From contig JAGBVR010000002.1 of assembly GCA_017630215.1 (NCBI GenBank), forward strand, positions 89,615 through 153,614: a stretch of 64,000 bases of DNA. Reading direction: 5' to 3'. This document shows positions 1 through 64,000 of the stretch, piece after piece; within the stretch, counting starts at the first letter, position 1; the number at the start of each line of letters is the position of its first letter. Position numbers and translations under genes: made by a program. Source of the stretch: Bacteroidales bacterium. Its GTDB lineage: Bacteria; Bacteroidota; Bacteroidia; Bacteroidales; UBA932. A model generated the notes under the pieces. It did no database searches and was not told the DNA's origin. It worked only from the letters and a program-made list of their open reading frames with translations.

Positions 1-2
1 CA

Positions 3-752
3 GGCGGAAACGCTCTTCCATACCGCTGGAGACCAATGGGATTCGAGCACGAAGGAAAGAAGTATGTCAATGAAAGAGCGATCGCCACACAGCAGACAGG
101 ATTCTGGTTCGTAGGACAGTCAAGAGGATGGCTCCCTGACGAAATCGGAGGAGTGAACTGGTTCGGATGCGATGATGCAGCCACATCATACCTCACACCT
201 ATCTACACTTCTACATACGAGGTACCTGAAAGCTTCCGCGTAGGAAACGGCAACATGATCACTTATTCTCCAACATCTGCCTTCTGGATGACAAACCGCG
301 TGGCAAACGCATGCTACAAGGCTTACAACATCATGTTCCCTACAGTGGATGCAGCCATCGACGCTTGGGAGGCAGAGATGGCCGAGGCTGTGGCAAAGGC
401 TGACCAGGAGGCTCTTGCACTCTACAACGCAGCTGGGGAAAAGCCTCGCAAGCAGATCAAGCGCGACAACAAGGCCGGCAAGGTCGTAGACCCTTACACA
501 TCTGTACGTGAATACCTTACAAGATTCTCTGTGGACAACGCACAGAAGATTTTCGAGAAATGGGTGGCACTCGAGCAGCTCCTTCTCGTGAAATTCATCG
601 ACGGAAACGTGAAGGCTCAGAACGAGGACGGAAGTTTCGTCACCAACGAGCACACCGACTGCATTCCGGCAAAGATCACTCAGCCGGGCTACACTGACAA
701 GTGGAAGGAAGTGACTGCCAAGGATCACGGCAAGACTATTGAAGAAAGATAA
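3..752 (+). CDS. C69 family dipeptidase (PepD-like), 3' part only
   Basis: This is the C-terminal part of a C69 (PepD-like) cysteine dipeptidase. The reading frame is open from the window edge, and an ATG at 36 is internal: the codons before it read on as GGNALPYRWRP, in the style of the family. Visible family features are the NWFGCDDAATSYLTPIY segment and the late helical part with KWVALEQLLLVKF. The N-terminal catalytic Cys and any signal peptide lie outside the window, so activity cannot be judged. The stop is 3 bp before the TonB-dependent receptor start, so the two are almost certainly cotranscribed. This suggests that dipeptide cleavage is linked to that uptake system, which is inference. 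Family assignment is fairly sure. Confidence 0.85.
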   Translation, partial: GGNALPYRWRPMGFEHEGKKYVNERAIATQQTGFWFVGQSRGWLPDEIGGVNWFGCDDAATSYLTPIYTSTYEVPESFRVGNGNMITYSPTSAFWMTNRVANACYKAYNIMFPTVDAAIDAWEAEMAEAVAKADQEALALYNAAGEKPRKQIKRDNKAGKVVDPYTSVREYLTRFSVDNAQKIFEKWVALEQLLLVKFIDGNVKAQNEDGSFVTNEHTDCIPAKITQPGYTDKWKEVTAKDHGKTIEER

Positions 753-755
753 ATA

Positions 756-3572
756 ATGCGTAAGTTTCTGACAATTGTATTTCTACTGCTTACAGTCCTG
801 GGTGCAAAAGCACAATCCAGGGCTGTAAGCGGCAGAATAATTGATGCCGGATCAGGCGATCCGGTCATCGGAGCTGTTGTCAGAATCGGAACCGACTACC
901 TGTGGGCGAGCACTGATATTGAAGGAGAATTCACTTTCGATAATGTCGAGTCTGGAAAGCACGAACTTGAGGCTTCCTGCCTGGGCTACGTGAGCGTCCT
1001 TATGGAAATCGATGTCAATAAAGACATTGAAAATCTTGAAATCAAGCTGCACGAAAGTTCACTTGCATTGGACGAAGTGGTAGTGACGGCGCAGAAGGCC
1101 AAGGATGGCCTCGGAACCACTCACAGCCTCGGTCGCGATGCGCTCAACCATCTGCAGATGTCCAATATGACCGACGTCGCAGCCCTTCTTCCGGGAGGAA
1201 AGACCGTCAATCCGGACCTTACCACCGAAAATTCATTCTCCATCCGTGAGGGAGGCTCCAACAGCGGAAACTCTGCCTTCGGAACGGCAGTGGAAGTGGA
1301 TGGAGTCAGACTCGGAAACAATGCGTCATTCGGAGAAATGGGCGGAGTCGACACCAGAAGTGTGGCCGTGGAAAACATCGAATCCATCGAGGTCATCACC
1401 GGAGTACCTTCTGCAGAATATGGTGACCTGGGCAGCGGAATGGTCAGAATCAATACCCGCAAGGGCCGTACTCCGACCAATGTAACATTCTCTGTCAATC
1501 CGCGTACATACCAGGCTTCCGTTTCAAAAGGTATTGACCTTCAAGAAAATAACGGAGTATTGAACCTCAGTGCGGAATGGGCGAGAGCCATAAAGAAGCT
1601 CATCTCGCCTTACGAATCCTACACCAGGACCGCCATCACCCTCGGCTACAGCAACACCTTCGCCAAAGGACTGCGCTTCGAGGCCGGATTCACCGGAAAC
1701 ATAGGAGGAATGAACACGAAGGACGACCCGGATGCATTCACCGGAGAGTTCAAGAAAGAAAGGGACAATGCCTTCAGAGGTAATACATCCCTGACCTGGC
1801 AGCTGAACAAGCCGGGCATCACGAATCTGAAATTCGATGCCTCGGTCAATTTCAATGACAACCTCTATCATTACCACAAATACGAATCCTACGCTTCGAA
1901 CCAGCCCGCCGTACACGCAGAACAGGAAGGCTATTTCATCGCCGGCAGACTTCCTCTGACATTCTTCTCGGACCAGATCATAGACTCCAAGGAACTGGAT
2001 CTGGCTGCTTCTGTGAAATACAATTGGCACAAGCGCTGGGATGACGTAAAGAGCCAGCTCAAGGCCGGAGTACAATGGAAGGCGAACGGCAATGTAGGAG
2101 AAGGAGAGTATTATCTGGATCCGTCTCTCGCCACCAACGGATATAGGCCAAGGCCATATACCGACTATCCGTTCATGCACAATCTCTCGGTCTATGCCGA
2201 AGAACACCTGAATCTTCCGGTAGCAGGCACCAAACTCGAAGTTACAGCCGGACTCCGACTGGAAAATGTATTCATCCAAGGCTCGCTCTACAACAAGAAA
2301 GCCACCCTCTCTCCTCGTTTCAATCTCAAATGGCAGCTTGCAGAAGGCCTTGCTGTCAGGGGAGGATGGGGAATCACGGAGAAACTGCCTTCATACTACA
2401 TCCTATATCCTAAACAGGAATACCGCGACATCCAGACATTCGGCTTCCCTCACGGAGACCAGACCAGCTATATCTATTATACCCAGCCATATACGGTAAC
2501 ATACAACCCCGATCTTCGCTGGCAGCGCAACAGCAGCTCCGAGCTGGGACTGGAAGCTTTATTCTTCGGTACAAAGATCTCATTGACAGGATTTTACAAT
2601 ATCACCAAGGGCCCATACAATTTCATCGATGTATATGAACCATATTCATACAACATACTTCAGCGTCCGGAAGGATTCACCATTCCGGCAGACCCTCAGA
2701 TTAAGGTAGACAGCCAGACAGGAATGATGTATGTAAGAGGTGGTGACGATGATTATTGGACTCCTATGGACATAAAGGTCACTGACCGCACCTTCGCTAA
2801 ATCGACCAAGCAGAATAACGGAGCCGATGTAAAAAGGGCCGGAGCGGAACTTGTGATAGACTTCCCTGAGATAAAGCCTGTCAGGACATCATTCCGACTG
2901 GATGCTTCATATACTTTCACCAAGTATCTGAATGACCAGCTTGCGGCATATTATCAGAACGGCTGGTCACACACCTCGCTTGCGAACCGTTCATACCAAT
3001 ATGTCGGAATCTATGCCAATGGAACAGGCGGCAATTCTGTGGCCAACGGAAAGATAACTCACAATCTGGACGCCAATCTCACCGCCATCACACATATTCC
3101 TCAGGCACGTCTGATCATCACCTGCAGACTGGAAATGAGCCTTCTCAGACGAAGCAGGAACCTGTCTATGTACAATGGCAGCCAATACGCTTTCACAGTA
3201 AGCGAGGCCGACAAGACCCCGACCGGGGAAGACATATATAAAGGAGATTTATATACCGCCATCCGTCCTGTATCATATATGGATCTGGACGGTAATGTGT
3301 ACCCTTTCACAGATGCCCAGGCGGCAGACCCTGCATTTGCGAACCTGATACTCAAATCGGCCAACGCCTATACCTTCGCTCAGGATGGATATGGGGCCTA
3401 TATGTCTGCCAATCTGAGCATTACAAAGGAGATAGGAGATCATGTATCCCTGTCTTTCTTTGCCAATAACTTTACCAATTCAAGGCCATATGTAGTGTCG
3501 ATGGCGACTGGAGTGGGGGCGATCTTCACCCCGGCCTTCTACTACGGACTGACCTGCCGATTGAAATTTTGA
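756..3572 (+). CDS. TonB-dependent outer membrane receptor with carboxypeptidase-like regulatory domain
   Basis: The 938-residue protein should be an outer-membrane beta-barrel importer energised by TonB. Residues 1-19 are a signal peptide ending AKAQ. Residues about 20-105 form a CarboxypepD_reg-like domain (GRIIDAGSGDPVIGAVV). A TonB-box-like stretch DEVVVTA at about 108 is followed by a plug domain with the VENIESIEVITGVPSAEYGDLGSG signature region. The remainder is barrel and ends in LKF with C-terminal Phe. It lacks the usual SusC/RagA pairing, since no SusD follows. The gene lies between a dipeptidase (3 bp upstream) and DUF4876/DUF6850 genes. The substrate is not deducible; a peptide-derived or metal ligand are options. 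Family is certain, substrate unknown. Confidence 0.93.
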   Translation: MRKFLTIVFLLLTVLGAKAQSRAVSGRIIDAGSGDPVIGAVVRIGTDYLWASTDIEGEFTFDNVESGKHELEASCLGYVSVLMEIDVNKDIENLEIKLHESSLALDEVVVTAQKAKDGLGTTHSLGRDALNHLQMSNMTDVAALLPGGKTVNPDLTTENSFSIREGGSNSGNSAFGTAVEVDGVRLGNNASFGEMGGVDTRSVAVENIESIEVITGVPSAEYGDLGSGMVRINTRKGRTPTNVTFSVNPRTYQASVSKGIDLQENNGVLNLSAEWARAIKKLISPYESYTRTAITLGYSNTFAKGLRFEAGFTGNIGGMNTKDDPDAFTGEFKKERDNAFRGNTSLTWQLNKPGITNLKFDASVNFNDNLYHYHKYESYASNQPAVHAEQEGYFIAGRLPLTFFSDQIIDSKELDLAASVKYNWHKRWDDVKSQLKAGVQWKANGNVGEGEYYLDPSLATNGYRPRPYTDYPFMHNLSVYAEEHLNLPVAGTKLEVTAGLRLENVFIQGSLYNKKATLSPRFNLKWQLAEGLAVRGGWGITEKLPSYYILYPKQEYRDIQTFGFPHGDQTSYIYYTQPYTVTYNPDLRWQRNSSSELGLEALFFGTKISLTGFYNITKGPYNFIDVYEPYSYNILQRPEGFTIPADPQIKVDSQTGMMYVRGGDDDYWTPMDIKVTDRTFAKSTKQNNGADVKRAGAELVIDFPEIKPVRTSFRLDASYTFTKYLNDQLAAYYQNGWSHTSLANRSYQYVGIYANGTGGNSVANGKITHNLDANLTAITHIPQARLIITCRLEMSLLRRSRNLSMYNGSQYAFTVSEADKTPTGEDIYKGDLYTAIRPVSYMDLDGNVYPFTDAQAADPAFANLILKSANAYTFAQDGYGAYMSANLSITKEIGDHVSLSFFANNFTNSRPYVVSMATGVGAIFTPAFYYGLTCRLKF

Positions 3573-3573
3573 C

Positions 3574-3660
3574 ACTGTCATTCCGAGGAACGGACCTATT
3601 TATCATTCCGAGGAACGAGCCTATTTGTCATTCTGAGGAACGAAGTGACGTGAGAATCTT
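3574..3660 (+). repeat. three units of the TCATTCCGAG dispersed repeat
   Basis: Three successive units (tcattccgaggaacg, the same again, then tcattctgaggaacg with a longer tail gtgacgtgagaatct) fill the whole gap between the TonB receptor and the DUF4876 gene. The last unit ends directly at the ATG at 3661, so the ribosome-binding region of that gene is repeat sequence. Confidence 0.85.
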
Positions 3661-4878
3661 ATGAAAAGGATACTATACATATTGACCATAGTTCTGACTG
3701 CTTCCTGTGCAGGCACCAAGGACCCGTACGAAGGCTCCCTGCACCTGCTGTCGGTGACAGCACAGTACCCTTCCGGCTATGAAGGCTTCGACCTGGAAGG
3801 CTCCGATGCCTTGGTGGAAGAAATCAACACCGGAAGCAGATACACCGCCCTCACAGACGCCTCAGGAAGCTTCGCAATGACTCTTCCTGACGGAATCTAC
3901 AGGGTCAATATCAGCGGACGCTCCGGTTCCGACGTATTCAACGGAGCAGCAGACAAGGTGGTCCTCTCAGGGGCCGATCTGAATCTGAAACTGCCTCTGT
4001 CTTACTCGAAGGCGGGTTCGATCGTCATAAAGGAAATATATTGCGGAGGCTGCAAGAAGCTGCCTCAGGAAGGAGATTATCAGGGTGACCAGTATTTCAT
4101 CCTGCATAATAACGACTATAATGTCCAGTACCTTGACAGTCTTTGTTTCGGAACATTGTCACCGAACAACGCCACAGCTTCAAACCCTTGGGTATCAAAG
4201 GATCCGGCCACTGGAGAAAGCATATTCCCGGACTTCCTTCCGATTATACAGGCAGTATGGCAGTTCCCTGGTGACGGTGATGATTTTCCTCTCCAGCCTG
4301 GCGAGGATGCTGTGATCTGTCTCAGAGGTGCCATTGACCATAGTCTTCAGTATCCTCTCTCGGTAAATCTGAACAAGCCGGACTATTTCGTATGCTATAA
4401 CCTGACATATTTCTGGAACACCCAGTATCATCCGGCACCGGGCAATCTGATTTCAGAGGACAGGATCATAGACGTGGTCATCAAGACCGGCCAGGCAAAT
4501 GCATATACATTCTCCTTGAGTTCGCCTACCCTCGTGCTTTGGAAGGCAAAGGGAATGACCATCCAGGAATTTGTAAACATACCGGATAATATCACTCCGG
4601 TTCCGGGAAGCAGCATCGACAATGTCGTCAAGATTCCGTATGAATGGGTATATGACGCAGTGGAAGTATTCGATGCCCGTTCGGCCAATAATTCCAAGAG
4701 ACTTGCTCCATCTGCAGATGCAGGATACGTATTGCAGACAGATGTCTTCCTTGGACACAGCCTGATCAGGCATGTCGACAAGGAGGCAAGCGCGGCTTCC
4801 GGATATGAGGTGCTCACAGACACCAACAATTCCCTCAACGATTTCTATGAATCCGAAAAACAGTCTCTCCATGAGTAA
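3661..4878 (+). CDS. DUF4876 family lipoprotein
   Basis: The 405-residue protein starts with a lipoprotein signal (LTASC, Cys16) and so should sit at the outer membrane. Residues about 30-115 look like a carboxypeptidase-regulatory/Ig-type domain (TDASGSFAMTLPDGIYRVNISG). After it comes the DUF4876 body with GSIVIKEIYCGGCKK and QYFILHNN. The family has no established function; members typically accompany a TonB receptor and a DUF6850 barrel, as here. The stop overlaps the next start by 8 bp, indicating coupled translation. The family name is recognised from sequence pattern and context, not from a search. Confidence 0.78.
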   Translation: MKRILYILTIVLTASCAGTKDPYEGSLHLLSVTAQYPSGYEGFDLEGSDALVEEINTGSRYTALTDASGSFAMTLPDGIYRVNISGRSGSDVFNGAADKVVLSGADLNLKLPLSYSKAGSIVIKEIYCGGCKKLPQEGDYQGDQYFILHNNDYNVQYLDSLCFGTLSPNNATASNPWVSKDPATGESIFPDFLPIIQAVWQFPGDGDDFPLQPGEDAVICLRGAIDHSLQYPLSVNLNKPDYFVCYNLTYFWNTQYHPAPGNLISEDRIIDVVIKTGQANAYTFSLSSPTLVLWKAKGMTIQEFVNIPDNITPVPGSSIDNVVKIPYEWVYDAVEVFDARSANNSKRLAPSADAGYVLQTDVFLGHSLIRHVDKEASAASGYEVLTDTNNSLNDFYESEKQSLHE

Positions 4879-6376
4879 GCTCAGAAACATATCTGCATTA
4901 GTGCTGCTTCTGTGCGGACTGACTGTCTCGGCACAGAGGTACGAAAGGGTCGTGAAGGACAATTTCTGGAACAGTTCGAGAAATGTATCCGGCATACGTC
5001 AAGACAGCGTATCGCGCTCGTATGCAGAGGCTTATGGCAAATATGAAACCGGTGAATTCCGCGACACATGGCAGGCTGCGGAAGGATGGAGTGCGGGTGC
5101 AGCCACGGCCAGCATCAGGCATCTGGAAAGATTGTCACTTAAGGGATCATTCTCTTTCGAACAGACAGAAGGATATGGTATGTGCGGATCGATGTTCATT
5201 GATCCGGGCTTCTATCCTGTGGATGTGCTGGAATTCACTCCGGGACGCAAAAGTTTGCAGACCTATGCCCTCGACGGAGGATTTTCATATGATCTGACCT
5301 CGGAATGGAGGATCGGAGCGGCAATGGATTTCACCTCTGCCAATATGGCCAAGAGAAAGGACCTCAGACACACGAACTGGAAGCTTGACATGACCGTCGC
5401 TCCGGGATTCATGTATCACTGCGGGGACTTTGCCATTGGCGGAAGCTATATTTTCCGTAAGACCAGCGAAAGCATCAAGGCCGAGCAGGTGGGAACTTCC
5501 GAGTCATCATACTACGTCTTCCTGAACAAGGGACTGATGTACGGAGTCTATTCAGTCTGGAGCGGCAGCGGACTCCATCTTTCGGAGGCCGGAGTGAACG
5601 GATTCCCGGTAAAGGATTTCAGCAATGGAGCCGCCCTTCAGATGCAGTACAAAGGCTTTTTCGCAGAAGCAGAATACCTCCGTACCAATGGAACAATCGG
5701 AGAGAAGGAATATATATGGTTCCGCTTTCCGGGAGATGAGATCGGTGCCGTTTTAGGATATAAGCATATCGGAGAAGGATTCAAGCATTTTGCCAGGATC
5801 GATTTCGGATGGAAGGGACTTGGATTGGACGAAAGCATCTTGGAGAAGGTGAGCGAGAATGGAGTCACCACCGTACTGAACCACGGAAGCAATAGGATAC
5901 TGACTCAGGAAACCATTTCCTTATCTCCTGAATATGAATTGGTTGGAAAGACTCTAGAGATTCTCGTCGGGGCAGATTTGAGATGGAAGAACGGTCTGTC
6001 TTCTCAGATGTATCCGTTTGTTTCCACCCAGCGGATGATGAACTGGAGAGCCGGAGCCGAGGCTCTGGTGCATTTACGCCGGTTCGATCTTGGAGCAGGA
6101 TTGGCCTTCGTAGGTGGTTCTGTCAAGGAATCCTCAGACAAGGTCAATGAGGACAGCGGAGTGCAGACTTCGCCTTTCAGACTGGAAGAATGGTACTCCC
6201 GCCAGATGGAATTCCTCACGGCCACCAGGTCGGAAGCCTCTTTGTCGCTGAGATACAATTTCCGCAAGGGAATCTATCTGCAGGCCGAAGGCTTCTGGAC
6301 CCACGGTTTTAGCCTTCCGCAGGACACCGGTTCAGACCGATTCACCACCGCCCTCCGCCTTGGATTGTCATTCTGA
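4871..6376 (+). CDS. DUF6850 family outer-membrane beta-barrel protein
   Basis: The 501-residue secreted protein starts at the ATG at 4871 (MSKLRNISALVLLLCG...SAQ, a type I signal peptide). An in-frame ATG at 4772 would lie deep inside the preceding gene. The body is rich in alternating aromatic/hydrophobic strands and Gly turns and ends in LSF with terminal Phe, as outer-membrane barrels do. It matches the DUF6850 pattern. The start overlaps the DUF4876 stop by 8 bp. It probably forms a barrel or scaffold with the DUF4876 lipoprotein and the TonB receptor; that role is inference. Confidence 0.78.
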   Translation: MSKLRNISALVLLLCGLTVSAQRYERVVKDNFWNSSRNVSGIRQDSVSRSYAEAYGKYETGEFRDTWQAAEGWSAGAATASIRHLERLSLKGSFSFEQTEGYGMCGSMFIDPGFYPVDVLEFTPGRKSLQTYALDGGFSYDLTSEWRIGAAMDFTSANMAKRKDLRHTNWKLDMTVAPGFMYHCGDFAIGGSYIFRKTSESIKAEQVGTSESSYYVFLNKGLMYGVYSVWSGSGLHLSEAGVNGFPVKDFSNGAALQMQYKGFFAEAEYLRTNGTIGEKEYIWFRFPGDEIGAVLGYKHIGEGFKHFARIDFGWKGLGLDESILEKVSENGVTTVLNHGSNRILTQETISLSPEYELVGKTLEILVGADLRWKNGLSSQMYPFVSTQRMMNWRAGAEALVHLRRFDLGAGLAFVGGSVKESSDKVNEDSGVQTSPFRLEEWYSRQMEFLTATRSEASLSLRYNFRKGIYLQAEGFWTHGFSLPQDTGSDRFTTALRLGLSF

Positions 6377-6394
6377 AATTATTGAACGTTGATT

Positions 6395-6544
6395 GTCATT
6401 CCGATGAGCCCGACTGTTATTCCGAGTGTCCCATTGCCATTCCGAGCGTCGCATTGTCATTCCGAGCGCCCCATTGTCATTCCGATGAGCCCGACTGTCA
6501 TTCCGAGCGCCCCATTGTCATTCCGAGCTTGTCGAGGAATCTCC
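6395..6544 (+). repeat. seven-unit tandem array of the TCATTCCGAG repeat
   Basis: Seven head-to-tail units of about 20-21 bp begin gtcattccga, gttattccga or gccattccga. Units 1 and 5 share the variant gatgagcccgact; units 4 and 6 share gagcgcccc. Only the last unit (6517-6544) is full length, with its hairpin ATTCC...GGAAT. The array separates the DUF6850 stop from the fimbrillin start. Translated in frame it gives a spurious Pro/Ser-rich N-terminus to the following gene. Confidence 0.9.
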
Positions 6545-6577
6545 AAACGAATTATTAAAAACAAAATTTATAAAACT

Positions 6578-8146
6578 ATGAAACGTTATCTATCCATCTC
6601 TCTCGCAGTGCTTGCAATAGCAGCCTGCCAAAAACCGGTACAGCCTGAAGCAACACCCGGAAAGATCCAGATCGAACCCGTAATCACCAAAGCCACCGAA
6701 GTCAATTTCGAAAACGGTGACAAGATCGGACTCACCATCGCAAAGGTGAACGACACTCAGAAATATGCAGACAATGCCCTTCTGACATACGACGGAAGCG
6801 TATTCAGCAGCGACCTGATGTGGTATGCCGATGCTTATTCAGAAGCTGATGTCTATGCATATTATCCATATTCAGAAAGCGGCACTCCTACTTCATATTT
6901 TGCTATTGAAGATCAGACAGAAGGCATAGCCAAAGCAGATCTTATGGCAGCCTCGAAGACAGGCGTCCTCCCTACTCCAAATGCTATCACAATGGTATTC
7001 AAGCACTTGATGACCAAGATCGTAGTCAATATCGACAATCAGTCAGGTGCAACCGTGGAGGAAGTAGGACTCGGTGGCAGCCGCCCTGCTGCTGATATTG
7101 ATATTGCCGCAATGGCTGTGTCTGAATACAGCGCTCCTCTTCCTGATGTGGAGCTTGATCCGATCAAGGCATTCGAGGCAACTGCAGGCAAGGTATGGAA
7201 AGCCATCATCATCCCTGGCGCCACAAAACTCGAACTTGTGGTAAGTCTCTCCAACGGCAAGAAGATCTCCCAGCCGCTCGCTGAGATGACCCTCAAGTCA
7301 GGCGGTCAGTACACCATCAACGCCCGTCTCCTCCAGGACAATATGATCGTAAGCGCAACAGGCGAGATCGAGAACTGGACTGACGAAGGTGACATCGAAT
7401 TCGACGGAGAAGGAACCACTGAAGATACCCCTGTGGAATTCACTGAATATGACGGATATTTCGTTTATGACGGCGTGGAATACAAGACCGTAACCCTCGC
7501 TGACGGAAACACATGGATGGCAGAAAATCTCCGTTTCATCCCACGCGGAATGACCGTTTCAAGCGACCCTGTAGAGGATGCAGGCATCTGGTATCCGGCA
7601 GCAAATGCAGACAAGGTTGCAGATCCTGCACTTGCTGAAACTCTCGGACTTCTCTATGATGCCTCTACTGCATTCGGAAGTGAAATTACAGCTGACAACG
7701 CCGGCACATTCGAAGGCACCCAGGGTATATGCCCTGAAGGATGGCATATTCCGACCGTAGCTGAGTTCACTGGACTCGTGGGACATTGCTCGAACAGTGC
7801 CCTCATCAACACAGAGGGTGCATATTACGACGCAACCATCAAGGGAGCCAGCCTCACCGCCCTCAAGGAAGCCGGATGGGAGTGGCAGTTCGCAAGTATG
7901 AGAAACAAGGCGAATACCGCCGGAAATGGAAGCTACACCGTAACCAACTACAACGGAATCTACGGAGTGATGTCATACTTGATCGGTTCTTCAATGTACC
8001 AGACGACTACCAACACAGACGGCTCCCTCAAGAATATCCAGTACTACTACCTGATGCCTACCTACAACGCTTCCAACGAAAAGGCAAGCGTAGCCTACGG
8101 CAACTTCCTCGCCGGAGCATCTATCCGTTGCGTGAAGAATAAGTAA
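6578..8146 (+). CDS. fimbrillin-like lipoprotein with C-terminal FISUMP domain
   Basis: The 522-residue protein starts at the ATG at 6578, giving the lipoprotein signal LAIAAC (Cys17); the upstream in-frame ATG at 6389 would translate the repeat array. Residues about 30-320 resemble Mfa-like/fimbrillin-family proteins (KATEVNFENGDKIGLTI, ADVYAYYPYSESG). Residues about 345-522 are a FISUMP (Fibrobacter succinogenes major paralogous) domain: TLADGNTWMAENLRFIPRG, CPEGWHIPTVAEF, ending SIRCVKNK. It is likely a surface adhesin or pilus component. It follows the TonB operon after a repeat array, so it may have its own promoter. The C-terminus lacks the Tyr-rich stretch seen in the FISUMP protein encoded at 9595-11475. 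Confidence 0.85.
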   Translation: MKRYLSISLAVLAIAACQKPVQPEATPGKIQIEPVITKATEVNFENGDKIGLTIAKVNDTQKYADNALLTYDGSVFSSDLMWYADAYSEADVYAYYPYSESGTPTSYFAIEDQTEGIAKADLMAASKTGVLPTPNAITMVFKHLMTKIVVNIDNQSGATVEEVGLGGSRPAADIDIAAMAVSEYSAPLPDVELDPIKAFEATAGKVWKAIIIPGATKLELVVSLSNGKKISQPLAEMTLKSGGQYTINARLLQDNMIVSATGEIENWTDEGDIEFDGEGTTEDTPVEFTEYDGYFVYDGVEYKTVTLADGNTWMAENLRFIPRGMTVSSDPVEDAGIWYPAANADKVADPALAETLGLLYDASTAFGSEITADNAGTFEGTQGICPEGWHIPTVAEFTGLVGHCSNSALINTEGAYYDATIKGASLTALKEAGWEWQFASMRNKANTAGNGSYTVTNYNGIYGVMSYLIGSSMYQTTTNTDGSLKNIQYYYLMPTYNASNEKASVAYGNFLAGASIRCVKNK

Positions 8147-8193
8147 GCAGTTATTATTCAGTCTCTTACTGAAAAACATTCCCTTAAATAAAG

Positions 8194-8265
8194 CTCAAGC
8201 CGATGAGCAGGCCAATCAATCTCTGGATAACTTCTAGAGGCATTGGACCTGCTCATCGGCTTGAG
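8194..8265. terminator. long perfect hairpin downstream of the fimbrillin gene
   Basis: CTCAAGCCGATGAGCAGG (8194-8211) pairs perfectly with its complement at 8248-8265. A continued CCAAT/ATTGG pairing has one bulge, and there is an inner CTCT/AGAG stem. The right arm is followed by agttcttttc. It probably terminates the fimbrillin transcript, although the long stem is more like a palindromic repeat than a minimal terminator. Confidence 0.65.
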
Positions 8266-8281
8266 AGTTCTTTTCATGATA

Positions 8282-8365
8282 CACCGTGGGCTAAGCTGCG
8301 GAACCTGCTTTAAGCTGCCGAATCCCGTATATTTCGGCTGCGGTGCTGCTTATTAGTTCAAGAAA
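8282..8365. repeat. copy 1 of the GCTGCCGAA hairpin repeat
   Basis: The segment begins CACCGTGG and contains cctgctttaagctgccgaatccc...ttcggctgcggtgc. This matches 12567-12612 closely. The same CACCGTGG start is found at 12416 and 29681. No gene is seen between 8147 and 8557. Confidence 0.7.
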
Positions 8366-8400
8366 CAGCTTGCCCATGCAGGGCATTTATCAAATTAACA

Positions 8401-8577
8401 TAGAACATCCGTGGAACAATTTGTCTGATTTTTCATAAAAATGCGACAAATTTTATCGACAAAAATTTAGCCTACAAGTACCCAGAAAGCCGTTTTCATC
8501 AAATAGCCGCATACTTTTTGATTATACGGATAATGCTCCTCAACTTTGCAGAAAAATATGACTATGGCAGCAAATGG
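8401..8577. repeat. rhuM upstream segment, repeated at 29942-30116
   Basis: About 175 bp align over their whole length with 29942-30116. Shared blocks are ggaacaatttgtct, agaaagccgtttt, aaatagccg and ttatacggataatgctcc, then actttg and atgactatggca. The homology runs through the promoter and the rhuM start, so the two loci descend from one module. Confidence 0.92.
8517..8548 (+). promoter_or_regulatory. probable rhuM promoter
   Basis: TTTG (8517-8520), 20 bp spacer, CAACTTTG (8541-8548), one mismatch from TAnnTTTG. Both boxes are conserved in the second copy at 30057-30088. The start codon at 8558 lies about 10 bp after the -7 box, so the transcript would be leaderless or nearly so. Confidence 0.6.
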
Positions 8578-9403
8578 GGAAATTGTAGTTTATCAGCCAG
8601 ATGAGATAACAAGGCTGGAAGTAAGGGTCGAAGGAGAAACTGTGTGGCTGACGCAAGAACAGATTGCGGCTTTATTCGGAGTTAAACGTCCTGCAATCAC
8701 AAAACATATCCGTAATATTTATGCGATACAGGAATTGGAGGAACATTCAGTATGTTCCATTTTGGAACGAACTGCGAGTGATGGCAAATCATATATGACT
8801 CAATTTTATAATCTCGATATGATACTTTCAGTAGGATATCGGGTAAACAGTAGAAATGCAGTTATATTCCGAAGATGGGCAAATTCTGTCTTGAAAGAAT
8901 ATCTCCTGAAAGGCTATGCCCTAAATAATAGATTTGTCAATTTAGAAGATCAACTGAAAGAACACAAAAAGATTTTAGACGAGCACAGCAGACAGATTGA
9001 CTTTTTCGTCCACACTTCACTGCCTCCAATAGAAGGAATCTTTTATGACGGACAGATATTCGATGCATATGTCTTTGTGACAGGTCTGATCAAGTCTGCC
9101 CAAAAGCGACTGATATTGATTGATAACTATGTAGACGAAAGTGTATTACTGATGCTCTCCAAGCGTGAAGCAGGCGTATCTGCTGAAATCCGCACAGGGC
9201 GTTTATCTCAACCGCTTCAGCTTGATCTGCAAAGACATAATAGTCAATACGAACCCATCTCGATCATTCAAACTCAAAACATCCACGACCGCTTTCTTAT
9301 TGTAGACGATGATGTATACCACATCGGAGCCTCACTGAAAGACCTTGGCAAAAAACTCTTTGCTTTCTCGAAGATGACGATCACCCCGGAGTTACTGATA
9401 TAG
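8558..9403 (+). CDS. rhuM: RhuM/Fic-associated virulence-type protein
   Basis: The 281-residue protein belongs to the RhuM family (PF13310), cytosolic proteins common on mobile islands; their biochemical function is not established. Landmarks are TVWLTQEQIAALFGVKRPAITKHI (a helix-turn-helix-like block, residues about 28-52), the central RRWANSVLKEYLLKGYALN, and the C-terminal region with HDRFLIVDDDVYHIGASLKDLGKKLFAFSKM, which resembles a phospholipase-D-like half site. Start chosen: ATG at 8558 (or 8564), not the upstream TTG. The gene is AT-richer than its neighbours and sits in a duplicated repeat module, pointing to horizontal transfer. A broken paralog is at 30101. Confidence 0.85.
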   Translation: MTMAANGEIVVYQPDEITRLEVRVEGETVWLTQEQIAALFGVKRPAITKHIRNIYAIQELEEHSVCSILERTASDGKSYMTQFYNLDMILSVGYRVNSRNAVIFRRWANSVLKEYLLKGYALNNRFVNLEDQLKEHKKILDEHSRQIDFFVHTSLPPIEGIFYDGQIFDAYVFVTGLIKSAQKRLILIDNYVDESVLLMLSKREAGVSAEIRTGRLSQPLQLDLQRHNSQYEPISIIQTQNIHDRFLIVDDDVYHIGASLKDLGKKLFAFSKMTITPELLI

Positions 9404-9524
9404 GGCTCTCGCATGGCGGATTGCACATCGACTTTTACAGCAAAGCGACACTCGGTCACCAATACAAAGCAGGCAGAACAGCCCTTGGGATGGGTAGCTC
9501 TGCCTGGATAGACTATTAAATTAT
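9404..9524 (+). other. unassigned stretch after rhuM with a shifted open frame
   Basis: Directly after the rhuM stop, ggctctcgcatggcggattg matches the right arm of the hairpin at 29742-29761 with one change. In the frame shifted from rhuM the region is open and reads TDIGLSHGGLHIDFYSKATL and onward to WIDY before taa at 9519. It may be a frameshifted end of rhuM or a remnant of another gene; neither can be shown from sequence alone. Confidence 0.35.
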
Positions 9525-9552
9525 GTCATTCCGAGCTTGACGAGGAATCTCC
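9525..9552 (+). repeat. TCATTCCGAG repeat, single full-length unit
   Basis: gtcattccgagcttgacg then aggaatctcc: a complete unit with ATTCC/GGAAT pairing arms, located between rhuM and the convergent FISUMP gene. Confidence 0.85.
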
Positions 9553-9569
9553 TGACAATTAAGGAATTC

Positions 9570-9594
9570 CAAGTCCCGCTATCGCAAGGACTTG
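9570..9594 (-). terminator. hairpin directly after the FISUMP gene stop
   Basis: CAAGTCC (9570-9576) pairs with GGACTTG (9588-9594) around an 11-base loop, starting at the base next to the stop codon of the minus-strand gene. The segment 9577-9597 (21 bp including the stop codon) recurs exactly at 30794-30814. It may be a terminator, or the hairpin that follows retroelement-diversified C-termini. Confidence 0.5.
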
Positions 9595-11475
9595 TTATTC
9601 CTGGACGCAACGGACAGAGTACCCGTACGCGCGGTAGTAGTGGTAGTTATGGAGGTAGACACCGCGGCTGGTGAAGTCAAGGTAGTAGGCGTAGTAGCTG
9701 TTCGGTCTCGAGGACCAATAGTATCCACTAGCACATCGATCGTAGGTAACAGCATTGTTGCTACGGGCTCCAGCAGCAGGGAAAAACACCTGAGGAACGG
9801 CTTCTGTATATGTATTTGCACCACTGAACCAACGACCTGATTGATTGTTTGAATCGGTTGTCCAAACAGAGTAATTATTATTCAGCTCATCAAGTTCTGC
9901 ATAAGTTGGCACACGCCAGCCTTCCGGACAAGGATCGTATTCTGTCTTTTTCGGATTAGACTCTGAACCGGAATTCCACAACTTGCTATCTTGCGGATAT
10001 AACCAATCATTATTATATTCCGATGTACTTGTGAAGAATACATTGGACTTGTTCTTATGCTGGCCTGTTATTGCTGAAACACCGCCCTCCTCAATGGTTG
10101 GCACTGAAGAATCTGCATAGGTTCCTTTTGTGTCATCTACAAGGCCATTATCATTATATAGACGTCCACTATAACCCTGTCCATACTTCCTACCCCACTG
10201 GTAAAGTTTACCATACTTGAAGTCTGTCGCATGATAGCCACAGTTTACAGGTGCCCAAATAGCCATACCTATTGCTGTTCCTTTGCCGTGATTCACACCA
10301 TATTCATCGATATAATCTGCTGTAGCCACTACGCTAGAAGAAACGGTAACTGTACATTTGGCAACCTTACCACCAGCTGAAGCTGAAATATTTGCAGTTC
10401 CTGCTGAGATACCGGTAACAAGACCTGACTGGTCAACGGTTGCAACTGACGGCATATCTGAACTCCATACTACAGTCTTATCCGTAGCATCCTTAGGCTT
10501 TACCGTAGCTGTAAGCTGGTATGTATCTCCATCATATAATTTCAAAGAAGTCGAGCTGAGGGAGACTGTTGCGACTGGAACAATCAGCTCATCATCTCCC
10601 GGCTCCTCTTCAGACGGATTATTACCCAGCTTGAATGCCGGCATGTTAAGTATCGACGATCTGAGAACTGTATTGGCCTTATCTGTCTCGACTGTATATG
10701 TCTTGCTTTCTGTGTCGGTAACTGTTACAGTGAATCCCTTGCTGAAAAGCACCGGAGGGAGGGCGATGATGAACTCTGTTGCTGTGCTTTCATTGAGCTG
10801 CACGCCGCTGCCGCAATTAAGAGTTATAGTTTTTGAAGCACCTGAGGCCATTGTGATGGCAGGCTTGGTCTCGTCTGTGTAAGCAATCACTATAGCAGCA
10901 CCAGACAGTTTTTCATTGTTCTTGCCCTCAAGCTTGATTGACTTTACATTCTGAGTTCCTTTGAGCTGGAGCTTCATGCCGCCGAGGATATTCTTGAAGG
11001 TGAGGGTATTATCTTCACTGACGGCCACCATTGCCATTGAACCGTTACCGAAGCTTTCTGAGGCATAGGTCTGCTCGGATGGGAGAACTATGTTCAGTGC
11101 GTAATTATTGTTTGATTTCTCGGCCTCTGCTGTTACGGAATATGGATAATATACGACGTTATGATTCCAATCGGTGCCACCATAAAGGTCATCGGAATTT
11201 CCTGTTGCCTGCTTTACAAAACGTGCGGATGTCTTGCCGACGCTTTCTTCTGAGACCTGATATTTCAGCCCAAGTGACGATTTCATAAACGCAACGACTT
11301 GGTCGCCTTCTGACCAACGGATGTTGTTATGGGCGTCCATGTAGGTCTTGGTGGAGGTTTCCTGTTCGATCTGAGCGATGATGATATCCGATTCCTGTGA
11401 TACTACAGGGGATTCTACTTTGTTGCAGGCGGCGATAAGGGTAAGAGCCGCGATATAGATGAATGACTTTTTCAT
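9595..11475 (-). CDS. fimbrillin-like lipoprotein with BIG2 and FISUMP domains
   Basis: The 626-residue protein has a lipoprotein signal LIAAC (Cys17). Residues about 20-290 are the fimbrillin-like module shared with the proteins at 33099 and 35644 (common blocks VVYYPYS, SFGNGSMAMVAV, LTFKNILGGMKLQLKGT, EFIIALPPVLFSKGFTVTV). Residues about 300-385 are a BIG2 Ig-like domain (ATVKPKDATDKTVVWSS, GTANISASAGGKVAKCTVTV). Residues about 390-626 are FISUMP/C-type-lectin-like: DPCPEGWRVPTYAELDEL, then GYYWSS and a Tyr-rich tail ending YSVRCVQE. It is probably a surface adhesin. The tail has the codon pattern of a retroelement variable region (see findings). Confidence 0.85.
   Translation of the reverse strand: MKKSFIYIAALTLIAACNKVESPVVSQESDIIIAQIEQETSTKTYMDAHNNIRWSEGDQVVAFMKSSLGLKYQVSEESVGKTSARFVKQATGNSDDLYGGTDWNHNVVYYPYSVTAEAEKSNNNYALNIVLPSEQTYASESFGNGSMAMVAVSEDNTLTFKNILGGMKLQLKGTQNVKSIKLEGKNNEKLSGAAIVIAYTDETKPAITMASGASKTITLNCGSGVQLNESTATEFIIALPPVLFSKGFTVTVTDTESKTYTVETDKANTVLRSSILNMPAFKLGNNPSEEEPGDDELIVPVATVSLSSTSLKLYDGDTYQLTATVKPKDATDKTVVWSSDMPSVATVDQSGLVTGISAGTANISASAGGKVAKCTVTVSSSVVATADYIDEYGVNHGKGTAIGMAIWAPVNCGYHATDFKYGKLYQWGRKYGQGYSGRLYNDNGLVDDTKGTYADSSVPTIEEGGVSAITGQHKNKSNVFFTSTSEYNNDWLYPQDSKLWNSGSESNPKKTEYDPCPEGWRVPTYAELDELNNNYSVWTTDSNNQSGRWFSGANTYTEAVPQVFFPAAGARSNNAVTYDRCASGYYWSSRPNSYYAYYLDFTSRGVYLHNYHYYRAYGYSVRCVQE
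9598..9714 (-). other. candidate variable region at the FISUMP C-terminus
   Basis: After GYYWSS almost every codon ends in C or T, and TAC dominates, mixed with AAC, CAC, CAT, ACC, AGC, CGC and GGT. This is what adenine mutagenesis of AAC/AAT codons in a template repeat would produce. No reverse transcriptase or template repeat is in the window, so this is a candidate only. Confidence 0.4.
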
Positions 11476-11492
11476 GATGGTTACTGATTAAA

Positions 11493-11578
11493 AGATTCTC
11501 ACGTCGCTACGCTCCTCAGAATGACAAAAAGGGAAAACTCCTCAGGATGGCAGAGAGGGAGGCTCCTCAGAATGACAG
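11493..11578 (-). repeat. TCATTCCGAG repeat, three units in reverse orientation
   Basis: On the minus strand there are three units (ctgtcattctgaggagcc, ctgccatcctgaggag, tgtcattctgaggagcgtag), the last with the long tail ending agaatct just upstream of the FISUMP lipoprotein start. The arrangement mirrors 3574-3660. Confidence 0.85.
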
Positions 11579-11619
11579 AGAGACAACGATTTAGCAATGA
11601 GAAATGGATTTACCGATAA

Positions 11620-11736
11620 TTACCAGATGCCTTCGTTTTCTTCAAGGGTTTCTGTTCCCGAACTTGCACAAAGGACTCCTTCCGAATAAAGTTCCAGCAC
11701 CTGGACGGCTGGAGATAGATACTGTTTTTCTTCCAT
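11620..11736 (-). CDS. 38-residue orphan peptide of the GVLCAS type
   Basis: A short gene reads MEEKQYLSPAVQVLELYSEG followed by VLCASSGTETLEENEGIW and a stop. Small Bacteroidales proteins with a pattern of this kind (a hydrophobic-acidic N-terminal half, then GVLCASS, then an acidic tail ending in Trp) are common beside surface-lipoprotein genes; I know no function. It has no signal peptide, and one Cys. The frame was checked codon by codon. It lies upstream of the FISUMP gene in the same orientation, separated by the repeat at 11493-11578. The likeness to a recurring family supports it being real. Confidence 0.6.
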   Translation of the reverse strand: MEEKQYLSPAVQVLELYSEGVLCASSGTETLEENEGIW

Positions 11737-12005
11737 AGGATTTACTCCCCTCCCCACTTGGGAAAGATATTAAATTAAAGTGCCGAGTGGGGTGACTGAA
11801 CAGCTTCTGCTGCCAGCCAGCGGCACATAAAACTAAATTTTTGCAAAAGTACGAGGTTTTATTCAGATAAACACTGATTTTAGGAATTTCTTAAACATAG
11901 GCAGAAGTATCACTGCCGATATACACACTCACAAACCTTCGGGAATATTTGCAACCAAATCTACTACACGTACTGCACTTTCATAAATTCAAGAATCTTC
12001 CGCCC

Positions 12006-12215
12006 CAACCTCTGAACACAGAGCACAAAATCACGTTCTTGGGTGCTCTTTTCCAAACTCATAGGTCTAGAGCCTAAAACCTTCGAACACACAGACCAGC
12101 GAATCATTTCCGGTAATACATTTTCCTGTGTTCCAAGGTATCTCATGCACGACCTTCGAACACAGAGAACCATAACATAGAGAGCAAAAATAGGGTCTGT
12201 GTGTTCGAAGGTTTC
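12006..12215. repeat. AACCTTsGAACAC hairpin array, copy 1
   Basis: There are three successive inverted pairs: AACCTCTGAACACAGAGCAC with the ggtgctctttt region; AACCTTCGAACACACAG (12078) with CCTGTGTTCCAAGGT (12125); and GACCTTCGAACACAGAG (12151) with TCTGTGTGTTCGAAGGTTT (12196). The same motif forms arrays at 44575-44710 and 46073-46212. No gene is seen from 11737 to 12741. Confidence 0.85.
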
Positions 12216-12274
12216 AGTAACGCCGTGCTGTAAGACGGTAAGAATTTAGGAATAGCGAATGAATACCTTTATTA

Positions 12275-12382
12275 ACCGCTCGGGCCTGAAATAGCCAAAA
12301 CTCGACCGAGCGGTATCATAATTCCATCAAGCATTTTTGGCAACCGCTCGGGCGAGTTTGAGGCAAAAGTCGACCGAGCGAT
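12275..12382. repeat. paired CCGCTCGGGC hairpins, copy 1
   Basis: There are two 40-bp units, 12275-12314 and 12343-12382, each beginning ACCGCTCGGGC and ending in the complementary CCGAGCGGT or CCGAGCGAT, with aaaactcg or gagttt motifs in the loop. The spacer reads atcataat...ggca. The same pair and spacer occur at 44420-44532. Confidence 0.88.
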
Positions 12383-12415
12383 ATACAACCAAAAATGGAT
12401 ATTCGTGTGACGAGG

Positions 12416-12606
12416 CACCGTGGCCGGCAAATACGCCCGCCGGCCACTTCATCAATAATGTGCAAGCTCAGCCTGATGAAGGCTTGCATACTATTGATGG
12501 TGCCAGCAGAAAGAAGCCTATAAACAACGCACAAAGCAGGCTCCGCAGCTAAGTCCAAGGGCTGCAGTGCCTGCTTTGAGCTGCCGAATCCCATACACTT
12601 CGGCAG
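12416..12606. repeat. composite hairpin module (A-B-C-D), copy 1
   Basis: Hairpin A: GTGGCCGGC (12420) with GCCGGCCAC (12439). Hairpin B: CATCAATA (12450) with TATTGATG (12492), enclosing TGCAAGC/GCTTGCA and the loop CTCAGCCTGA. Hairpin C: CAAAGCAGGC with GCCTGCTTTG. Hairpin D: GCTGCCGAA with TTCGGCAGC. A and B recur at 29683-29761 with changed arms but kept pairing; D recurs at 8309. Confidence 0.85.
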
Positions 12607-12659
12607 CGGTGCCGCTCTTTAGGTGTCGCACAGCACACTACTACCCAACAACTTACGTA

Positions 12660-12691
12660 AAATGCCTGCCACACAAACACAGCAGGCATTT
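12660..12691. terminator. bidirectional terminator, repeat family member
   Basis: AAATGCCTGC (12660-12669) pairs with GCAGGCATTT (12682-12691). The hairpin and about 45 bp on its right side resemble 60774-60855. It lies about 50 bp beyond the clpB stop and probably ends the clpB transcript. Confidence 0.75.
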
Positions 12692-12741
12692 CATGTAAAC
12701 CATTAATAATCAAGAAGCTGAACGCCACCTATCAGAATCCT

Positions 12742-14916
12742 TTACTTATCATTCACAACAATCTGCCCGTCACGGACGTCGATCAGGATGGTGGAGTCGC
12801 GGTGGACGTGACCGTCGAGGATGGACTTTGCGAGGATATTGATCAGCTCCTTCTGCATGAGTCGTTTGATCGGACGCGCTCCGTATGCCGGCTCGTAACC
12901 CTTGGTGGTCATATATTCTTCGAAACCGGATGTGAACTCGATGGAAACTCCATTTTCCGAGAGTTTCTCCTGAAGATCCCGCATCTGCATCCTGAGGATG
13001 TCACGTATATCGGTCTGTGAGAGAGGCTCAAACATTATGACCTCGTCGATTCTGTTCAGGAATTCCGGACGGACCGTACGCTTGAGCACTTCAAGGACTT
13101 CATTGCGACAGTCTGAGAGCATCTTCATACGAAGAGATTCGCTCGACTCGCTGCGCTCGCTCGGAATGACATCAGCAGGAGGTAATTTCTCCATAAATGT
13201 CTGGATGATGTCCGCTCCGACATTGGAAGTCATTATAAGTATTGTATTCTTGAAATCCACCGTACGGCCTTTGTTGTCGGTCAGACGGCCATCGTCCAGC
13301 ACCTGAAGGAGAGTATTGAACACATCAGGATGCGCCTTCTCGATCTCGTCCAGAAGCACCACTGAGTAAGGCTTGCGACGCACCGCCTCGGTCAATTGTC
13401 CTCCTTCATCGTATCCGACATATCCCGGAGGCGCTCCTACAAGTCGGCTGACAGAATGACGCTCCTGATACTCGCTCATGTCGATGCGGGTCATCATATT
13501 CTCATCATTGAAAAGGAACTCGGCGAGTGCCTTGGCCAGCTCGGTCTTTCCCACGCCGGTCGTACCCATGAAAAGGAACGATCCGATAGGGCGTTTTTCA
13601 TTCTGAAGACCGGCACGCGAACGACGGACGGCATCAGCTACAGCTTCGATCGCGGTATTCTGTCCCACTACCCTCTTATGGAGTTCCGCTTCCATACGAA
13701 GAAGCTTCTCCCTTTCACTCTCCAGCATCCTGCGCACCGGAATACCGGTCCATTTGGCCACGACTTCCGCGATATCCTCAGGAGTCACGGCCTCGGTGAT
13801 GATCGGGTCCTGAATCGCAGCCTGACGTGCTGTAAGTTCATCTATACGTGCCTGGGCCTCGGCCATCCTGGCATAACGGATTTCAGCCACCTTGCCATAG
13901 TCACCGGCCCTTTCCGCATTGTGTGCCTGTAGCTTATAATCCTCCATCTTCTGACGCTGGCTCTGAAGTTCGGAAAGAATCTTCTTTTCCTCGTCCCAAC
14001 GCTTGCGCAGTTCATCTCTCTCGGCATTCAATGTATTAAGTTCCTCCTTGATCTTGTCCATCTTGAGAGACACTCCCTCACGCTTGATGGCCTCACGCTC
14101 GATCTCCAGCTGGCGGATGCGGCTGTCAAGTTCGGCAATAGGCTCCGGCACGGAATTCATCTCAAGACGAAGCTTCGACGCTGCCTCATCCACAAGGTCA
14201 ATTGCCTTGTCAGGGAGAAAGCGGTTAGTGATATATCTATGAGACAATTCGACTGCCGCTATCAAGGCATCATCCTCGATCCGCACCTTATGATGATTCT
14301 CATATCTTTCTTTAAGGCCTCGCATGATGGAAATGGAAGCCGCCGGGGATGGTTCATCGACCATTACCATCTGGAAACGCCTCTCAAGGGCCTTGTCAGC
14401 CTCAAAATACTTCTGATATTCGTCCAAGGTAGTAGAGCCTATGGTACGGAGTTCACCTCGTGCAAGAGCCGGCTTCAAGATATTCGAGGCATCCATCGCT
14501 CCTGACGTCCTTCCCGCTCCCACCAAAGTATGAATTTCATCAATGAAGAGGATGACTTCTCCCTCACTGTCCACAACTTCTTTCACGACTCCCTTGAGTC
14601 TTTCCTCGAATTCACCCTGATACTTGGCTCCAGCGATAAGGGCACCCAGATCGAGGGAATATATCTTTCTGCTCTTGAGATTCTCCGGCACGTCACCGTC
14701 TACTATCTTCTGCGCGATACCCTCTGAGATAGCCGTCTTTCCGACACCCGGTTCTCCGACCAGTATAGGATTGTTCTTTGTCCTTCTGCTGAGAATCTGA
14801 AGAACCCTTCTGATCTCCTCATCTCTGCCGATTACGGGATCGAGCTTGCCCTGAGCCGCCTTTTCATTAAGATTGACGGCAAATCTGCTCAGATTTTCAA
14901 ATTTGTTTTCTGCCAT
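12742..14916 (-). CDS. clpB: ClpB-type disaggregase lacking the N-domain
   Basis: The 724-residue AAA+ unfoldase should resolubilise aggregates with DnaK in the cytosol. First AAA domain: Walker A GEPGVGKT (54-61) and Walker [12 protein letters not shown] (121-131). A coiled middle domain spans about 255-375. Second AAA domain: Walker A GTTGVGKT (451-458) and [11 protein letters not shown] (519-529). The C-terminal domain ends with [13 protein letters not shown]. The usual N-terminal Clp repeat domain of about 150 residues is absent: the protein begins right before [15 protein letters not shown] and no homologous sequence lies upstream. Residues about 579-598 are an insertion derived from a dispersed repeat. 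Function is sure, the absence of the N-domain is seen directly. Confidence 0.93.
13134..13170 (-). repeat. TCATTCCGAG repeat unit inside clpB
   Basis: On the coding strand, gtcattccgagcgagcgcag and its tail agtcgagcgaatct code for the segment [13 protein letters not shown] of ClpB. The unit is in frame and lies between MEKLPP and the helix [14 protein letters not shown], in the second AAA domain. Confidence 0.88.
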
Positions 14917-14972
14917 ATCATGTCCGTTTTAATGTTCAATACCAAATCTTCGTCACGGCAGAAAGCACAATA

Positions 14973-15000
14973 AGCCGTCTGCTCCGAAGAACAGACGGCT
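14973..15000 (-). terminator. terminator hairpin after secG
   Basis: AGCCGTCTG (14973-14981) pairs perfectly with CAGACGGCT (14992-15000). It lies between the secG stop and the clpB start, both on the minus strand, so it would end the lptE-secG transcript. The T-run on the minus strand is weak (ttattgtgctttc). Confidence 0.65.
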
Positions 15001-15065
15001 ATAGGTCAAAATGTATTCCAATCCTGTCTTTCTGACAATTTGTCAGTCAGACCGGCGACTCAAAA

Positions 15066-15410
15066 TTACTCAGCTACAGTCTCAGCCTCTACAGCCGGTG
15101 CCTCCTGAACAGCCTCTGGGAATACAGGAGCAGCTGCCTCAGTCTCGAGCTTGTCAGTGTAGTCAACATCAACAGTCTTGTTGCCAAGTGAGAATGTTGT
15201 TACAATTGAAAGCACGAAGATGAATACAACGAGTCCCCAAGTGATCTTCTCGAGGATGTCAGCTGTCTGGCGTACACCGAAAGTCTGGTTACCTGCAGTA
15301 AAGTTGCTAGCGAGTCCGCCTCCCTTACCGTTCTGGAGAAGGACGATGAGTGTAATGAGAACGCTTGCAATGAGAACAAGCACTGTCAAAACTGTAAAAA
15401 GTGCATTCAT
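15066..15410 (-). CDS. secG: preprotein translocase subunit SecG
   Basis: The 114-residue inner-membrane protein of the SecYEG channel has two predicted membrane helices (residues about 3-25 and 52-75) separated by LQNGKGGGLASNF, the conserved SecG loop. The acidic Ala/Glu-rich tail after residue 85 is longer than in E. coli but usual for Bacteroidetes. Start is 4 bp after the stop of the upstream gene. It is last in an operon with lptE. Confidence 0.93.
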   Translation of the reverse strand: MNALFTVLTVLVLIASVLITLIVLLQNGKGGGLASNFTAGNQTFGVRQTADILEKITWGLVVFIFVLSIVTTFSLGNKTVDVDYTDKLETEAAAPVFPEAVQEAPAVEAETVAE

Positions 15411-15414
15411 ATCG

Positions 15415-16023
15415 TTAATACTGATTTAATTCGTCAATTTTTTGAATAAGGGCTGCAAAGTAAGCATTTTTTTCTGGATATGCCAAAATTAGTTTAGAAT
15501 AAATGCTTTTTGCCTGCTCCGGATAGCCTTGTTCGAGATAAATACGAGCTAAAGTTTCTGTATAAAGGTCGAATTCGAGGTCATGAGCCTCTTCAGGAGT
15601 AGGCTTGCCCTGACGGGCCTTGGCCGCATAGCGTGAGAAGACATTGTCGTCAGATTTGCGGACCCGATCGTACTCATCCTGAGAAAAGTAATCACCGACT
15701 CCGGCATACACCTTTCTATTGCCGGTCTCTGCGGGCGTATTGTCTTCTTCTTTTTTCTCTACAATATAAGACTTCAGGAGACTCTCTACATCCGCATCTT
15801 CCCAATCCGAACGACGTGCTGCCCTCATCATATCGGAAAGCTTCCCCCTTGCACCTATATACATTGCCGCATCGGCATATTGGGCTTCTCCCCAGCCATC
15901 ACCTCCCATACGACTCATCCTCTCGCACAATTCCTTCCTGGCACCGCCGAACCACGGATAGAGGTTCACGACACCAGTCAGTTCGTCAAGAGTAAGTTTC
16001 TTTATGTCAATATATCCGCTCAT
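15415..16023 (-). CDS. uncharacterised TPR-like protein between lptE and secG
   Basis: The 202-residue cytosolic-looking protein has no signal peptide. The N-terminal part (KKLTLDELTGVVNLYPWFGGARKEL) resembles proteins found at this place in Bacteroidales lptE-secG operons. The C-terminal 60 residues (DLYTETLARIYLEQGYPEQAKSIYSKLILAYPEKNAYFAALI) form one tetratricopeptide hairpin with a following helix. It starts 1 bp after the lptE stop. It could be an envelope-assembly accessory factor by position; no function is known to me. Confidence 0.8.
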   Translation of the reverse strand: MSGYIDIKKLTLDELTGVVNLYPWFGGARKELCERMSRMGGDGWGEAQYADAAMYIGARGKLSDMMRAARRSDWEDADVESLLKSYIVEKKEEDNTPAETGNRKVYAGVGDYFSQDEYDRVRKSDDNVFSRYAAKARQGKPTPEEAHDLEFDLYTETLARIYLEQGYPEQAKSIYSKLILAYPEKNAYFAALIQKIDELNQY

Positions 16024-16024
16024 A

Positions 16025-16555
16025 CTACCAGTTAGCTACCGTTCCGTTGAATATATCCTCACAAAGCTGCTCTACGATATCCTCACAGAGAGTAGCCTCC
16101 ACCGCATCAAGAGACTGGGTGGCATCAAAATCCTGATATGCAGAGAAAGACTTGTTCGAAAGACTCTCGTCAGGGAATTTCCTGTTTATGAATTCTATCT
16201 TGACAGTCACAGTCAGACGGTTCTGAGCGGCCTGCTCATTAGCAGTAATCGCCGTAGCCTTTACATCATACCCGGTAACCGCTCCAATTATCTCAAGGTC
16301 ACCGTCAATATCTACCAATTCGAGTTTGGTGAGTTTTATGAATTTCTCCTGCATCTGTTCTGTAAGCATATTGCTCAAAGAAGGGTTCACCTTCGGAGCA
16401 AGATACTCGAAATAATTGACAGTCACTGTCTTTACCTCCGGGGCAATGGATGTTCCCGTAAAAGAGTATATGCCGCAGGACTGAAGCAATGGTATTGTCG
16501 CTGCCAACGCAAGCACCACACAGAGGCTTGCCCATATTGTTCTTTTCACTTTCAT
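16025..16555 (-). CDS. lptE: LPS assembly lipoprotein LptE
   Basis: The 176-residue LptE family protein (PF04390) would plug the LptD barrel during LPS export at the outer membrane. The lipobox is LLQSC (Cys27), followed by GIYSFTGTSIAPEVKTVTV, characteristic of the Bacteroidetes branch. The rest matches the family in length and includes two strands/helices with DLEIIGAVTGYDVKA and LTVTVKIEF. Its start overlaps the stop of the sigma-54 regulator by 4 bp, showing translational coupling. Confidence 0.88.
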   Translation of the reverse strand: MKVKRTIWASLCVVLALAATIPLLQSCGIYSFTGTSIAPEVKTVTVNYFEYLAPKVNPSLSNMLTEQMQEKFIKLTKLELVDIDGDLEIIGAVTGYDVKATAITANEQAAQNRLTVTVKIEFINRKFPDESLSNKSFSAYQDFDATQSLDAVEATLCEDIVEQLCEDIFNGTVANW

Positions 16556-17781
16556 TTTCCAAACTGTTTTAACTTTCGGTAGAGAGTCCTCTCCGATATG
16601 CCGAGTTCCGCCGCAGCTTCCTTTCTGTTACCTCCATGCTTGCGGAGGACCTTTTCTATGAGTCCCATATTCGATGCCTTGATGGACATTTCTTCCGGCT
16701 CTCGAGCTTCGTATTCCTGATCTTCCGGATCGTCATCATAGCCATACACATCCTCTGCAGGCTCGTGATTATGCTGCATATGAGCATGTTCCGGAGGGGC
16801 GATAGCATGAGTCTGGCCATTTGCAAGACCGGCTTCCACTATTATCTTTTTAAGATACTCCACATCCTGCTTGAGCTGGAATATAGACCTGATGATAGCT
16901 TCTCTCTCAGCCGCACTTTCGGGAGTGTCCTGGTGGGACGGGCTCATTGCGGGTAGGAGATTTTCCGGTTCGCGAGGTATATACCGCGACAACACGTCCA
17001 TATCTATGACACATTTGTCAGACCCCGGTGACAATCTGCACGATTCCAAAGCAGAAACGGTCTCTGCAATATTCTTCAATTGTCTGATATTGCCCGGCCA
17101 CCTGTATTTGGTCAGCATTATGGAAGCATCTTCAGTCAACGCTACTCTTGCATAGCCGTATTTGGCCGAGAAGTCCGAAGCGAACTTCCGGAAAAGAAGA
17201 TTGATATCATCGGGTCTCTCACGCAATGCCGGCATAGTGATGGTGACGGCACAGAGCCTGTAATAGAGGTCCTCACGGAATTTTCCCTTCGATACAGCAT
17301 GGAAAAGATCCACATTGGTCGCTGCTATCACTCTCACATCCGTCTTGAGCACTTTCGAAGAGCCAACCCTTATGAATTCTCCTGACTGGAGCACTCTGAG
17401 GAGCTTGGCCTGTGAAGCCAGCGGAAGCTCAGCGATCTCATCCAGGAATATCGTTCCGCCGTCAGCTTCTTCAAAATAACCTCTGCGCATTTCATGAGCA
17501 CCGGTGAAAGATCCTTTTTCATGTCCGAAAAGCTCAGAATCAATAGTACCTTCCGGTATGGCTCCACAGTTGATAGCGAAATACTTGCCTCTCTTGCGGG
17601 AACTGTTCTGATGAATGATCTTCGGTATGTTTTCCTTTCCAACGCCACTCTCTCCGGAAACCAGGACGGTGATGTCAGTAGGGGCAACAGTCACAGCCAC
17701 CTCGAGCGCACGGTTCAAGGAGGGATTGTTGCCGATTATATCATATCGGTTCTTAAGACTCTGTAATTCCTGATTCGTCAT
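16552..17781 (-). CDS. sigma-54-dependent Fis-family activator
   Basis: The 409-residue bacterial enhancer-binding protein has no receiver or sensor domain: the AAA+ core begins at residue about 12. Walker A is GESGVGKE (43-50), the sigma-54 contact loop is GSFTGA (90-95, Ala to Ser from GAFTGA), and Walker B is GGTIFLDEI (108-116). After the core comes an acidic linker with EHAHMQHNHEPAEDVYGYDDD. The C-terminal Fis-type helix-turn-helix is RKEAAAELGISERTLYRKL. It heads the lptE-secG operon. Without an input domain, control is probably through its own level or a partner protein. It may regulate envelope genes; that is inference. Confidence 0.9.
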   Translation of the reverse strand: MTNQELQSLKNRYDIIGNNPSLNRALEVAVTVAPTDITVLVSGESGVGKENIPKIIHQNSSRKRGKYFAINCGAIPEGTIDSELFGHEKGSFTGAHEMRRGYFEEADGGTIFLDEIAELPLASQAKLLRVLQSGEFIRVGSSKVLKTDVRVIAATNVDLFHAVSKGKFREDLYYRLCAVTITMPALRERPDDINLLFRKFASDFSAKYGYARVALTEDASIMLTKYRWPGNIRQLKNIAETVSALESCRLSPGSDKCVIDMDVLSRYIPREPENLLPAMSPSHQDTPESAAEREAIIRSIFQLKQDVEYLKKIIVEAGLANGQTHAIAPPEHAHMQHNHEPAEDVYGYDDDPEDQEYEAREPEEMSIKASNMGLIEKVLRKHGGNRKEAAAELGISERTLYRKLKQFGK

Positions 17782-17788
17782 AATGGGA

Positions 17789-17796
17789 CAAAGTTA
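17789..17796 (-). promoter_or_regulatory. -7 box for the sigma-54 regulator operon
   Basis: TAACTTTG on the minus strand, 8 bp before the ATG at 17781. No TTTG is seen at the expected -33 position. It implies a very short or absent 5' leader. Confidence 0.4.
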
Positions 17797-17839
17797 CGAA
17801 AAGGGTTTAAAATAATAAAAATAATATAAAAATAATAGC

Positions 17840-17847
17840 TATCTTTG
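17840..17847 (+). promoter_or_regulatory. -7 box for the OmpA/TPR lipoprotein gene
   Basis: TATCTTTG, 70 bp before the ATG at 17918, in an A/T-only upstream tract (17805-17840). The AT-rich upstream region and the strongly biased codon use of the gene both suggest high expression. Confidence 0.45.
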
Positions 17848-17917
17848 CATGATTTGTATATGCTTGTGAATATAAACTCATTTAATGCGAAACCAAACCA
17901 ATTTAAAACTATAAGAA

Positions 17918-19552
17918 ATGAAGAAAATCACTAAAATGCTGTCTGTTGCTGCTCTCAGCATCGCAGCTGTAGCCTGCGGTTCACCTGAGAAGATGGCCAA
18001 GATGGCAGAGAATGTAACCGTAAAGTGCAACCCTGCAGTTCTTGAGGTTGTAGGTGGAGAAATCGTTGCTGATGTAACAGTAACTTATCCGGAAGATTAT
18101 TTCCATCCTAAGGCTATCCTTGAGGTAGTACCTGTAATCGTTTACGAAGGCGGTGAGGTTGCTATGGATTCATTCATGTTCCAGGGCGAGAAGGTTAAGG
18201 ACAACTTCCAGGTAGTACCATCTGACGGAGCTACAGTTACCAAGAAAGTGAAGTTCCAGTATGTTCCCGGCATGGAGAAGTGCTACCTCGAGCTTCGCGG
18301 TACAGTAAGCCACAAGTCAAAGTATGTAGACCTCCCTTCAAAGAAGGTTGCTGACGGAGCCAACACTACTTACATGCTCGTATGCCAGAAGGGTAAGGTA
18401 GATCTCAAGGCTGACGGATACCAGGAGATCATCAAGCAGACTGCAGAGGGTCAGATCCTTTATCAGATCAACAGCTCAAACGTAAGAAACAGCCAGCTCA
18501 CTTCACAGTCAATCAAGGATTTCCAGGCTGCTCTCGACGAGATCAAGGCTAACGAGCGCAAGACTCTCACTGGTACTGACATCGTTGCTTATGCTTCTCC
18601 AGACGGAAAGGAGAACGAGAATGCAAAGCTTTCAGACAAGCGTTCTGCTTCTGCTGAGAAGGCATTCGGCAAGGTGACCAAGAAGCATCCTGTGGATGGT
18701 CCTGTAAACGTTTCAAGCATCGCCGAGGACTGGGAAGGCTTCCAGGAGCTCGTAGCTGCTTCTGACATCGAGGACAAGGAGCTTATCATCCGCGTTCTTT
18801 CTATGTATAGCGATCCTGCTGTACGCGAGAAGGAGATCAAGAACATGTCATCTATCTTCAAGACTCTTGCAAAGGAGGTTCTTCCTGAGCTCCGTCGCGC
18901 AAGATTCATCGCTAATGTTGAGTATCAGAACTATACTAACAGCGAGCTTCTTGAGCTTATCGATGAGAATATCGACGTTCTCGATGAGACAGCCCTTCTT
19001 CGCGCCGCTACTCTCGTGAAGGAGAACAACCAGAAGGTTGAGCTCTACAAGAAGGCTGCAGACAAGTTCAACAGCAATGCCGCACAGTACAACCTCGCTG
19101 TGACTTACCTCAACATGGATGAGAATAACAAGGCTAAGAGAGCTCTTGACAACTGCGAGCATGATGCTGACTGGAACAATGCAATGGGTGTAATCGCTCT
19201 CCGCAACGGTGAGACTGCACAGGCTGCCAAGTATTTCGCTGCTGCAGGTACTGAGACTGCAAAGGAGAACCTCGCAGTTATCGATGTTCTTAACGGCAAG
19301 TACAGCGACGCTGCTGCAAAGCTTGCAGGCAAGAATGGATACAATGCTGCTCTCGTAGCTCTCCTTAACGGTAACAACGCTCCTGCTGCCGCTCTCAAGT
19401 GCGAGTGCCCACAGGCTGCTTACCTCCGCGCTGTTGCTGCCGCACGTCAGGGCAACGCTGCTGCCGTAGCAACTAACCTCGACGCTGCAAAGGCTTGCGA
19501 GAAGCTTGCTGCAAGAGCTGCAAAGGATATCGAATTCGCTCAGTACAGATAA
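17918..19552 (+). CDS. OmpA-like and TPR-containing lipoprotein
   Basis: The 544-residue protein has lipobox AVACG (Cys20). A beta-rich region (residues about 30-160) with VTVKCNPAVLEVVGGEIVADVTV comes first. A segment at about 220-250 (DIVAYASPDGKENENAKLSDKRSASAEKAF) matches the peptidoglycan-contacting part of OmpA_C domains. The C-terminal 200 residues are TPR-like helices (AAQYNLAVTYLNMDENNKAKRAL) with an Ala-rich end. Codon use is strongly biased, unlike its neighbours, which suggests an abundant protein. It probably links outer membrane and peptidoglycan. A rho-independent terminator follows. The exact family name is not recognised. Confidence 0.75.
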   Translation: MKKITKMLSVAALSIAAVACGSPEKMAKMAENVTVKCNPAVLEVVGGEIVADVTVTYPEDYFHPKAILEVVPVIVYEGGEVAMDSFMFQGEKVKDNFQVVPSDGATVTKKVKFQYVPGMEKCYLELRGTVSHKSKYVDLPSKKVADGANTTYMLVCQKGKVDLKADGYQEIIKQTAEGQILYQINSSNVRNSQLTSQSIKDFQAALDEIKANERKTLTGTDIVAYASPDGKENENAKLSDKRSASAEKAFGKVTKKHPVDGPVNVSSIAEDWEGFQELVAASDIEDKELIIRVLSMYSDPAVREKEIKNMSSIFKTLAKEVLPELRRARFIANVEYQNYTNSELLELIDENIDVLDETALLRAATLVKENNQKVELYKKAADKFNSNAAQYNLAVTYLNMDENNKAKRALDNCEHDADWNNAMGVIALRNGETAQAAKYFAAAGTETAKENLAVIDVLNGKYSDAAAKLAGKNGYNAALVALLNGNNAPAAALKCECPQAAYLRAVAAARQGNAAAVATNLDAAKACEKLAARAAKDIEFAQYR

Positions 19553-19555
19553 TTC

Positions 19556-20785
19556 TTACTTGAACATATCCATAACTCCTGATGCCGGTCTTCCTGACAT
19601 CAGGAGTTTTTTCATTTCTTCCATATAAGGTGCAATATGAGAAAAGAACATCTCATAGCCTTCGCAGAGTGCGTTCAGGCCGGTTTCACCTTTATCGGTA
19701 GTATTGAATCTATGTTTAGGGCATTCGCCGTGACAGGCGAAAAACCAGCGGCAACGGAAGCATTTCTTCGGAAGTCCGCTCCTCTTGTCAATACCGAACT
19801 TCACTTGCTTCGATGAGTTCATCAAGGTGCGAAGGTCCGTCTGAAGAACATTTCCTATCTTATAATCATTATACACGAAATGGTCGCACGGATACAAGTC
19901 TCCATTATGTTCAATAACGGAATTGCCTCCGCAGGTCTCTGCCATGGCACATAGGCCCGGCTGTACCCCGCACCAGCAGGCAAGGGCTGCATCAAACTGA
20001 TTTACAAAGACTTTACCCACATCATGACGGATCCAATAATCGAAGATATCGCATAGAAACTTTCCAAATCCGACAGCTGTGACCGACCAAGGAGCAAGTC
20101 TTGCCCCAGATGTATCAGGGCTTACGATAAGACCGTTCTTCACATGCTCCACGACAGGCATGAACTGTATGAAGCGGGTACCGGCCGACTTCAGAAATTG
20201 GTATATCTCCAAGGCCTTTCCTTCCGACTGCTTATTGACCGTAGTCATTACATTGTATTGGACTCCTGCCCGATAGAGCTCAAACATCCCCCTTCGTACA
20301 CGCTCGAATACAGAAGCACCGCCTTTCCCGCCACGATAAGCGTCATGAACCTTCTGAGGTCCGTCAAGCGAAACACCTATAAGGAATCCGTTGGCACGGA
20401 AGAATTCCGCCCATTCACGGGTGATAAGGGTGGCGTTGGTCTGGAGAGTGTTGTGAATCTTTTTCCCTTCTCCGTATTTACGCTGTAGGACGATGGCTTT
20501 TTTGTAGAAATCAAGGCCTGCCAAGAGAGGCTCGCCTCCATGCCAGTTGAAGAAGACATCCGGCACATCATTGGCGGCAATATATTCCTTTATGAAATGC
20601 TCGAGCATCTGCTCGGACATACGAGGTTCCCGGCCGCCGTATATCTCCGCCTTATCGAGATAATAGCAGTAATGGCACCTGAGATTGCAAAGCGAGCCCA
20701 CAGGCTTTATCATTATATTGAAAGCCTGCGGGCCCGTGATTTTTACGGCGTCCTGAAGGGTCAATGTATCCTTCAGATCAGCCAT
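19556..20785 (-). CDS. anaerobic sulfatase-maturing enzyme (radical SAM)
   Basis: The 409-residue cytosolic anSME would convert the active-site Ser or Cys of sulfatases into formylglycine before export. The radical-SAM cluster motif is CNLRCHYC (Cys33, 37, 40). The C-terminal SPASM region supplies further Cys residues (CWCGVQPGLCAMAETCGG, YPCDHF, KCFRCRWFFACHGECPKH). Length and motif order match the family. The start codon shares one base with the sulfatase stop (TAATG), so translation is coupled. The neighbouring sulfatase is the Ser type, which depends on this class of enzyme; function is well supported. Confidence 0.93.
   Translation of the reverse strand: MADLKDTLTLQDAVKITGPQAFNIMIKPVGSLCNLRCHYCYYLDKAEIYGGREPRMSEQMLEHFIKEYIAANDVPDVFFNWHGGEPLLAGLDFYKKAIVLQRKYGEGKKIHNTLQTNATLITREWAEFFRANGFLIGVSLDGPQKVHDAYRGGKGGASVFERVRRGMFELYRAGVQYNVMTTVNKQSEGKALEIYQFLKSAGTRFIQFMPVVEHVKNGLIVSPDTSGARLAPWSVTAVGFGKFLCDIFDYWIRHDVGKVFVNQFDAALACWCGVQPGLCAMAETCGGNSVIEHNGDLYPCDHFVYNDYKIGNVLQTDLRTLMNSSKQVKFGIDKRSGLPKKCFRCRWFFACHGECPKHRFNTTDKGETGLNALCEGYEMFFSHIAPYMEEMKKLLMSGRPASGVMDMFK
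19574..19612 (+). terminator. rho-independent terminator of the OmpA/TPR gene, inside the anSME coding end
   Basis: AACTCCTGATG (19574-19584) pairs perfectly with CATCAGGAGTT (19598-19608), followed by TTTTTC. It ends the plus-strand transcript but is also coding sequence for the last residues (GRPASGVMD) of the minus-strand anSME. The two stop codons are only 3 bp apart. Confidence 0.85.
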
Positions 20786-22170
20786 TAGAACGGATTCTGA
20801 GGAGGTGCAAAGTCGTAGAATGTACCGTAATCGCTTCTGCGTGGCTTACCTGGCATATCCGGATAGAAATCCACCTCATCCACACGAGTCTTGAGGTCAG
20901 CCACAGCCGCCTTAAGTTCGTCAGAAGCATCGGTATACATTACAGGATTCTTAAACTCAGGATCCTTCTTATATTCGTATATTCTTCCGTCCCAGAAATA
21001 CGCATAGTCATCGTTCATCGCATAGCGTGAAGCATATGGTGCAGGAGTAGTCGGCCAGAGAGGGTTGAAATGCACGAGGCTGAGGTCTTTCTCCAGAGGC
21101 TCCTGACCATTGATTTCAGGGAAGAGGCTGACTCCATCGATATTCCATTCCTGAGGAATATCGATTCCGCAGATATCTGCAATTGTAGGGAAAATATCAG
21201 TCAGATCTGCAATCCTATCGCTTGTCTTTCCTCCTATTCTGTCTCCCCAGGCAATTACCAGAGGCACGTGAGTTCCTCTGTAATTCGGAGCTCCCTTACC
21301 GCCGCGGATACGGCTTCCATCCTTCTGCTTGGAAACGATACGAGTAGAAGTTCCGTTGTCAGCCGAGAAAATGAAGATGGTATTGTCCCATACTCCCTTT
21401 TCCTTTAGGTGAGCCACCATATTTCCGACCTGCTTGTCCATATACTTGACCATATCGCGGAAATATGAAGTATCCTGTCCGGCTGTAAAGCGGCTTTCGT
21501 AATTCCAATCCCAGTCGTACGAATCCGGGGTAGTTACGTGAGGAGTGTGTACGAGCGGCTCAGTAAAATAGAGCATAAAAGGCTGTCCTTCTGCCACTTT
21601 ACGATCAATATAATCGAAAGCATAGTCTTCCATGGCATCCGGACCATAAGGACAATACTCGTATGTCTTTCCATTATTGTCGTAATAGCTGTTAGCGAAG
21701 CGATCTGTCTTATGAACATCACGACACTCCTTGTAAAGTTCCACCTGAGCAAGGAAAGATTCGTCCCAACCGAGCTTCGGAACCATCTCACGAGAGCGTC
21801 CCATCTGCCATTTTCCGACGATTGCAGTAGAATATCCTGCATCCTGAGCCAGATGTGCGAATGTTCTTTCATCGTCATTCATATATCCGAAGCAGACATA
21901 ATTGCGGTCGCTGTACATTCCGGTCATCACCTGCACGCGGCTCGGGCTGCTAAGCGGAAGGGCATTCATATTGGAATACATAATACCCTGCTGTGCCAAA
22001 GCATCGACATTAGGGGTTTCATACTCCGCTCCACCGTAGCATCCGAAGCATTCTGCCCCGATGTCGTCGGCAAAGAAGAATACGATATTAGGCTTCTGCT
22101 CCTGAGCCGGAGTACAAGCTGCTGCAGCCATCAACGAGCCGAATCCACAGATTTTCTTAAAATTGCTCAT
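20785..22170 (-). CDS. Ser-type arylsulfatase family lipoprotein
   Basis: The 461-residue S1-type sulfatase has a lipoprotein-like N-terminus (MAAAAC, Cys19). The metal-binding start is NIVFFFADDIGAE (ADD 34-36). The modification motif is S74-S-P-S-R78, with Ser as the formylglycine precursor. Further motifs are GKWQMGRS at about 118 and FSADNGTSTRI. The substrate is not deducible, though host or dietary sulfated glycans are usual. It is 5 bp after the upstream paralog gene and overlaps the maturase gene, so it is modified by its own operon partner. Truncation is not seen. Confidence 0.92.
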   Translation of the reverse strand: MSNFKKICGFGSLMAAAACTPAQEQKPNIVFFFADDIGAECFGCYGGAEYETPNVDALAQQGIMYSNMNALPLSSPSRVQVMTGMYSDRNYVCFGYMNDDERTFAHLAQDAGYSTAIVGKWQMGRSREMVPKLGWDESFLAQVELYKECRDVHKTDRFANSYYDNNGKTYEYCPYGPDAMEDYAFDYIDRKVAEGQPFMLYFTEPLVHTPHVTTPDSYDWDWNYESRFTAGQDTSYFRDMVKYMDKQVGNMVAHLKEKGVWDNTIFIFSADNGTSTRIVSKQKDGSRIRGGKGAPNYRGTHVPLVIAWGDRIGGKTSDRIADLTDIFPTIADICGIDIPQEWNIDGVSLFPEINGQEPLEKDLSLVHFNPLWPTTPAPYASRYAMNDDYAYFWDGRIYEYKKDPEFKNPVMYTDASDELKAAVADLKTRVDEVDFYPDMPGKPRRSDYGTFYDFAPPQNPF

Positions 22171-22175
22171 ATCCG

Positions 22176-22862
22176 TTATTTTCTATTGGCTACAATATAA
22201 TCCATAACCTTGACAAGGTCAGCCAATTCGTTCCAATCTATTTTTTCTGATTTCAGGAAAGCCTTGAGCGCCTTCTTATCCAGTCCCTCCAAAGAAGTCA
22301 CAGCCTTTCTTTCAGCCGGCACCTGCTCCATTCCTATGACCATATACAAAGACTTGCGGAAAGGCAGCTTTTCAGAATCGTCTTTCATAGCAAGAAGATC
22401 CTTATAGACATCAGTCATAAGGTATCCGTCATATTGATTGATGGCATTTTCATTATACAGAAAAGTCTTGGTGGTGGTACTGTTCAATGACGTAGTGCCA
22501 TATGCTCCGTCATTCCTTACCACTGCCGAATACGTAGCCCTTATTTCCTCCACGATATAGCCTCCCGGAGCTCTTGCAAGGACCTTCAGCATCTTACCCC
22601 CGACATTGCGGAAGACATCATCGCCGATAACAAGAGTCGTTGCATTCAGAGTATTGGCCTCCTTGATCTTACCGTCCTCGACATAATGCAGCGCACCCAG
22701 GTTAAGATGAATATTGAACAAAGCCGTTTCTGTCTTTGAGCGGACATTAAGCACGCCTTCCTTGAACTCAGGGTACAGATACGGCCAATTAGTGGTAGGG
22801 GCCTGTGCAAAAGCCGCCACACTCATCAATGTGGCGACACACAAGAACATCAATTTCTTCAT
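22176..22862 (-). CDS. secreted protein of unknown function, tandem paralog 2
   Basis: The 228-residue protein has a signal peptide ending AAFAQ. It is homologous along its length to the protein encoded just upstream: NWPYLYPEFKEG, NIHLNLGALHYVEDGKI, IGDDVFRNVGGKMLKVLA, then a Gly-rich strand region and a C-terminal helix LKAFLKSEKIDWNELADLVKVMDYI. Start at 22862 was chosen because it begins the signal peptide (MKKLMFL) and lies 1 bp after the preceding stop. No domain is recognised. It lies in an operon with aspS, a sulfatase and its maturase, and may belong to that glycan function. Confidence 0.75.
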   Translation of the reverse strand: MKKLMFLCVATLMSVAAFAQAPTTNWPYLYPEFKEGVLNVRSKTETALFNIHLNLGALHYVEDGKIKEANTLNATTLVIGDDVFRNVGGKMLKVLARAPGGYIVEEIRATYSAVVRNDGAYGTTSLNSTTTKTFLYNENAINQYDGYLMTDVYKDLLAMKDDSEKLPFRKSLYMVIGMEQVPAERKAVTSLEGLDKKALKAFLKSEKIDWNELADLVKVMDYIVANRK

Positions 22863-22863
22863 T

Positions 22864-23547
22864 TTATTCAGAAGCAGTGATAAAATCAATTATCTTCACA
22901 AGGTCTTCCGGTTCCTTCCACTTGATGTCATTCGCCTTCAAAAATGCCGAAAACGCCTTCTTATCCACACCTGTCATATCGATTACGGTACTCTTATTGG
23001 CGAAAATCATCTGAATACCTATTACAATAAATGTCTTTTGGGTCACCGGCACCTTGTCGGAATCATCCTTTATGGCAATCAGATCCTTATAGCTGTCGGT
23101 GATTAGATATCCATTGAAACTTCCGTTATTCTCCTGATGGGAGAATGTCTTGTCCCTGTTCGCCACAGCACCGCCATAGGCTCCGTCCCTGCTTATTATA
23201 CCTGTGAAATTGGCCAATGTCTCCAATACGACGAAGCCACCTTCAGTCTGAGCCAGAACCTTGAGCATCTTGCCTCCGACATTACGGTAGACATCATCAC
23301 CGATGGTCATTGATTTGATGCCCACGGTAGGATGCTCCTCGATGGTGCCATCTTTCAGATAGTGCAATGTTCCGATATTGAGATGGATATTATAACGTCC
23401 CTTCTCGACCAGACCACCTATTTTCTCGATCTCGCCTTCCAAAAAGTCAGGATACATATAAGGCCAATTGACTGTCGGTGAGACATTTTGTGCCAAAGCT
23501 GTCACGGCCATGAAGGCCGCGACAAGCAAGAAAATGATTTTTTTCAT
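22864..23547 (-). CDS. secreted protein of unknown function, tandem paralog 1
   Basis: The 227-residue protein has a signal peptide ending in TALAQ. It shares with its downstream neighbour the blocks NWPYMYPDFLEG, NIHLNIGTLHYLKDGTI and IGDDVYRNVGGKMLKVLA, and a C-terminal KAFSAFLKANDIKWKEPEDLVKIIDFI helix pair. The two arose by tandem duplication. The start is 5 bp after the aspS stop. No known domain is recognised. The conserved GxxNIHLNxGxLHY core suggests a small beta-structured periplasmic or surface protein. Confidence 0.75.
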   Translation of the reverse strand: MKKIIFLLVAAFMAVTALAQNVSPTVNWPYMYPDFLEGEIEKIGGLVEKGRYNIHLNIGTLHYLKDGTIEEHPTVGIKSMTIGDDVYRNVGGKMLKVLAQTEGGFVVLETLANFTGIISRDGAYGGAVANRDKTFSHQENNGSFNGYLITDSYKDLIAIKDDSDKVPVTQKTFIVIGIQMIFANKSTVIDMTGVDKKAFSAFLKANDIKWKEPEDLVKIIDFITASE

Positions 23548-23552
23548 AGTAT

Positions 23553-25325
23553 TTATTCTTTATGCTCAGCCTTTGATTCAAGGAAGAGCTCGTCCATCTG
23601 TTCCTGGTCGATGTATGAAGGAGAATCGATCATAACGTCGCGGCCCTGATTGTTCTTAGGGAATGCGATATAGTCGCGGATTGTCTCCTGACCTCCGAAG
23701 AGCGAGCAGACACGGTCGAATCCGAATGCGAGACCACCGTGAGGAGGTGCACCGAACTTGAATGCATTGATTATGAAGCCGAACTTGTATTCTGCATCCT
23801 CCTTGCTGATGCCGAGAACCTCGAACATACGCTCCTGCATTGCAGCCTCGTGGATACGGATAGATCCGCCACCGAGCTCGGTACCGTTAAGCACGAAGTC
23901 GTAAGCATTGGCGCAAACCTTCTCGAGATCTTCCTTCTTATCACTGTAGAAGAGCTCGAGGTGCTCCGGCTTAGGAGCTGTGAACGGATGGTGCATGGCA
24001 TAGAAACGCTGAGTCTCGTCGTCCCACTCCACGAGAGGGAAATCCACCACCCAGAGAGGTGCGAAATTGAACGGATCACGGAGGCCAAGGCGGTTACCCA
24101 TCTCGATACGGAGTACTCCGAGCATGTTCTGAGTCTTTCTCTTGACACCACAGAGAACGAGCATCATATCACCTTTCTTTGCGCCGAGACGGTCTGCAAC
24201 AGCCTGAAGCTGCTCAGGAGTGTAGAACTTGTCGATAGAAGACTTGATGGAGCCATCCTCGTTGAGCTTGATGTAAACGAGTCCCTTGGCACCCACCTGA
24301 GGTCTCTTGACCCACTCTGTAAGCTCATCGATCTGCTTGCGGGTATAATTTGCTGTACCCTCTACGTTGATTGCACCGATATAATCTACACTGTCAAATA
24401 CTGAGAAGCCGCATCCCTTCACGAGGTCTGTGATCTCATGAATCTTCATATCGAAACGGATATCCGGCTTGTCTGATCCATAGAAATCCATCGCATCGTA
24501 CCAGCTCATACGCGGGATACGCTCTGCGATCTCCACATTGAGGACATTCTTGAAGAGGGTTCTCATCATTCCCTCGAATGTGTTGAGCACATCTTCCTGC
24601 TCTACGAAAGACATCTCGCAGTCGATCTGAGTGAACTCAGGCTGACGGTCAGCGCGGAGATCCTCGTCACGGAAACAGCGTACGATCTGGAAATAGCGGT
24701 CGTAACCTGCCACCATAAGAAGCTGCTTGAATGTCTGAGGAGACTGAGGAAGAGCATAGAACTGACCAGGGTTCATACGTGATGGAACCACGAAGTCACG
24801 AGCTCCCTCAGGAGTAGATTTGATCAAATATGGGGTCTCTATCTCAAGGAAGTTCTGAGCGTCGAGATAATTGCGAACCTCATGAGCGATCTGGTGACGG
24901 ATCTTGAGTGCTCTCTGAAGAGGACCGCGACGAAGGTCGAGATAACGATATTTCGCGCGGAGTTCCTCACCACCGTCACTGTCTTCTTCGATTGTGAAAG
25001 GAGGGGTGTTGGCCTTATTAAGAACCTTGATCTCGCTGAGGCTGATCTCGATATCACCGGTAGGCATCTTAGGGTTCTTGCTCTGGCGCTCGATCACCTC
25101 ACCGGTAACCTGGATGACCCACTCACGTCCAAGGCTTGAAGCGGTCTCTACAAGTTCTGCCGCAGCATGTGCATCCACTACAAGCTGAGTGATGCCGTAA
25201 CGGTCTCTAAGATCCACGAATGTCATTCCGCCAAGCTTTCTTGACTTCTGCACCCATCCGGCCAAAGTAACTGTCTGGCCTGCATTTTCAATGCGGAGTT
25301 CCCCGCAGGTATGTGTTCTGTACAT
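23553..25325 (-). CDS. aspS: aspartyl-tRNA synthetase
   Basis: The 590-residue class II synthetase charges tRNA-Asp in the cytosol. An N-terminal OB-fold anticodon-binding domain (residues 1-105, [21 protein letters not shown]) is followed by the catalytic core with motif 2 [18 protein letters not shown], a bacterial GAD insertion (about 290-400) and motif 3 [15 protein letters not shown]. It is full length. A -7 box lies about 35 bp upstream. Downstream genes follow at 5 bp or less, so this housekeeping gene heads an accessory operon. Confidence 0.97.
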
Positions 25326-25358
25326 ATAGTGTTGTTTTTATATTTTCGTAATAACTTA

Positions 25359-25366
25359 CAAAAATA
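25359..25366 (-). promoter_or_regulatory. -7 box for the aspS operon
   Basis: TATTTTTG on the minus strand, 33 bp before the aspS ATG. The -33 TTTG is not seen at the expected distance. It is the best candidate for driving aspS and the four downstream genes. Confidence 0.4.
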
Positions 25367-25418
25367 CGAAATAAATAATAATTGTAATACATTTGCAAGC
25401 GTAAAATGCATTTGCACT

Positions 25419-26435
25419 ATGTGGTTGATACTTGCTTTCTTCTCTGCAGCAATGCTCGGGTTCTACGATGCCTCGAAAAAGGCTTCTCTAAAGGACAATG
25501 CGGTCCTTCCCGTACTGCTGCTGAACACGATATTCTCGACGATGATCTTTTCACCGTTTCTACTGGACTACCTTGGCGGATTCGGATGGTTCGACGGAAC
25601 ATTCCTTGACACCTCTCCATTCCAGGGAAAAACCCAAACGCCTGCAGATCAGCAGATTATAGAAACTGCGTGCTCTCTACCGACGGCACGCAGTGCGCAC
25701 AACTTCCTAGGAATCAACGCATTAAGCTCCTCCTATCTAATCATCAAAGCTCATCTGATGGTAGTCCTGAAGGCTTTCATTGTACTTTCATCGTGGATAT
25801 GCGGATATTTCGGACTTAAACACCTGCCGCTTACCATCGTCGGTCCGATCAATGCAACAAGACCGGTACTGGTGCTGCTGGGGGCCCTGCTGTTCTTCGG
25901 AGAAAGGCTCAATATCCTCCAATGGACCGGTGTCCTGCTGGCTCTGGCCTCAATCTTCCTGATGAGCCGCGCGGGGAAGAAGGAAAACATTGATTTCAAG
26001 AGCAATAAATGGATATGGTGCGTAGCGGCAGCGACTCTGATGGGAGCAGTCAGCGGACTTTATGACAAGTTCATAATGAAGTCGCTCAGCCCGATGTTCG
26101 TGCAGAGCTGGTTCAATTTCTACCAGATGGTCATCATGGCTGTCATCTGCTCTCTGATCTGGTATCCGTCCCGTCATAAGACCACCCCGTTCCGCTGGAG
26201 CCGGGCCATTCCATTGATTTCAATATTCATCTGCATAGGCGACTTCGCCTATTTCACATCACTCAGCGACCCGGATTCGATGATATCCGTCGTTTCGCTG
26301 GTCAGACGCAGTTCAGTGATAATTTCATTCCTTTGCGGCGTGGTCATCTTCAAGGAAAGGAACATCAAGGCCAAGCTGGTGGATCTAGCTATCATTCTGC
26401 TGGGAATGGCCTTCATCTGGATGGGAACGAACTGA
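25419..26435 (+). CDS. EamA/DMT family transporter
   Basis: The 338-residue inner-membrane protein has about ten predicted helices in two EamA-like halves. The second halves of each repeat show family patterns (GPINATRPVLVLLGALLFFGERL and SLVRRSSVIISFLCGVVIFKERN). Start chosen at ATG 25419 (MWLILAFFSAAMLG), because the in-frame sequence from 25311 runs through the promoter region divergent to aspS. A hydrophilic loop at about 75-105 (KTQTPADQQIIETACS) is longer than usual. The substrate is unknown; the family exports metabolites or amino acids. Confidence 0.85.
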   Translation: MWLILAFFSAAMLGFYDASKKASLKDNAVLPVLLLNTIFSTMIFSPFLLDYLGGFGWFDGTFLDTSPFQGKTQTPADQQIIETACSLPTARSAHNFLGINALSSSYLIIKAHLMVVLKAFIVLSSWICGYFGLKHLPLTIVGPINATRPVLVLLGALLFFGERLNILQWTGVLLALASIFLMSRAGKKENIDFKSNKWIWCVAAATLMGAVSGLYDKFIMKSLSPMFVQSWFNFYQMVIMAVICSLIWYPSRHKTTPFRWSRAIPLISIFICIGDFAYFTSLSDPDSMISVVSLVRRSSVIISFLCGVVIFKERNIKAKLVDLAIILLGMAFIWMGTN

Positions 26436-26460
26436 TGTAAGAATTCCTCTTAAAAAATTA

Positions 26461-26468
26461 TATATTTG
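26461..26468 (+). promoter_or_regulatory. -7 box for rsmA
   Basis: TATATTTG, 21 bp before the rsmA ATG at 26490. No TTTG is present at the expected -33 spacing. Confidence 0.4.
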
Positions 26469-26489
26469 TAGAAATTTTGATATCGATAT

Positions 26490-27323
26490 ATGGAAGTTAG
26501 AGCAAAGAAGGCCCTGGGCCAGCATTTTTTGACAGATCTGTCAATCGCACAGAGAATCGCGGAGGCACTTATCGTACCTTGCCCGGGTATAGAGACGGCT
26601 CACGATGCAGAAAACCCTATGCCTGCACTTGAGGTGGGACCTGGTATGGGAGTACTCACACAGTATGTGCTGCAGAGGCCTGAAGTGGACCTTCGCATGG
26701 TGGAAATCGACACAGAATCAGTGGATTACCTCTTGGTTCATTTCCCTCAGGTAAACGGAAAACTCATCGAAGCAGACTTCCTGAAGCTGAAACTTGAGAC
26801 ATTCTTCCCCGGTCAGTTCTGCGTCATCGGAAACTTCCCGTACAACATATCTTCACAGATTTTCTTCAAGGTGTTGGACTACAAGGAACAGGTTCCGCAA
26901 GTGGTATGTATGATCCAGAAGGAAGTGGCAGAGCGTATCGCCGAGAAACCGGGAACCAAGACTTACGGCATTCTTTCGGTGCTTCTCCAGGCGTGGTATG
27001 ATATCGAATATCTCTTCACTGTAGGCGAAGGTGCATTCAATCCTCCTCCAAAGGTAAAATCTGCAGTAATCAGGCTTGTGAGAAACCAGCGCACTTCATT
27101 AGGATGCGACGAGGCCCTGTTCAAGACAGTCGTAAAGACCGGATTCAATCAGCGCCGCAAGACTTTGCGCAACTCCCTCAAACCTCTCATCCGTGCCAAG
27201 GCTGACCGCGAGGGCTGGAATGAGGAACAGCTTGCAGAATTCACAACAGACCCCGTTTTCGAACTCCGTCCTGAACGTCTGAGCGTGGAGGACTTCATCA
27301 GTCTCACATTGAAATTGGCATAA
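26490..27323 (+). CDS. rsmA: 16S rRNA dimethyladenosine transferase
   Basis: The 277-residue KsgA/RsmA enzyme dimethylates two adjacent adenosines near the 3' end of 16S rRNA using SAM. Visible motifs: [12 protein letters not shown] at the N-terminus, SAM-binding [15 protein letters not shown] (about 50-64), catalytic [10 protein letters not shown] (about 115-124), and the C-terminal [12 protein letters not shown]. It is full length. A DUF4252 gene follows 1 bp after the stop. Confidence 0.97.
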
Positions 27324-27324
27324 C

Positions 27325-27816
27325 ATGAGATCCCTCCTTATCATATTTACCGTACTGGCCATACTCTGTCCCGGCACAGCGGCTGCAGGCAAAAAGGCAG
27401 ATGACAGCGTGGCAATACAGATGCTGCAATCGAACAAGAAGGCCAAGACATTGGAAGGTACGACCCTGAAGCTTGCAAGGCCAGCCCTGAAAAAGACTCC
27501 GATGTCCGTTCTGATGGACAATATAGATGCAATGCTGATCTGCCCGCTGGAGAAATCGGACAAGGCCTACCTCGACAAGGTGGACACAATGCTCACCGGC
27601 TATGCTAAGGTCAATGAGATCAACGATGACGACTACAGGATGCTGATATATATCGACACCCTGCACGGCAACCGTTTTACCGAAATAATACTTTATACCA
27701 CTGACCCGGACAAGACTATAATGGTCTTCTGCGGGGACTTCACGACAGAGGGACTGACTAAAGTCGGAGAACTGTCAGACCAGCAGAGAGAAAAGAGAAG
27801 GCAATCCAGAAAATAG
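27325..27816 (+). CDS. small secreted DUF4252-like protein
   Basis: The 163-residue protein has a signal peptide (MRSLLIIFTVLAILCPGTAAAG). The C-terminal half DYRMLIYIDTLHGNRFTEIILYTTDPDKTIMVFCGDFTTEGL fits the DUF4252 pattern of paired strands ending in a (T/G)GEF-like helix. Function is unknown; such proteins are usually secreted or lipid-anchored, but no lipobox Cys is present at the right place here. It is cotranscribed with rsmA (1 bp gap) with no obvious functional link. Confidence 0.65.
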   Translation: MRSLLIIFTVLAILCPGTAAAGKKADDSVAIQMLQSNKKAKTLEGTTLKLARPALKKTPMSVLMDNIDAMLICPLEKSDKAYLDKVDTMLTGYAKVNEINDDDYRMLIYIDTLHGNRFTEIILYTTDPDKTIMVFCGDFTTEGLTKVGELSDQQREKRRQSRK

Positions 27817-27817
27817 A

Positions 27818-29578
27818 TTACCTGTCGAACGGATCTCCGTCCGGATCCTGACTCACTACCCAACGGAAAGCATTGACAAACAGAAGATTCTGGGTCGCGT
27901 CGATATATTCTTCATCGCCGTGGCCCATATTCAGATATATCATCCTGTAATTGCGGTTTGTCCACACTACAGGCCAATCTCCTGAATATACGATATCCTT
28001 TATTCCCAACGGATAATTCTTTGGAGACAATGACACAAGTACCTGAATATCAGGATTATTCCTTGGAGACGGAGTCCACTGATACCACTCGCTTGCCGGA
28101 GCGATAAAATCCTTCGGAAGATTCTTTGTCACCTGATGATCCTGAGTGTCAAGTTCAAGAAGCACCGGCTGAGGAGGCCAGTTATTGCAGAGGAACACAC
28201 CCCCGCCGAGGAACTCGAGAAGCCAAGGCCAATTGGTGTTGCGGTCGTTGTAGGCGGCGGCGTGGAATCCTACCCAGCCGCCTCCGTTTTTCATATACTG
28301 CTCGAAAGCCTTCCTTTCTGCCGGAGCCCAAGGTGTCACATTCGGCATTATCACCACATCATATTCCTTGAGCTTTTCATACGGATATCCAGAGAAATCC
28401 GTAGTAACTTCGAGGCTATATCCTTCGCCGTGAGTAAGTTTCTTGAAAAAGTCGATTGTCTGATGAGCGAACTGCGCATGAGCCTCCTCCACATTCTCTG
28501 AATAATAGAGCAATGCCCTGAATCTCACTCGCTTACCTGCGTAATTTGCAGAGCGTGTCGCTGCATATTTTTCTCCAAGAATAGCCTTGGCGACAGTCTT
28601 GCGAAGGTCTCCGTCCTTATTGTCACCATCGTAATCCCAATACATTGCTCCCTTGAGTCCCTTCTCCAATGCATATTCGCATTTGATTCTGAGAGAACGA
28701 GGATTTTCATATCCGAGCTGAAGGACGCCCTCCTCATCTTCAAGATATGGTACCATTGCCTTTTCATCCCACTTTTCCACCACGCCGATATGACGGTGAA
28801 GATCCTTATAATCATTGAAGCTTGAGATTTTCAGGCCACCACGACCATAGAAAGGCATCCCTAAAACCAATTTCTCTGCCGGCATCCCCGCAGCGATGTG
28901 AGCCTTGACCGCCTTGTCGGAAGTAATGCTTCCGCTATTCTCAGACTCGTACAGAGCACTGTGATGTTTAGGAGCGTTGGCCATATCGTAAGCCATAATG
29001 TTCACGAAATCCATATAAGGCTCAATTGCCTTGAAGTCAATATATTCCGCAGATGCCGCACTGGCCAGTGTCAATAGTTTCTCCTGCCCGAGAGCCTTAC
29101 GCAGTTCCTTCATCAGCTTGGTGAAATTGTCCGTATCCTTAGGTGAAGATGAGATGCCGGCTGCAGAACTGGTAGGATATTCCCAGTCAATATCGATTCC
29201 GTCCAGGCCGAATTCCTCGACTACTCTGAGGCAATCCTTGGCAAAGGCTTTGCGACGTTTCCCCTCCATAGCCATTTCGCTGAAACGGCCGCTTCCCCAG
29301 CCGCCGACGGAAAGCATCACCTTCAGGTCCGGATTCGTCTTTTTAAGAGCTACCATCTGATGAAGTCTTTCTGGATTATCGACCCTGACTCCGTCAAAGC
29401 TATCCGTCACATGAGCGAAAGCATAATTAAGATGGGTCATGCAGAAAGGATCTGGAATGACCCTGCTCCACGAAGTTACATAAGCGACTACCACACGGTC
29501 AGATTCTGCAACAGCCGCAGCTGAAGCACAAATTGCACTGATGATTGCCAGAATGGCTGAAAGGAGGATTCTTTTCAT
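27818..29578 (-). CDS. GH18 glycosidase fused to a ThuA-like domain
   Basis: The 586-residue secreted protein starts at 29578 (MKRILLSAILAIISAICASA). The longer frame from 29635 has no signal peptide at its own start. Residues about 27-340 are a GH18 barrel with KVMLSVGGWGSGRFS (about 87-100) and the catalytic DGIDIDWE (126-133, Glu133 as acid). Family members cleave chitin or N-glycan chitobiose. Residues about 355-586 form a ThuA-like flavodoxin-fold domain (RFRALLYYSENVEEAHAQFAHQTIDFF, YDVVIMPNVTPW, GGWVGFHAAAYN, PVVWTNRNYRMIYLNMGHG). The two domains are well preserved in one frame. The gene stands alone. Confidence 0.9.
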   Translation of the reverse strand: MKRILLSAILAIISAICASAAAVAESDRVVVAYVTSWSRVIPDPFCMTHLNYAFAHVTDSFDGVRVDNPERLHQMVALKKTNPDLKVMLSVGGWGSGRFSEMAMEGKRRKAFAKDCLRVVEEFGLDGIDIDWEYPTSSAAGISSSPKDTDNFTKLMKELRKALGQEKLLTLASAASAEYIDFKAIEPYMDFVNIMAYDMANAPKHHSALYESENSGSITSDKAVKAHIAAGMPAEKLVLGMPFYGRGGLKISSFNDYKDLHRHIGVVEKWDEKAMVPYLEDEEGVLQLGYENPRSLRIKCEYALEKGLKGAMYWDYDGDNKDGDLRKTVAKAILGEKYAATRSANYAGKRVRFRALLYYSENVEEAHAQFAHQTIDFFKKLTHGEGYSLEVTTDFSGYPYEKLKEYDVVIMPNVTPWAPAERKAFEQYMKNGGGWVGFHAAAYNDRNTNWPWLLEFLGGGVFLCNNWPPQPVLLELDTQDHQVTKNLPKDFIAPASEWYQWTPSPRNNPDIQVLVSLSPKNYPLGIKDIVYSGDWPVVWTNRNYRMIYLNMGHGDEEYIDATQNLLFVNAFRWVVSQDPDGDPFDR

Positions 29579-29682
29579 AGTATCGGTTTTAACTCCGATA
29601 AAGATACGGATTTTTGCGGACATTGGCAAAACCACGATTCAGCAACCACCTGATTCACTGAAGCAGTTCCACTCAAAGCACC

Positions 29683-29761
29683 GTGGCAGGCAAATACGGC
29701 CGCCGGCCACTCAATCACACCGTGCGCGAGCTCAGCCTGAAGGCTCTCGCACGGCGGATTG
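29683..29761. repeat. hairpin module A-B, copy 2
   Basis: Hairpin A: GTGGCAGGC (29683) with GCCGGCCAC (29702). Hairpin B: CAATC (29712) with GATTG (29757), enclosing CCGTGCG/CGCACGG and GAGC/GCTC around the loop CTCAGCCTGA. The arms differ from those at 12450-12499 but pairing is kept. An open frame through this region is not supported as a gene. Confidence 0.85.
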
Positions 29762-29941
29762 TGCTTGCAGACCGCACATTGTCCGTACTGATGGACTATA
29801 TCACGGATAAACGCATCATTAAACTGCTTTGTCCGTATTTTAGCTTGATTTTACGGACAACGAAGATTTGGCAGAGATGCGAAGCCTGCTTTGTGCCGCC
29901 AGAGAGATACACACCACCCATTATTACATCATATAGCGCTG
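29762..29941. other. non-coding stretch between hairpin module and rhuM flank copy
   Basis: ttgtccgta (29778) and ttacggacaa (29852) are an inverted pair, and gcctgcttt...gccgcca at about 29884 is a decayed piece of hairpin D. Nothing convincing as a gene is seen between 29579 and 30242 other than the rhuM remnant. Confidence 0.45.
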
Positions 29942-30116
29942 TAGAACATTCGTGGAACAATTTGTCTTGCTTTTTATAAAAATACAACAAATTTCGTCGC
30001 TAAAATCTGCCTCAGAAGCACATAGAAAGCCGTTTTCGCCAAATAGCCGTATTCTTTTTGGTTATACGGATAATGCTCCGGAACTTTGCGGAATAAAATT
30101 ATGACTATGGCAACAA
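29942..30116. repeat. second copy of the rhuM upstream segment
   Basis: Aligns with 8401-8577 from gaacat-cgtggaacaa to atgactatggca. The promoter boxes TTTG (30057) and GAACTTTG (30081) are kept. Confidence 0.92.
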
Positions 30117-30178
30117 ATCTTTATCAGTCGGAGAGATCACAAGACTATCGGTCAGGGGAGCATTTTGGAACGAAGTGA
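30101..30178 (+). pseudogene. rhuM remnant
   Basis: The first codons (ATG ACT ATG GCA) and the following 45 bp (tttatcag...gagatcacaag) match the start of rhuM at 8558. The sequence then jumps to cattttggaacgaa, which corresponds to 8757-8770, and ends at TGA 30176. An internal deletion of about 150 bp plus loss of everything downstream has left a 25-codon fragment. Confidence 0.85.
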
Positions 30179-30194
30179 TATAAATAGCTCGTAA

Positions 30195-30225
30195 TTTGCT
30201 TTGTTACCAAATATTGGTAACTTTG
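30195..30225 (+). promoter_or_regulatory. parDE promoter with embedded palindromic operator
   Basis: TTTG (30195-30198), 19-bp spacer, TAACTTTG (30218-30225): a perfect Bacteroidetes promoter 18 bp before the parD ATG. GTTACCAA-ATA-TTGGTAAC (30203-30221) is a perfect 19-bp palindrome in the spacer running into the -7 box. It is well placed for autorepression by the ParD ribbon-helix-helix protein. Confidence 0.85.
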
Positions 30226-30242
30226 TGGAAATTTTAATTGGT

Positions 30243-30476
30243 ATGAAAACTACATCAGTGGCACTCGGTCCATATTTCGAAGACTTTATTAAAGCACAGA
30301 TTTCTAAAGGGCGGTACAATAATGCCAGCGAAGTCATTAGAGCGGCGCTGCGTCTTCTGGAAGATAACGAAAGCCGTGTAATGGCATTGAAAGCCGCGAT
30401 TCAGGACGGTCTGGACAGCGGCGAAGCTGAAGGTTTTGACCCACAGGCTCATCTAACTACACTTAAAAATGTCTAA
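30243..30476 (+). CDS. parD: ParD family antitoxin
   Basis: The 77-residue antitoxin has an N-terminal ribbon-helix-helix (TTSVALGPYFEDFIKAQISKGRYNNASEVIRAALRLLED), which should bind the palindrome upstream. The C-terminal tail (ALKAAIQDGLDSGEAEGFDPQAHL) would cover the toxin. Start at ATG 30243, because the upstream frame from 30201 includes the promoter. It overlaps parE by 8 bp. The pair lies where the rhuM body is missing in this copy of the module, suggesting exchange of cargo. Confidence 0.92.
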   Translation: MKTTSVALGPYFEDFIKAQISKGRYNNASEVIRAALRLLEDNESRVMALKAAIQDGLDSGEAEGFDPQAHLTTLKNV

Positions 30477-30771
30477 AGTCCGATATTCAAAGAAAGCAGT
30501 AGAAGACTTATCGTCAATCTGGAGATATACGGTCAGGAAATGGTCCGAAAAGCAGGCCGACCGATATTACCAAAACCTCATCACAGCGTGTAATCATCTT
30601 ATGGATAGCTCGTTACTATCGAGCAGACGTTACCAAGAGATTGCACCCGATCTCTTCGGTGTCAAATCCGGACATCACATCATCTTTTATAAAACCATAA
30701 GCGAGAGCGACATCTTCATCATCCGCATCCTGCACGAAAAGATGGATATAAAGGGGCATCTGCAAAGATGA
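30469..30771 (+). CDS. parE: ParE/RelE family toxin
   Basis: The 100-residue ParE-type toxin, with RelE fold, usually poisons gyrase. Typical features: VRYSKKAVEDLSSIWRYTVRKWSEKQADRYYQNLI at the N-terminus, a central YQEIAPDLFGVKSGHHIIFYKTI strand pair, and DIFIIRILHEKMDIKGHL at the end, as in ParE. It is intact and translationally coupled to parD by an 8-bp overlap. Confidence 0.92.
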   Translation: MSKVRYSKKAVEDLSSIWRYTVRKWSEKQADRYYQNLITACNHLMDSSLLSSRRYQEIAPDLFGVKSGHHIIFYKTISESDIFIIRILHEKMDIKGHLQR

Positions 30772-30793
30772 TTGTTTCAAGACATTTGCAGCA

Positions 30794-30814
30794 CGCTATC
30801 GCAAGGACTTGTTA
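30794..30814. repeat. 21-bp repeat shared with 9577-9597
   Basis: The 21 bp cgctatcgcaaggacttgtt-a are identical to 9577-9597. In both places the segment lies downstream of a rhuM-type module on the plus strand and at the 3' end of a minus-strand gene. The left hairpin arm seen at 9570 is missing here. Confidence 0.75.
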
Positions 30815-30822
30815 CTGATAGA

Positions 30823-31227
30823 CTACACTTTCATCATTCCGGTCTGAGAAAATGAGAAGGCGAGGACTCCCAGGCACATCGCACTGAAAATCAGGTTTTT
30901 CCAAGCAAGGACGAACTGCACGACAGAAGAGCCTTCCGAAAGCCGAGGCAATAAGAAATACACCGCCACGAAAAGAACGGAACAAAGTACAATATCAATA
31001 ATCAGCGTCTTGACAGCATGACGACGGTAACGCTTACGAAGCGCCTCACGGATAAGGGCCAATATCCTCATATTTTCCTGTATCTTTTCCTCATCGACAC
31101 CGTTTAAGGATGCAGGAACCGGCAACAGGTCAATCTGCCGGACAAGGTCGGCCATAAATGCATCGTCCTTCGGCACAGGAATCTTATTGTCCTGAAAGAA
31201 TTTCCTTATATCTTTTTCTGTTTTCAT
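30823..31227 (-). CDS. small membrane protein paired with an ECF sigma factor
   Basis: The 134-residue protein has a cytoplasmic N-terminal part with KDIRKFFQDNKIPVPKDDAFMADLVRQI, in the style of DUF5056-like anti-sigma partners. Two membrane helices follow (about 72-93 and 104-124). The start overlaps the sigma factor stop by 4 bp. It is likely the anti-sigma or sensing partner by position; no zinc-binding anti-sigma motif is present, so the role is inference. Confidence 0.65.
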   Translation of the reverse strand: MKTEKDIRKFFQDNKIPVPKDDAFMADLVRQIDLLPVPASLNGVDEEKIQENMRILALIREALRKRYRRHAVKTLIIDIVLCSVLFVAVYFLLPRLSEGSSVVQFVLAWKNLIFSAMCLGVLAFSFSQTGMMKV

Positions 31228-31712
31228 AATCTTTCCAGATATTGTTTCAAATGTCCCCTCGCCCTCGAAAGATGCGACCTTATTGTCCCTGACGGCATCC
31301 CTGTAATCACCTCTATCTCCTTGACCGACTTTTCCTCCATATAAAAGAGCAGTATCACGGCCTGTTCCTGCCGGGTCAGGCTCCCGATGGCAGCGTATAG
31401 CTGCTGATATTCGTATTTTTTGTCGGCCGTTGAACCTTCATCCTTGACCTTTCTAACCTCTTGCAGATCAATGGATTCATTGTCAGGATAATTTTGCAGC
31501 TGATCGTACCAACAATTGTATGCGATCCTGAAAAGCCAGGTCGAGAAACGCGATCGGCCCTGGAAACGTTCGAAAGAAAGATATGCCTTAAGCAGCGCTT
31601 CCTGGGCAATATCGTCAGCACGGAAACCGTCCCCTCCACACAGACCGCGCAGGAATCTTCTCAAAGACTCCTGCTCGGCTGCTACCAGCTCTATGAACTG
31701 CTGCTTAGTCAT
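31224..31712 (-). CDS. ECF-type RNA polymerase sigma factor
   Basis: The 162-residue sigma-70 family factor shows region 2 (GFRADDIAQEALLKAYLSFERFQGRSRFSTWLFRIAYNCWYD) and region 4 (LTRQEQAVILLFYMEEKSVKEIEVITGMPSGTIRSHLSRARGHL). It has the usual ECF length. It is coupled to the following membrane protein gene by a 4-bp overlap; a DUF6249-like gene precedes it by 23 bp in the same direction. Confidence 0.93.
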   Translation of the reverse strand: MTKQQFIELVAAEQESLRRFLRGLCGGDGFRADDIAQEALLKAYLSFERFQGRSRFSTWLFRIAYNCWYDQLQNYPDNESIDLQEVRKVKDEGSTADKKYEYQQLYAAIGSLTRQEQAVILLFYMEEKSVKEIEVITGMPSGTIRSHLSRARGHLKQYLERL

Positions 31713-31735
31713 TGACCAAAACCGTAATATGACTG

Positions 31736-32173
31736 TTATTTCTGAAGTTTCTTCTCCTCAGCCTCAATCTCTGGTGCCAGATACTTCTTTCCGACGAAGA
31801 ATACCACCGCGAAAGCGATTCCTACAGCGATAAAAACTCCACCACCGATATAAAGCATCTCAAGTCCAGCCACGTCTTCAAAGGTATCAAGCGACGGACA
31901 GATGAGCAATGCCACACCGATAATGAAGCACACGATACCTGTGGTAAGTTTGCGGATGAGTTTCATCTTTGTGTTCCTGCTGCTTTCAGTCTCACTGATC
32001 AGGAGTTCCGGATCGATCTCAACACCATTTTCGATAGCCTTCACCAGCACAGCCATCTTCTGATTGTTCTTCTTGACTCTTGCACGTGTGATAAGCCATA
32101 CTACCATAATCGGCAGGACGCACATCGCACATATAGGAATGAGAGCTTCAATGATGTCAACAATAGCGTTCAT
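31736..32173 (-). CDS. DUF6249-like membrane protein
   Basis: The 145-residue protein starts at 32173 (MNAIVDIIEALIPICAM); the longer frame from 32281 has a basic non-membrane leader running into the neighbouring promoter region. One N-terminal helix is followed by RARVKKNNQKMAVLVKAIENGVEIDPELLI, the recognisable DUF6249 pattern, and two further C-terminal helices. Genes of this type often precede an ECF sigma factor in Bacteroidetes, as here. Function is unknown. Confidence 0.7.
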   Translation of the reverse strand: MNAIVDIIEALIPICAMCVLPIMVVWLITRARVKKNNQKMAVLVKAIENGVEIDPELLISETESSRNTKMKLIRKLTTGIVCFIIGVALLICPSLDTFEDVAGLEMLYIGGGVFIAVGIAFAVVFFVGKKYLAPEIEAEEKKLQK

Positions 32174-32274
32174 AATACAATTTATTAAAATTAAACTTTT
32201 CCCACCGCCTCTTGTGCGGTTCCGGATGTTAGACTGCCCGGTGGTAGGAAATGTTGCAGTAAATGTATGAAAAT

Positions 32275-32305
32275 TTTGCATATCGCCACCGAGTCACTAT
32301 CTTTG
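32275..32305 (+). promoter_or_regulatory. promoter of the flavodoxin-family gene
   Basis: TTTG (32275-32278), 19-bp spacer, TATCTTTG (32298-32305): a perfect match to the Bacteroidetes housekeeping form, 25 bp before the ATG at 32331. Confidence 0.85.
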
Positions 32306-32330
32306 ACATCTGACAATAATGCTATAAAAT

Positions 32331-32975
32331 ATGAAAGTACTACTTGTAAACGGAAGTCCCCACAAGGAGGGATGCACATACACAGCCCTCAAAGAGGTAG
32401 AAAAGGAGCTCAATGCAGCTGGAGTGGAAACTGAAATGATATGGCTGGGAGTCAAGCCGATATCGGGATGTCTGGGATGCGCTCAGTGCATCAGAAGAGG
32501 TCCAAATGGCGAACCGGCTTCATTGCGCTGCTTTATGAATGACCCTGTAAACGAATTCCTGGATAAAGCTGAAGAAGCCGACGGATTCGTTTTCGGAAGC
32601 CCGGTGCATTATGCAGCTCTTTCCGGAGCACTCACATCATTCATGGACCGAGCATTCTACGGCAAGGGAAAGGTGTTCCGTTACAAGCCGGCAGCAGGCA
32701 TCGTAAGCTGCCGTCGTGGCGGATCCACTGCCGCATTCGACCAGATCAACAAATATTTCACCATCTCGTCAATGCCTGTGGTATCATCAAAATACTGGAA
32801 CATGGTACACGGCAACACCCCTGAGCAGGTCCTTCAGGACGAAGAGGGAATGCAGGTTATGCGCGAACTCGGCCGCAATATGGCCTGGCTCCTCAAATGC
32901 ATCGAAGCTGGCCGCGCTGCAGGCATCCCTGATCCTGTGAAGGAAAAACCGGTCATGACCAATTTCATCAGATAA
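32331..32975 (+). CDS. flavodoxin-family NAD(P)H-dependent FMN reductase-like protein
   Basis: The 214-residue flavoprotein has the FMN-phosphate loop VNGSPHKEGCTYTAL (6-20), a Cys motif GCLGCAQC (46-53), and the second flavin contact FGSPVHYAALSGALTSFMDRAFY. These fit the NADPH-dependent FMN reductase/iron-sulfur flavoprotein-like group, though only part of the iron-sulfur Cys pattern is present. It probably acts as a cytosolic oxidoreductase. It is monocistronic, with a perfect promoter and a strong terminator. Confidence 0.85.
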   Translation: MKVLLVNGSPHKEGCTYTALKEVEKELNAAGVETEMIWLGVKPISGCLGCAQCIRRGPNGEPASLRCFMNDPVNEFLDKAEEADGFVFGSPVHYAALSGALTSFMDRAFYGKGKVFRYKPAAGIVSCRRGGSTAAFDQINKYFTISSMPVVSSKYWNMVHGNTPEQVLQDEEGMQVMRELGRNMAWLLKCIEAGRAAGIPDPVKEKPVMTNFIR

Positions 32976-33040
32976 TAAACAATCTGTATTTTTCGTATAC
33001 CGGAACCAATTGAGCGTTATTGCATTTCGCTCACTTAATA

Positions 33041-33077
33041 CCATCAGAGGCGACCCGTAATGAGTCGCCTCTGATGG
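33041..33077. terminator. bidirectional terminator between convergent genes
   Basis: CCATCAGAGGCGAC (33041-33054) pairs perfectly with its complement at 33064-33077 around ccgtaatga, 14 bp of stem. It separates the flavodoxin-family gene from the convergent SusD fusion gene. The GAGGCGA core also forms the terminator at 37233. Confidence 0.88.
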
Positions 33078-33098
33078 TTATATCATCTCGCAACCTGA

Positions 33099-35498
33099 CT
33101 AGTAACCAGGATTCTGCATCAAATCAGGATTCATATTTATTTCACGCTGAGGTATTGGATAAAGGGTATAATGGGATGGAAGATCCTGTCCATAGTAAAC
33201 ACCACCTTTATATGTCCAGTTATAACCATGTATCCACTTTCCAAATCGAATAAGATCGGTGCGGCGATGACCTTCCCACATCAGCTCGCGAGAACGCTCT
33301 GCAAGGATGTATTCCTCAGTAACCTCAGTTGGAAGTTCTGCCCCAGCACGTGCAGCTAATTCTCTGAGTTTAGCCAATGCTTCCTGCTGCAGACCTAGTC
33401 TATAGCAAGCCTCGGCATAAATCAAGTATATTTCACCCAAACGGATCAATGGGAAGTCTATGTCACTGAAATTTTTATCCCAGCCATATGAGACTCCGTC
33501 ATGAGAATTATTGTTGAACTTAATAAACGACCATCCATTCAAGAAGGTATTGAGATTATATTCCATAGATTCCTTACGACCTTTTATATAAAAATACCCG
33601 GCACGCTCATCTGTATAAACATACTCACCAGTCTTATAGTTCGGTTTTTTCACATCAGGAAACCATCTCCTGACATAATCATAAGGAACACGATTACCAG
33701 CCCAGCCGCTATTCAATCCTACAATATCACCCGGATTATCGTCTCCGGACAGTGAGGAAGATACTATAAAAGTAGTTCCACCATACGACATTGCCTTTGA
33801 ATCATATGGCGCAGCAAACAGTATCTCACCTCTTGCGTCAGAATTTTCACCATTGTCAGCACGGAAAAGTTCCGCATGAGTCGGAGCAAGAGTATAACCA
33901 AGTGAGAATATTTTATCACAAGCCTCTCTTGCCTCCTGCCATCTCGGTCTGCCAGTATACACTTCGGCATTTATATATACACGAGCCAGAAGACCTAGAA
34001 CTGTACCCTTATCCGCTCGTGGATAATTAGCTCGGGCAGCAGGAATTTCGCTATTGTCCGAAGAAAGATCTTCAAGTTCTTGAACTATATATTCAAACAA
34101 TTCCTTTCGTGGCAACTGACTTGGATTAAATTCAGATATTGAAGAAAATTCTGTTGTAAACGGGAACATACCGAATACATCCATTGCTACCCAATAGAAA
34201 TAAGCGCGAAGGAAACGAGCTTCAGCACGATACTGCATAACAGTTTTCTTAACAAATCCTGAACATCCTCTTTCTTCCAGCTTGTCTTCCGTAGTGTTAC
34301 GCAAGAAATCATTAACGGATGTGATTACATTAAGACATTGAAGATAAACAGCATAGACAGGGTCAATCAAACCGCATGCGCTGAAATCTGCTTGATTAAG
34401 GAAATTAATATAAGCGTCGCCCCATGCACACTTTAGAGCATCAGCAGGAAGCTCCTGGATAGTCCAGAAAGCACGGACAAATTCCGCAGATCCTGGGTCA
34501 AAGAACTGATTACTCCAGTTCATACTCACAATATTTTCATAAATGCCGGTAAGTACCTCCTCGTATCCCATAGAGTATTTTCCATAACGATCATCTACAT
34601 ATGGATCTTTGTCTTCAAGAGAGACTGGTGGCATAACCAGAATCGATGAACGCTTAACCTCATTAGCAACGTTTGTGGATATTTTATATAGATCTTCCTG
34701 AGCATCAGCTATATATACTGTGAAACCGTTTGTAAACTTAGTTGGCGGGAGAGCAATCATAAATTCTGTTACTTTATGCTCATTAAGCTGAACTCCTTCG
34801 CCACAATATAACTTTACAGAAGAGTTTCCACCTTCTAATGAAATCTGAGGACGTTGATTGTCTGAAAACACAGTAACTGTAGCTGATCCAGCCAGTGGTT
34901 CTTCTAAATTTCCCTTGACTTCAATGGACTTCACAATATGCGTTCCTGTCAACTGAAGTTTGAGTACTCCCAAAACATTCTTGAACTTCAGGTTAAAATC
35001 CGACTCGTTATCAGTTACTGCAACCATAGGAAAGCTACCGTTGCTGAACGAATTCGGAGTATATACCTGAGTACTTGGAATCACAGTATTACTGACTCTA
35101 TAAACACCATCTGCATCCAAATAAGATCCGGATAATGATAAGTTCCTGGAATATGGATAATAGGCCACATTGCAAGGAATCTCTATTCCCGCGTTAAAAT
35201 CTCCCGTCCCTTGAGCATCATTTCCCACATATTCCAAAGTGCCATTGCTCTTACCTGCAGATGCAGATGAAACGGAATACTCATCTGCAATTGTACTACC
35301 TTGAAATACCGCAACGCGATCTCCCGCTGACCACAAAACTGCTCTGTTTGAGGCCAATGCAGTCTTTGTAGGAGCATCAAATTCCTCAAAAGATGTAGTG
35401 AACAGATCTTTTGACACTATGATTTCCTCTGATTCCTGCTTATAACAACTGCTCAACCCAATGGTAACTATTGCCAATAAAATGACTGATTTTTTCAT
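33099..35498 (-). CDS. fusion lipoprotein: fimbrillin-like module plus SusD/RagB domain
   Basis: The 799-residue protein has lipobox GLSSC (Cys18). Residues about 20-300 are the same fimbrillin-like module as at 9595-11475 (AYYPYSRN, SFSNGSFPMVAV, LKFKNVLGVLKLQLTGT, EFMIALPPTKFTNGFTVYI, EVKRSSILVMPP). Residues about 310-799 are a SusD/RagB glycan-binding protein missing the usual first 40-50 residues: GYEEVLTGIYENIVS, then TPR helices with AEARFLRAYFYWVAMDVFGMFPF, KGTVLGLLARVYINA and the C-terminal IRLGEIYLIYAEACYRLG, LAERSRELMWEGHRRTDLIRFGKW. No SusC receptor is in the window. It has its own perfect promoter, divergent from the next gene. Codon use is AT-richer than flanking genes. Confidence 0.9.
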   Translation of the reverse strand: MKKSVILLAIVTIGLSSCYKQESEEIIVSKDLFTTSFEEFDAPTKTALASNRAVLWSAGDRVAVFQGSTIADEYSVSSASAGKSNGTLEYVGNDAQGTGDFNAGIEIPCNVAYYPYSRNLSLSGSYLDADGVYRVSNTVIPSTQVYTPNSFSNGSFPMVAVTDNESDFNLKFKNVLGVLKLQLTGTHIVKSIEVKGNLEEPLAGSATVTVFSDNQRPQISLEGGNSSVKLYCGEGVQLNEHKVTEFMIALPPTKFTNGFTVYIADAQEDLYKISTNVANEVKRSSILVMPPVSLEDKDPYVDDRYGKYSMGYEEVLTGIYENIVSMNWSNQFFDPGSAEFVRAFWTIQELPADALKCAWGDAYINFLNQADFSACGLIDPVYAVYLQCLNVITSVNDFLRNTTEDKLEERGCSGFVKKTVMQYRAEARFLRAYFYWVAMDVFGMFPFTTEFSSISEFNPSQLPRKELFEYIVQELEDLSSDNSEIPAARANYPRADKGTVLGLLARVYINAEVYTGRPRWQEAREACDKIFSLGYTLAPTHAELFRADNGENSDARGEILFAAPYDSKAMSYGGTTFIVSSSLSGDDNPGDIVGLNSGWAGNRVPYDYVRRWFPDVKKPNYKTGEYVYTDERAGYFYIKGRKESMEYNLNTFLNGWSFIKFNNNSHDGVSYGWDKNFSDIDFPLIRLGEIYLIYAEACYRLGLQQEALAKLRELAARAGAELPTEVTEEYILAERSRELMWEGHRRTDLIRFGKWIHGYNWTYKGGVYYGQDLPSHYTLYPIPQREINMNPDLMQNPGY

Positions 35499-35526
35499 AA
35501 ATAACGATGTCTTGTTCTTAGGTTGA

Positions 35527-35557
35527 CAAAATTAAACCATTCCCGATCGACTTCAAA
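35527..35557 (-). promoter_or_regulatory. promoter of the SusD fusion gene
   Basis: On the minus strand: TTTG (35557-35554), 19-bp spacer, TAATTTTG (35534-35527), 28 bp before the ATG at 35498. Perfect consensus, back to back with the promoter at 35581. Confidence 0.85.
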
Positions 35558-35580
35558 ACATTTGTATGACTTTCTTATTA

Positions 35581-35611
35581 TTTGAAAACGGGAAAATGAA
35601 TATTATATTTG
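35581..35611 (+). promoter_or_regulatory. promoter of the SusE/F-like fusion gene
   Basis: TTTG (35581-35584), 19-bp spacer, TATATTTG (35604-35611), 32 bp before the ATG at 35644. Perfect consensus. Its position fixes the start at 35644 rather than the earlier in-frame ATG at 35566, which lies upstream of the promoter. Confidence 0.85.
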
Positions 35612-35643
35612 TATGTCCATGTAGAAAATTCAGTGAACACATT

Positions 35644-37191
35644 ATGAAAAATACTATTCTCTTATTAATAACAACAGCTGCAGTGCTGGCCGGTTGCCAG
35701 AAAGCGGAATATGACAGTACATCCGGATCTGAAATTTTCACGGCTTCAATAGATGAATCTGGCACTCAGACCAGAACTACTATGACCTATGACAGACAAG
35801 TGGTCTGGTCATCTGAAGATCAGCTTGCAGTTTTTCAAGGCAAAACAGTAGCAAATCAATATAAATTAAAAGAAAGCTATGCAGGATCCAGCAACGCTTC
35901 ATTTAAACTAGTGTCCGAAAACACTTCAGCAAATAAAGACAATGACATTCTACGCAACATAGCTTTATATCCATATTCAGAAGATATTGTTCTTTCTAAG
36001 GGTATGGATAACAGCAAGGAAGATGTATACAAGATATCAAATGTGGTTCTTCCTGAATCTCAAATATATTCGCCCGATAGCTTCGGCAACGGTACTTTCC
36101 CAATGGTTGCTGTAACCAGAAGCTTAGGTGACCATAATCTCAAGTTCAAGAATGTCATGGGTGCCATCCAGTTTGAGTTCGTGGGAAATCAATTAGTAAA
36201 ATCTATAAGCATAAAGGGAAATAACGGAGAACGTCTTGCGGGTGAAGCAACAATAACTGCACACGGAAATAATCTTATGCCGACAATCCAAATGGGATCA
36301 GAGGCTTTTACAGAAGTTACTCTTGATTGCGATTGGGGTGTTCAGCTTACGAGGAGCGAGCCAACAAAATTTATAATTGCACTACCGCCTGTTAAATTTA
36401 CACAAGGTTTCACAGTAACCTTGAAATATCAAAATGGTAATGAGTATTCGATTTCTACCGACAAAGAGAATGAAATACTCCGTTCCACTATTTGCACTAT
36501 GCCCGTACAGTCAGCAGAAGGTGATAGTCAGGTACCTCATTCATCCCTCCATATCATCGGCTCATACAGTTACTGGGATCACAGATATAGTCAATTTATC
36601 TGCGATTTCAAAGGAGATAACGACATCTATTCCGGCCTTATTGACTTTGGAGAGGATCATAGATCTAATGAATTTAAAATTACAGGAAAAAGCTGGGGCG
36701 AGGATGAGTATTCCATGAGCAAACCTTATGCACCCGAAACCAAAACCATATCTCTGGTTGAAGGAGGTGGCGATAATATTAATGTATATCAGGAAAAGCG
36801 ATATTACCAGTTTATTCTTGATCGATCCGAATGCACTTTGACCTCCAACATTTCATTCGACCAACTTGGAATAATAGGAGATTTCAACTATTGGAGTGAA
36901 GATGTGGTGATGGATTTCAATCCATTTACACAAAAATTCTATACAGATCTTGAGCTTGTGGCTGATGTCTACTTTAAATTACGTTTTGATAGCGATTGGG
37001 CACTGCAGCTGGGATCACATAACGATCTTCTCGAATTTAACGGAGAGGATATCCACGCACCGGCTGGTAAGTATAGAATCTATGTGGACTTGAACAATCC
37101 TGAAAAAATGTCATTTGTACTCGATGCTAAGGCCTATGGTACCGAGGAGAACTATGGTCATTTTGCTTCAAGTTATTCTTACTCCGATTAA
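35644..37191 (+). CDS. fusion lipoprotein: fimbrillin-like module plus SusE/F-like C-terminus
   Basis: The 515-residue protein has lipobox VLAGC (Cys18). Residues about 20-285 are the shared fimbrillin-like module (ALYPYSED, SFGNGTFPMVAV, LKFKNVMGAIQFEFVG, KFIIALPPVKFTQGFTVTL, EILRSTICTMP). The C-terminal half has two successive Ig-like segments, the first opening LHIIGSYSYWDHRYS and the second LGIIGDFNYWSEDVVMDFNP, with KLRFDSDWALQLGS in the second. These resemble the starch-binding domains of SusE/SusF. It is probably a surface glycan-binding lipoprotein partnering the divergent SusD fusion. AT-rich codon use like its partner. Confidence 0.8.
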   Translation: MKNTILLLITTAAVLAGCQKAEYDSTSGSEIFTASIDESGTQTRTTMTYDRQVVWSSEDQLAVFQGKTVANQYKLKESYAGSSNASFKLVSENTSANKDNDILRNIALYPYSEDIVLSKGMDNSKEDVYKISNVVLPESQIYSPDSFGNGTFPMVAVTRSLGDHNLKFKNVMGAIQFEFVGNQLVKSISIKGNNGERLAGEATITAHGNNLMPTIQMGSEAFTEVTLDCDWGVQLTRSEPTKFIIALPPVKFTQGFTVTLKYQNGNEYSISTDKENEILRSTICTMPVQSAEGDSQVPHSSLHIIGSYSYWDHRYSQFICDFKGDNDIYSGLIDFGEDHRSNEFKITGKSWGEDEYSMSKPYAPETKTISLVEGGGDNINVYQEKRYYQFILDRSECTLTSNISFDQLGIIGDFNYWSEDVVMDFNPFTQKFYTDLELVADVYFKLRFDSDWALQLGSHNDLLEFNGEDIHAPAGKYRIYVDLNNPEKMSFVLDAKAYGTEENYGHFASSYSYSD

Positions 37192-37232
37192 TAGTAAGAA
37201 GCATCATTCAATCATTACTAAGATATAACTGA

Positions 37233-37262
37233 AAGAGGCGATCCGTTTTCGGATCGCCTCTT
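37233..37262. terminator. bidirectional terminator with 13-bp perfect stem
   Basis: AAGAGGCGATCCG (37233-37245), TTTT loop, CGGATCGCCTCTT (37250-37262), followed by ctattgt. It separates the SusE/F-like fusion gene from the convergent EF-G paralog. Confidence 0.92.
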
Positions 37263-37280
37263 CTATTGTATAAATTTCAT

Positions 37281-39434
37281 TTAGTCTTCTTTCTCTTCCT
37301 CGAGGTAAGCCTTCAGGAGCTTCTCCTGTACATCACCAGGAACTGGCTGGTAGTCAGCGAAGTCCATTGTGAATGTTGCGCTACCTGATGAGAGTGAGCT
37401 GAGGGTAGTAGAGTAACGGTAGAGCTCTGCGAGCGGAACACGTGCCTTGATAACCTCGAATCCCTTCTCTGAACCCATTCCCTCGATGAGGGCACGGCGG
37501 TTCTGGAGGTCTGACATACAAGCACCCATGTATTCAGATGGTGTGAGCACCTCTACATTGTAGATAGGCTCCATGATCTTCGGACCAGCTGCACGGAATG
37601 CCTCCTTGAAAGCGTTGCGTGATGCGAGAACGAATGAGATTTCATTTGAGTCTACCGGATGCATCTTACCGTCGTAAACATAAACGCGGATGTCACGAGC
37701 AAGCGAACCTGTAAGAGGACCTTCGCTCATCTTCTCGTTGATACCCTTGAGGATAGCAGGCATGAAGCGGGCATCGATAGCACCACCGACAACGCAGTTG
37801 TAGTACTCGAGCTTACCACCCCATGGAAGGTCATATTCTTCCTTACCCTTGATATTGAGGACAACTTCCTTGCCATCTACCTTGAAGCGGTTACCTGGAT
37901 CGACACCCTCCTGATAAGGAGCGATAAGCAGGTGAACCTCACCGAACTGGCCGGCACCACCTGACTGCTTCTTGTGACGATAGTCAGCGCAAGCCACCTT
38001 AGTGATAGTCTCTCTATAAGAGATCTTAGGAGCCGAGAACTCGATCTCAAGCTTATTCTCATTCTGGAGTCTCCATTTGAGAGTATTAACATGCTGCTCA
38101 CCCATACCCTTGAGGATAGTCTGCTTCTGCTCCTTGTGGTACTCGATGATGTATGTAGGATCCTCAGCGGCGATCTTTGCCATTGCCTCGCTTACCTTTT
38201 CCTCGTCCTTAGCATCCTTAGCCTTCACAGCGCAACGATACTTGTAGTGAGGGAATACGATATCCTTGTAAGCGATCTCAGATCCCGGTGCAGAAAGAGT
38301 TACGTTAGTCTTAGCTGCGCGGAGCTTAACTGTACATCCGATATCACCGGCAACAAGCTCAGTAACCTTCTCCTTCTTCTTACCTGCCACTGCATAGAGA
38401 GCTGTGATTCTTTCCTTGTCACCAGTCTCGCAGTTTTCGAGGTCAACACCTTCTGTAAGCTTTCCTGACATAACCTTGAAGTAAGCCACCTCACCAAGGT
38501 GCTGCTCCACAGCTGTCTTATATATGAAGAGTGATACAGGAGCATCCTGCTTGCACTCATATGTATTTCCATCCTTTGTGACGCATGGGCGCTCTGCTGG
38601 AGAAGCCGCTACGCGGATTGTGAACTCCATAAGACGCTTTACGCCGATATCCTTCTTTGCAGAAAGACAGAAGATAGGCATTACAGCACCTTCGCGGATA
38701 CCGATACCAAGACCCTTTCTGATCTCATCCTCTGAGAGCGAACCCTGCTCGAAGAATGTCTCCATAAGGGTGTCGTCATACTCAGCCGCACGCTCGATAA
38801 GAGCATTTCTGAGCTCCTCAGCCTCGTCCATCTTGTCAGCTGGAATCTCAAGATCCTGACGCTTGCCTGTATCTCCTTCAAAACGATAATATTTCATCTT
38901 GAGAACATCGATGAAGCCATCAAATCCAGGACCTACGTTTACCGGATACTGAACCACTACAGGCTTGTTACCGAATGTCTCCTTCATAGACTCAAGAGTA
39001 GTCTCCCAACCTGCCTTCTCGCCGTCGAGCTGGTTAACAGCCACGATAAGCGGAATGCCATATTCTCTTGCATAGCGTGAATAGATCTGAGTACCTACCT
39101 CAACGCCCTGCTGTGCGTTCACTACGAGAACACCTGTATCGCACACCTTGAATGCTGAAACTGCTCCACCTACGAAGTCGTCAGCACCCGGAGTGTCGAT
39201 GATATTGAATTTTGTATCCATGAACTCAGCATAAAGCGGAGTAGCATAAATGGATCTCTGGTTCATCTGCTCGATTTCGGCATTGTCAGAAACTGTATTC
39301 TTTCCTTCTACAGTACCTCTTCTGTCGATCACCTTGCCTTCGTAAAGCATAGCTTCAGATAATGTGGTCTTACCTGCCTTGGTGCTACCAAGCAGAACCA
39401 CATTACGGATGTTTTGTGTAGAATAAGTCTTCAT
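37281..39434 (-). CDS. fusA2: EF-G paralog with altered GTPase centre (EF-G2 type)
   Basis: The 717-residue translation-elongation-factor-like protein has all EF-G domains. The P-loop is GSTKAGKT (16-23) in place of the usual AHxDxGKT. The G3 motif reads DTPGADDF (80-87), so the catalytic His of DTPGHVDF is Ala84. The switch I EERGITI region is absent (NAEIEQMNQRSIYATPL instead). G4 is NQLD. Published work on Bacteroides thetaiotaomicron describes an EF-G2 that supports translation without GTPase activity; this protein shows the residue pattern expected for that group. The gene is monocistronic with a -7 box upstream. Translation-factor role is likely; loss of hydrolysis is inferred from residues. 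Confidence 0.9.
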   Translation of the reverse strand: MKTYSTQNIRNVVLLGSTKAGKTTLSEAMLYEGKVIDRRGTVEGKNTVSDNAEIEQMNQRSIYATPLYAEFMDTKFNIIDTPGADDFVGGAVSAFKVCDTGVLVVNAQQGVEVGTQIYSRYAREYGIPLIVAVNQLDGEKAGWETTLESMKETFGNKPVVVQYPVNVGPGFDGFIDVLKMKYYRFEGDTGKRQDLEIPADKMDEAEELRNALIERAAEYDDTLMETFFEQGSLSEDEIRKGLGIGIREGAVMPIFCLSAKKDIGVKRLMEFTIRVAASPAERPCVTKDGNTYECKQDAPVSLFIYKTAVEQHLGEVAYFKVMSGKLTEGVDLENCETGDKERITALYAVAGKKKEKVTELVAGDIGCTVKLRAAKTNVTLSAPGSEIAYKDIVFPHYKYRCAVKAKDAKDEEKVSEAMAKIAAEDPTYIIEYHKEQKQTILKGMGEQHVNTLKWRLQNENKLEIEFSAPKISYRETITKVACADYRHKKQSGGAGQFGEVHLLIAPYQEGVDPGNRFKVDGKEVVLNIKGKEEYDLPWGGKLEYYNCVVGGAIDARFMPAILKGINEKMSEGPLTGSLARDIRVYVYDGKMHPVDSNEISFVLASRNAFKEAFRAAGPKIMEPIYNVEVLTPSEYMGACMSDLQNRRALIEGMGSEKGFEVIKARVPLAELYRYSTTLSSLSSGSATFTMDFADYQPVPGDVQEKLLKAYLEEEKED

Positions 39435-39498
39435 CAGTTTTTGTGTTATTATGTGTGTTAATTATGTTTCTCTCAGTGTCATAAAAGACACATCCTCG

Positions 39499-39506
39499 CA
39501 AATCTA
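39499..39506 (-). promoter_or_regulatory. -7 box for the EF-G paralog
   Basis: TAGATTTG on the minus strand, 64 bp before the ATG at 39434. This would give a leader of about 60 nt. Confidence 0.4.
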
Positions 39507-39549
39507 AAAAAATTTTATCGCAATATCAACAAATCAGTACATCTTTTTA

Positions 39550-39750
39550 TCATGTAATCTTCTGTTGCCCTTTACGAAGCATATCAATGAGGTCCTCACA
39601 AGAAAGACCAAGCTGCTCATAAAGCATATTGTCAAGAACCACAGAGGCACTTCCGATGCGGTTATACAATTCCGATAGTTCTTCCGCCCTGCGCTTGCGT
39701 CCGTAATCCGCAGTGAATATCTGACAGACCTGTTCATATAATTTTTCCAT
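39550..39750 (-). CDS. small conserved-looking protein
   Basis: The 66-residue protein starts at the ATG at 39750 (MEKLYEQVCQIFTADYGRKRR) and is helical and acidic, ending LSCEDLIDMLRKGQQKIT. It has no signal or membrane segment. An overlapping frame of similar length exists, but this one has protein-like composition (balanced charges, amphipathic helices). It is divergent from the XRE regulator gene. Function unknown; it could equally be spurious. Confidence 0.5.
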   Translation of the reverse strand: MEKLYEQVCQIFTADYGRKRRAEELSELYNRIGSASVVLDNMLYEQLGLSCEDLIDMLRKGQQKIT

Positions 39751-39927
39751 AACACAAATTTTAACTGCAAATCTGACAGACGTCATCGACATTTCCAAGG
39801 TTTTAAGCCTGAATCACCGGAAAAAACAAAAGATTTTTCTTTTTTTTATGTGTTTTTAACTTTTCTTTAGTGGTATTTTCTTGCTATTCATCGGATTTTC
39901 TTGTTTAATAAGCGCCAGCATAACAGA

Positions 39928-39935
39928 TAATTTTG
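39928..39935 (+). promoter_or_regulatory. -7 box for the XRE regulator
   Basis: TAATTTTG, 14 bp before the ATG at 39950, implying a leader of under 10 nt. The -33 element is degenerate. Confidence 0.4.
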
Positions 39936-39949
39936 TCCTGACCAATACT

Positions 39950-40342
39950 ATGAAAATGGACAATTCTTCTATCAAAGACAATATCCGCAAGGTCAGAAAG
40001 GCAAGGAAACTCACCCAGGAAGAACTGGCTGACAGGCTGGATATTTCCCTTACTGCATACAGAGATCTGGAAAAAGGCAATACAAGCATAGTCAATTCCA
40101 ATGTCATCAGACTCGCAGAACTGCTCGATACCACTGCAGAAGAGCTTGTTCTGGGATACCGTCCTGTGCAGGCACCGGGAAAACTGCTGGAAGATGTACG
40201 CACAGAATATGGCGGAAAGATCGAAGCAATGGAAAGAAGAATCGCCGATCTGGAGAAATTGGTCCGTTCCCTCGAAGAAACTATCGCAACAAAGAATGAA
40301 ATCATAGCTATGCTTAAAAAATCCGCTGTAGCAGAGAATTAG
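39950..40342 (+). CDS. XRE-family transcriptional regulator with coiled-coil tail
   Basis: The 130-residue DNA-binding protein carries a helix-turn-helix of the Cro/C1 type in residues 8-62 (IRKVRKARKLTQEELADRLDISLTAYRDLEKG). Residues about 85-125 form a coiled coil (KIEAMERRIADLEKLVRSLEETIATKNEII) likely used for dimerisation. Start at 39950; the frame from 39881 would begin upstream of the -7 box. The target is unknown. The next gene rnhB begins 43 bp downstream with its own -7 box. Confidence 0.85.
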   Translation: MKMDNSSIKDNIRKVRKARKLTQEELADRLDISLTAYRDLEKGNTSIVNSNVIRLAELLDTTAEELVLGYRPVQAPGKLLEDVRTEYGGKIEAMERRIADLEKLVRSLEETIATKNEIIAMLKKSAVAEN

Positions 40343-40373
40343 TCCGGCTCTTGCGAAACTTGGAGCGATTGCG

Positions 40374-40381
40374 TAAATTTG
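40374..40381 (+). promoter_or_regulatory. -7 box for rnhB
   Basis: TAAATTTG ends 4 bp before the rnhB ATG at 40386, with a CTTG 20 bp upstream (40350-40353). The transcript would start at or about the ATG, that is leaderless. Confidence 0.5.
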
Positions 40382-40385
40382 CAGA

Positions 40386-40997
40386 ATGCGCAATGAAACA
40401 CATCTTTTGAATTATCTCAACGCAGACCTGATCGAAGCAGGCTGTGACGAAGCCGGAAGAGGCCCATTGGCCGGTCCGGTTTTCGCGGCGGCAGTCATTC
40501 TTCCAAAAGATTTCCATCATCCTTTGCTTAATGATTCGAAGAAGATGACGGAAAAGGCCCGCGAAACTTTAAGGCCGATAATCGAGCAGGAAGCCATTGC
40601 ATGGGCTGTTGAAGAAGTCAGCGCAGAAGAAATCGACACGATAAACATATTGAATGCATCCATCACTGGCATGCAGAGGGCCGTACGCCGTCTGACTGTC
40701 AAGCCGGAATTCCTTCTTATAGACGGAAACAGGTTCAAACCCTTCGACGGCTATCCCTACCAATGCATTGTCAAGGGGGATGCAAAATTCGCATCAATTG
40801 CAGCGGCATCAGTCCTTGCCAAGACCTACAGGGATGAGTATATGAGGAAACTGGCAACAGAGTATCCCGAATACGGATGGGAAAGGAATATGGGATATCC
40901 GACCAAAGAGCATGTCGAAGCTATCATCGCCCACGGCTATACACCCCATCATCGCAAAAGCTTTCATCTGAAGCAGTTGGAACCGACATTGTTCTAG
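40386..40997 (+). CDS. rnhB: ribonuclease HII
   Basis: The 203-residue enzyme nicks RNA in RNA-DNA hybrids in the cytosol. Motif [14 protein letters not shown] places the metal-binding Asp21-Glu22. Further family segments are [27 protein letters not shown] and [16 protein letters not shown]. The C-terminal [23 protein letters not shown] is typical. Full length. Confidence 0.96.
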
Positions 40998-41030
40998 AAC
41001 CATATCAGAAAAACAAAAATATCATTGGAT

Positions 41031-43178
41031 ATGAAAAAATTAATAAGCATCATCACAGCACTGACCATCTTCGCAGGCAGTGCGATCGCCGACGAAGGAA
41101 TGTGGCTTCTCCCGCTCCTTGAAAAAATGAACGGCAAAGCAATGAAGGAGCTGGGCTGCGAGCTCACTCCCAAGCAGATCTATGACATAAACAACACATC
41201 CCTCAAAGATGCAATCGTGCAGTTCGGAGGCGGATGTACAGGAGAGATCATTTCAAAGGACGGCCTTCTGGTGACCAACCACCACTGCGGATACAGCAAT
41301 ATCCAGAAGCTCAGCAGCGTGGAGCACGATTACCTGAAAGACGGTTACTGGGCAATGAACCGCGGAGAGGAACTTCCATGCGAAGGTCTTACCGTGACAT
41401 TCCTGGAATACATGCAGGACATCACAGGAATTCTTGAAAAAGCCGAGAAGAAAGCCCGCAAGCAGTTCAAGGATGATGACGAAAAGGTCATCGAGGCACT
41501 GTCTGCCAAGGTGGATGAGCTTGTAAAGGAAGCCGAAAACAATCATCCACACTGCACTGCGCAGGTCGAGACATTCTACAACAATAATGTCTATTATCTG
41601 ATTGTATATAAGGTATATACAGACGTACGTTTCGTAGGAGCACCGCCTTCATCGATCGGTAAGTTCGGAGCAGACACAGATAACTGGATGTGGCCACGCC
41701 ACACCGGAGACTTCTCTATGTTCCGCGTTTATGCCGACAAGGACAACAATCCTGCGGAATATTCTCCTGAGAATGTGCCTCTCAAGGCAAAGAACCACCT
41801 GAAGATTTCTCTCGCTGGAGTCAATGAAGGTGACTACACTATGATCATGGGATATCCTGGACGTACCACACGTTTCCAGACATCACCTGAGCTCAAGTCT
41901 CAGATCGAGCAGAATGACATCCGTATCGCCGCACGCACCATCCGCCAGGATGTCATGCTGGAGGACATGCTTGCAGATCCTAAGGTGAAGATCCAGTATG
42001 CAAGCAAATATTCAGGTTCTTCAAACGGATGGAAGAAATGGCAGGGAATGAAGCTCGCATTCGATAAACTCGACATCATCGGACGCGCAGAAAAGGAAGA
42101 GGCTGAATTCCAGAAATGGGTGAATGCCAATAAGAAGCGTACAGAGAAATACGGTACTGCTGTTCAGGATCTGGCAAATGCCATCGAATCAGGCAGAGAT
42201 GCCAACAATGCCTTCACCAAGGCACTTGAGACTATATATAAGATCGAACTGACAAATTTCGGATTGACATTCAACAGATTGACTGCTCGCGCAATCAGAA
42301 ACGGACAGGACACACTCGCGGCACTCAACACTGCATATGAAGCGATTGCTCCTCAGTACGGTGATTATTCTGCCGGCACTGACCTCAAGGTGGCAAAAGC
42401 CCTTATGAAGCATTATCGTGACATCGCAGAGCCAGCTAACCACCCTAAGAATCTGAGCGAGGATTTCGCGACAATGGATATTGATGCCTTCGTGGACAAT
42501 CTATTCAATACCAGCGCGTTCACTTCAGCCGAAAGTCTGAAGAAAGCCATTGAGGAAAAAGGTTCCGAAGTGCTTGCTGACCCTGCATGCGCAGTAGGAA
42601 TGTCCATCTATAACGAATGCCTGCAGGCACAGATGCAGACAATGAAGTCCGCAGAGGATCTGGAAAAAGCCCGTCAGATATATACTGCAGGCCTTCTTGA
42701 GTGGAAAGAAGGCGAGCCTTCATATCCTGACGCAAACTTCACAATGCGATACACATATGGTACAGTAGGAGGATATTCTCCTAAGGATGCCGTGGTCTAT
42801 AATCACTACACCACCCTTGACGGAGTCATGGAGAAGGAAGACCCGAACAATTGGGAATTTGTTGTTCCAGAGAAGCTTAAAGAACTGTGGAAGAATAAGG
42901 ATTACGGCCAGTACGGCACAGCAGACGGTGAGATGGTGACCTGCTTCCTAAGCAACAATGATATCACAGGCGGAAATTCCGGCAGCCCTATTATGAATGC
43001 ACGCGGTGAGCTCATCGGTCTTGCGTTCGACGGAAACTGGGAGTCAATGAGCAGCGACGTGATGTTTGAGCCTGATCTCCAGAGATGTATCAATGTGGAC
43101 ATCCGTTATGTACTCTTTATCGTGGACAAGTTCGGTGGAGCAGGATGGCTTATTGATGAAATGGATATTGTAAAATAG
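41031..43178 (+). CDS. dpp7: S46 family dipeptidyl-peptidase, DPP7 type
   Basis: The 715-residue periplasmic serine exopeptidase releases dipeptides from peptide N-termini. Start at ATG 41031, giving the signal peptide ending SAIA before DEGMW (the mature N-terminus typical of S46). The catalytic His lies in VTNHHCGY (84/85) and the catalytic Ser is Ser650 in GGNSGSP. The specificity position after LAFD is Gly668 (FDGNWE), as in DPP7, which prefers hydrophobic P1 residues; DPP11 has Arg there. The gene follows rnhB by 33 bp. The specificity call rests on that one residue. Confidence 0.92.
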   Translation: MKKLISIITALTIFAGSAIADEGMWLLPLLEKMNGKAMKELGCELTPKQIYDINNTSLKDAIVQFGGGCTGEIISKDGLLVTNHHCGYSNIQKLSSVEHDYLKDGYWAMNRGEELPCEGLTVTFLEYMQDITGILEKAEKKARKQFKDDDEKVIEALSAKVDELVKEAENNHPHCTAQVETFYNNNVYYLIVYKVYTDVRFVGAPPSSIGKFGADTDNWMWPRHTGDFSMFRVYADKDNNPAEYSPENVPLKAKNHLKISLAGVNEGDYTMIMGYPGRTTRFQTSPELKSQIEQNDIRIAARTIRQDVMLEDMLADPKVKIQYASKYSGSSNGWKKWQGMKLAFDKLDIIGRAEKEEAEFQKWVNANKKRTEKYGTAVQDLANAIESGRDANNAFTKALETIYKIELTNFGLTFNRLTARAIRNGQDTLAALNTAYEAIAPQYGDYSAGTDLKVAKALMKHYRDIAEPANHPKNLSEDFATMDIDAFVDNLFNTSAFTSAESLKKAIEEKGSEVLADPACAVGMSIYNECLQAQMQTMKSAEDLEKARQIYTAGLLEWKEGEPSYPDANFTMRYTYGTVGGYSPKDAVVYNHYTTLDGVMEKEDPNNWEFVVPEKLKELWKNKDYGQYGTADGEMVTCFLSNNDITGGNSGSPIMNARGELIGLAFDGNWESMSSDVMFEPDLQRCINVDIRYVLFIVDKFGGAGWLIDEMDIVK

Positions 43179-43212
43179 AAAATCATTTCAGGATTTACAC
43201 CTTGGATTCACC

Positions 43213-43322
43213 TGACTATTATGAAAGGATAGATACGGATGAGACATGCCACCCCCGGCTAGGGGGTGCCTGAGCGCAGCGAAGGCGGGGGTCTCAGGAG
43301 TATCTACCTTTCATAATAGTCA
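43213..43322. repeat. GC-rich element inside a long hairpin loop, copy 1
   Basis: Outer arms TGACTATTATGAAAGG...TGAGAC (43213-43245) and their complement (43291-43322) match over about 29 of 33 bases. The enclosed core has CACCCCCGGCTAGGGGGTG, itself a hairpin, and tgagcgcagcgaaggcggggg. The reverse complement of the core matches the core at 47738-47788. It lies downstream of the DPP7 gene. Confidence 0.88.
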
Positions 43323-43345
43323 GCACAATAACGCAATTTAAGAAA

Positions 43346-44407
43346 ATGAAAGAACAGGAAATCAAAGAATGGCTCCTTGCAGTGGAGCATCCTGCAAAAG
43401 GAGACAAGAATATCGTGGAGCTGGGAATGGTGGAGAATATCGAGGTAAGTGAGGATAGTATTATTGTGACATTGGCCTTTGCCAAGCATCGTGACCCGCT
43501 TGCGGAATATCTCATCGGCAGCGCAAAGGCAGCGATCATCAGAAACACTCCCATAGGCACTAAGGTAGAGGTCAAGACCATCATCAAGGATGAAGCACCG
43601 AAGAAAAAACCCGGTCTGGATCTCGGTTTCGAGGAGCTCGCAAATGTAAAACATATCATCGGAATAGCTTCCGGAAAGGGAGGAGTAGGAAAATCCACTG
43701 TTTCGGTCAATCTCGCTACAGCACTTGCCCGTCTTGGTTACAAGGTCGGACTTGCTGATGCAGATGTCTACGGTCCGTCAGTCCCAAAGATGACAGCCAC
43801 TGAGGCGGAAATGCCGGACGCCATCGTGAACGGTGAACAGGAAGTGATCATGCCACTGGAGAAATACGGCGTGAAATGGATGTCGATCGGATATTTCGCA
43901 AAACCTGAACAGGCACTTATCTGGAGAGGTCCAATGGCTTGCAATGCATTGAAACAGATGATATTGCAGGTGCGTTGGGGCGAACTTGACTTCCTCCTGA
44001 TCGATATGCCTCCGGGAACAGGTGACATCCATATCAGTCTCGTGCACGACATCCCTATGGAAGGAGCTGTGATCGTCAGCACCCCTCAGGACGTAGCCCT
44101 CGCCGATGTTGAGAAAGGTGTCAATATGTTCCGTAACGAAAGTGTGAACAAACCTATATTCGGTCTTGTGGAGAATATGGCCTGGTTCACTCCTGCCGAA
44201 CACCCGGATGAAAAATACTACATCTTCGGACAGGGAGGCGGACAGCGTATGGCTGACAAATACGGCATTCCTCTTCTGGGCCAGATTCCGATTGTCCAGA
44301 GCATCCGTGAAGGCGGTGACAATGGTCAGCCGGCAGCCCTCAGCACCCGCCCAGACGGCCTGGCCTTCCTCGGTCTCGCGGAGAAACTTGCAGAGATATT
44401 GAAATAA
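43346..44407 (+). CDS. mrp: Mrp/ApbC-type P-loop iron-sulfur carrier protein
   Basis: The 353-residue cytosolic ATPase is of the Mrp/NBP35 group, which carries or transfers Fe-S clusters. An N-terminal MIP18-like domain (residues 1-80, LGMVENIEVSEDSIIVTLAF) comes first. The deviant Walker A is GKGGVGKST (110-118), followed by DADVYGPSVPKM and DMPPGTGDIHISL. The CPxC pair used for cluster binding in many members is absent: the corresponding region is ENMAWFTPAEHPDEKYYIFG. This variant is common in Bacteroidetes Mrp as far as I recall. Full length. Confidence 0.92.
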   Translation: MKEQEIKEWLLAVEHPAKGDKNIVELGMVENIEVSEDSIIVTLAFAKHRDPLAEYLIGSAKAAIIRNTPIGTKVEVKTIIKDEAPKKKPGLDLGFEELANVKHIIGIASGKGGVGKSTVSVNLATALARLGYKVGLADADVYGPSVPKMTATEAEMPDAIVNGEQEVIMPLEKYGVKWMSIGYFAKPEQALIWRGPMACNALKQMILQVRWGELDFLLIDMPPGTGDIHISLVHDIPMEGAVIVSTPQDVALADVEKGVNMFRNESVNKPIFGLVENMAWFTPAEHPDEKYYIFGQGGGQRMADKYGIPLLGQIPIVQSIREGGDNGQPAALSTRPDGLAFLGLAEKLAEILK

Positions 44408-44419
44408 CAGAACAATGGT

Positions 44420-44532
44420 ACCGCTCGGGCATGAAATAGCAAAAACTCGCCCGAGCGGTCATCATAATCGGCTGTACTGACTGAGTCTGGCAACCGTTCC
44501 TCCCGGTCTGGCCCCAGACTCGCCCGAGCGGT
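44420..44532. repeat. paired CCGCTCGGGC hairpins, copy 2
   Basis: Units 44420-44459 and 44493-44532 both end CTCGCCCGAGCGGT. The first begins ACCGCTCGGGC; the second has a diverged left arm (accgttcctcccgg). The spacer atcataat...ggca matches that at 12315-12342. No gene is present from 44408 to 44812. Confidence 0.88.
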
Positions 44533-44574
44533 ATGAGAGTTTCGCTCCATTCAGGAAACTGAGGAATTCCCTGA

Positions 44575-44710
44575 AACCTTCGAACACATCAGTCTGGCTT
44601 GTGCTGGCCATATTGATGATTGCTGTGCTTCAAGGTACACTCCTTCAGACCTTGAAACACATTGAAGGCCAATCAGGGGACTATACTTACGATTCATGTG
44701 TTCCAAGGTT
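44575..44710. repeat. AACCTTsGAACAC hairpin array, copy 2
   Basis: Four motif sites in alternating orientation: AAACCTTCGAACACATC, GCTGTGCTTCAAGGT, GACCTTGAAACACATTG and CATGTGTTCCAAGGTTTG. Sites 1-2 and 3-4 can pair. It lies upstream of the GH10 gene. Confidence 0.85.
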
Positions 44711-44812
44711 TGCATGAGAGTGGAGAGTGGAGAGTGAAATGAAATCTGCAATTCTGTCTAGAAGGAATCACTGATATATTAAACCAGAAAAGAACCAGTA
44801 AAACCACATAAC

Positions 44813-45973
44813 ATGAAAAACATCATCTCGCGTTTTTTGGCAGCAGGAGCACTGCTCGCAGCGGCATCATGCTCACAAGCACCCCTGGAAACAAGTCTCA
44901 AGGAAGCTTATTCGGAAAGTTTCATGATAGGATGCGCCGTCAATCCGATGCATACGAGCGGACGACTGGCACAGGCCAATGAATTGATATTGAAACATTT
45001 CGATGCGATTTCTCCGGAAAACTGTCTGAAGCCGGAGGCTGTGCAGCCTCGGCCGGGAGTGTGGACTTTCGAAGAAGCGGACGAGTATGTCGCATTCGGC
45101 CAGGAGCACGGGTTATGGATGCTGGGACACACTCTCGTGTGGCACAACCAGACTCCATCATTCTATTGGTACAATGAGGATGGAAGTCCTAAGTCACGCG
45201 AAGAACTGATCGAGACAATGAGGGCACACATCGAGACCGTAGCAGGAAGATATGCGGGAAGAATCGATGCCTGGGATGTGGTCAACGAGATCATCGGCGA
45301 GTTCGGAGAATACCGCGAGAAGGGATGGGTGAAGGCATTCGGAGGAGACGGATATGAAGTGGTGAGGAATGCTTTCATTTTTGCGGACAGATATGCTCCG
45401 GATGCAGAACTTTATTACAATGACTTCAATGTCTGGAGACCGGCCCATCTGGACGGTATCGTGACAATGGTGAAGAAACTCCAGGATGAGGGAATCAGGA
45501 TCGACGGAGTGGGCATACAAGCGCACTGGGGACTGAATTATCCAAAGACAAAGTATATCGAACACGCCATAGACACCCTCCATTCGCTGGGGTTGAAGGT
45601 GATGATCACGGAACTGGACGTGGATGTGCTTCCTATCACCAGAGAAGGACAGGTCATAGGCCAGTCTCTTACGGACCCGCTTTATCAGCACGAGGAGTTC
45701 GAGGAATATCTGGATCCATATAAGGATGGACTTCCTGCAGAAATCGAGCGACAGCTGGCTGACCGATATGAGGAACTATTCCGTATCTTCTACGAAAAGC
45801 GCGACAAGATCGACCGCGTGACCCTCTGGGGCCTTACCGACGACTCATCTTGGAAAAACGGCTATCCTGTTCCGGGCAGAACTAATTACCCTCTGCTTTG
45901 GAACCGGGACTATACTCCGCATCTGGCACTGGAATATATTCTTGAAATCCCACAGATGTATCCGGAATTTTAG
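44813..45973 (+). CDS. GH10 endo-1,4-beta-xylanase lipoprotein
   Basis: The 386-residue surface or periplasmic lipoprotein (lipobox AAASC, Cys20) should cleave internal xylan bonds. It is a single GH10 barrel: SPENCLKPEAVQP (68-80), WMLGHTLVWHNQTPSFYW (102-119), acid/base Glu159 in WDVVNE and nucleophile Glu267 in ITELDVDVLP, then RVTLWGLTDDSSW near the end. All active-site segments are intact and there is no binding module. The gene stands alone between two hairpin arrays of the same repeat family. Confidence 0.95.
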   Translation: MKNIISRFLAAGALLAAASCSQAPLETSLKEAYSESFMIGCAVNPMHTSGRLAQANELILKHFDAISPENCLKPEAVQPRPGVWTFEEADEYVAFGQEHGLWMLGHTLVWHNQTPSFYWYNEDGSPKSREELIETMRAHIETVAGRYAGRIDAWDVVNEIIGEFGEYREKGWVKAFGGDGYEVVRNAFIFADRYAPDAELYYNDFNVWRPAHLDGIVTMVKKLQDEGIRIDGVGIQAHWGLNYPKTKYIEHAIDTLHSLGLKVMITELDVDVLPITREGQVIGQSLTDPLYQHEEFEEYLDPYKDGLPAEIERQLADRYEELFRIFYEKRDKIDRVTLWGLTDDSSWKNGYPVPGRTNYPLLWNRDYTPHLALEYILEIPQMYPEF

Positions 45974-46072
45974 CTTATACACATTAGTCCTCTCCAACTG
46001 TCATCTGCAAATCGGTTTCTGGAAAGGATTCAAGAAGCAACAATAAAATCATTAGAAAACAGAAGTTCTTCA

Positions 46073-46212
46073 AAACCTTGGAACACGCAGATGGACTGTG
46101 TAAAGCCAATATTATTGCTCTGCGTGTCTTAAGGTTATCAGCTTGACCCCTTGAAACACGCTGATCCTGAACAGATTTAATCTGTAAGGAAATGGTGTGT
46201 TCCAAGGTTTTG
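46073..46212. repeat. AACCTTsGAACAC hairpin array, copy 3
   Basis: Four alternating sites: AAAACCTTGGAACACGCAG (46073), CTGCGTGTCTTAAGGTT (46119), CCCTTGAAACACGCTG (46148) and GTGTGTTCCAAGGTTTT (46195). Sites 1-2 and 3-4 form two tandem hairpins. It lies downstream of the GH10 gene; nothing else is seen from 45974 to 46300. Confidence 0.85.
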
Positions 46213-46306
46213 CCATGGCCGGGCATGACCGAACACGATTACGCATGGTCTGGAACGACGTAATTGGCTTAATGTACAGAATATTACAGAGCTACAGCTT
46301 TTTTGA

Positions 46307-46314
46307 CTATCTTT
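46307..46314 (+). promoter_or_regulatory. -7 box for the MATE gene
   Basis: TATCTTTG, 33 bp before the ATG at 46348. The -33 box is not recognisable. Confidence 0.4.
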
Positions 46315-46347
46315 GCGGCCGTTTTTTGAAAAACTTCGTAGTGTAGT

Positions 46348-47691
46348 ATGAGATTCGGTAATCTTAGCCGTCAGCTGGCATCACTGGCCGGCCCTATTTT
46401 CGTCGAGACCCTGCTCGTGATGATGCTGGGTGCTGTCGACACATTCATGCTCAGTCGCTATTCGGACAATAGCGTTGCGGCTGTGGGAGTGGTGAACCAG
46501 CTCATGAATCTGGTATTCCTTCTTTTCGAGGTTATCTCCCTCGGAACCTCCATCCTTTGCTCTCAGTACATCGGAGCAGGAAGAAGGGACAAGGTAGTGC
46601 AGGTAGTGGGAATATCTTTGATGTTCAATCTTTTGGCCGGACTGGCCATAAGCGCCTGTCTCTCATTGTTCGCGGATGACATGTTGAATATCATGGGGCT
46701 CAGGCCGGATCTTATGTCGGAAGGATTCCCATACATGAGGATTGTTGGAGGATTTGCATTCCTGCAGGCCATTTCACTGTCGCTGTCGGCATCTCTGCGA
46801 AGTGCGGACAAGGCCAAATATCCCATGTATGTGGCTATTGTAGTCAATATATTGAACATTATCGGTAATTATACCCTCATCTTCGGTAAGTTCGGAATGC
46901 CGGCCCTCGGAGTCGAAGGAGCCGCCATTTCCACATCCGTTTGCCGTTTCGTTTCTGTAGCAATCCTTATGGTGGTGCTCTTCAAGAAGCATATTCCTTC
47001 TTTCCCGAAGGAACTCTTCACTCCATTCCCTTGGATCGAGCTGAAGAACCTCCTGAAGATCGGCATCCCGTCGGCCGGCGAGCATTTCTCTTATGCTCTC
47101 TCACAGGTGGTTATATCTTATTTCATCAACATGATCAGCAACCAGGCCCTCGCAACCAGGAGCTATGTGGTCAATATCGTGATGTTCACCTATATATTCG
47201 CTCTGGCCATTGCCCAGGGAGGAGCAATACTTATCGGCCATCTGGTCGGAATGAAGAAGATCAATGCAGCCTATACCATCGGTAAAAGAATAATGAGGCT
47301 GGGAACGACCACTTCGGTGACATTGGCCCTGCTGACCGCCATCTTCGGAAAGCACATCTTGGGAATGCTGACCTCCGACCCTTGGATCATATCCACCGGT
47401 GCGGCAATCCTCTGGATAGAGGTCCTTCTGGAAAACGGTAGAGCGCTCAATTTCTTCGGCGTCAACGCCCTTAGGAGCGCCGGAGACATCTATTTCCCTG
47501 TAATCATCGGAATCATAGTGATGTGGGGAGTGCAGGTTGTAGGAAGCTACGTTCTCGGCATCACATTCGGCTGGGGACTTGTCGCGATGTGGGCGATCTT
47601 CGCACTCGATGAAAACATCCGCGGCCTGATCTTCCTTCGCCGCTGGAACAGTTTCAAATGGGTAGGAAAAAGCTTTGTGGGCAGTAAATAG
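46348..47691 (+). CDS. MATE family efflux transporter
   Basis: The 447-residue inner-membrane antiporter has twelve predicted helices in two six-helix halves. Family segments include RQLASLAGPIFVETLLVMMLGAVDTFMLSRYSDNSVAAVGVVNQL at the N-terminus and the second-half counterpart GIPSAGEHFSYALSQVVISYFINMI. It should export cationic compounds in exchange for Na+ or H+; the substrate is unknown. Monocistronic, followed by a hairpin carrying an inserted GC-rich element. Confidence 0.93.
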   Translation: MRFGNLSRQLASLAGPIFVETLLVMMLGAVDTFMLSRYSDNSVAAVGVVNQLMNLVFLLFEVISLGTSILCSQYIGAGRRDKVVQVVGISLMFNLLAGLAISACLSLFADDMLNIMGLRPDLMSEGFPYMRIVGGFAFLQAISLSLSASLRSADKAKYPMYVAIVVNILNIIGNYTLIFGKFGMPALGVEGAAISTSVCRFVSVAILMVVLFKKHIPSFPKELFTPFPWIELKNLLKIGIPSAGEHFSYALSQVVISYFINMISNQALATRSYVVNIVMFTYIFALAIAQGGAILIGHLVGMKKINAAYTIGKRIMRLGTTTSVTLALLTAIFGKHILGMLTSDPWIISTGAAILWIEVLLENGRALNFFGVNALRSAGDIYFPVIIGIIVMWGVQVVGSYVLGITFGWGLVAMWAIFALDENIRGLIFLRRWNSFKWVGKSFVGSK

Positions 47692-47715
47692 TCGCTCCAC
47701 AAACTAACAAAGTTA

Positions 47716-47811
47716 TAAGGCAGGCTGAAATTCCGGTGACCCCCGCCCTCCCGAAGGTCGGGCACCCCCTAGCCGGGGGTGGCATGTCACCTGCATTTTC
47801 AGCCTGCCTTA
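47716..47811. repeat. GC-rich element inside a terminator hairpin, copy 2
   Basis: Outer arms TAAGGCAGGCTGAAA...GGTGAC (47716-47740) pair with 47786-47811; the right arm is followed by cagctttttg, as in a rho-independent terminator for the MATE gene. The core cccccgcc...ggcaccccctagccgggggtggcat is the inverse of the core at 43246-43290, while the outer arms are unrelated to those of copy 1. Confidence 0.88.
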
Positions 47812-47856
47812 CAGCTTTTTGTATATTCCTGACTATCTCAGAATACCATAAATCAA

Positions 47857-47892
47857 TTAGAGTCTCTCCAATTTGAGCGAAACGATGGTAAG
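47857..47892 (-). pseudogene. second copy of the tnaA C-terminal codons
   Basis: On the minus strand this reads LTIVSLKLERL and a stop, against LMRHFTVKLERL at the true end of tnaA (from 47992). It lies about 65 bp beyond the tnaA stop. Between the two is the repeat tcccctcctggggagggg with atttaggggagg (47893-47925), so an insertion seems to have split or duplicated the gene end. Confidence 0.6.
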
Positions 47893-47925
47893 TCCCCTCC
47901 TGGGGAGGGGATTTAGGGGAGGTAT
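47893..47925. repeat. CCCCTCC repeat, palindromic
   Basis: CCCCTCCTGGGGAGGGG followed by atttaggggaggta, a short GC-rich palindrome between tnaA and its duplicated tail. A partly similar run (cccctccccacttggg) is at 11747. Confidence 0.6.
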
Positions 47926-47956
47926 GCGAAAATAGTCGAAGACTTTTACTGTGAAA

Positions 47957-49330
47957 TTAGAGTCTTTCTAATTTCACTGTGAAATGTCTCATGAGCTCTG
48001 TCTCCCATACGATCTTCACACCGCGTGTGATCTCGTGACGACGGTCGTAAACGTTCTTGAGAGCTGCTGCGATAACGTCCATGTGGTTGTTTGTGTAAAC
48101 ACGACGTGCGATGCAAAGACGGAGAAGGTCGAGACCACCGAAACGATTCTCACGAGTTACAGGGTCACGGTCAGCGAGGATATATCCGATCTCGCAGCCA
48201 CGTACACCAGCCTCGATATAGAGTTCGATTGCAAGAGTCTGTGCAGGGAACTCTTCCTTAGGAATCTGGTCGAGCACCTTGTCAGCATCTACGAAGATAG
48301 CGTGACCACCTACAGGGCGCTGATAAGGAATTCCGTACTCATCGAGCTTAGCGGCAAGATACTGCACCTGACGGATACGGGTCTCGATAGTCTCGAGTTC
48401 AGTGTTCTCGTCAAGACCTACAGCGAGAGCAGCCATATCACGACCGTTCATACCACCATAAGTAAGGAAGCCTTCGAACGGAATACAGAACTTCTTTGCA
48501 CCCTCGTACCAGTCCTCATGACGAGTAGCGATGAAACCGCCCATATTTACGAGACCGTCCTTCTTTGATGACATTGTCATACCGTCTGCGTATGAGAACA
48601 TCTCTGCGCAGATCTCCTTGATGGTCTTGTCAGCATAGCCTTCCTCACGAGTGCGGATGAAGTATGCATTCTCAACGAAGCGTGCAGAGTCGAAGATCAC
48701 GCGCTTGCCATACTTGTCGGCGATTGCACGTACCTCGCGGAGGTTCTGCATTGATACAGGCTGGCCACCTGCTGTGTTGTTTGTAACTGTAACGATGATG
48801 AAAGGAACGAGCTCAGCCTTCTCAGCGAGAACAGCCTCAAGTTTCTTAGGATCGACGTTACCCTTGAAAGGAACCTCGAGCTGAGTGTCCTTAGCCTCAT
48901 CCACTGTGCAGTCCACTGCGAATGCCTTGCGGCTCTCGATATGACCCTTTGTTGTGTCGAAGTGTGAGTTACCCGGAACGATTGCACCAGCCTTCACGAG
49001 GTGACTGAAGAGAACGTTCTCAGCAGCACGACCCTGGTGAGTAGGGATTACATACTCGAATCCTGTGATCTTAGTGATAGTCTCCTTAAGCTGGAAGAAA
49101 GATGCAGATCCTGCATAGCTCTCGTCACCCATCATCATAGCTGCCCACTGGCGGTCGCTCATTGCGCCTGTACCTGAGTCAGTAAGACAGTCGATATAAA
49201 CCTGGTCTGATTTAAGCTGGAAGAGGTTGTAATCCGCTTCCTTGATCCACTGTTCGCGCTCCTCACGTGTGCTCTTGCGAAGAGGCTCTACCATCTTGAT
49301 CTTCCACGATTCTGCAAAAGGTAATTCCAT
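47957..49330 (-). CDS. tnaA: tryptophanase
   Basis: The 457-residue PLP enzyme splits tryptophan to indole, pyruvate and ammonia. Motifs: DSGTGAMSDRQWAAMMMGDESYAGS (51-75), THQGRAAEN (97-105), FDSARFVENAYFI (213-225), the PLP-Lys region SSKKDG (254-259, Lys256 or 257) and GGHAIFVDA. Tyrosine phenol-lyase is the near relative; the context gives no help, and the overall pattern fits Bacteroides tryptophanases better. Full length. Source of indole signalling in the gut if expressed. Confidence 0.88.
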   Translation of the reverse strand: MELPFAESWKIKMVEPLRKSTREEREQWIKEADYNLFQLKSDQVYIDCLTDSGTGAMSDRQWAAMMMGDESYAGSASFFQLKETITKITGFEYVIPTHQGRAAENVLFSHLVKAGAIVPGNSHFDTTKGHIESRKAFAVDCTVDEAKDTQLEVPFKGNVDPKKLEAVLAEKAELVPFIIVTVTNNTAGGQPVSMQNLREVRAIADKYGKRVIFDSARFVENAYFIRTREEGYADKTIKEICAEMFSYADGMTMSSKKDGLVNMGGFIATRHEDWYEGAKKFCIPFEGFLTYGGMNGRDMAALAVGLDENTELETIETRIRQVQYLAAKLDEYGIPYQRPVGGHAIFVDADKVLDQIPKEEFPAQTLAIELYIEAGVRGCEIGYILADRDPVTRENRFGGLDLLRLCIARRVYTNNHMDVIAAALKNVYDRRHEITRGVKIVWETELMRHFTVKLERL

Positions 49331-49413
49331 AACTATTAGTATTTTAAAGGTTATTATTATGATTTCGTATCAATTCAGCCGCTAAAGATAATGATTTTTA
49401 ATCAATAAACACA

Positions 49414-51654
49414 TTATTCCTTAACAATAAATTTTCCCTCAAGTTCTGCCTCACAGCTCTCACCTACCCAAAGGCCGAATTCACCCGGTTCCTGAGCGAA
49501 TTTCATATCCTCACGGCAGAAAGCCATATCAGCAGCTGTGATGGTAAACAGAACCTCGGCAGAAGCACCTGGCTCAAGGCTGACCCTTTCAAATCCCTTG
49601 AGTTCGCGCACCGGACGGGTAGTCGATGCAACCTTGTCCCTGATATAAAGCTGGGCTACAGTAGTTCCCGGAACCTCTCCGACATTGGTCACACGAACCT
49701 TCACGCGCACATCCTCGCCCATTGCCACTTCAGGATCAAGCACCTGGAGATCGGTAAACGAGAACTGAGTGTAGCTGAGTCCGTATCCGAACGGATAGAG
49801 CGGAGAGTTAGGAGTGAAGAGGTAACATGTCTGGTAGTTCTTCTTCGCCTTATGGCTCTGGGTATAATCCATTTCCTTGGTAAGCGGACGGCCGGTGCTC
49901 TTGTAATTGTACCTGATCGGAATCTGACCGTCACAGCGTGGGAATGACATTGTAAGATGTCCGGAAGGAGAATAGTCGCCGCTGAGAAGGTCAGCCAATG
50001 CATCACCTCCCGCTGTTCCCGGATGCCATACCACCAGAAGGGCATCCATCAGTTCATCCACCGACTCCAGAGCCATAGGACGGCCTGTAACAAGCAGCAC
50101 TACCACCGGCTTGCCTGTAGCCTTGACAGCAGCCAGAAGCTCTTTCTGCGCCTGCGGAAGTTCTACTGAAGTCATTGAAGACGTCTCACCGCTGTGATTT
50201 CCCGGAAGTCCGAGGGTCAATACCGCCACATCAGCAGCACGAGCAGCACGGACAGCTGCCTCCACGCCTCCGTCAATATGACTGTAAGCATCACATCCTC
50301 TTGTAAAGGTCAATGTACCTTCAGGGAAACGTGCCCTCATACCCTGCTCGATGGTCACAGTCCTCTTTGCCTCTGAAAAACCGTCCCAAGTACCGTTCAT
50401 TGCCCTTGCATCCGAAATGAAAGGACCGATCATAGCAACCTTTCCACCCTCCTTCAATGGCAATACAGAACCTTCGTTCTTCAGGAGCACCATCGACTCA
50501 CGGGCAATCTTACGAGCCAAGGCAATCGACTCAGGCTTATATGTCTCACGGGCAAATCTCTCAGCACCGCCATATCTGAACGGATCTTCGAAAAGGCCCA
50601 ATTCATATTTGACAATCAATATGTTACGACAAAGTTCATCAATAAGCTTTTCCGGGATGACACCATCCTGAACAAGCTGCTCGCCATGATTGATATAATC
50701 TCCGGAGGTCATTTCCATATCGAGATATGCCTCAAGGGCCAATCTCGCCGCATCCGCACCATCGGCAGCGACTCCGTGATTGACCATTTCATGAACGGCA
50801 TCATAGTCGGAAACCACGAAGCCGTCGAAGCCCAGTTCATCCCTCAGGACTGTCTTGAGAAGCCATTTGTTTCCTGATGCAGGGATACCGTCGAAATCAT
50901 TGAACGAAGACATCACAGTAGCAGCGCCGGCATCAATGGCCGCCTGATATACAGGAAGATAACGGTCGCGGAACATTCTTTCCGACATGTCCACGGTATT
51001 GTAATCTCTTCCGGCCTCTGGTGCTCCGTAAGCTGCAAAATGCTTTACGCATGCAAGAATGGTGGTGCTGTCAGAAAGATCATCACCCTGGTAGCCCTCA
51101 ACCATTGCCACAGAAAGCTTCGCGGCAAGATACTGATCTTCACCCGATCCTTCTGACACACGGCCCCAGCGAGGGTCTGCGGAGATATCGCACATCGGCG
51201 AGAAAGTCCATGCCAATCCCATCGCGGAAGCCTCGACAGCAGCCACTCGTGCGGACTGTTTTACAGACTCAACATCCCAGGTACAGGAAGAACCCAGATT
51301 GATCGGGAATATCACTTTGCATCCGTGGATGATATCATGAGCGAAAAGAATCGGAATTCCAAGTCTGGAACTATCGACAGCAAGACGCTGGTAGATCTCG
51401 AAATATTCCTGTTCTCTGAGGCTGAGGATGGAACCCACTTCTCCGGCTTTTATCATCGTTTCAAGGTCGTAGGAAAATCCTTCAGGCCCGGTGACGACTC
51501 CTGAACGAGGGCGAAACTGGCTCATCTGGCCAAGTTTTTCTCTAAGGGTCATTCTACCTAAAAGGTCATCAGCAAATTTCTCAGCATCTGTTTTTGGAGA
51601 AGAGCAGCCGGCAATCATAAGGACTGCGGCTGCTATTGACATAAATTTCTTCAT
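49414..51654 (-). CDS. GH3 beta-glycosidase lipoprotein
   Basis: The 746-residue family 3 glycoside hydrolase has lipobox MIAGC (Cys17). The N-terminal barrel has GIPILFAHDIIHG (99-111), the substrate-binding CVKHFAAYG (202-210) and the nucleophile Asp283 in GFVVSDYDAV. The second alpha/beta domain begins at about 385 (VLPLKEGGKVAMIGP). A C-terminal fibronectin III-like domain follows. Beta-glucosidase or beta-xylosidase activity is usual. The start is 2 bp after the GH97 stop, so the two enzymes form an operon for oligosaccharide trimming. Confidence 0.93.
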   Translation of the reverse strand: MKKFMSIAAAVLMIAGCSSPKTDAEKFADDLLGRMTLREKLGQMSQFRPRSGVVTGPEGFSYDLETMIKAGEVGSILSLREQEYFEIYQRLAVDSSRLGIPILFAHDIIHGCKVIFPINLGSSCTWDVESVKQSARVAAVEASAMGLAWTFSPMCDISADPRWGRVSEGSGEDQYLAAKLSVAMVEGYQGDDLSDSTTILACVKHFAAYGAPEAGRDYNTVDMSERMFRDRYLPVYQAAIDAGAATVMSSFNDFDGIPASGNKWLLKTVLRDELGFDGFVVSDYDAVHEMVNHGVAADGADAARLALEAYLDMEMTSGDYINHGEQLVQDGVIPEKLIDELCRNILIVKYELGLFEDPFRYGGAERFARETYKPESIALARKIARESMVLLKNEGSVLPLKEGGKVAMIGPFISDARAMNGTWDGFSEAKRTVTIEQGMRARFPEGTLTFTRGCDAYSHIDGGVEAAVRAARAADVAVLTLGLPGNHSGETSSMTSVELPQAQKELLAAVKATGKPVVVLLVTGRPMALESVDELMDALLVVWHPGTAGGDALADLLSGDYSPSGHLTMSFPRCDGQIPIRYNYKSTGRPLTKEMDYTQSHKAKKNYQTCYLFTPNSPLYPFGYGLSYTQFSFTDLQVLDPEVAMGEDVRVKVRVTNVGEVPGTTVAQLYIRDKVASTTRPVRELKGFERVSLEPGASAEVLFTITAADMAFCREDMKFAQEPGEFGLWVGESCEAELEGKFIVKE

Positions 51655-51656
51655 AT

Positions 51657-53654
51657 TTAATTGGCCGGTTTGATGACAGCGGCAAATCCGCCGCCAGGCA
51701 TCATATTGACTGTAAGCTTCTTATCTGCAGGAAGGTCGAAACTCACCTTCTTGTAATCGCAGGCAGCACGGTCGGCATTGATTCCGTCCTTGTAAAGCTC
51801 CACCTTGTAATCTCCTTCTGGAAGGAAGCTCAGGTCGAGGGCCAATTCACGCGCCGACCAGTCTGTCATTGCAGCTACATACCAGTGGGATCCGCTTCTG
51901 CGAGCCATTGCGATATATTCTCCGACCTTTCCTTCAAGTCCACGAGTCTCATCCCAGATTTCAGGAACATTTGCTATGAAGTCTGTACATTCCTTTTCCT
52001 TCATATAATTTGAAGGAGAATCGCAAAGCATATTGACAGGAGAATCAAAGATTACATACTGTGCGAGCTGACGGCAGCGTGTGCCCTGGCTCATAGCCTC
52101 GGAATTCACCGGACGGTAATTGCCACGGGTGGCATTACGCATAGCTCCCTGAGTGTAGTCCATAGGACCTGCCATCATACGGATATAAGGAACAGTGACA
52201 TCATAAGTCACCTGATCAACGGTTTCCTTAGACCACTTCATCTGCTCCAGTCCATGTACACCCTCATAATTGACTACATTAGGGAAGGTTCTGTGAAGAC
52301 CTGTCGGCTTGTATGTTCCGTGGAAATCCACCATCATCTTATACTTGGCGGCAGTCTCCGCAGCTCTGCGGTGGAAATCCACAAGAAGCTGATCGTCATG
52401 GTCCATGAAGTCGATCTTGAAGCCTTTGATTCCCATCTTTGAATAATGCTCGCACACCTTCTCCATGTCGCGGTCGAAGGCTACATAGCCGGCCCAAAGG
52501 ATAAGTCCGACATTACGTTCCTTCGCATATGCGGCAAGCTCTTCAAGGTCAATTTCAGGAATCACCTGAAAAAGATCAGCCTTAAGGTTTACTGCCCATC
52601 CCTCATCAAGAATCACATATTCGATTCCGTGCTCAGACGCGAAGTCAATATAGTATCTGTAAGTAGCATTGTTGATGCCCGCACGGAAATCCACTCCGTA
52701 AAGGTTCCAGGCATTCCACCAGTCCCATGCCACCTTGCCCGGCTTCACCCAGCTCCAGTCAGTTGCGGGATCAGCAGGAGTCGCAAGTCTGTAGACCATA
52801 TCATTGTCCGCCATCTGGACATCTTCTTCAGACACAGCTACAATTCTCCAAGGGAAATAAGTCTCACCCTCACACTCTGCGATATAATTCTTACGGCTCT
52901 GCACCAGCATCTGGAGCATATTGTGTCCGCCCTGTTTTCTTTCAGCAGGCACCTGGGCGAAACGACCTTCAAGCTTCTTGTCAGCGTCTCCATTGTAAAC
53001 ATGCATTCCCGGATAATTGAGAAGGTCAGCCTCTGTAACGATGATCTTCTTGCCCTGCGGACCGTCGATCATAATAGGAAGAAATGCCATGCGGTCCTTC
53101 TTCCATGCAGAAAGAGGAGCATACTCGTAGGTATTCTCGAATGAGTTGAAGAACTGAGAGTCAAGGGTCTGCGTATGCTGGCATACATAAGGAACCCACA
53201 TGTTCCAATCCTGCGCGAAATTGAAATTTGCAAACTCCTGCTCGATGAAATAAGTATCTTTAAGATGAGATACAAATCTATATGCCATACCATCATCGTA
53301 GGCACGGAAGATCAGGGAGAATTTCTTGAATTTCAATGTCATTTCATTGAATTCATCCTTCACTTCTGCCTTCTTGTAAAGCACTGTCGGAATGGTCTGT
53401 GAAACACTTCTGCGCGAAACTTTCCTAACAGGCTGGATGCCTCCGAAAATTTCTCCATCCGTAGTGGCCATCGAAATGACGGTCTTGTCCAGAAGAAGGT
53501 CCTCTCCATGAGTTAATGTGTAGGAAATCCCCTCTCCGGCCTCGACTTTGACCTGAAGTCTGCCATCAGGTGATTTCAATTCGTAGTTCTTGACTGCGGC
53601 AAATGCCGATGCGGCGATCAGCAGTGCCGCCAATGTGGTCATCAGTTTATGCAT
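51657..53654 (-). CDS. GH97 alpha-glycosidase
   Basis: The 665-residue family 97 enzyme has a signal peptide ending AFA. Structure: N-terminal beta-sandwich (to about 270), catalytic barrel (GKVAWDWWNAWNLYGVDF, VILDEGWAVNLKADLFQVIPEID) and C-terminal sheet domain. The segment GFKIDFMDHDDQ at about 408-420 has Asp where retaining GH97 members (alpha-galactosidase type) carry the nucleophile; the inverting SusB type instead uses Glu bases. Retaining alpha-galactosidase is therefore favoured, though not certain. Cotranscribed with GH3 (2-bp gap). Confidence 0.88.
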   Translation of the reverse strand: MHKLMTTLAALLIAASAFAAVKNYELKSPDGRLQVKVEAGEGISYTLTHGEDLLLDKTVISMATTDGEIFGGIQPVRKVSRRSVSQTIPTVLYKKAEVKDEFNEMTLKFKKFSLIFRAYDDGMAYRFVSHLKDTYFIEQEFANFNFAQDWNMWVPYVCQHTQTLDSQFFNSFENTYEYAPLSAWKKDRMAFLPIMIDGPQGKKIIVTEADLLNYPGMHVYNGDADKKLEGRFAQVPAERKQGGHNMLQMLVQSRKNYIAECEGETYFPWRIVAVSEEDVQMADNDMVYRLATPADPATDWSWVKPGKVAWDWWNAWNLYGVDFRAGINNATYRYYIDFASEHGIEYVILDEGWAVNLKADLFQVIPEIDLEELAAYAKERNVGLILWAGYVAFDRDMEKVCEHYSKMGIKGFKIDFMDHDDQLLVDFHRRAAETAAKYKMMVDFHGTYKPTGLHRTFPNVVNYEGVHGLEQMKWSKETVDQVTYDVTVPYIRMMAGPMDYTQGAMRNATRGNYRPVNSEAMSQGTRCRQLAQYVIFDSPVNMLCDSPSNYMKEKECTDFIANVPEIWDETRGLEGKVGEYIAMARRSGSHWYVAAMTDWSARELALDLSFLPEGDYKVELYKDGINADRAACDYKKVSFDLPADKKLTVNMMPGGGFAAVIKPAN

Positions 53655-53700
53655 AATTATTTTGTTTTAGATCCTTCGCTGACGCTCTGGATTACAATTA

Positions 53701-56397
53701 TCAGATTCCTAACTGTTCCTTCATCGAACGCAGCAGGTCAAAGGCCTGAAGCGGAGTCATATTGTTCAGGTCGGCGCTGTCCAGCTGATCCTTGAGGGAT
53801 GACAGGAGCGGATCCTCAAGCTGGAAGAACGAAAGCTGGAGCGATCCGTCGCTTTCGACACGGCCTTCCTTGATATTGTATGGCTTGACTGTGTTTTTCT
53901 TCCTGCGGGATCCCTCGACTTCGCCCGGAATGACACTATCATCATTCCGACCGACCGAAGGAATTGTAGAAATAGTCCTCTCACCAGCCTCCAGAGCCGC
54001 AAGAGTCTTCTCTGCCGATTCCAGCACCTGCTTCGGCATACCGGCCATACGGGCCACATGAAGACCGAAGCTGTGCGCCACGCCACCCTCCATCAGCTTG
54101 CGCAGGAAGATCACATTCTTGCCCACCTCCTTTACTGCAATATGATAGTTGCGGACGCGTCCGTATATTTCTTCCAGATCGTTAAGTTCGTGGTAATGAG
54201 TAGCGAACAATGTCTTTGCACCATCTCCATATTCGTGAATGTACTCCACTATCGCACGGGCTATCGACATTCCGTCATAAGTCGAAGTACCTCGTCCGAT
54301 CTCATCAAGAAGCACCAGAGAACGTGAAGAAAGATTGTGCAGGATCATCGAGGTCTCGAGCATCTCCACCATGAAGGTCGATTCTCCGCGAGATATATTG
54401 TCCGAAGCACCCACGCGGGTGAATATCTTGTCACAATAACCGAGGGTCGCACCAGAAGCCGGAACGAAGGAACCTACCTGTGCCATCAGCACGATCAATG
54501 CGGTCTGACGCAGAAGGGCCGATTTACCGGCCATATTGGGACCGGTCAAGATGATTACCTGCTGCTTCTCATTGTCCAGATATATGTCGTTCGGAACGAA
54601 CTCCTCGCCGGCCTGCATCATTGTCTCGATCACCGGATGACGACCCTGCTTTATATCGATAACCTTGTCGGAAGTCATCTTCGGGCGGCAGTAGCGGTTC
54701 GATATAGCCAGATCGGCAAATCCGCTCAGGACATCCAGGCGGGAGATGATGCGGCAATTCTTCTGGATCATCGAGATATTGGCCTGTATCTTTGCGACAA
54801 GCTCTGCATATATCTGAGCTTCAAGGGCATAGATTCTTTCCTCTGCACCAAGGATCTTCTGCTCGTATTCCTTAAGTTCCTCTGTGATGTAGCGTTCGGC
54901 ATTGACCAGAGTCTGCTTTCTGATCCATTCTTCAGGCACACTGTCCTTGTAGGTATTGCGGACCTCGAGATAGTAGCCGAAGACATTATTGAAACCTATC
55001 TTGAGCGAAGCGATGCCTGTGCGTTCGATTTCGCGTTGCTGCACTTCGAGAAGGTAGTCCTTTCCGTGACGGGCGATCTTTCGCAGTTCGTCCAGCTCCT
55101 CATTGACTCCGGAAGCGATGACATCGCCCTTTCCGAGCTGGGATGCCGTCTCGGGATGCATTGTCTTTCCGAGATATTCCAGAAGCTCGGCACAGTCGCC
55201 CATTCTTCCGATCATATCGTCGAGGGCCTGCACTCCTCTTCCCGCACAAAGCTTCATTATCGGTTCTGTCTGACTCAGACCACGACGTAGCTGCATCACC
55301 TCACGAGGCATGATCTTGCCTGCAGCTGCACGGGAAATGATTCTTTCCAGGTCACCGATGTCGCCTATCATTGTCTGGATGCGGGTCAGATCCTCCTGAC
55401 TATCCACGAAATGCTGAACTACGGCATATCTGTCTTCCAGCTCCTGAAGATCCATCACCGGCATTGACAGCCATGTGCGGAGCATTCGGGCTCCCATCGG
55501 GGACGAGCACTTGTCCATCACCTCCACGAGTGAGGTGCCTTCCTTTCCTGCTGTCGAGGAGAAGATCTCCAGATTGCGGAACGTGAAACGGTCCATCCAG
55601 ACGAACGAGCCCTCATCGATGCGGGAGATCGAACATATATTGCTGAGTTCCTTGTGCTGGGTCTGCTCCAGATATATCAGCAGAGCACCGGCCGAAGTGA
55701 TTCCAAGAGGAAAATTGTCGATCGCGAAACCTTTGAGCGAATCCACTCGGAGCTGCCTCTTGAGTTTCTCCACCGAGCTGTCATATACGAAGGCCCATTC
55801 TTCCAGAGTGGAAATGTAGTAATGATCGCCATATCTTTCCTTCGTTCCCTTTTCATAGCCTCTCGGTACGAGAAGTTCCTTCGGAGCGAATGAACTGAGA
55901 AGGGTGCCGATGTAGTCAAGGCTGCCTTCAGCCACCTGGAATGTACCTGTAGAGACATCCAGAAAAGCCACTCCGCATTTGTCCTTGAAGAAAGTCAGAC
56001 CGGCGATGTAATTGTGCTCCTTCTGCTCGAGAAGCTGCTCATTGAAAGCCACGCCGGGAGTGACAAGTTCGGTGATGCCTCGCTTGACTATATTCTTGGT
56101 CAGTTTCGGATCTTCAAGCTGGTCACAGACCGCCACTTTGTAGCCCGAACGCACAAGTCTCGGAAGATATGTTTCAAGGGAATGATGAGGGAATCCCGCC
56201 ATCGGAATCGCGCCCGGAGTAGCGCTGGAACGCTTTGTAAGCACGATACCGAGCACCTTGCTGGCTATCAGTGCATCATCTCCGTATGTTTCGTAAAAAT
56301 CGCCGCACCTGAACAGAAGCACTGCTTCCGGATGTTGAGCCTTCATCGCGAAGAACTGCTTCATCATAGGGGTTTCGGTCGGTTTCTTTTCTGCCAT
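53701..56397 (-). CDS. mutS: DNA mismatch repair protein MutS
   Basis: The 898-residue mismatch-recognition ATPase has the mismatch-binding N-terminal domain with KAQHPEAVLLFRCGDFYETYGDDA (Phe-X-Glu wedge seen as FYE), then connector, lever and clamp. The ATPase shows Walker A GPNMAGKS at about 619-626, followed by SFVPASGATLG and LLDEIGRGTSTYDG. In the flexible linker before the C-terminal helix, residues about 811-830 are encoded by two dispersed-repeat units in opposite orientation. The last 50 residues (dimer/MutL region) are intact. Function is sure. Confidence 0.96.
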   Translation of the reverse strand: MAEKKPTETPMMKQFFAMKAQHPEAVLLFRCGDFYETYGDDALIASKVLGIVLTKRSSATPGAIPMAGFPHHSLETYLPRLVRSGYKVAVCDQLEDPKLTKNIVKRGITELVTPGVAFNEQLLEQKEHNYIAGLTFFKDKCGVAFLDVSTGTFQVAEGSLDYIGTLLSSFAPKELLVPRGYEKGTKERYGDHYYISTLEEWAFVYDSSVEKLKRQLRVDSLKGFAIDNFPLGITSAGALLIYLEQTQHKELSNICSISRIDEGSFVWMDRFTFRNLEIFSSTAGKEGTSLVEVMDKCSSPMGARMLRTWLSMPVMDLQELEDRYAVVQHFVDSQEDLTRIQTMIGDIGDLERIISRAAAGKIMPREVMQLRRGLSQTEPIMKLCAGRGVQALDDMIGRMGDCAELLEYLGKTMHPETASQLGKGDVIASGVNEELDELRKIARHGKDYLLEVQQREIERTGIASLKIGFNNVFGYYLEVRNTYKDSVPEEWIRKQTLVNAERYITEELKEYEQKILGAEERIYALEAQIYAELVAKIQANISMIQKNCRIISRLDVLSGFADLAISNRYCRPKMTSDKVIDIKQGRHPVIETMMQAGEEFVPNDIYLDNEKQQVIILTGPNMAGKSALLRQTALIVLMAQVGSFVPASGATLGYCDKIFTRVGASDNISRGESTFMVEMLETSMILHNLSSRSLVLLDEIGRGTSTYDGMSIARAIVEYIHEYGDGAKTLFATHYHELNDLEEIYGRVRNYHIAVKEVGKNVIFLRKLMEGGVAHSFGLHVARMAGMPKQVLESAEKTLAALEAGERTISTIPSVGRNDDSVIPGEVEGSRRKKNTVKPYNIKEGRVESDGSLQLSFFQLEDPLLSSLKDQLDSADLNNMTPLQAFDLLRSMKEQLGI
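53908..53965. repeat. two head-to-head TCATTCCGAG repeat units inside mutS
   Basis: 53908-53934 is a reverse unit (ggatccctcgacttcgcccggaatgac read on +) and 53942-53965 a forward unit (tcattccgaccgaccgaagg, then aatt). Together they encode IPSVGRNDDSVIPGEVEGSR in the MutS linker without a frameshift. Confidence 0.8.
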
Positions 56398-56420
56398 TTT
56401 TTCTGAATTTTATAATCTTA

Positions 56421-56428
56421 CAAATTTA
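56421..56428 (-). promoter_or_regulatory. -7 box for mutS
   Basis: TAAATTTG on the minus strand, 23 bp before the mutS ATG at 56397. No clear -33 element. Confidence 0.4.
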
Positions 56429-56595
56429 CCGCTTTTTTTGATAAAAAGAAAGTTTTAGTAATAGGAGGAGGGTTAATCACTGATAATCAGTGGTTTATAT
56501 TACATACGTGCCGGTAGATGGGGAGCACGCAGATTAGATAATGCACTGATTGCCAAGATTTTATATTCCTCCCGTCTATGTTCGTGGATTTTGCG

Positions 56596-56603
56596 TATAT
56601 TTG
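56596..56603 (+). promoter_or_regulatory. -7 box for the glycosyltransferase gene
   Basis: TATATTTG ends 7 bp before the ATG at 56611, suggesting a leaderless or nearly leaderless mRNA. It also rules out the in-frame ATG at 56578 as start. Confidence 0.5.
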
Positions 56604-56610
56604 CACCCTT

Positions 56611-57948
56611 ATGAAAAGGGTACTGATCATATCGTATTATTGGCCGCCGACAGGGGGGTCTGGAGTGCAACGATGGGTGAAATTCGCCAAATATCTGCCG
56701 TCAGAGGGATGGCAGCCGGTGATCTACACTCCTGAGAACCCCGAACAACTTGCGGTAGATGAGTCACTCGCGGCAGAAGTGCCGGAGGCTGCCGAGGTCG
56801 TGAAGACCCGGATCATCGAGCCGTACGAGCTCTACAAGAAACTGCTGAGACGTTCGGGACACAGCAAGGAAGCTGTGGAGGTCAATCCGGTCAATGCCCA
56901 GAACAAATCTCTTCTGCAGAAAGCTGCAATGTGGGTGCGTGGCAATCTTTTCCGTCCCGATCCGCGATGCCTCTGGATCGGACCGTCGGTGAGATTCCTG
57001 AAGAAGTATCTCTCAGAACATCCGGTTGATCTGATCGTGAGCACGGGACCACCGCAGTCGATGCATATGATAGGCCTGAAACTCTCTCGCGAGACAGGGC
57101 TGCCCTGGATAGCCGATTTTCGGGATCCTTGGACGAAGATATTCTATTTCAAGCACTTGTCAATGACTCCCGCCACAGAAAGATGGCATAAGAAGATGGA
57201 GAAGATGGTGCTGGACGAGGCTTCTGCAGTGGTAGCCGTATCACCATTGGTCCAGCAGGAATTCCAGGCTATGACCGACACTCCGGTGGAGCTTATAACC
57301 AATGGCTTCGACGAATGCGATTTCCCATCAGATCCATGTACGGAAGCATACGGCGGAGCATCGAAGGAATTCACTATCACACATACCGGACTCTTCGCCG
57401 CAGACGGTAACCCGACCGTCCTCTGGGATGTGCTTGCAGAGAAATGCCAGACTGACGAAGCATTTAGGAAACTACTGAGGATCAAGCTTATAGGAAAGAC
57501 TGACGACCAGATTCTCAAAGCCCTGAAAGACAGAGGACTGGAGAGTTCGCTGATCAATATGGGCTATCAGACTCACTCCGTGGCAGTAGAGCAGCAGAGG
57601 CTGGCTTCAGTGCTCATCCTCCCTCTTAGAAAGGAACCCGAATACAGAGCAGTCCTTCCGGGAAAGCTTTTTGAATATCTGGCATCACAAAGACCGATCC
57701 TTGGCATCGGACAGCCTGACGGGGCAATGGCAATGATTGTGAAAGAGACCAGAACCGGAACCGTCATCGACTGGAACGACAAGGAAGGAATAAGTCAATA
57801 TATTGAAAAATGCTGGGAAAGGCATCTTGAAGGAAGGCTGAGCTCAGATGGAGCGGATCTTTCGCGTTTCACCCGTCGCAGCCTGACCCGTCGGATGGCC
57901 GGACTTTTTGAGAGTGTGGAGTGTGACTCCCGATCGGGTCGGAAATGA
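56611..57948 (+). CDS. family 4-type glycosyltransferase
   Basis: The 445-residue GT-B fold enzyme shows an N-terminal Rossmann start VLIISYYWPPTGGSGVQRWVKFAKYL with the Gly-rich acceptor loop, and a second domain from about 235 (FTITHTGLFAADGNPTVLWDVL). The sugar-nucleotide site is LPLRKEPEYRAVLPGKLFEYLASQRPILGIG, with an EPEYR-type variant of the usual EGxG..xLE motif. It probably adds a sugar to a surface polysaccharide or glycolipid. The Asp/Arg-rich C-terminal tail is unstructured. The gene is single, with a short gap to yfhO. Confidence 0.88.
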   Translation: MKRVLIISYYWPPTGGSGVQRWVKFAKYLPSEGWQPVIYTPENPEQLAVDESLAAEVPEAAEVVKTRIIEPYELYKKLLRRSGHSKEAVEVNPVNAQNKSLLQKAAMWVRGNLFRPDPRCLWIGPSVRFLKKYLSEHPVDLIVSTGPPQSMHMIGLKLSRETGLPWIADFRDPWTKIFYFKHLSMTPATERWHKKMEKMVLDEASAVVAVSPLVQQEFQAMTDTPVELITNGFDECDFPSDPCTEAYGGASKEFTITHTGLFAADGNPTVLWDVLAEKCQTDEAFRKLLRIKLIGKTDDQILKALKDRGLESSLINMGYQTHSVAVEQQRLASVLILPLRKEPEYRAVLPGKLFEYLASQRPILGIGQPDGAMAMIVKETRTGTVIDWNDKEGISQYIEKCWERHLEGRLSSDGADLSRFTRRSLTRRMAGLFESVECDSRSGRK

Positions 57949-58013
57949 CGTAAACCCGGGAATTAAGTCAATATAAAGCGATAGAGCAGAATAAAATTAT
58001 AAACAAATATAGT

Positions 58014-58040
58014 CATTGCCGGCTTGACCGGCAATCTTCA
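58014..58040 (+). repeat. diverged TCATTGCCGG repeat unit upstream of yfhO
   Basis: ATTGCCGG (58015-58022) pairs perfectly with CCGGCAAT (58028-58035) around CTTGA, then cttcagg and the start at 58046. It aligns with tcattccgagcttgacga at 9526; the stem bases have changed on both sides while pairing is kept. Confidence 0.75.
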
Positions 58041-58045
58041 GGAAA

Positions 58046-60748
58046 ATGAACAGACAATTATTGAAAAACATCGGAATCTATGCAGGAATCTTCCTGCTGT
58101 TCGTCGTATTGGCTTACGGCTACACACCTCAGGTACTTGAGGGCAAGATCGTGAACCAGAGCGACATAGCATCGTGGAAAGGTATGGCCAACGAGGCTAT
58201 GACATACAATAAGGCCAATCCTGACGATCCTACAGCCTGGACCAATTCGATGTTCGGAGGTATGCCTACCACAGCTACCATCGACAGTTTCGACGGAGAC
58301 TGGACCGACTCGATCTACGATTTCTTCCTTACAGGTAAACGCCCTGCCAGCTACCTGCTTCTGACCCTGATCGGAGGTTTCCTGCTGATGCTTTCTCTCG
58401 GCACAAGCAAGGTAATGGCCGTGGCGGGAGCGATCGCAATAGCCTTCTGTTCATACAATATGCAGATCATCCAGGTAGGACACAATACAAAGATGCAGGC
58501 CATCGCTTACTTCCCTTGGGTGCTGGCGGGAGTGATATTCACTTACCGGGCGGCGATGAGAGGCGGTTCTGTCATTTCGAGCGAGCGACAGCGAGACGAG
58601 AAATCTCATTGGCTGCCACAGACAATATTGGGTGCAACCCTCTTCGCATTCGCCCTCAGCATGCAGATAAAGGCCAATCACCCTCAGATCACCTACTACC
58701 TCGCCATCGTCATCTTCGCATACGCCATCGGCCTTTTCATCTACCTGTGTATCAAGAAGAAAGACCTGATCAAGCGATTCTTTGCAGCATCGGCGTTCCT
58801 GCTGGTTATCGGCTGCATCGGCATTGCCACCAATGCGAACAAACTCATCCCGACATACGAATATTCGAAATTCACTATGCGTGGCGGCTCGGAACTCTCC
58901 TCAGACAGCGACAGCCATAACGCCAAGGGACTTGATCTGGACTACGCTACAGCCTGGTCGTACGGAATCAATGAAATGCCAAATCTCCTGATCCCGAACT
59001 TCAATGGAGGATCATCTTCCGGCGAACTTCCGCTGGATTCCGAAACGGGAAAACTCCTGAAGATGGCCGGCCAGCAGAACCTGAAGCAGACGATGAAGCA
59101 CCTGCCTTTGTATTGGGGTCCGCAGCCTTTCACAGCCGGTCCTATGTATATGGGAGCCATCACCATCTTCCTCTTCATCCTCGGACTCATCCTCTGCAAA
59201 GGACGTGAAAAATGGTGGCTTGTCGCCGCTGTAATAACCACCGTTTTCCTTGCATGGGGCAACCATTTCATGTGGTTCACCAAACTCTGGTTCAACTATG
59301 CCCCTATGTACAATAAGTTCAGGACAGTCTCAATGGCATTGACAGCCCTCCAGGTGCTTCTCCCGATGCTTGGATTCTATGCTCTGGACAAGGTACTAAA
59401 AGAAAAATACAGCAAGAAGGAATTCATGAAGGCGGGATATATCGCATATGGAATCAGTGCCGGATTCTGCCTTCTGTGCGTACTTATCCCCGGTATTGCC
59501 GGAACATTCACAGGTGCCTCGGATGCAGGAATGAACGAGATGATCGTGGATGCTCTTGCAGCTGACCGACAGACACTTATGACCAAGGATGCCATCCGTT
59601 CGGTCATATTGATATCATGCGTCTTCGGATTGCTTGTATGGGCGTTCAGGACTCCGAAGACCGACGCTACGGGAAAGAACGGTTCGTTCGTACTCAAAGG
59701 CAGACTGACAATAGCAGCAGTGGCCGTGGTATTGCTTGTATTCTTCGACCTTGCGGGAATCGGAAAGAGATACCTCAACAAGAGCCATTTCATTACTCCT
59801 AAGGATTTCACCGCCCATTATGAACCACGTCCTGTGGACGAGATAATCCATCAGGATACAGATCCGGACTTCCGTGTCCTCGACCTCAGTGTAAACACTT
59901 TCAACGACGCCATCCAGAGCTATCACCACAAGTGTATCGGAGGCTACAGCCCTGTCAAGCTCCAGAGATATCAGGACCTCATTGACAGATATATAACAAA
60001 GGAAATAAGGGATATATATGGAGCAATGGAAGGTGCTGCGACCGTACAGGAAGTAGCGGAGGCACTGCCTGAAACAAAGGTGGTGTCGATGCTCAACGGC
60101 AGATACATCATCCTCGACGGCAACATCTCCCCTGTTATCAATAAATACGCCTACGGCAACTGCTGGTTTGTGGATTCTTACATCCCTGCAGCCACTCCGG
60201 ATGAGGAAATAGCCCTCCTGGCACATACAGACCTTCGCAACACCGCAGTAATCGGGGACGACTTTGCCTGGGCTCAGGATGCGATCCGTCATTCCGAGCA
60301 CTCCTCTGATTGTCATTTCGAGCACTCCTCTGATTGTCATTTCGAGCTTGTCGAGAAATCTCCAACAATCGCACTGACCCACTACGCCCCTAACGAACTC
60401 CGCTACTCATTCAGCACCGACACCGAGCGTGCCGCCATATTCAGCGAAATATACTATCCAAAGGGCTGGAAGGCATGGATCGAGCCGGAAGGAGCCTATG
60501 GAGAAGTCCGTAACGGACATTATCATCCAAGCGGCGAGGGACGTCCTGTAGAGCTTTTCCGTGCAGACTGGATGCTCCGCGGAGCAATGATCCCATCGGG
60601 CGAAGGCCAGCTCATAATGCGATTCGAGCCTGATTCATACCAGGTGGGAGAAGACATATCCCGCGCAAGTTCGATCGCCCTCATCCTCCTGCTCGTAGCA
60701 TCCGCTACCGGAATGATCATCTTCCGACGCAGAAACGGTGACGCATAA
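58046..60748 (+). CDS. YfhO family integral membrane protein
   Basis: The 900-residue inner-membrane protein has about twelve to fourteen helices and a large C-terminal extracytoplasmic domain, the YfhO (PF09586) layout; related proteins act as polyprenol-linked glycosyltransferases. Visible landmarks are the N-terminal MNRQLLKNIGIYAGIFLLFVVLAYGYTP, TAWTNSMFGGMPTT in the first loop and GYSPVKLQRYQDLI in the C-terminal half, with a last helix SSIALILLLVASATGMIIF. Two dispersed repeats are inserted in frame, at residues about 173-187 in a loop and about 748-772 in the soluble domain. It follows a glycosyltransferase gene by 97 bp. Confidence 0.88.
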   Translation: MNRQLLKNIGIYAGIFLLFVVLAYGYTPQVLEGKIVNQSDIASWKGMANEAMTYNKANPDDPTAWTNSMFGGMPTTATIDSFDGDWTDSIYDFFLTGKRPASYLLLTLIGGFLLMLSLGTSKVMAVAGAIAIAFCSYNMQIIQVGHNTKMQAIAYFPWVLAGVIFTYRAAMRGGSVISSERQRDEKSHWLPQTILGATLFAFALSMQIKANHPQITYYLAIVIFAYAIGLFIYLCIKKKDLIKRFFAASAFLLVIGCIGIATNANKLIPTYEYSKFTMRGGSELSSDSDSHNAKGLDLDYATAWSYGINEMPNLLIPNFNGGSSSGELPLDSETGKLLKMAGQQNLKQTMKHLPLYWGPQPFTAGPMYMGAITIFLFILGLILCKGREKWWLVAAVITTVFLAWGNHFMWFTKLWFNYAPMYNKFRTVSMALTALQVLLPMLGFYALDKVLKEKYSKKEFMKAGYIAYGISAGFCLLCVLIPGIAGTFTGASDAGMNEMIVDALAADRQTLMTKDAIRSVILISCVFGLLVWAFRTPKTDATGKNGSFVLKGRLTIAAVAVVLLVFFDLAGIGKRYLNKSHFITPKDFTAHYEPRPVDEIIHQDTDPDFRVLDLSVNTFNDAIQSYHHKCIGGYSPVKLQRYQDLIDRYITKEIRDIYGAMEGAATVQEVAEALPETKVVSMLNGRYIILDGNISPVINKYAYGNCWFVDSYIPAATPDEEIALLAHTDLRNTAVIGDDFAWAQDAIRHSEHSSDCHFEHSSDCHFELVEKSPTIALTHYAPNELRYSFSTDTERAAIFSEIYYPKGWKAWIEPEGAYGEVRNGHYHPSGEGRPVELFRADWMLRGAMIPSGEGQLIMRFEPDSYQVGEDISRASSIALILLLVASATGMIIFRRRNGDA
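58571..58607 (+). repeat. TCATTTCGAG repeat unit inside yfhO (first)
   Basis: gtcatttcgagcgagcgaca then gcgagacgagaaatctc encodes SVISSERQRDEKSH between two predicted membrane helices of the YfhO protein. The unit is in frame. Confidence 0.85.
60288..60363 (+). repeat. three tandem TCATTyCGAG units inside yfhO (second)
   Basis: Two short units (gtcattccgagcactcctct, gtcatttcgagcactcctct) and one full unit (gtcatttcgagcttgtcgag then aaatctcc) encode RHSEHSSDCHFEHSSDCHFE and LVEKSP. In frame; a local tandem expansion like that at 6395-6544. Confidence 0.88.
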
Positions 60749-60773
60749 AAGATTAACATTCAACATATTACAT

Positions 60774-60807
60774 AAAATGCCTGCTGTATTTGCGCAGCAG
60801 GCATTTT
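60774..60807. terminator. terminator after yfhO, same family as 12660-12691
   Basis: AAAATGCCTGCTG (60774-60786) pairs perfectly with CAGCAGGCATTTT (60795-60807). It lies between convergent genes (yfhO and the secreted protein gene at 60845) and can serve both. Sequence beyond the hairpin to about 60855 resembles 12692-12740. Confidence 0.88.
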
Positions 60808-60844
60808 ACGTAACTATCTCATAATCAATAAATAGCGTGGCAAC

Positions 60845-61486
60845 CTATCTGGAATATGGCTTCTTAAAAGAAAGTCTGCCACCTTTACGCACCCTCAATT
60901 TTATCCGATCCGTATTGAAAAGAGGATGATATAACTGACTGATCTTTAATATGACATTTTTACCATCTGAATACCATCTGCCTGCAACCCTTTCCTGATG
61001 CCATAATAGTTCATATGTATAATCTTCAAGCAGTGACAGTTCGACTTCTCCTGCCTCAAAGCAATATTCACCTACCAGATCATTATGAAACCTATCTAAA
61101 TATAATGCCGGCCCTGTCTCTGAACCATATACCTCAAAGTGTCCCCATTGAAGCCTGTTTTCGCCGATGATTTCCAGTTCCTTCACCACATACTGACCCC
61201 ATTGGTCATATCCTTGCAACGGATCTTGTTCACGTTTGTCAAAATTCAAGAAAATTTTATTTTCCTTGACTTCCCATTTACCATAATATCCGGACATAAC
61301 CTCGTTAAAAATCACAAACGTGCTATCACCACGTAAATGCAATTCCAGTCTGGTCTTGAATCCAGGCATCTCATTATATTTATAGGTTCCGACCAGATCA
61401 TTCCGGTCATACCCTCGTTCGCTTCCCAGTGCAGTCAGGCCGCACAACAGGAAGACAATTGTCATCAAATGTCTTATCGTTTTCAT
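60845..61486 (-). CDS. secreted protein of unknown function, paralog of 62839-63324
   Basis: The 213-residue protein starts at 61486 (MKTIRHLMTIVFLLCG, signal peptide ending ALG). The first 45 residues including SERGYDRNDLVGTYKYN are nearly identical to the protein at 62839-63324. The rest shares a lipocalin-like strand pattern: LELHLRGDSTFVIFN, YYGKWEVKENKIFLNFDKRE, YVVKELEIIGENRLQWG. A second, similar strand set follows (DLVGEYCFEAGEVELSLLEDYTYELLW). No family is recognised. It is the last gene after the Rhs tip and its immunity candidate, so an immunity or accessory role is possible. Confidence 0.7.
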   Translation of the reverse strand: MKTIRHLMTIVFLLCGLTALGSERGYDRNDLVGTYKYNEMPGFKTRLELHLRGDSTFVIFNEVMSGYYGKWEVKENKIFLNFDKREQDPLQGYDQWGQYVVKELEIIGENRLQWGHFEVYGSETGPALYLDRFHNDLVGEYCFEAGEVELSLLEDYTYELLWHQERVAGRWYSDGKNVILKISQLYHPLFNTDRIKLRVRKGGRLSFKKPYSR

Positions 61487-61515
61487 TATTGTATTCTGTT
61501 TTAAAGTGTGATTTA
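61386..61515. repeat. duplicated gene start segment (copy at 63224-63353)
   Basis: About 130 bp covering the promoter-proximal region, start codon and first 33 codons are nearly identical to 63224-63353, including the non-coding cattattgtattctgtttta stretch. Divergence begins abruptly on both sides. Confidence 0.9.
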
Positions 61516-61529
61516 CCTTTAAACTCTTT

Positions 61530-62117
61530 TTACTGGCTATTTCCGCAACATTTCGCGGTATTGCCAATTTTTGTTTTTGCTATATACAGATTGAGTTGCT
61601 TATCGCAGATTGGTAAACGCAAAATCTTAAAATTGCAGTTTTCTTCTATGAGAGATCTATCATATCTTACAAAACCAGAAAGCAGATCTTTTTTCTGGGC
61701 ATCGTTCAAGTAAGGAGTTCCTATGAAATCTTCTATCCATAATCTACAAGAGTCATCAAAACTAACTCCCTTATGTTGAGTTATATATGTTCCTCCTTCA
61801 AATAATACTACAAAGGTGTAAGTATAAGCAGAATCTTCGTTATCCCAATTCAGGGTTTCTAGAAAATTTACCAGCAGAGACTTTCTCCAGGGATTGATCC
61901 ACCAACACCAAATGCATTCCACATTAGTTAAAAGTGAAGGATCTAAATCCTTGTCCTGAGAATCTTCTACGATTTTCTTCCGCTGCATATTGCTTACATA
62001 CGGTTGTGAAATAAAATCATCCATCCACATTCTGAATGCTTGATAATGATTTTCTCCAGGATAACACCCTAAATAGGTGTTATCCTTAAACTCAGTTATA
62101 AAAGAATATGTCCTCAT
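61530..62117 (-). CDS. candidate immunity protein with two tandem copies of one domain
   Basis: The 195-residue cytosolic protein contains two similar halves. Half 1 (1-90): TYSFITEFKDNTYLGCY, AFRMWMDDFISQPYVSNMQRKKIV, NVECIWCWWINPWRKSLLVNFLET. Half 2 (95-178): YTYTFVVLFEGGTYITQHKG, CRLWIEDFIGTPYLNDAQKKDLL, CNFKILRLPICDKQLNLYIAKT. The YxFxxxFxGGTYIxQ...W pattern is one I associate with small orphan immunity proteins. The start overlaps the Rhs-tip stop by 4 bp, the normal toxin-immunity arrangement. AT-rich compared with neighbours. Assignment is by pattern and context. Confidence 0.65.
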   Translation of the reverse strand: MRTYSFITEFKDNTYLGCYPGENHYQAFRMWMDDFISQPYVSNMQRKKIVEDSQDKDLDPSLLTNVECIWCWWINPWRKSLLVNFLETLNWDNEDSAYTYTFVVLFEGGTYITQHKGVSFDDSCRLWIEDFIGTPYLNDAQKKDLLSGFVRYDRSLIEENCNFKILRLPICDKQLNLYIAKTKIGNTAKCCGNSQ

Positions 62118-62773
62118 TTTTTATTTCCTTTTCCGCCTCCTTGACTATGATTTTCTCCAGTGAAGTCCATTTTTCTTTTCCAATGATCCAGTTGCCTTTT
62201 TAAGACATTTTCAAGTTTTCTATCTTCTGGAGTTTTCTGATTTTTACTCTTGATTTCCTGGTATCTCAATCTAGTATCTTCGTACTTTTCTTTAGCAGCT
62301 AATTTTGCTTTAAGGTTAGCGTGTTGACTATTTTTATTACCTGACGAAACATTAGTCTTTCCTCTCTCGTACCCATCAAGCTGGTTCTTTGATGAATTCA
62401 TCATCATCAACCTGCCGCCAGCCGCGGTCACTACTCCCTTTACTAACTCTTCAGCACCAATTGCTGCTACCGGCCCACCGACAAATACGAGAGTACCACC
62501 ACTTACAGAAACAGATGTCGCTCCAGCTGCAAGAGCAGCACCTCCAAAAGCTGCTTCTGCTGCCCCTACTTTAGTAAGAAAGCCACCGAATGCGGCGCTT
62601 TCTAATGTCAAAGAACTGGTTCCGCTGCCTGTGCTCCTTCTGTACACGAACGGTCCCCTATATACAAGTCCCTCACCGCCTCCGTTCAGTGCACTGACCT
62701 TAGTGCCGTCTGCAAGATACGAATAATTGGGGTGGTCTTGCTTGTGTTGAGCGGGAAAACAGCAAAAACTCGC
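62114..62773 (-). CDS. orphan Rhs C-terminal tip with toxin domain, N-terminally truncated
   Basis: The frame is open from 62773 to 62114, with no good ATG; GTG at 62647 is possible. The first part, NYSYLADGTKVSALNGGGEG and LVYRGPFVYRR, is the end of a Rhs/YD-repeat core as in Bacteroidetes Rhs proteins. A hydrophobic Gly/Ala segment follows (AALAAGATSVSVSGGTLVFVGGPVAAIGAEELV). The C-terminal 70 residues are charged and helical, ending QLDHWKRKMDFTGENHSQGGGKGNKK. This GENHS ending resembles polymorphic-toxin tips, possibly of the Ntox34 kind. The Rhs core itself is missing, so this is a silent cassette or remnant. Confidence 0.72.
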   Translation of the reverse strand, partial: ASFCCFPAQHKQDHPNYSYLADGTKVSALNGGGEGLVYRGPFVYRRSTGSGTSSLTLESAAFGGFLTKVGAAEAAFGGAALAAGATSVSVSGGTLVFVGGPVAAIGAEELVKGVVTAAGGRLMMMNSSKNQLDGYERGKTNVSSGNKNSQHANLKAKLAAKEKYEDTRLRYQEIKSKNQKTPEDRKLENVLKRQLDHWKRKMDFTGENHSQGGGKGNKK

Positions 62774-62810
62774 TTAAATCATTCAAAAATGAATGAAATA
62801 AGCGAGTTTT
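62765..62810. terminator. hairpin between the Rhs tip and the upstream secreted-protein gene
   Basis: AAAACTCGCTTA (62765-62776) pairs perfectly with TAAGCGAGTTTT (62799-62810), with an inner CATTCA/TGAATG stem. It should end the transcript of the gene at 62839-63324. The flanking aacagcaaaaactcgc echoes the loop of the CCGCTCGGGC repeats. Confidence 0.8.
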
Positions 62811-62838
62811 CTTTCATTTCTCGCTCGCGCGGAAGCAT

Positions 62839-63324
62839 TTAACCAACGACTTCCTGCACCACCTGTTCTATCAGGTCTTTCCAGACTTCCTTCTGGGCTT
62901 TGCGCTTAGGGGATGATTCCTTGGGGGCGTACCTGTACAGTTCCACCCTCTTTTCATACCCTTCCTGCAAGTGATATCCCCAGAACAGATTGTTCTTGTC
63001 AAGGATTTCCAGTTCCTTCATAACGTATCGGTCCAGATCGTTCTGCACTTGAAGCGAATCTGCCTCACGTTTGTCAAAGTGCAGGATGACGAGATCGTCC
63101 TTAACCTCCCAGTTTCCGAAATATCTGAATGAATCATCATTGGCCGTACTAGCCACCATAAAGGTGTTGTCCGAATGCAGATGCAGGTTCAGGACATATT
63201 CCTCTGTGTCATTATACTTGTAGGTCCCGACCAGGTCATTCCGGTCATACCCTCGTTCGCTTCCCAGTGCAGTCAGACCGCACAACAGGAAGACAATTGT
63301 TATTAAATGTCTTATCGTTTTCAT
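62839..63324 (-). CDS. secreted protein of unknown function, paralog of 60845-61486
   Basis: The 161-residue protein starts at 63324 (MKTIRHLITIVFLLCG); the longer frame to 63441 would translate a dispersed repeat. It shares the signal peptide and SERGYDRNDLVGTYKYN with the paralog, then LHLHSDNTFMVA, YFGNWEVKDDLVILHFDKRE, YVMKELEILDKNNLFWG. It ends in a basic-amphipathic helix (KAQKEVWKDLIEQVVQEVVG) absent from the paralog. It lies after a frameshifted Rhs tip, just as the other lies after an intact tip. Function unknown. Confidence 0.7.
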   Translation of the reverse strand: MKTIRHLITIVFLLCGLTALGSERGYDRNDLVGTYKYNDTEEYVLNLHLHSDNTFMVASTANDDSFRYFGNWEVKDDLVILHFDKREADSLQVQNDLDRYVMKELEILDKNNLFWGYHLQEGYEKRVELYRYAPKESSPKRKAQKEVWKDLIEQVVQEVVG

Positions 63325-63390
63325 TATTGTATTCTGTTTTAAAGTGTGATTTGAATCCTTCGCCCGCCCTGATCGTACAGAGCCAAACCT

Positions 63391-63413
63391 GTCATCCTGA
63401 GCGAAGCGAAGGA
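63391..63413 (+). repeat. TCATCCTGAG repeat unit
   Basis: gtcatcctgagcgaagcgaa then gga, with a partial inverted unit gaatccttcgc at 63354. It lies upstream of the minus-strand secreted-protein gene. Confidence 0.75.
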
Positions 63414-63463
63414 AAATAGTATGTGATCTACTTTGGATCATAATCCTTAATACACGGAATCAG

Positions 63464-63696
63464 CTAATCTTTCTTCAGATTTTTTTGATGCGAGAAATTT
63501 ATAAGCGACATCTTTAGATAATACCTGTTTTCTCGGCGATTAACTACCTGCACCAAATATTCCATTGTTTTATAGGTTTTTGGCAACAGAGACTCCCAAC
63601 GCCGAACTTCTCAATATCAATGAATGCTGTCTAATCCCTTTCTGTAAACGAAGGCTCCGTTGTTTCCGTCCGTCGTAATGAGACGGTTTTCGTCTG
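63464..63696 (-). pseudogene. frameshifted Rhs tip remnant
   Basis: Minus strand 63696-63617 reads ADENRLITTDGNNGAFVYRK and GLDSIH then TGA, matching the Rhs end LADGTKVSALNGGGEGLVYR of the tip at 62114-62773. In the next frame the match continues: SLILRSSALGV against SLTLESAAFGG. A single-base frameshift has broken the frame. The following 63464-63565 is open for 33 codons (MEYLVQVVNRREN) but is not recognised. Confidence 0.7.
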
Positions 63697-63855
63697 CAAT
63701 TTATTACATTGATGCATATTGATTTTCAGATTTTTGAATGATGATTTTTTGTATATCTGTCTGAAGTAGAATAATGCTCTTTCAAAATCTGTTTTCACAA
63801 AATCATAACTCCTTGATTAATAGGGATTTACAAAATGCCTGCGAAAATATGCAAA

Positions 63856-64000
63856 TCATCCGATTGCCTCGATAAACTGATCCTTGTGCAGCGGATTATG
63901 TTCCAGGATCTGGGCCTTCATCCTGCTTTTGCGGATATAGACCGTGTTGGCGGAGATGTTAAGAAGGTTCGATATGGTCGTGACATCAAAGCCGATGAGA
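63856..64000 (-). CDS. C-terminal end of a helix-turn-helix regulator
   Basis: The last 47 residues of a protein entering from the right edge: IGFDVTTISNLLNISANTVY, then IRKSRMKAQILEHNPLHKDQ and FIEAIG. The DVTTISNLLNISANTVYIRKSR stretch is a LuxR-like or DUF6377-like DNA-binding helix-turn-helix of the kind that ends Bacteroidetes TPR/transmembrane regulators. The stop is at 63856. The N-terminal domains are outside the window. Confidence 0.7.
   Translation of the reverse strand, partial: LIGFDVTTISNLLNISANTVYIRKSRMKAQILEHNPLHKDQFIEAIG

Follow-up and report, generated by a model that had tools for sequence, protein, structure and literature searches.

Module-swapped SusD and SusE lipoproteins encoded back to back, without an adjacent SusC, on an inserted segment of a Bacteroidales genome

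According to a section of PMC7782687, the segment of about 15 residues that follows the lipid anchor of a levan SusD provides the pivot for lid opening and an attachment to SusC. In an excerpt of PMC2954216, the conserved TPR and C-terminal helices of SusD were guessed to face SusC. The BACON, DUF1735, and SusE/F N-terminal domains have been proposed to act as membrane-bound spacers (excerpt of PMC11216935). They combine a lipoprotein signal and an N-terminal module with many different C-termini, and that excerpt describes no SusD on such a spacer. In the open-licence literature, neither a fusion of SusD with a fimbrillin or a module of this sort nor an orphan SusD without SusC was found described.

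The canonical state in relatives was taken from 68 SusD loci obtained by pattern search of named genomes, some of which share one genome. All 63 loci that leave space for it have SusC directly upstream of the nearest canonical susD (62 called by script and L181 by inspection and BLAST, with 79% identity to a SusC), and the remaining five loci start at a contig edge. A homologue of the SusE-type protein described below, P0002, was encoded directly downstream of susD in 46 of the 68 loci, including all of L151–L160, and some of the 22 loci without it end at the locus boundary. Further along the L091 locus come a BACON-GH13 protein, another SusC/SusD, a CBM48-bearing pullulanase-type GH13, and one more GH13; given this neighborhood, the ancestral role looks like starch use.

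We analyzed a 64-kb stretch of DNA, hereafter the window, in which a SusD and a SusE-type protein occur in a different form (Table 1). The SusC-SusD-SusE starch loci found within the genus (G024, G032, G259, G270, and G380) encode SusDs with 57–60% identity and SusE binding parts with 43–53% identity to the corresponding parts of P0001 and P0002, and susD and susE are neighbors in these loci as they are in the window. However, the same-genus genes are co-directional after susC and have ordinary N-termini, whereas P0001 and P0002 are divergent, fused to a module, and without susC. P0001 is homologous to the starch-system SusD of B. thetaiotaomicron (3ck7) over two pieces that run from P0001 residue 333 to the C-terminus; unlike that SusD, P0001 has no adjacent SusC and carries a 290-residue module in place of the signal and the first post-anchor residues.

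Table 1. Features of the inserted segment and of a related gene, in window coordinates
Feature	Position	Strand	Description
Extra stretch relative to G007	32977..37232	.	4,256 bases; no large ORFs besides the two fusion genes
Inverted repeat	33040..33078	.	perfect, 15 nt, terminator-like; after the P0001 stop
P0001	33099..35498	-	module-SusD fusion lipoprotein; 799 aa
SusD part of P0001	33102..34628	-	residues 291-799
N-terminal module of P0001	34629..35498	-	residues 1-290; lipobox LSSC
Promoter match for P0001	35527..35557	-	TTTG-N19-TANNTTTG; Bacteroidales-type consensus
Promoter match for P0002	35581..35611	+	TTTG-N19-TANNTTTG; Bacteroidales-type consensus
P0002	35644..37191	+	module-SusE fusion lipoprotein; 515 aa
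N-terminal module of P0002	35644..36507	+	residues 1-288; lipobox LAGC
SusE-type binding part of P0002	36508..37188	+	homology to SusE-type proteins
P0003	9595..11475	-	module + Big_2 + FISUMP-type domains; paralogue outside the cassette

The reading frame of P0001 is unbroken from the lipoprotein signal to the stop. Its SusD half matched Pfam SusD_RagB above the cut-off (E 3e-35) and also SusD-like_3 (E 1.2e-06), and the NCBIfam starch SusD model matched with an E-value of 5.6e-92 and 308.7 bits, below its strict cut-off of 725 bits. The PDB sequence matches were 3jys (E 6.9e-83) and SusD 3ck7 (E 7.9e-57). The SusD part showed 55–60% identity to nine canonical SusDs (alignment A4). A sequence-only reading of the window had assigned the SusD/RagB region to residues from about 310 onward; the assignment was confirmed, with homology to the nearest canonical SusDs beginning earlier, at residue 291–292. 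In these nine proteins, the homology begins at their own residues 28–32, approximately six residues past the lipobox cysteine. The swap thus replaced the signal, the lipobox cysteine, and about six residues, consistent with the same reading's claim that a module had taken the place of the usual SusD start, and the next 10 or so residues still align with several changes. Consequently, 290 residues now lie between the lipid anchor and the SusD body, which are no longer joined by a short segment; by inference from the levan SusD, that segment may have had the pivot role. A frameshift or assembly join near residue 300, which that reading had named as a possible objection, was looked for: the frame was open, and GC3 was 0.328 before and 0.326 after the junction, with no break in composition. 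Its statement that no SusC lies next door also held, as no SusC above the family cut-off was found in the 64-kb window; a TonB-receptor-like ORF at 756–3572 scored 83.8 bits against the SusC-family cut-off of 368.

The divergent neighbor P0002 is the same kind of fusion, in which the module is joined to the binding part of SusE. Its start was set at the lipoprotein signal (35644) and not at the longer ORF start (35566), and the position of the plus-strand promoter match inside the longer ORF supports this choice. The binding part showed 51–53% identity over about 205 residues to residues of about 157–362 of the three closest SusE-type proteins, which are encoded immediately 3′ of canonical susD in G259, G270, and G380. 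The C-terminal half of P0002 had no Pfam domain and no PDB sequence match of its own. The SusE N-domain PF14292 was present in all three SusE homologues scanned (G032, G259, and G270) and was not found in P0002, where the module stands in its place. Judging from these alignments, two neighbors of a starch locus, susD and susE, received the same new N-terminus and are here arranged back to back. The sequence-only reading had treated P0001 alone; it recognized the FISUMP relative of the module but overlooked that P0002 is the SusE counterpart of this fusion and that both genes belong to one inserted cassette.

The modules of P0001 and P0002 were 42% identical (E 2e-70), and that of P0001 was 40% identical to the module of the FISUMP protein P0003 (E 6e-59), as had been noticed from shared motifs. 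By tree path, the nearest module to that of P0001 was that of P0002 and vice versa, although the fork itself had no support. The own genome contained 21 module matches, whose partners include FISUMP/Big_2, BspA-type LRR, CotH, CBM26, and peptidase M64, and the module was detected in 49 of 121 genomes of the genus, the own genome included (E<=1e-20). We tallied Pfam families in 54 nonredundant ORFs that extend 100 residues or more past the module (P0001–P0003 included; from fetched loci, many of the ORFs ending inside the locus). Among the families listed (25 of 37), Lcl_C occurred in 12, LRR_5 in 9, Fib_succ_major in 9, CotH in 3, Metallophos in 2, and SusD in 1, which is P0001; phosphoesterase and nuclease domains are also among the C-termini of module-bearing single lipoproteins. 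A lipoprotein signal, an N-terminal position, and varied C-termini were all found for the module in the 54 proteins, and its C18 hardly varied in the two module alignments, which had 37 and 54 rows. The BACON, DUF1735, and SusE/F N-domain Pfam families were not found in P0001–P0003.

The module had also been called fimbrillin-like, a label that the profile comparisons weakly support. Mfa_like_1 (PF13149) was not listed for P0001, P0002, or P0003 at E<=1, and at E<=0.1 it matched five of the 37 module rows, with a best E-value of 3.8e-05. Comparison of the module with 12 own-genome Mfa_like_1 proteins by hhalign gave a probability of 91.6 and an E-value of 8e-07 over 177 columns with 15% identity, suggesting a remote relation. 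Apart from this weak profile similarity, P0001–P0003 differ from Mfa_like_1 and type V fimbrillins in having no detectable family match, a large C-terminal domain, and, for the cassette, no pilus genes. Because the module commonly forms the N-terminus of single lipoproteins whose C-termini are diverse, a membrane-proximal spacer fits better than a pilus stalk, and the earlier proposal of a fimbrillin-type stalk in the pilus sense was not upheld. Eight Mfa_like_1 genes occur within about 9 kb elsewhere in the genome (G000:C2:63800-72915; L005-L011 and L013) and possibly form a fimbrillin cluster.

The two fusion genes lie in a stretch that is extra relative to G007, where the flanks match as far as window base 32976 on the left and from 37233 on the right, with 20 bases between them. 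The neighboring EF-G was most similar to those of two relatives, G021 (94%) and G007 (93%), and G021 is also without the gene pair; the FMN-reductase-like gene is inverted there. Five further fetched loci had no match to P0001 or P0002, and the left-flank gene was also not found in them. A gain here is simpler than repeated loss, and we infer this direction. GC3 was 0.328 for P0001 and 0.353 for P0002, compared with a mean of 0.524 (sd 0.073) for 40 hand-picked other ORFs of the window and 0.44–0.55 for six canonical susD genes, and both halves of both fusion genes were at 0.33–0.38. Since 4 of the 40 comparison ORFs also fell at 0.315–0.392, low GC3 by itself is weak evidence of transfer.

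P0001 and P0002 start 145 bases apart, and the gap contains two perfect, back-to-back TTTG-N19-TANNTTTG sites, which match the Bacteroidales-type promoter consensus. The pattern was observed 4 times in the 64 kb, against 0.34 expected. Several further observations were made in the window. The hairpins at 33046-33072 (end of P0001) and 37234-37261 (end of EF-G) have the common core AGAGGCGAYCCG, and the latter begins at the right edge of the insertion. Three ORFs at 60845-62647 have a GC3 of 0.315–0.39 and are possibly another foreign stretch. At 30823-31712, a small gene with a membrane-like segment (read by eye) comes after an ECF-type sigma factor-like gene, and homologues of both are found at G007 in the same order. 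The ORF at 27818-29635 joins a GH18 domain to a ThuA domain.

No module fused to SusD was found at any of the 68 nearest canonical loci. The sequence-only reading had named separate genes in all relatives as a refutation; separate genes are what these loci show, which marks the fusion as lineage-specific within the sampled genomes but does not undo it. One module-like match at L210 is a separate ORF and not a SusD. P0001 was searched against overlapping sets of 60 relatives, 400 genus genomes, 393 order genomes, and 399 genus genomes (centered on G021), and 263 of the 400 genus genomes had a match at E<=1e-30, with two candidates scored per genome. Among the matches listed for these sets, none outside the own genome spanned both halves of P0001. 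Contig scans gave 13 genome-contig and two viral-contig pattern matches, none of which was confirmed as a relative of P0001, and none of the 10 plasmid records matching P0001 covered 80% of it; the five listed all match the SusD part. Matches of P0002 in the 400 genus genomes likewise concerned one half or the other only, among those listed. The P0002 matches that overran the module in G382, G396, G093, and G250 were considered as candidate fusions and rejected, as they showed no SusE similarity above chance. Among what was sampled, the module-SusD fusion is therefore specific to this lineage.

We compared P0001 with 60 full-length canonical SusDs and found that it keeps 129 of the 149 positions (87%) conserved in >=95% of them, where the leave-one-out minimum among the canonical proteins was 92.8%; with 52 closer SusDs, the picture was the same (134 of 156 kept). 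The losses comprised 5 of 9 conserved positions at residues 291–333 and 8 of 19 at 361–416, giving 13 of 28 in these two regions and 7 of 121 elsewhere (Fisher p 8e-7, the regions having been chosen after seeing the data). In contrast, 27 of 27 positions at 681–760 and 40 of 43 at 417–530 were kept. By our own mapping, the latter two stretches may hold the C-terminal and TPR helices, and their retention would also fit continued docking on SusC. D334, R342, W359, Y572, and W599 of P0001 align to D73, R81, W98, Y296, and W320 of SusD, which are presumably starch-site residues, and all five are kept; SusD W96 corresponds to C357, a difference from SusD shared by 42 of the 43 canonical relatives compared, and the counterpart of N101 was ambiguous. 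In the SusD tree, P0001 grouped with nine canonical sequences (SH-aLRT 99). Its end branch was 0.91, compared with 0.02–0.30 in the nine sisters. Because another lone SusD sequence, L096, has an end branch of 0.90, the length may reflect only unsampled close relatives.

The own genome is a MAG that is 57.8% complete in 50 contigs, and a partner SusC may be unassembled. It contained 13 SusD_RagB matches, a count that SusDs without this Pfam domain would escape, and 12 SusCs above the cut-off. By coordinates, each of the 12 SusCs adjoins one of the other 12 SusDs, and P0001 is left unpaired. Nine more SusC-family matches scored below the cut-off, including a partial one on contig C24 (129 bits) for which no SusD was listed. 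Contig C48 carries a SusC/SusD pair and many GH13 matches. On this contig, the GH13 amylase L227:2938-6288 has a module-like N-terminus of about 390 residues, where its homologues have a shorter one; from residue 392, it showed 46–47% identity to the G007 and G021 amylases and 47.5% to the BACON-bearing G032 amylase. The preceding gene encodes a module-like N-terminus with a CBM26-type domain. The module match on the C48 proteins was weaker, with E-values of 1e-17 and of 8e-12 in two pieces (single-protein searches). At L226:8225-15197 and L227 (G000:C48), pullulanase/GH13 genes directly follow a MurA-like gene (named by eye) without the SusC/SusD pair that they follow in relatives such as G032, and module-like CBM and GH13 proteins are encoded downstream.

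The explanation to which we give somewhat better than even credence is that an inserted, probably horizontally acquired cassette encodes a SusD and a SusE that the module swap freed from SusC and that would serve as free surface starch binders. The N-termini of both proteins were replaced by one promiscuous lipoprotein module, a change that would have detached them from SusC. P0001 and P0002 are predicted to be lipidated at the N-terminal cysteine and probably displayed on the surface, where the module of about 270 residues may act as a spacer, as proposed for BACON, DUF1735, and the SusE/F N-domain, and lift the binding part off the membrane. With the short pivot segment no longer tying it to the anchor, SusD could bind starch freely, and, beside the carbohydrate-binding modules of the SusE part of P0002, it would concentrate alpha-glucan for use in trans by the amylases and SusC/SusD pair of C48. 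In agreement with the sequence-only reading, the anatomy of P0001 suits a glycan-holding protein better than a transporter lid. The module-like amylase and CBM26 protein of C48 suggest a wider pattern beside P0001 and P0002, which we count in favor of this explanation, together with the SusC neighbors of canonical susD, the pairing of the other 12 SusDs in the own genome, the separation of anchor and SusD body, the clustered losses beside a kept putative starch site, the missing SusE N-domain of P0002, the promoter matches, and the insertion with its low GC3. The occurrence of the module beyond starch proteins, the roughly 10 post-anchor residues that still align, the many kept SusD positions, and the limited completeness of the genome count against it. 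The C48 proteins also permit a stronger version, which we consider unlikely: SusD, SusE, the CBM26 protein, and a surface amylase of this lineage would all ride on fimbrillin-related modules, and those of P0001 and P0002 would pair, or polymerize by strand exchange, into a starch scaffold that needs no dedicated SusC.

The most serious competitor, unlikely but deserving weight, is that P0001 still lids a SusC encoded elsewhere, on C48 or in an unassembled part, the module being tolerated between anchor and lid; a remote SusC was also the second option of the sequence-only reading. The retention of most positions conserved among SusC-paired relatives, the alignable part of the post-anchor segment, the SusC/SusD pair and GH13 genes of C48 in a genome of limited completeness, and the unaccompanied C24 match speak for continued lidding. 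Against it, every SusC above the cut-off already adjoins a SusD, the module parts the anchor from the SusD body, the neighboring SusE fusion bears the same change, and the conserved losses cluster at 291–333 and 361–416. We regard it as improbable that P0001 and P0002 belong to a type V (fimbrillin) pilus, as tip or accessory subunits that present starch-binding heads. The distant relation of the module to Mfa_like_1 and the eight-gene Mfa_like_1 cluster would suit such a role, but Pfam Mfa_like_1 was not found in P0001–P0003, no pilin-like gene is among the cassette ORFs, and the single lipoproteins that bear the module have C-termini as different as LRR, CotH, phosphoesterase, and nuclease, among others. 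Pilins use their C-terminal end for strand exchange, and a large C-terminal domain would occupy it. Similarly low is the probability that the cassette is an inactive remnant whose long SusD branch records lost function: the branch is indeed long relative to the nine sisters and the fusion is confined to one sampled genome, but both frames, of 2.4 and 1.5 kb, are intact, P0001 retains the putative starch-site positions along with 129 of the 149 conserved ones, and each gene has a promoter match. An artefact of assembly or binning is very improbable, even with an incomplete 50-contig assembly and a fusion seen in one genome only, since the same swap, in frame and at a domain boundary, occurs in two adjacent genes, the halves of both genes share a GC3 of 0.33–0.38 against a mean of 0.52 for the 40 other window ORFs, and the G007 flanks match on both sides. 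An assembly chimera was rejected because of the equal GC3 of both halves, the parallel swap in P0002, and the conserved flanks.

The double domain swap is real and so far belongs to one lineage, in which a promiscuous N-terminal module captured two partner genes of one complex. Work on SusD has treated it as a lid on SusC. P0001 is a natural SusD that stands apart from both its lipid anchor and any SusC gene; with part of the conserved SusD set lost and the putative starch site kept, it would separate binding from the lid function. A section of PMC7782687 asks outright why the SusD lid evolved at all, and P0001, together with its canonical relatives, would make this question testable with one protein.
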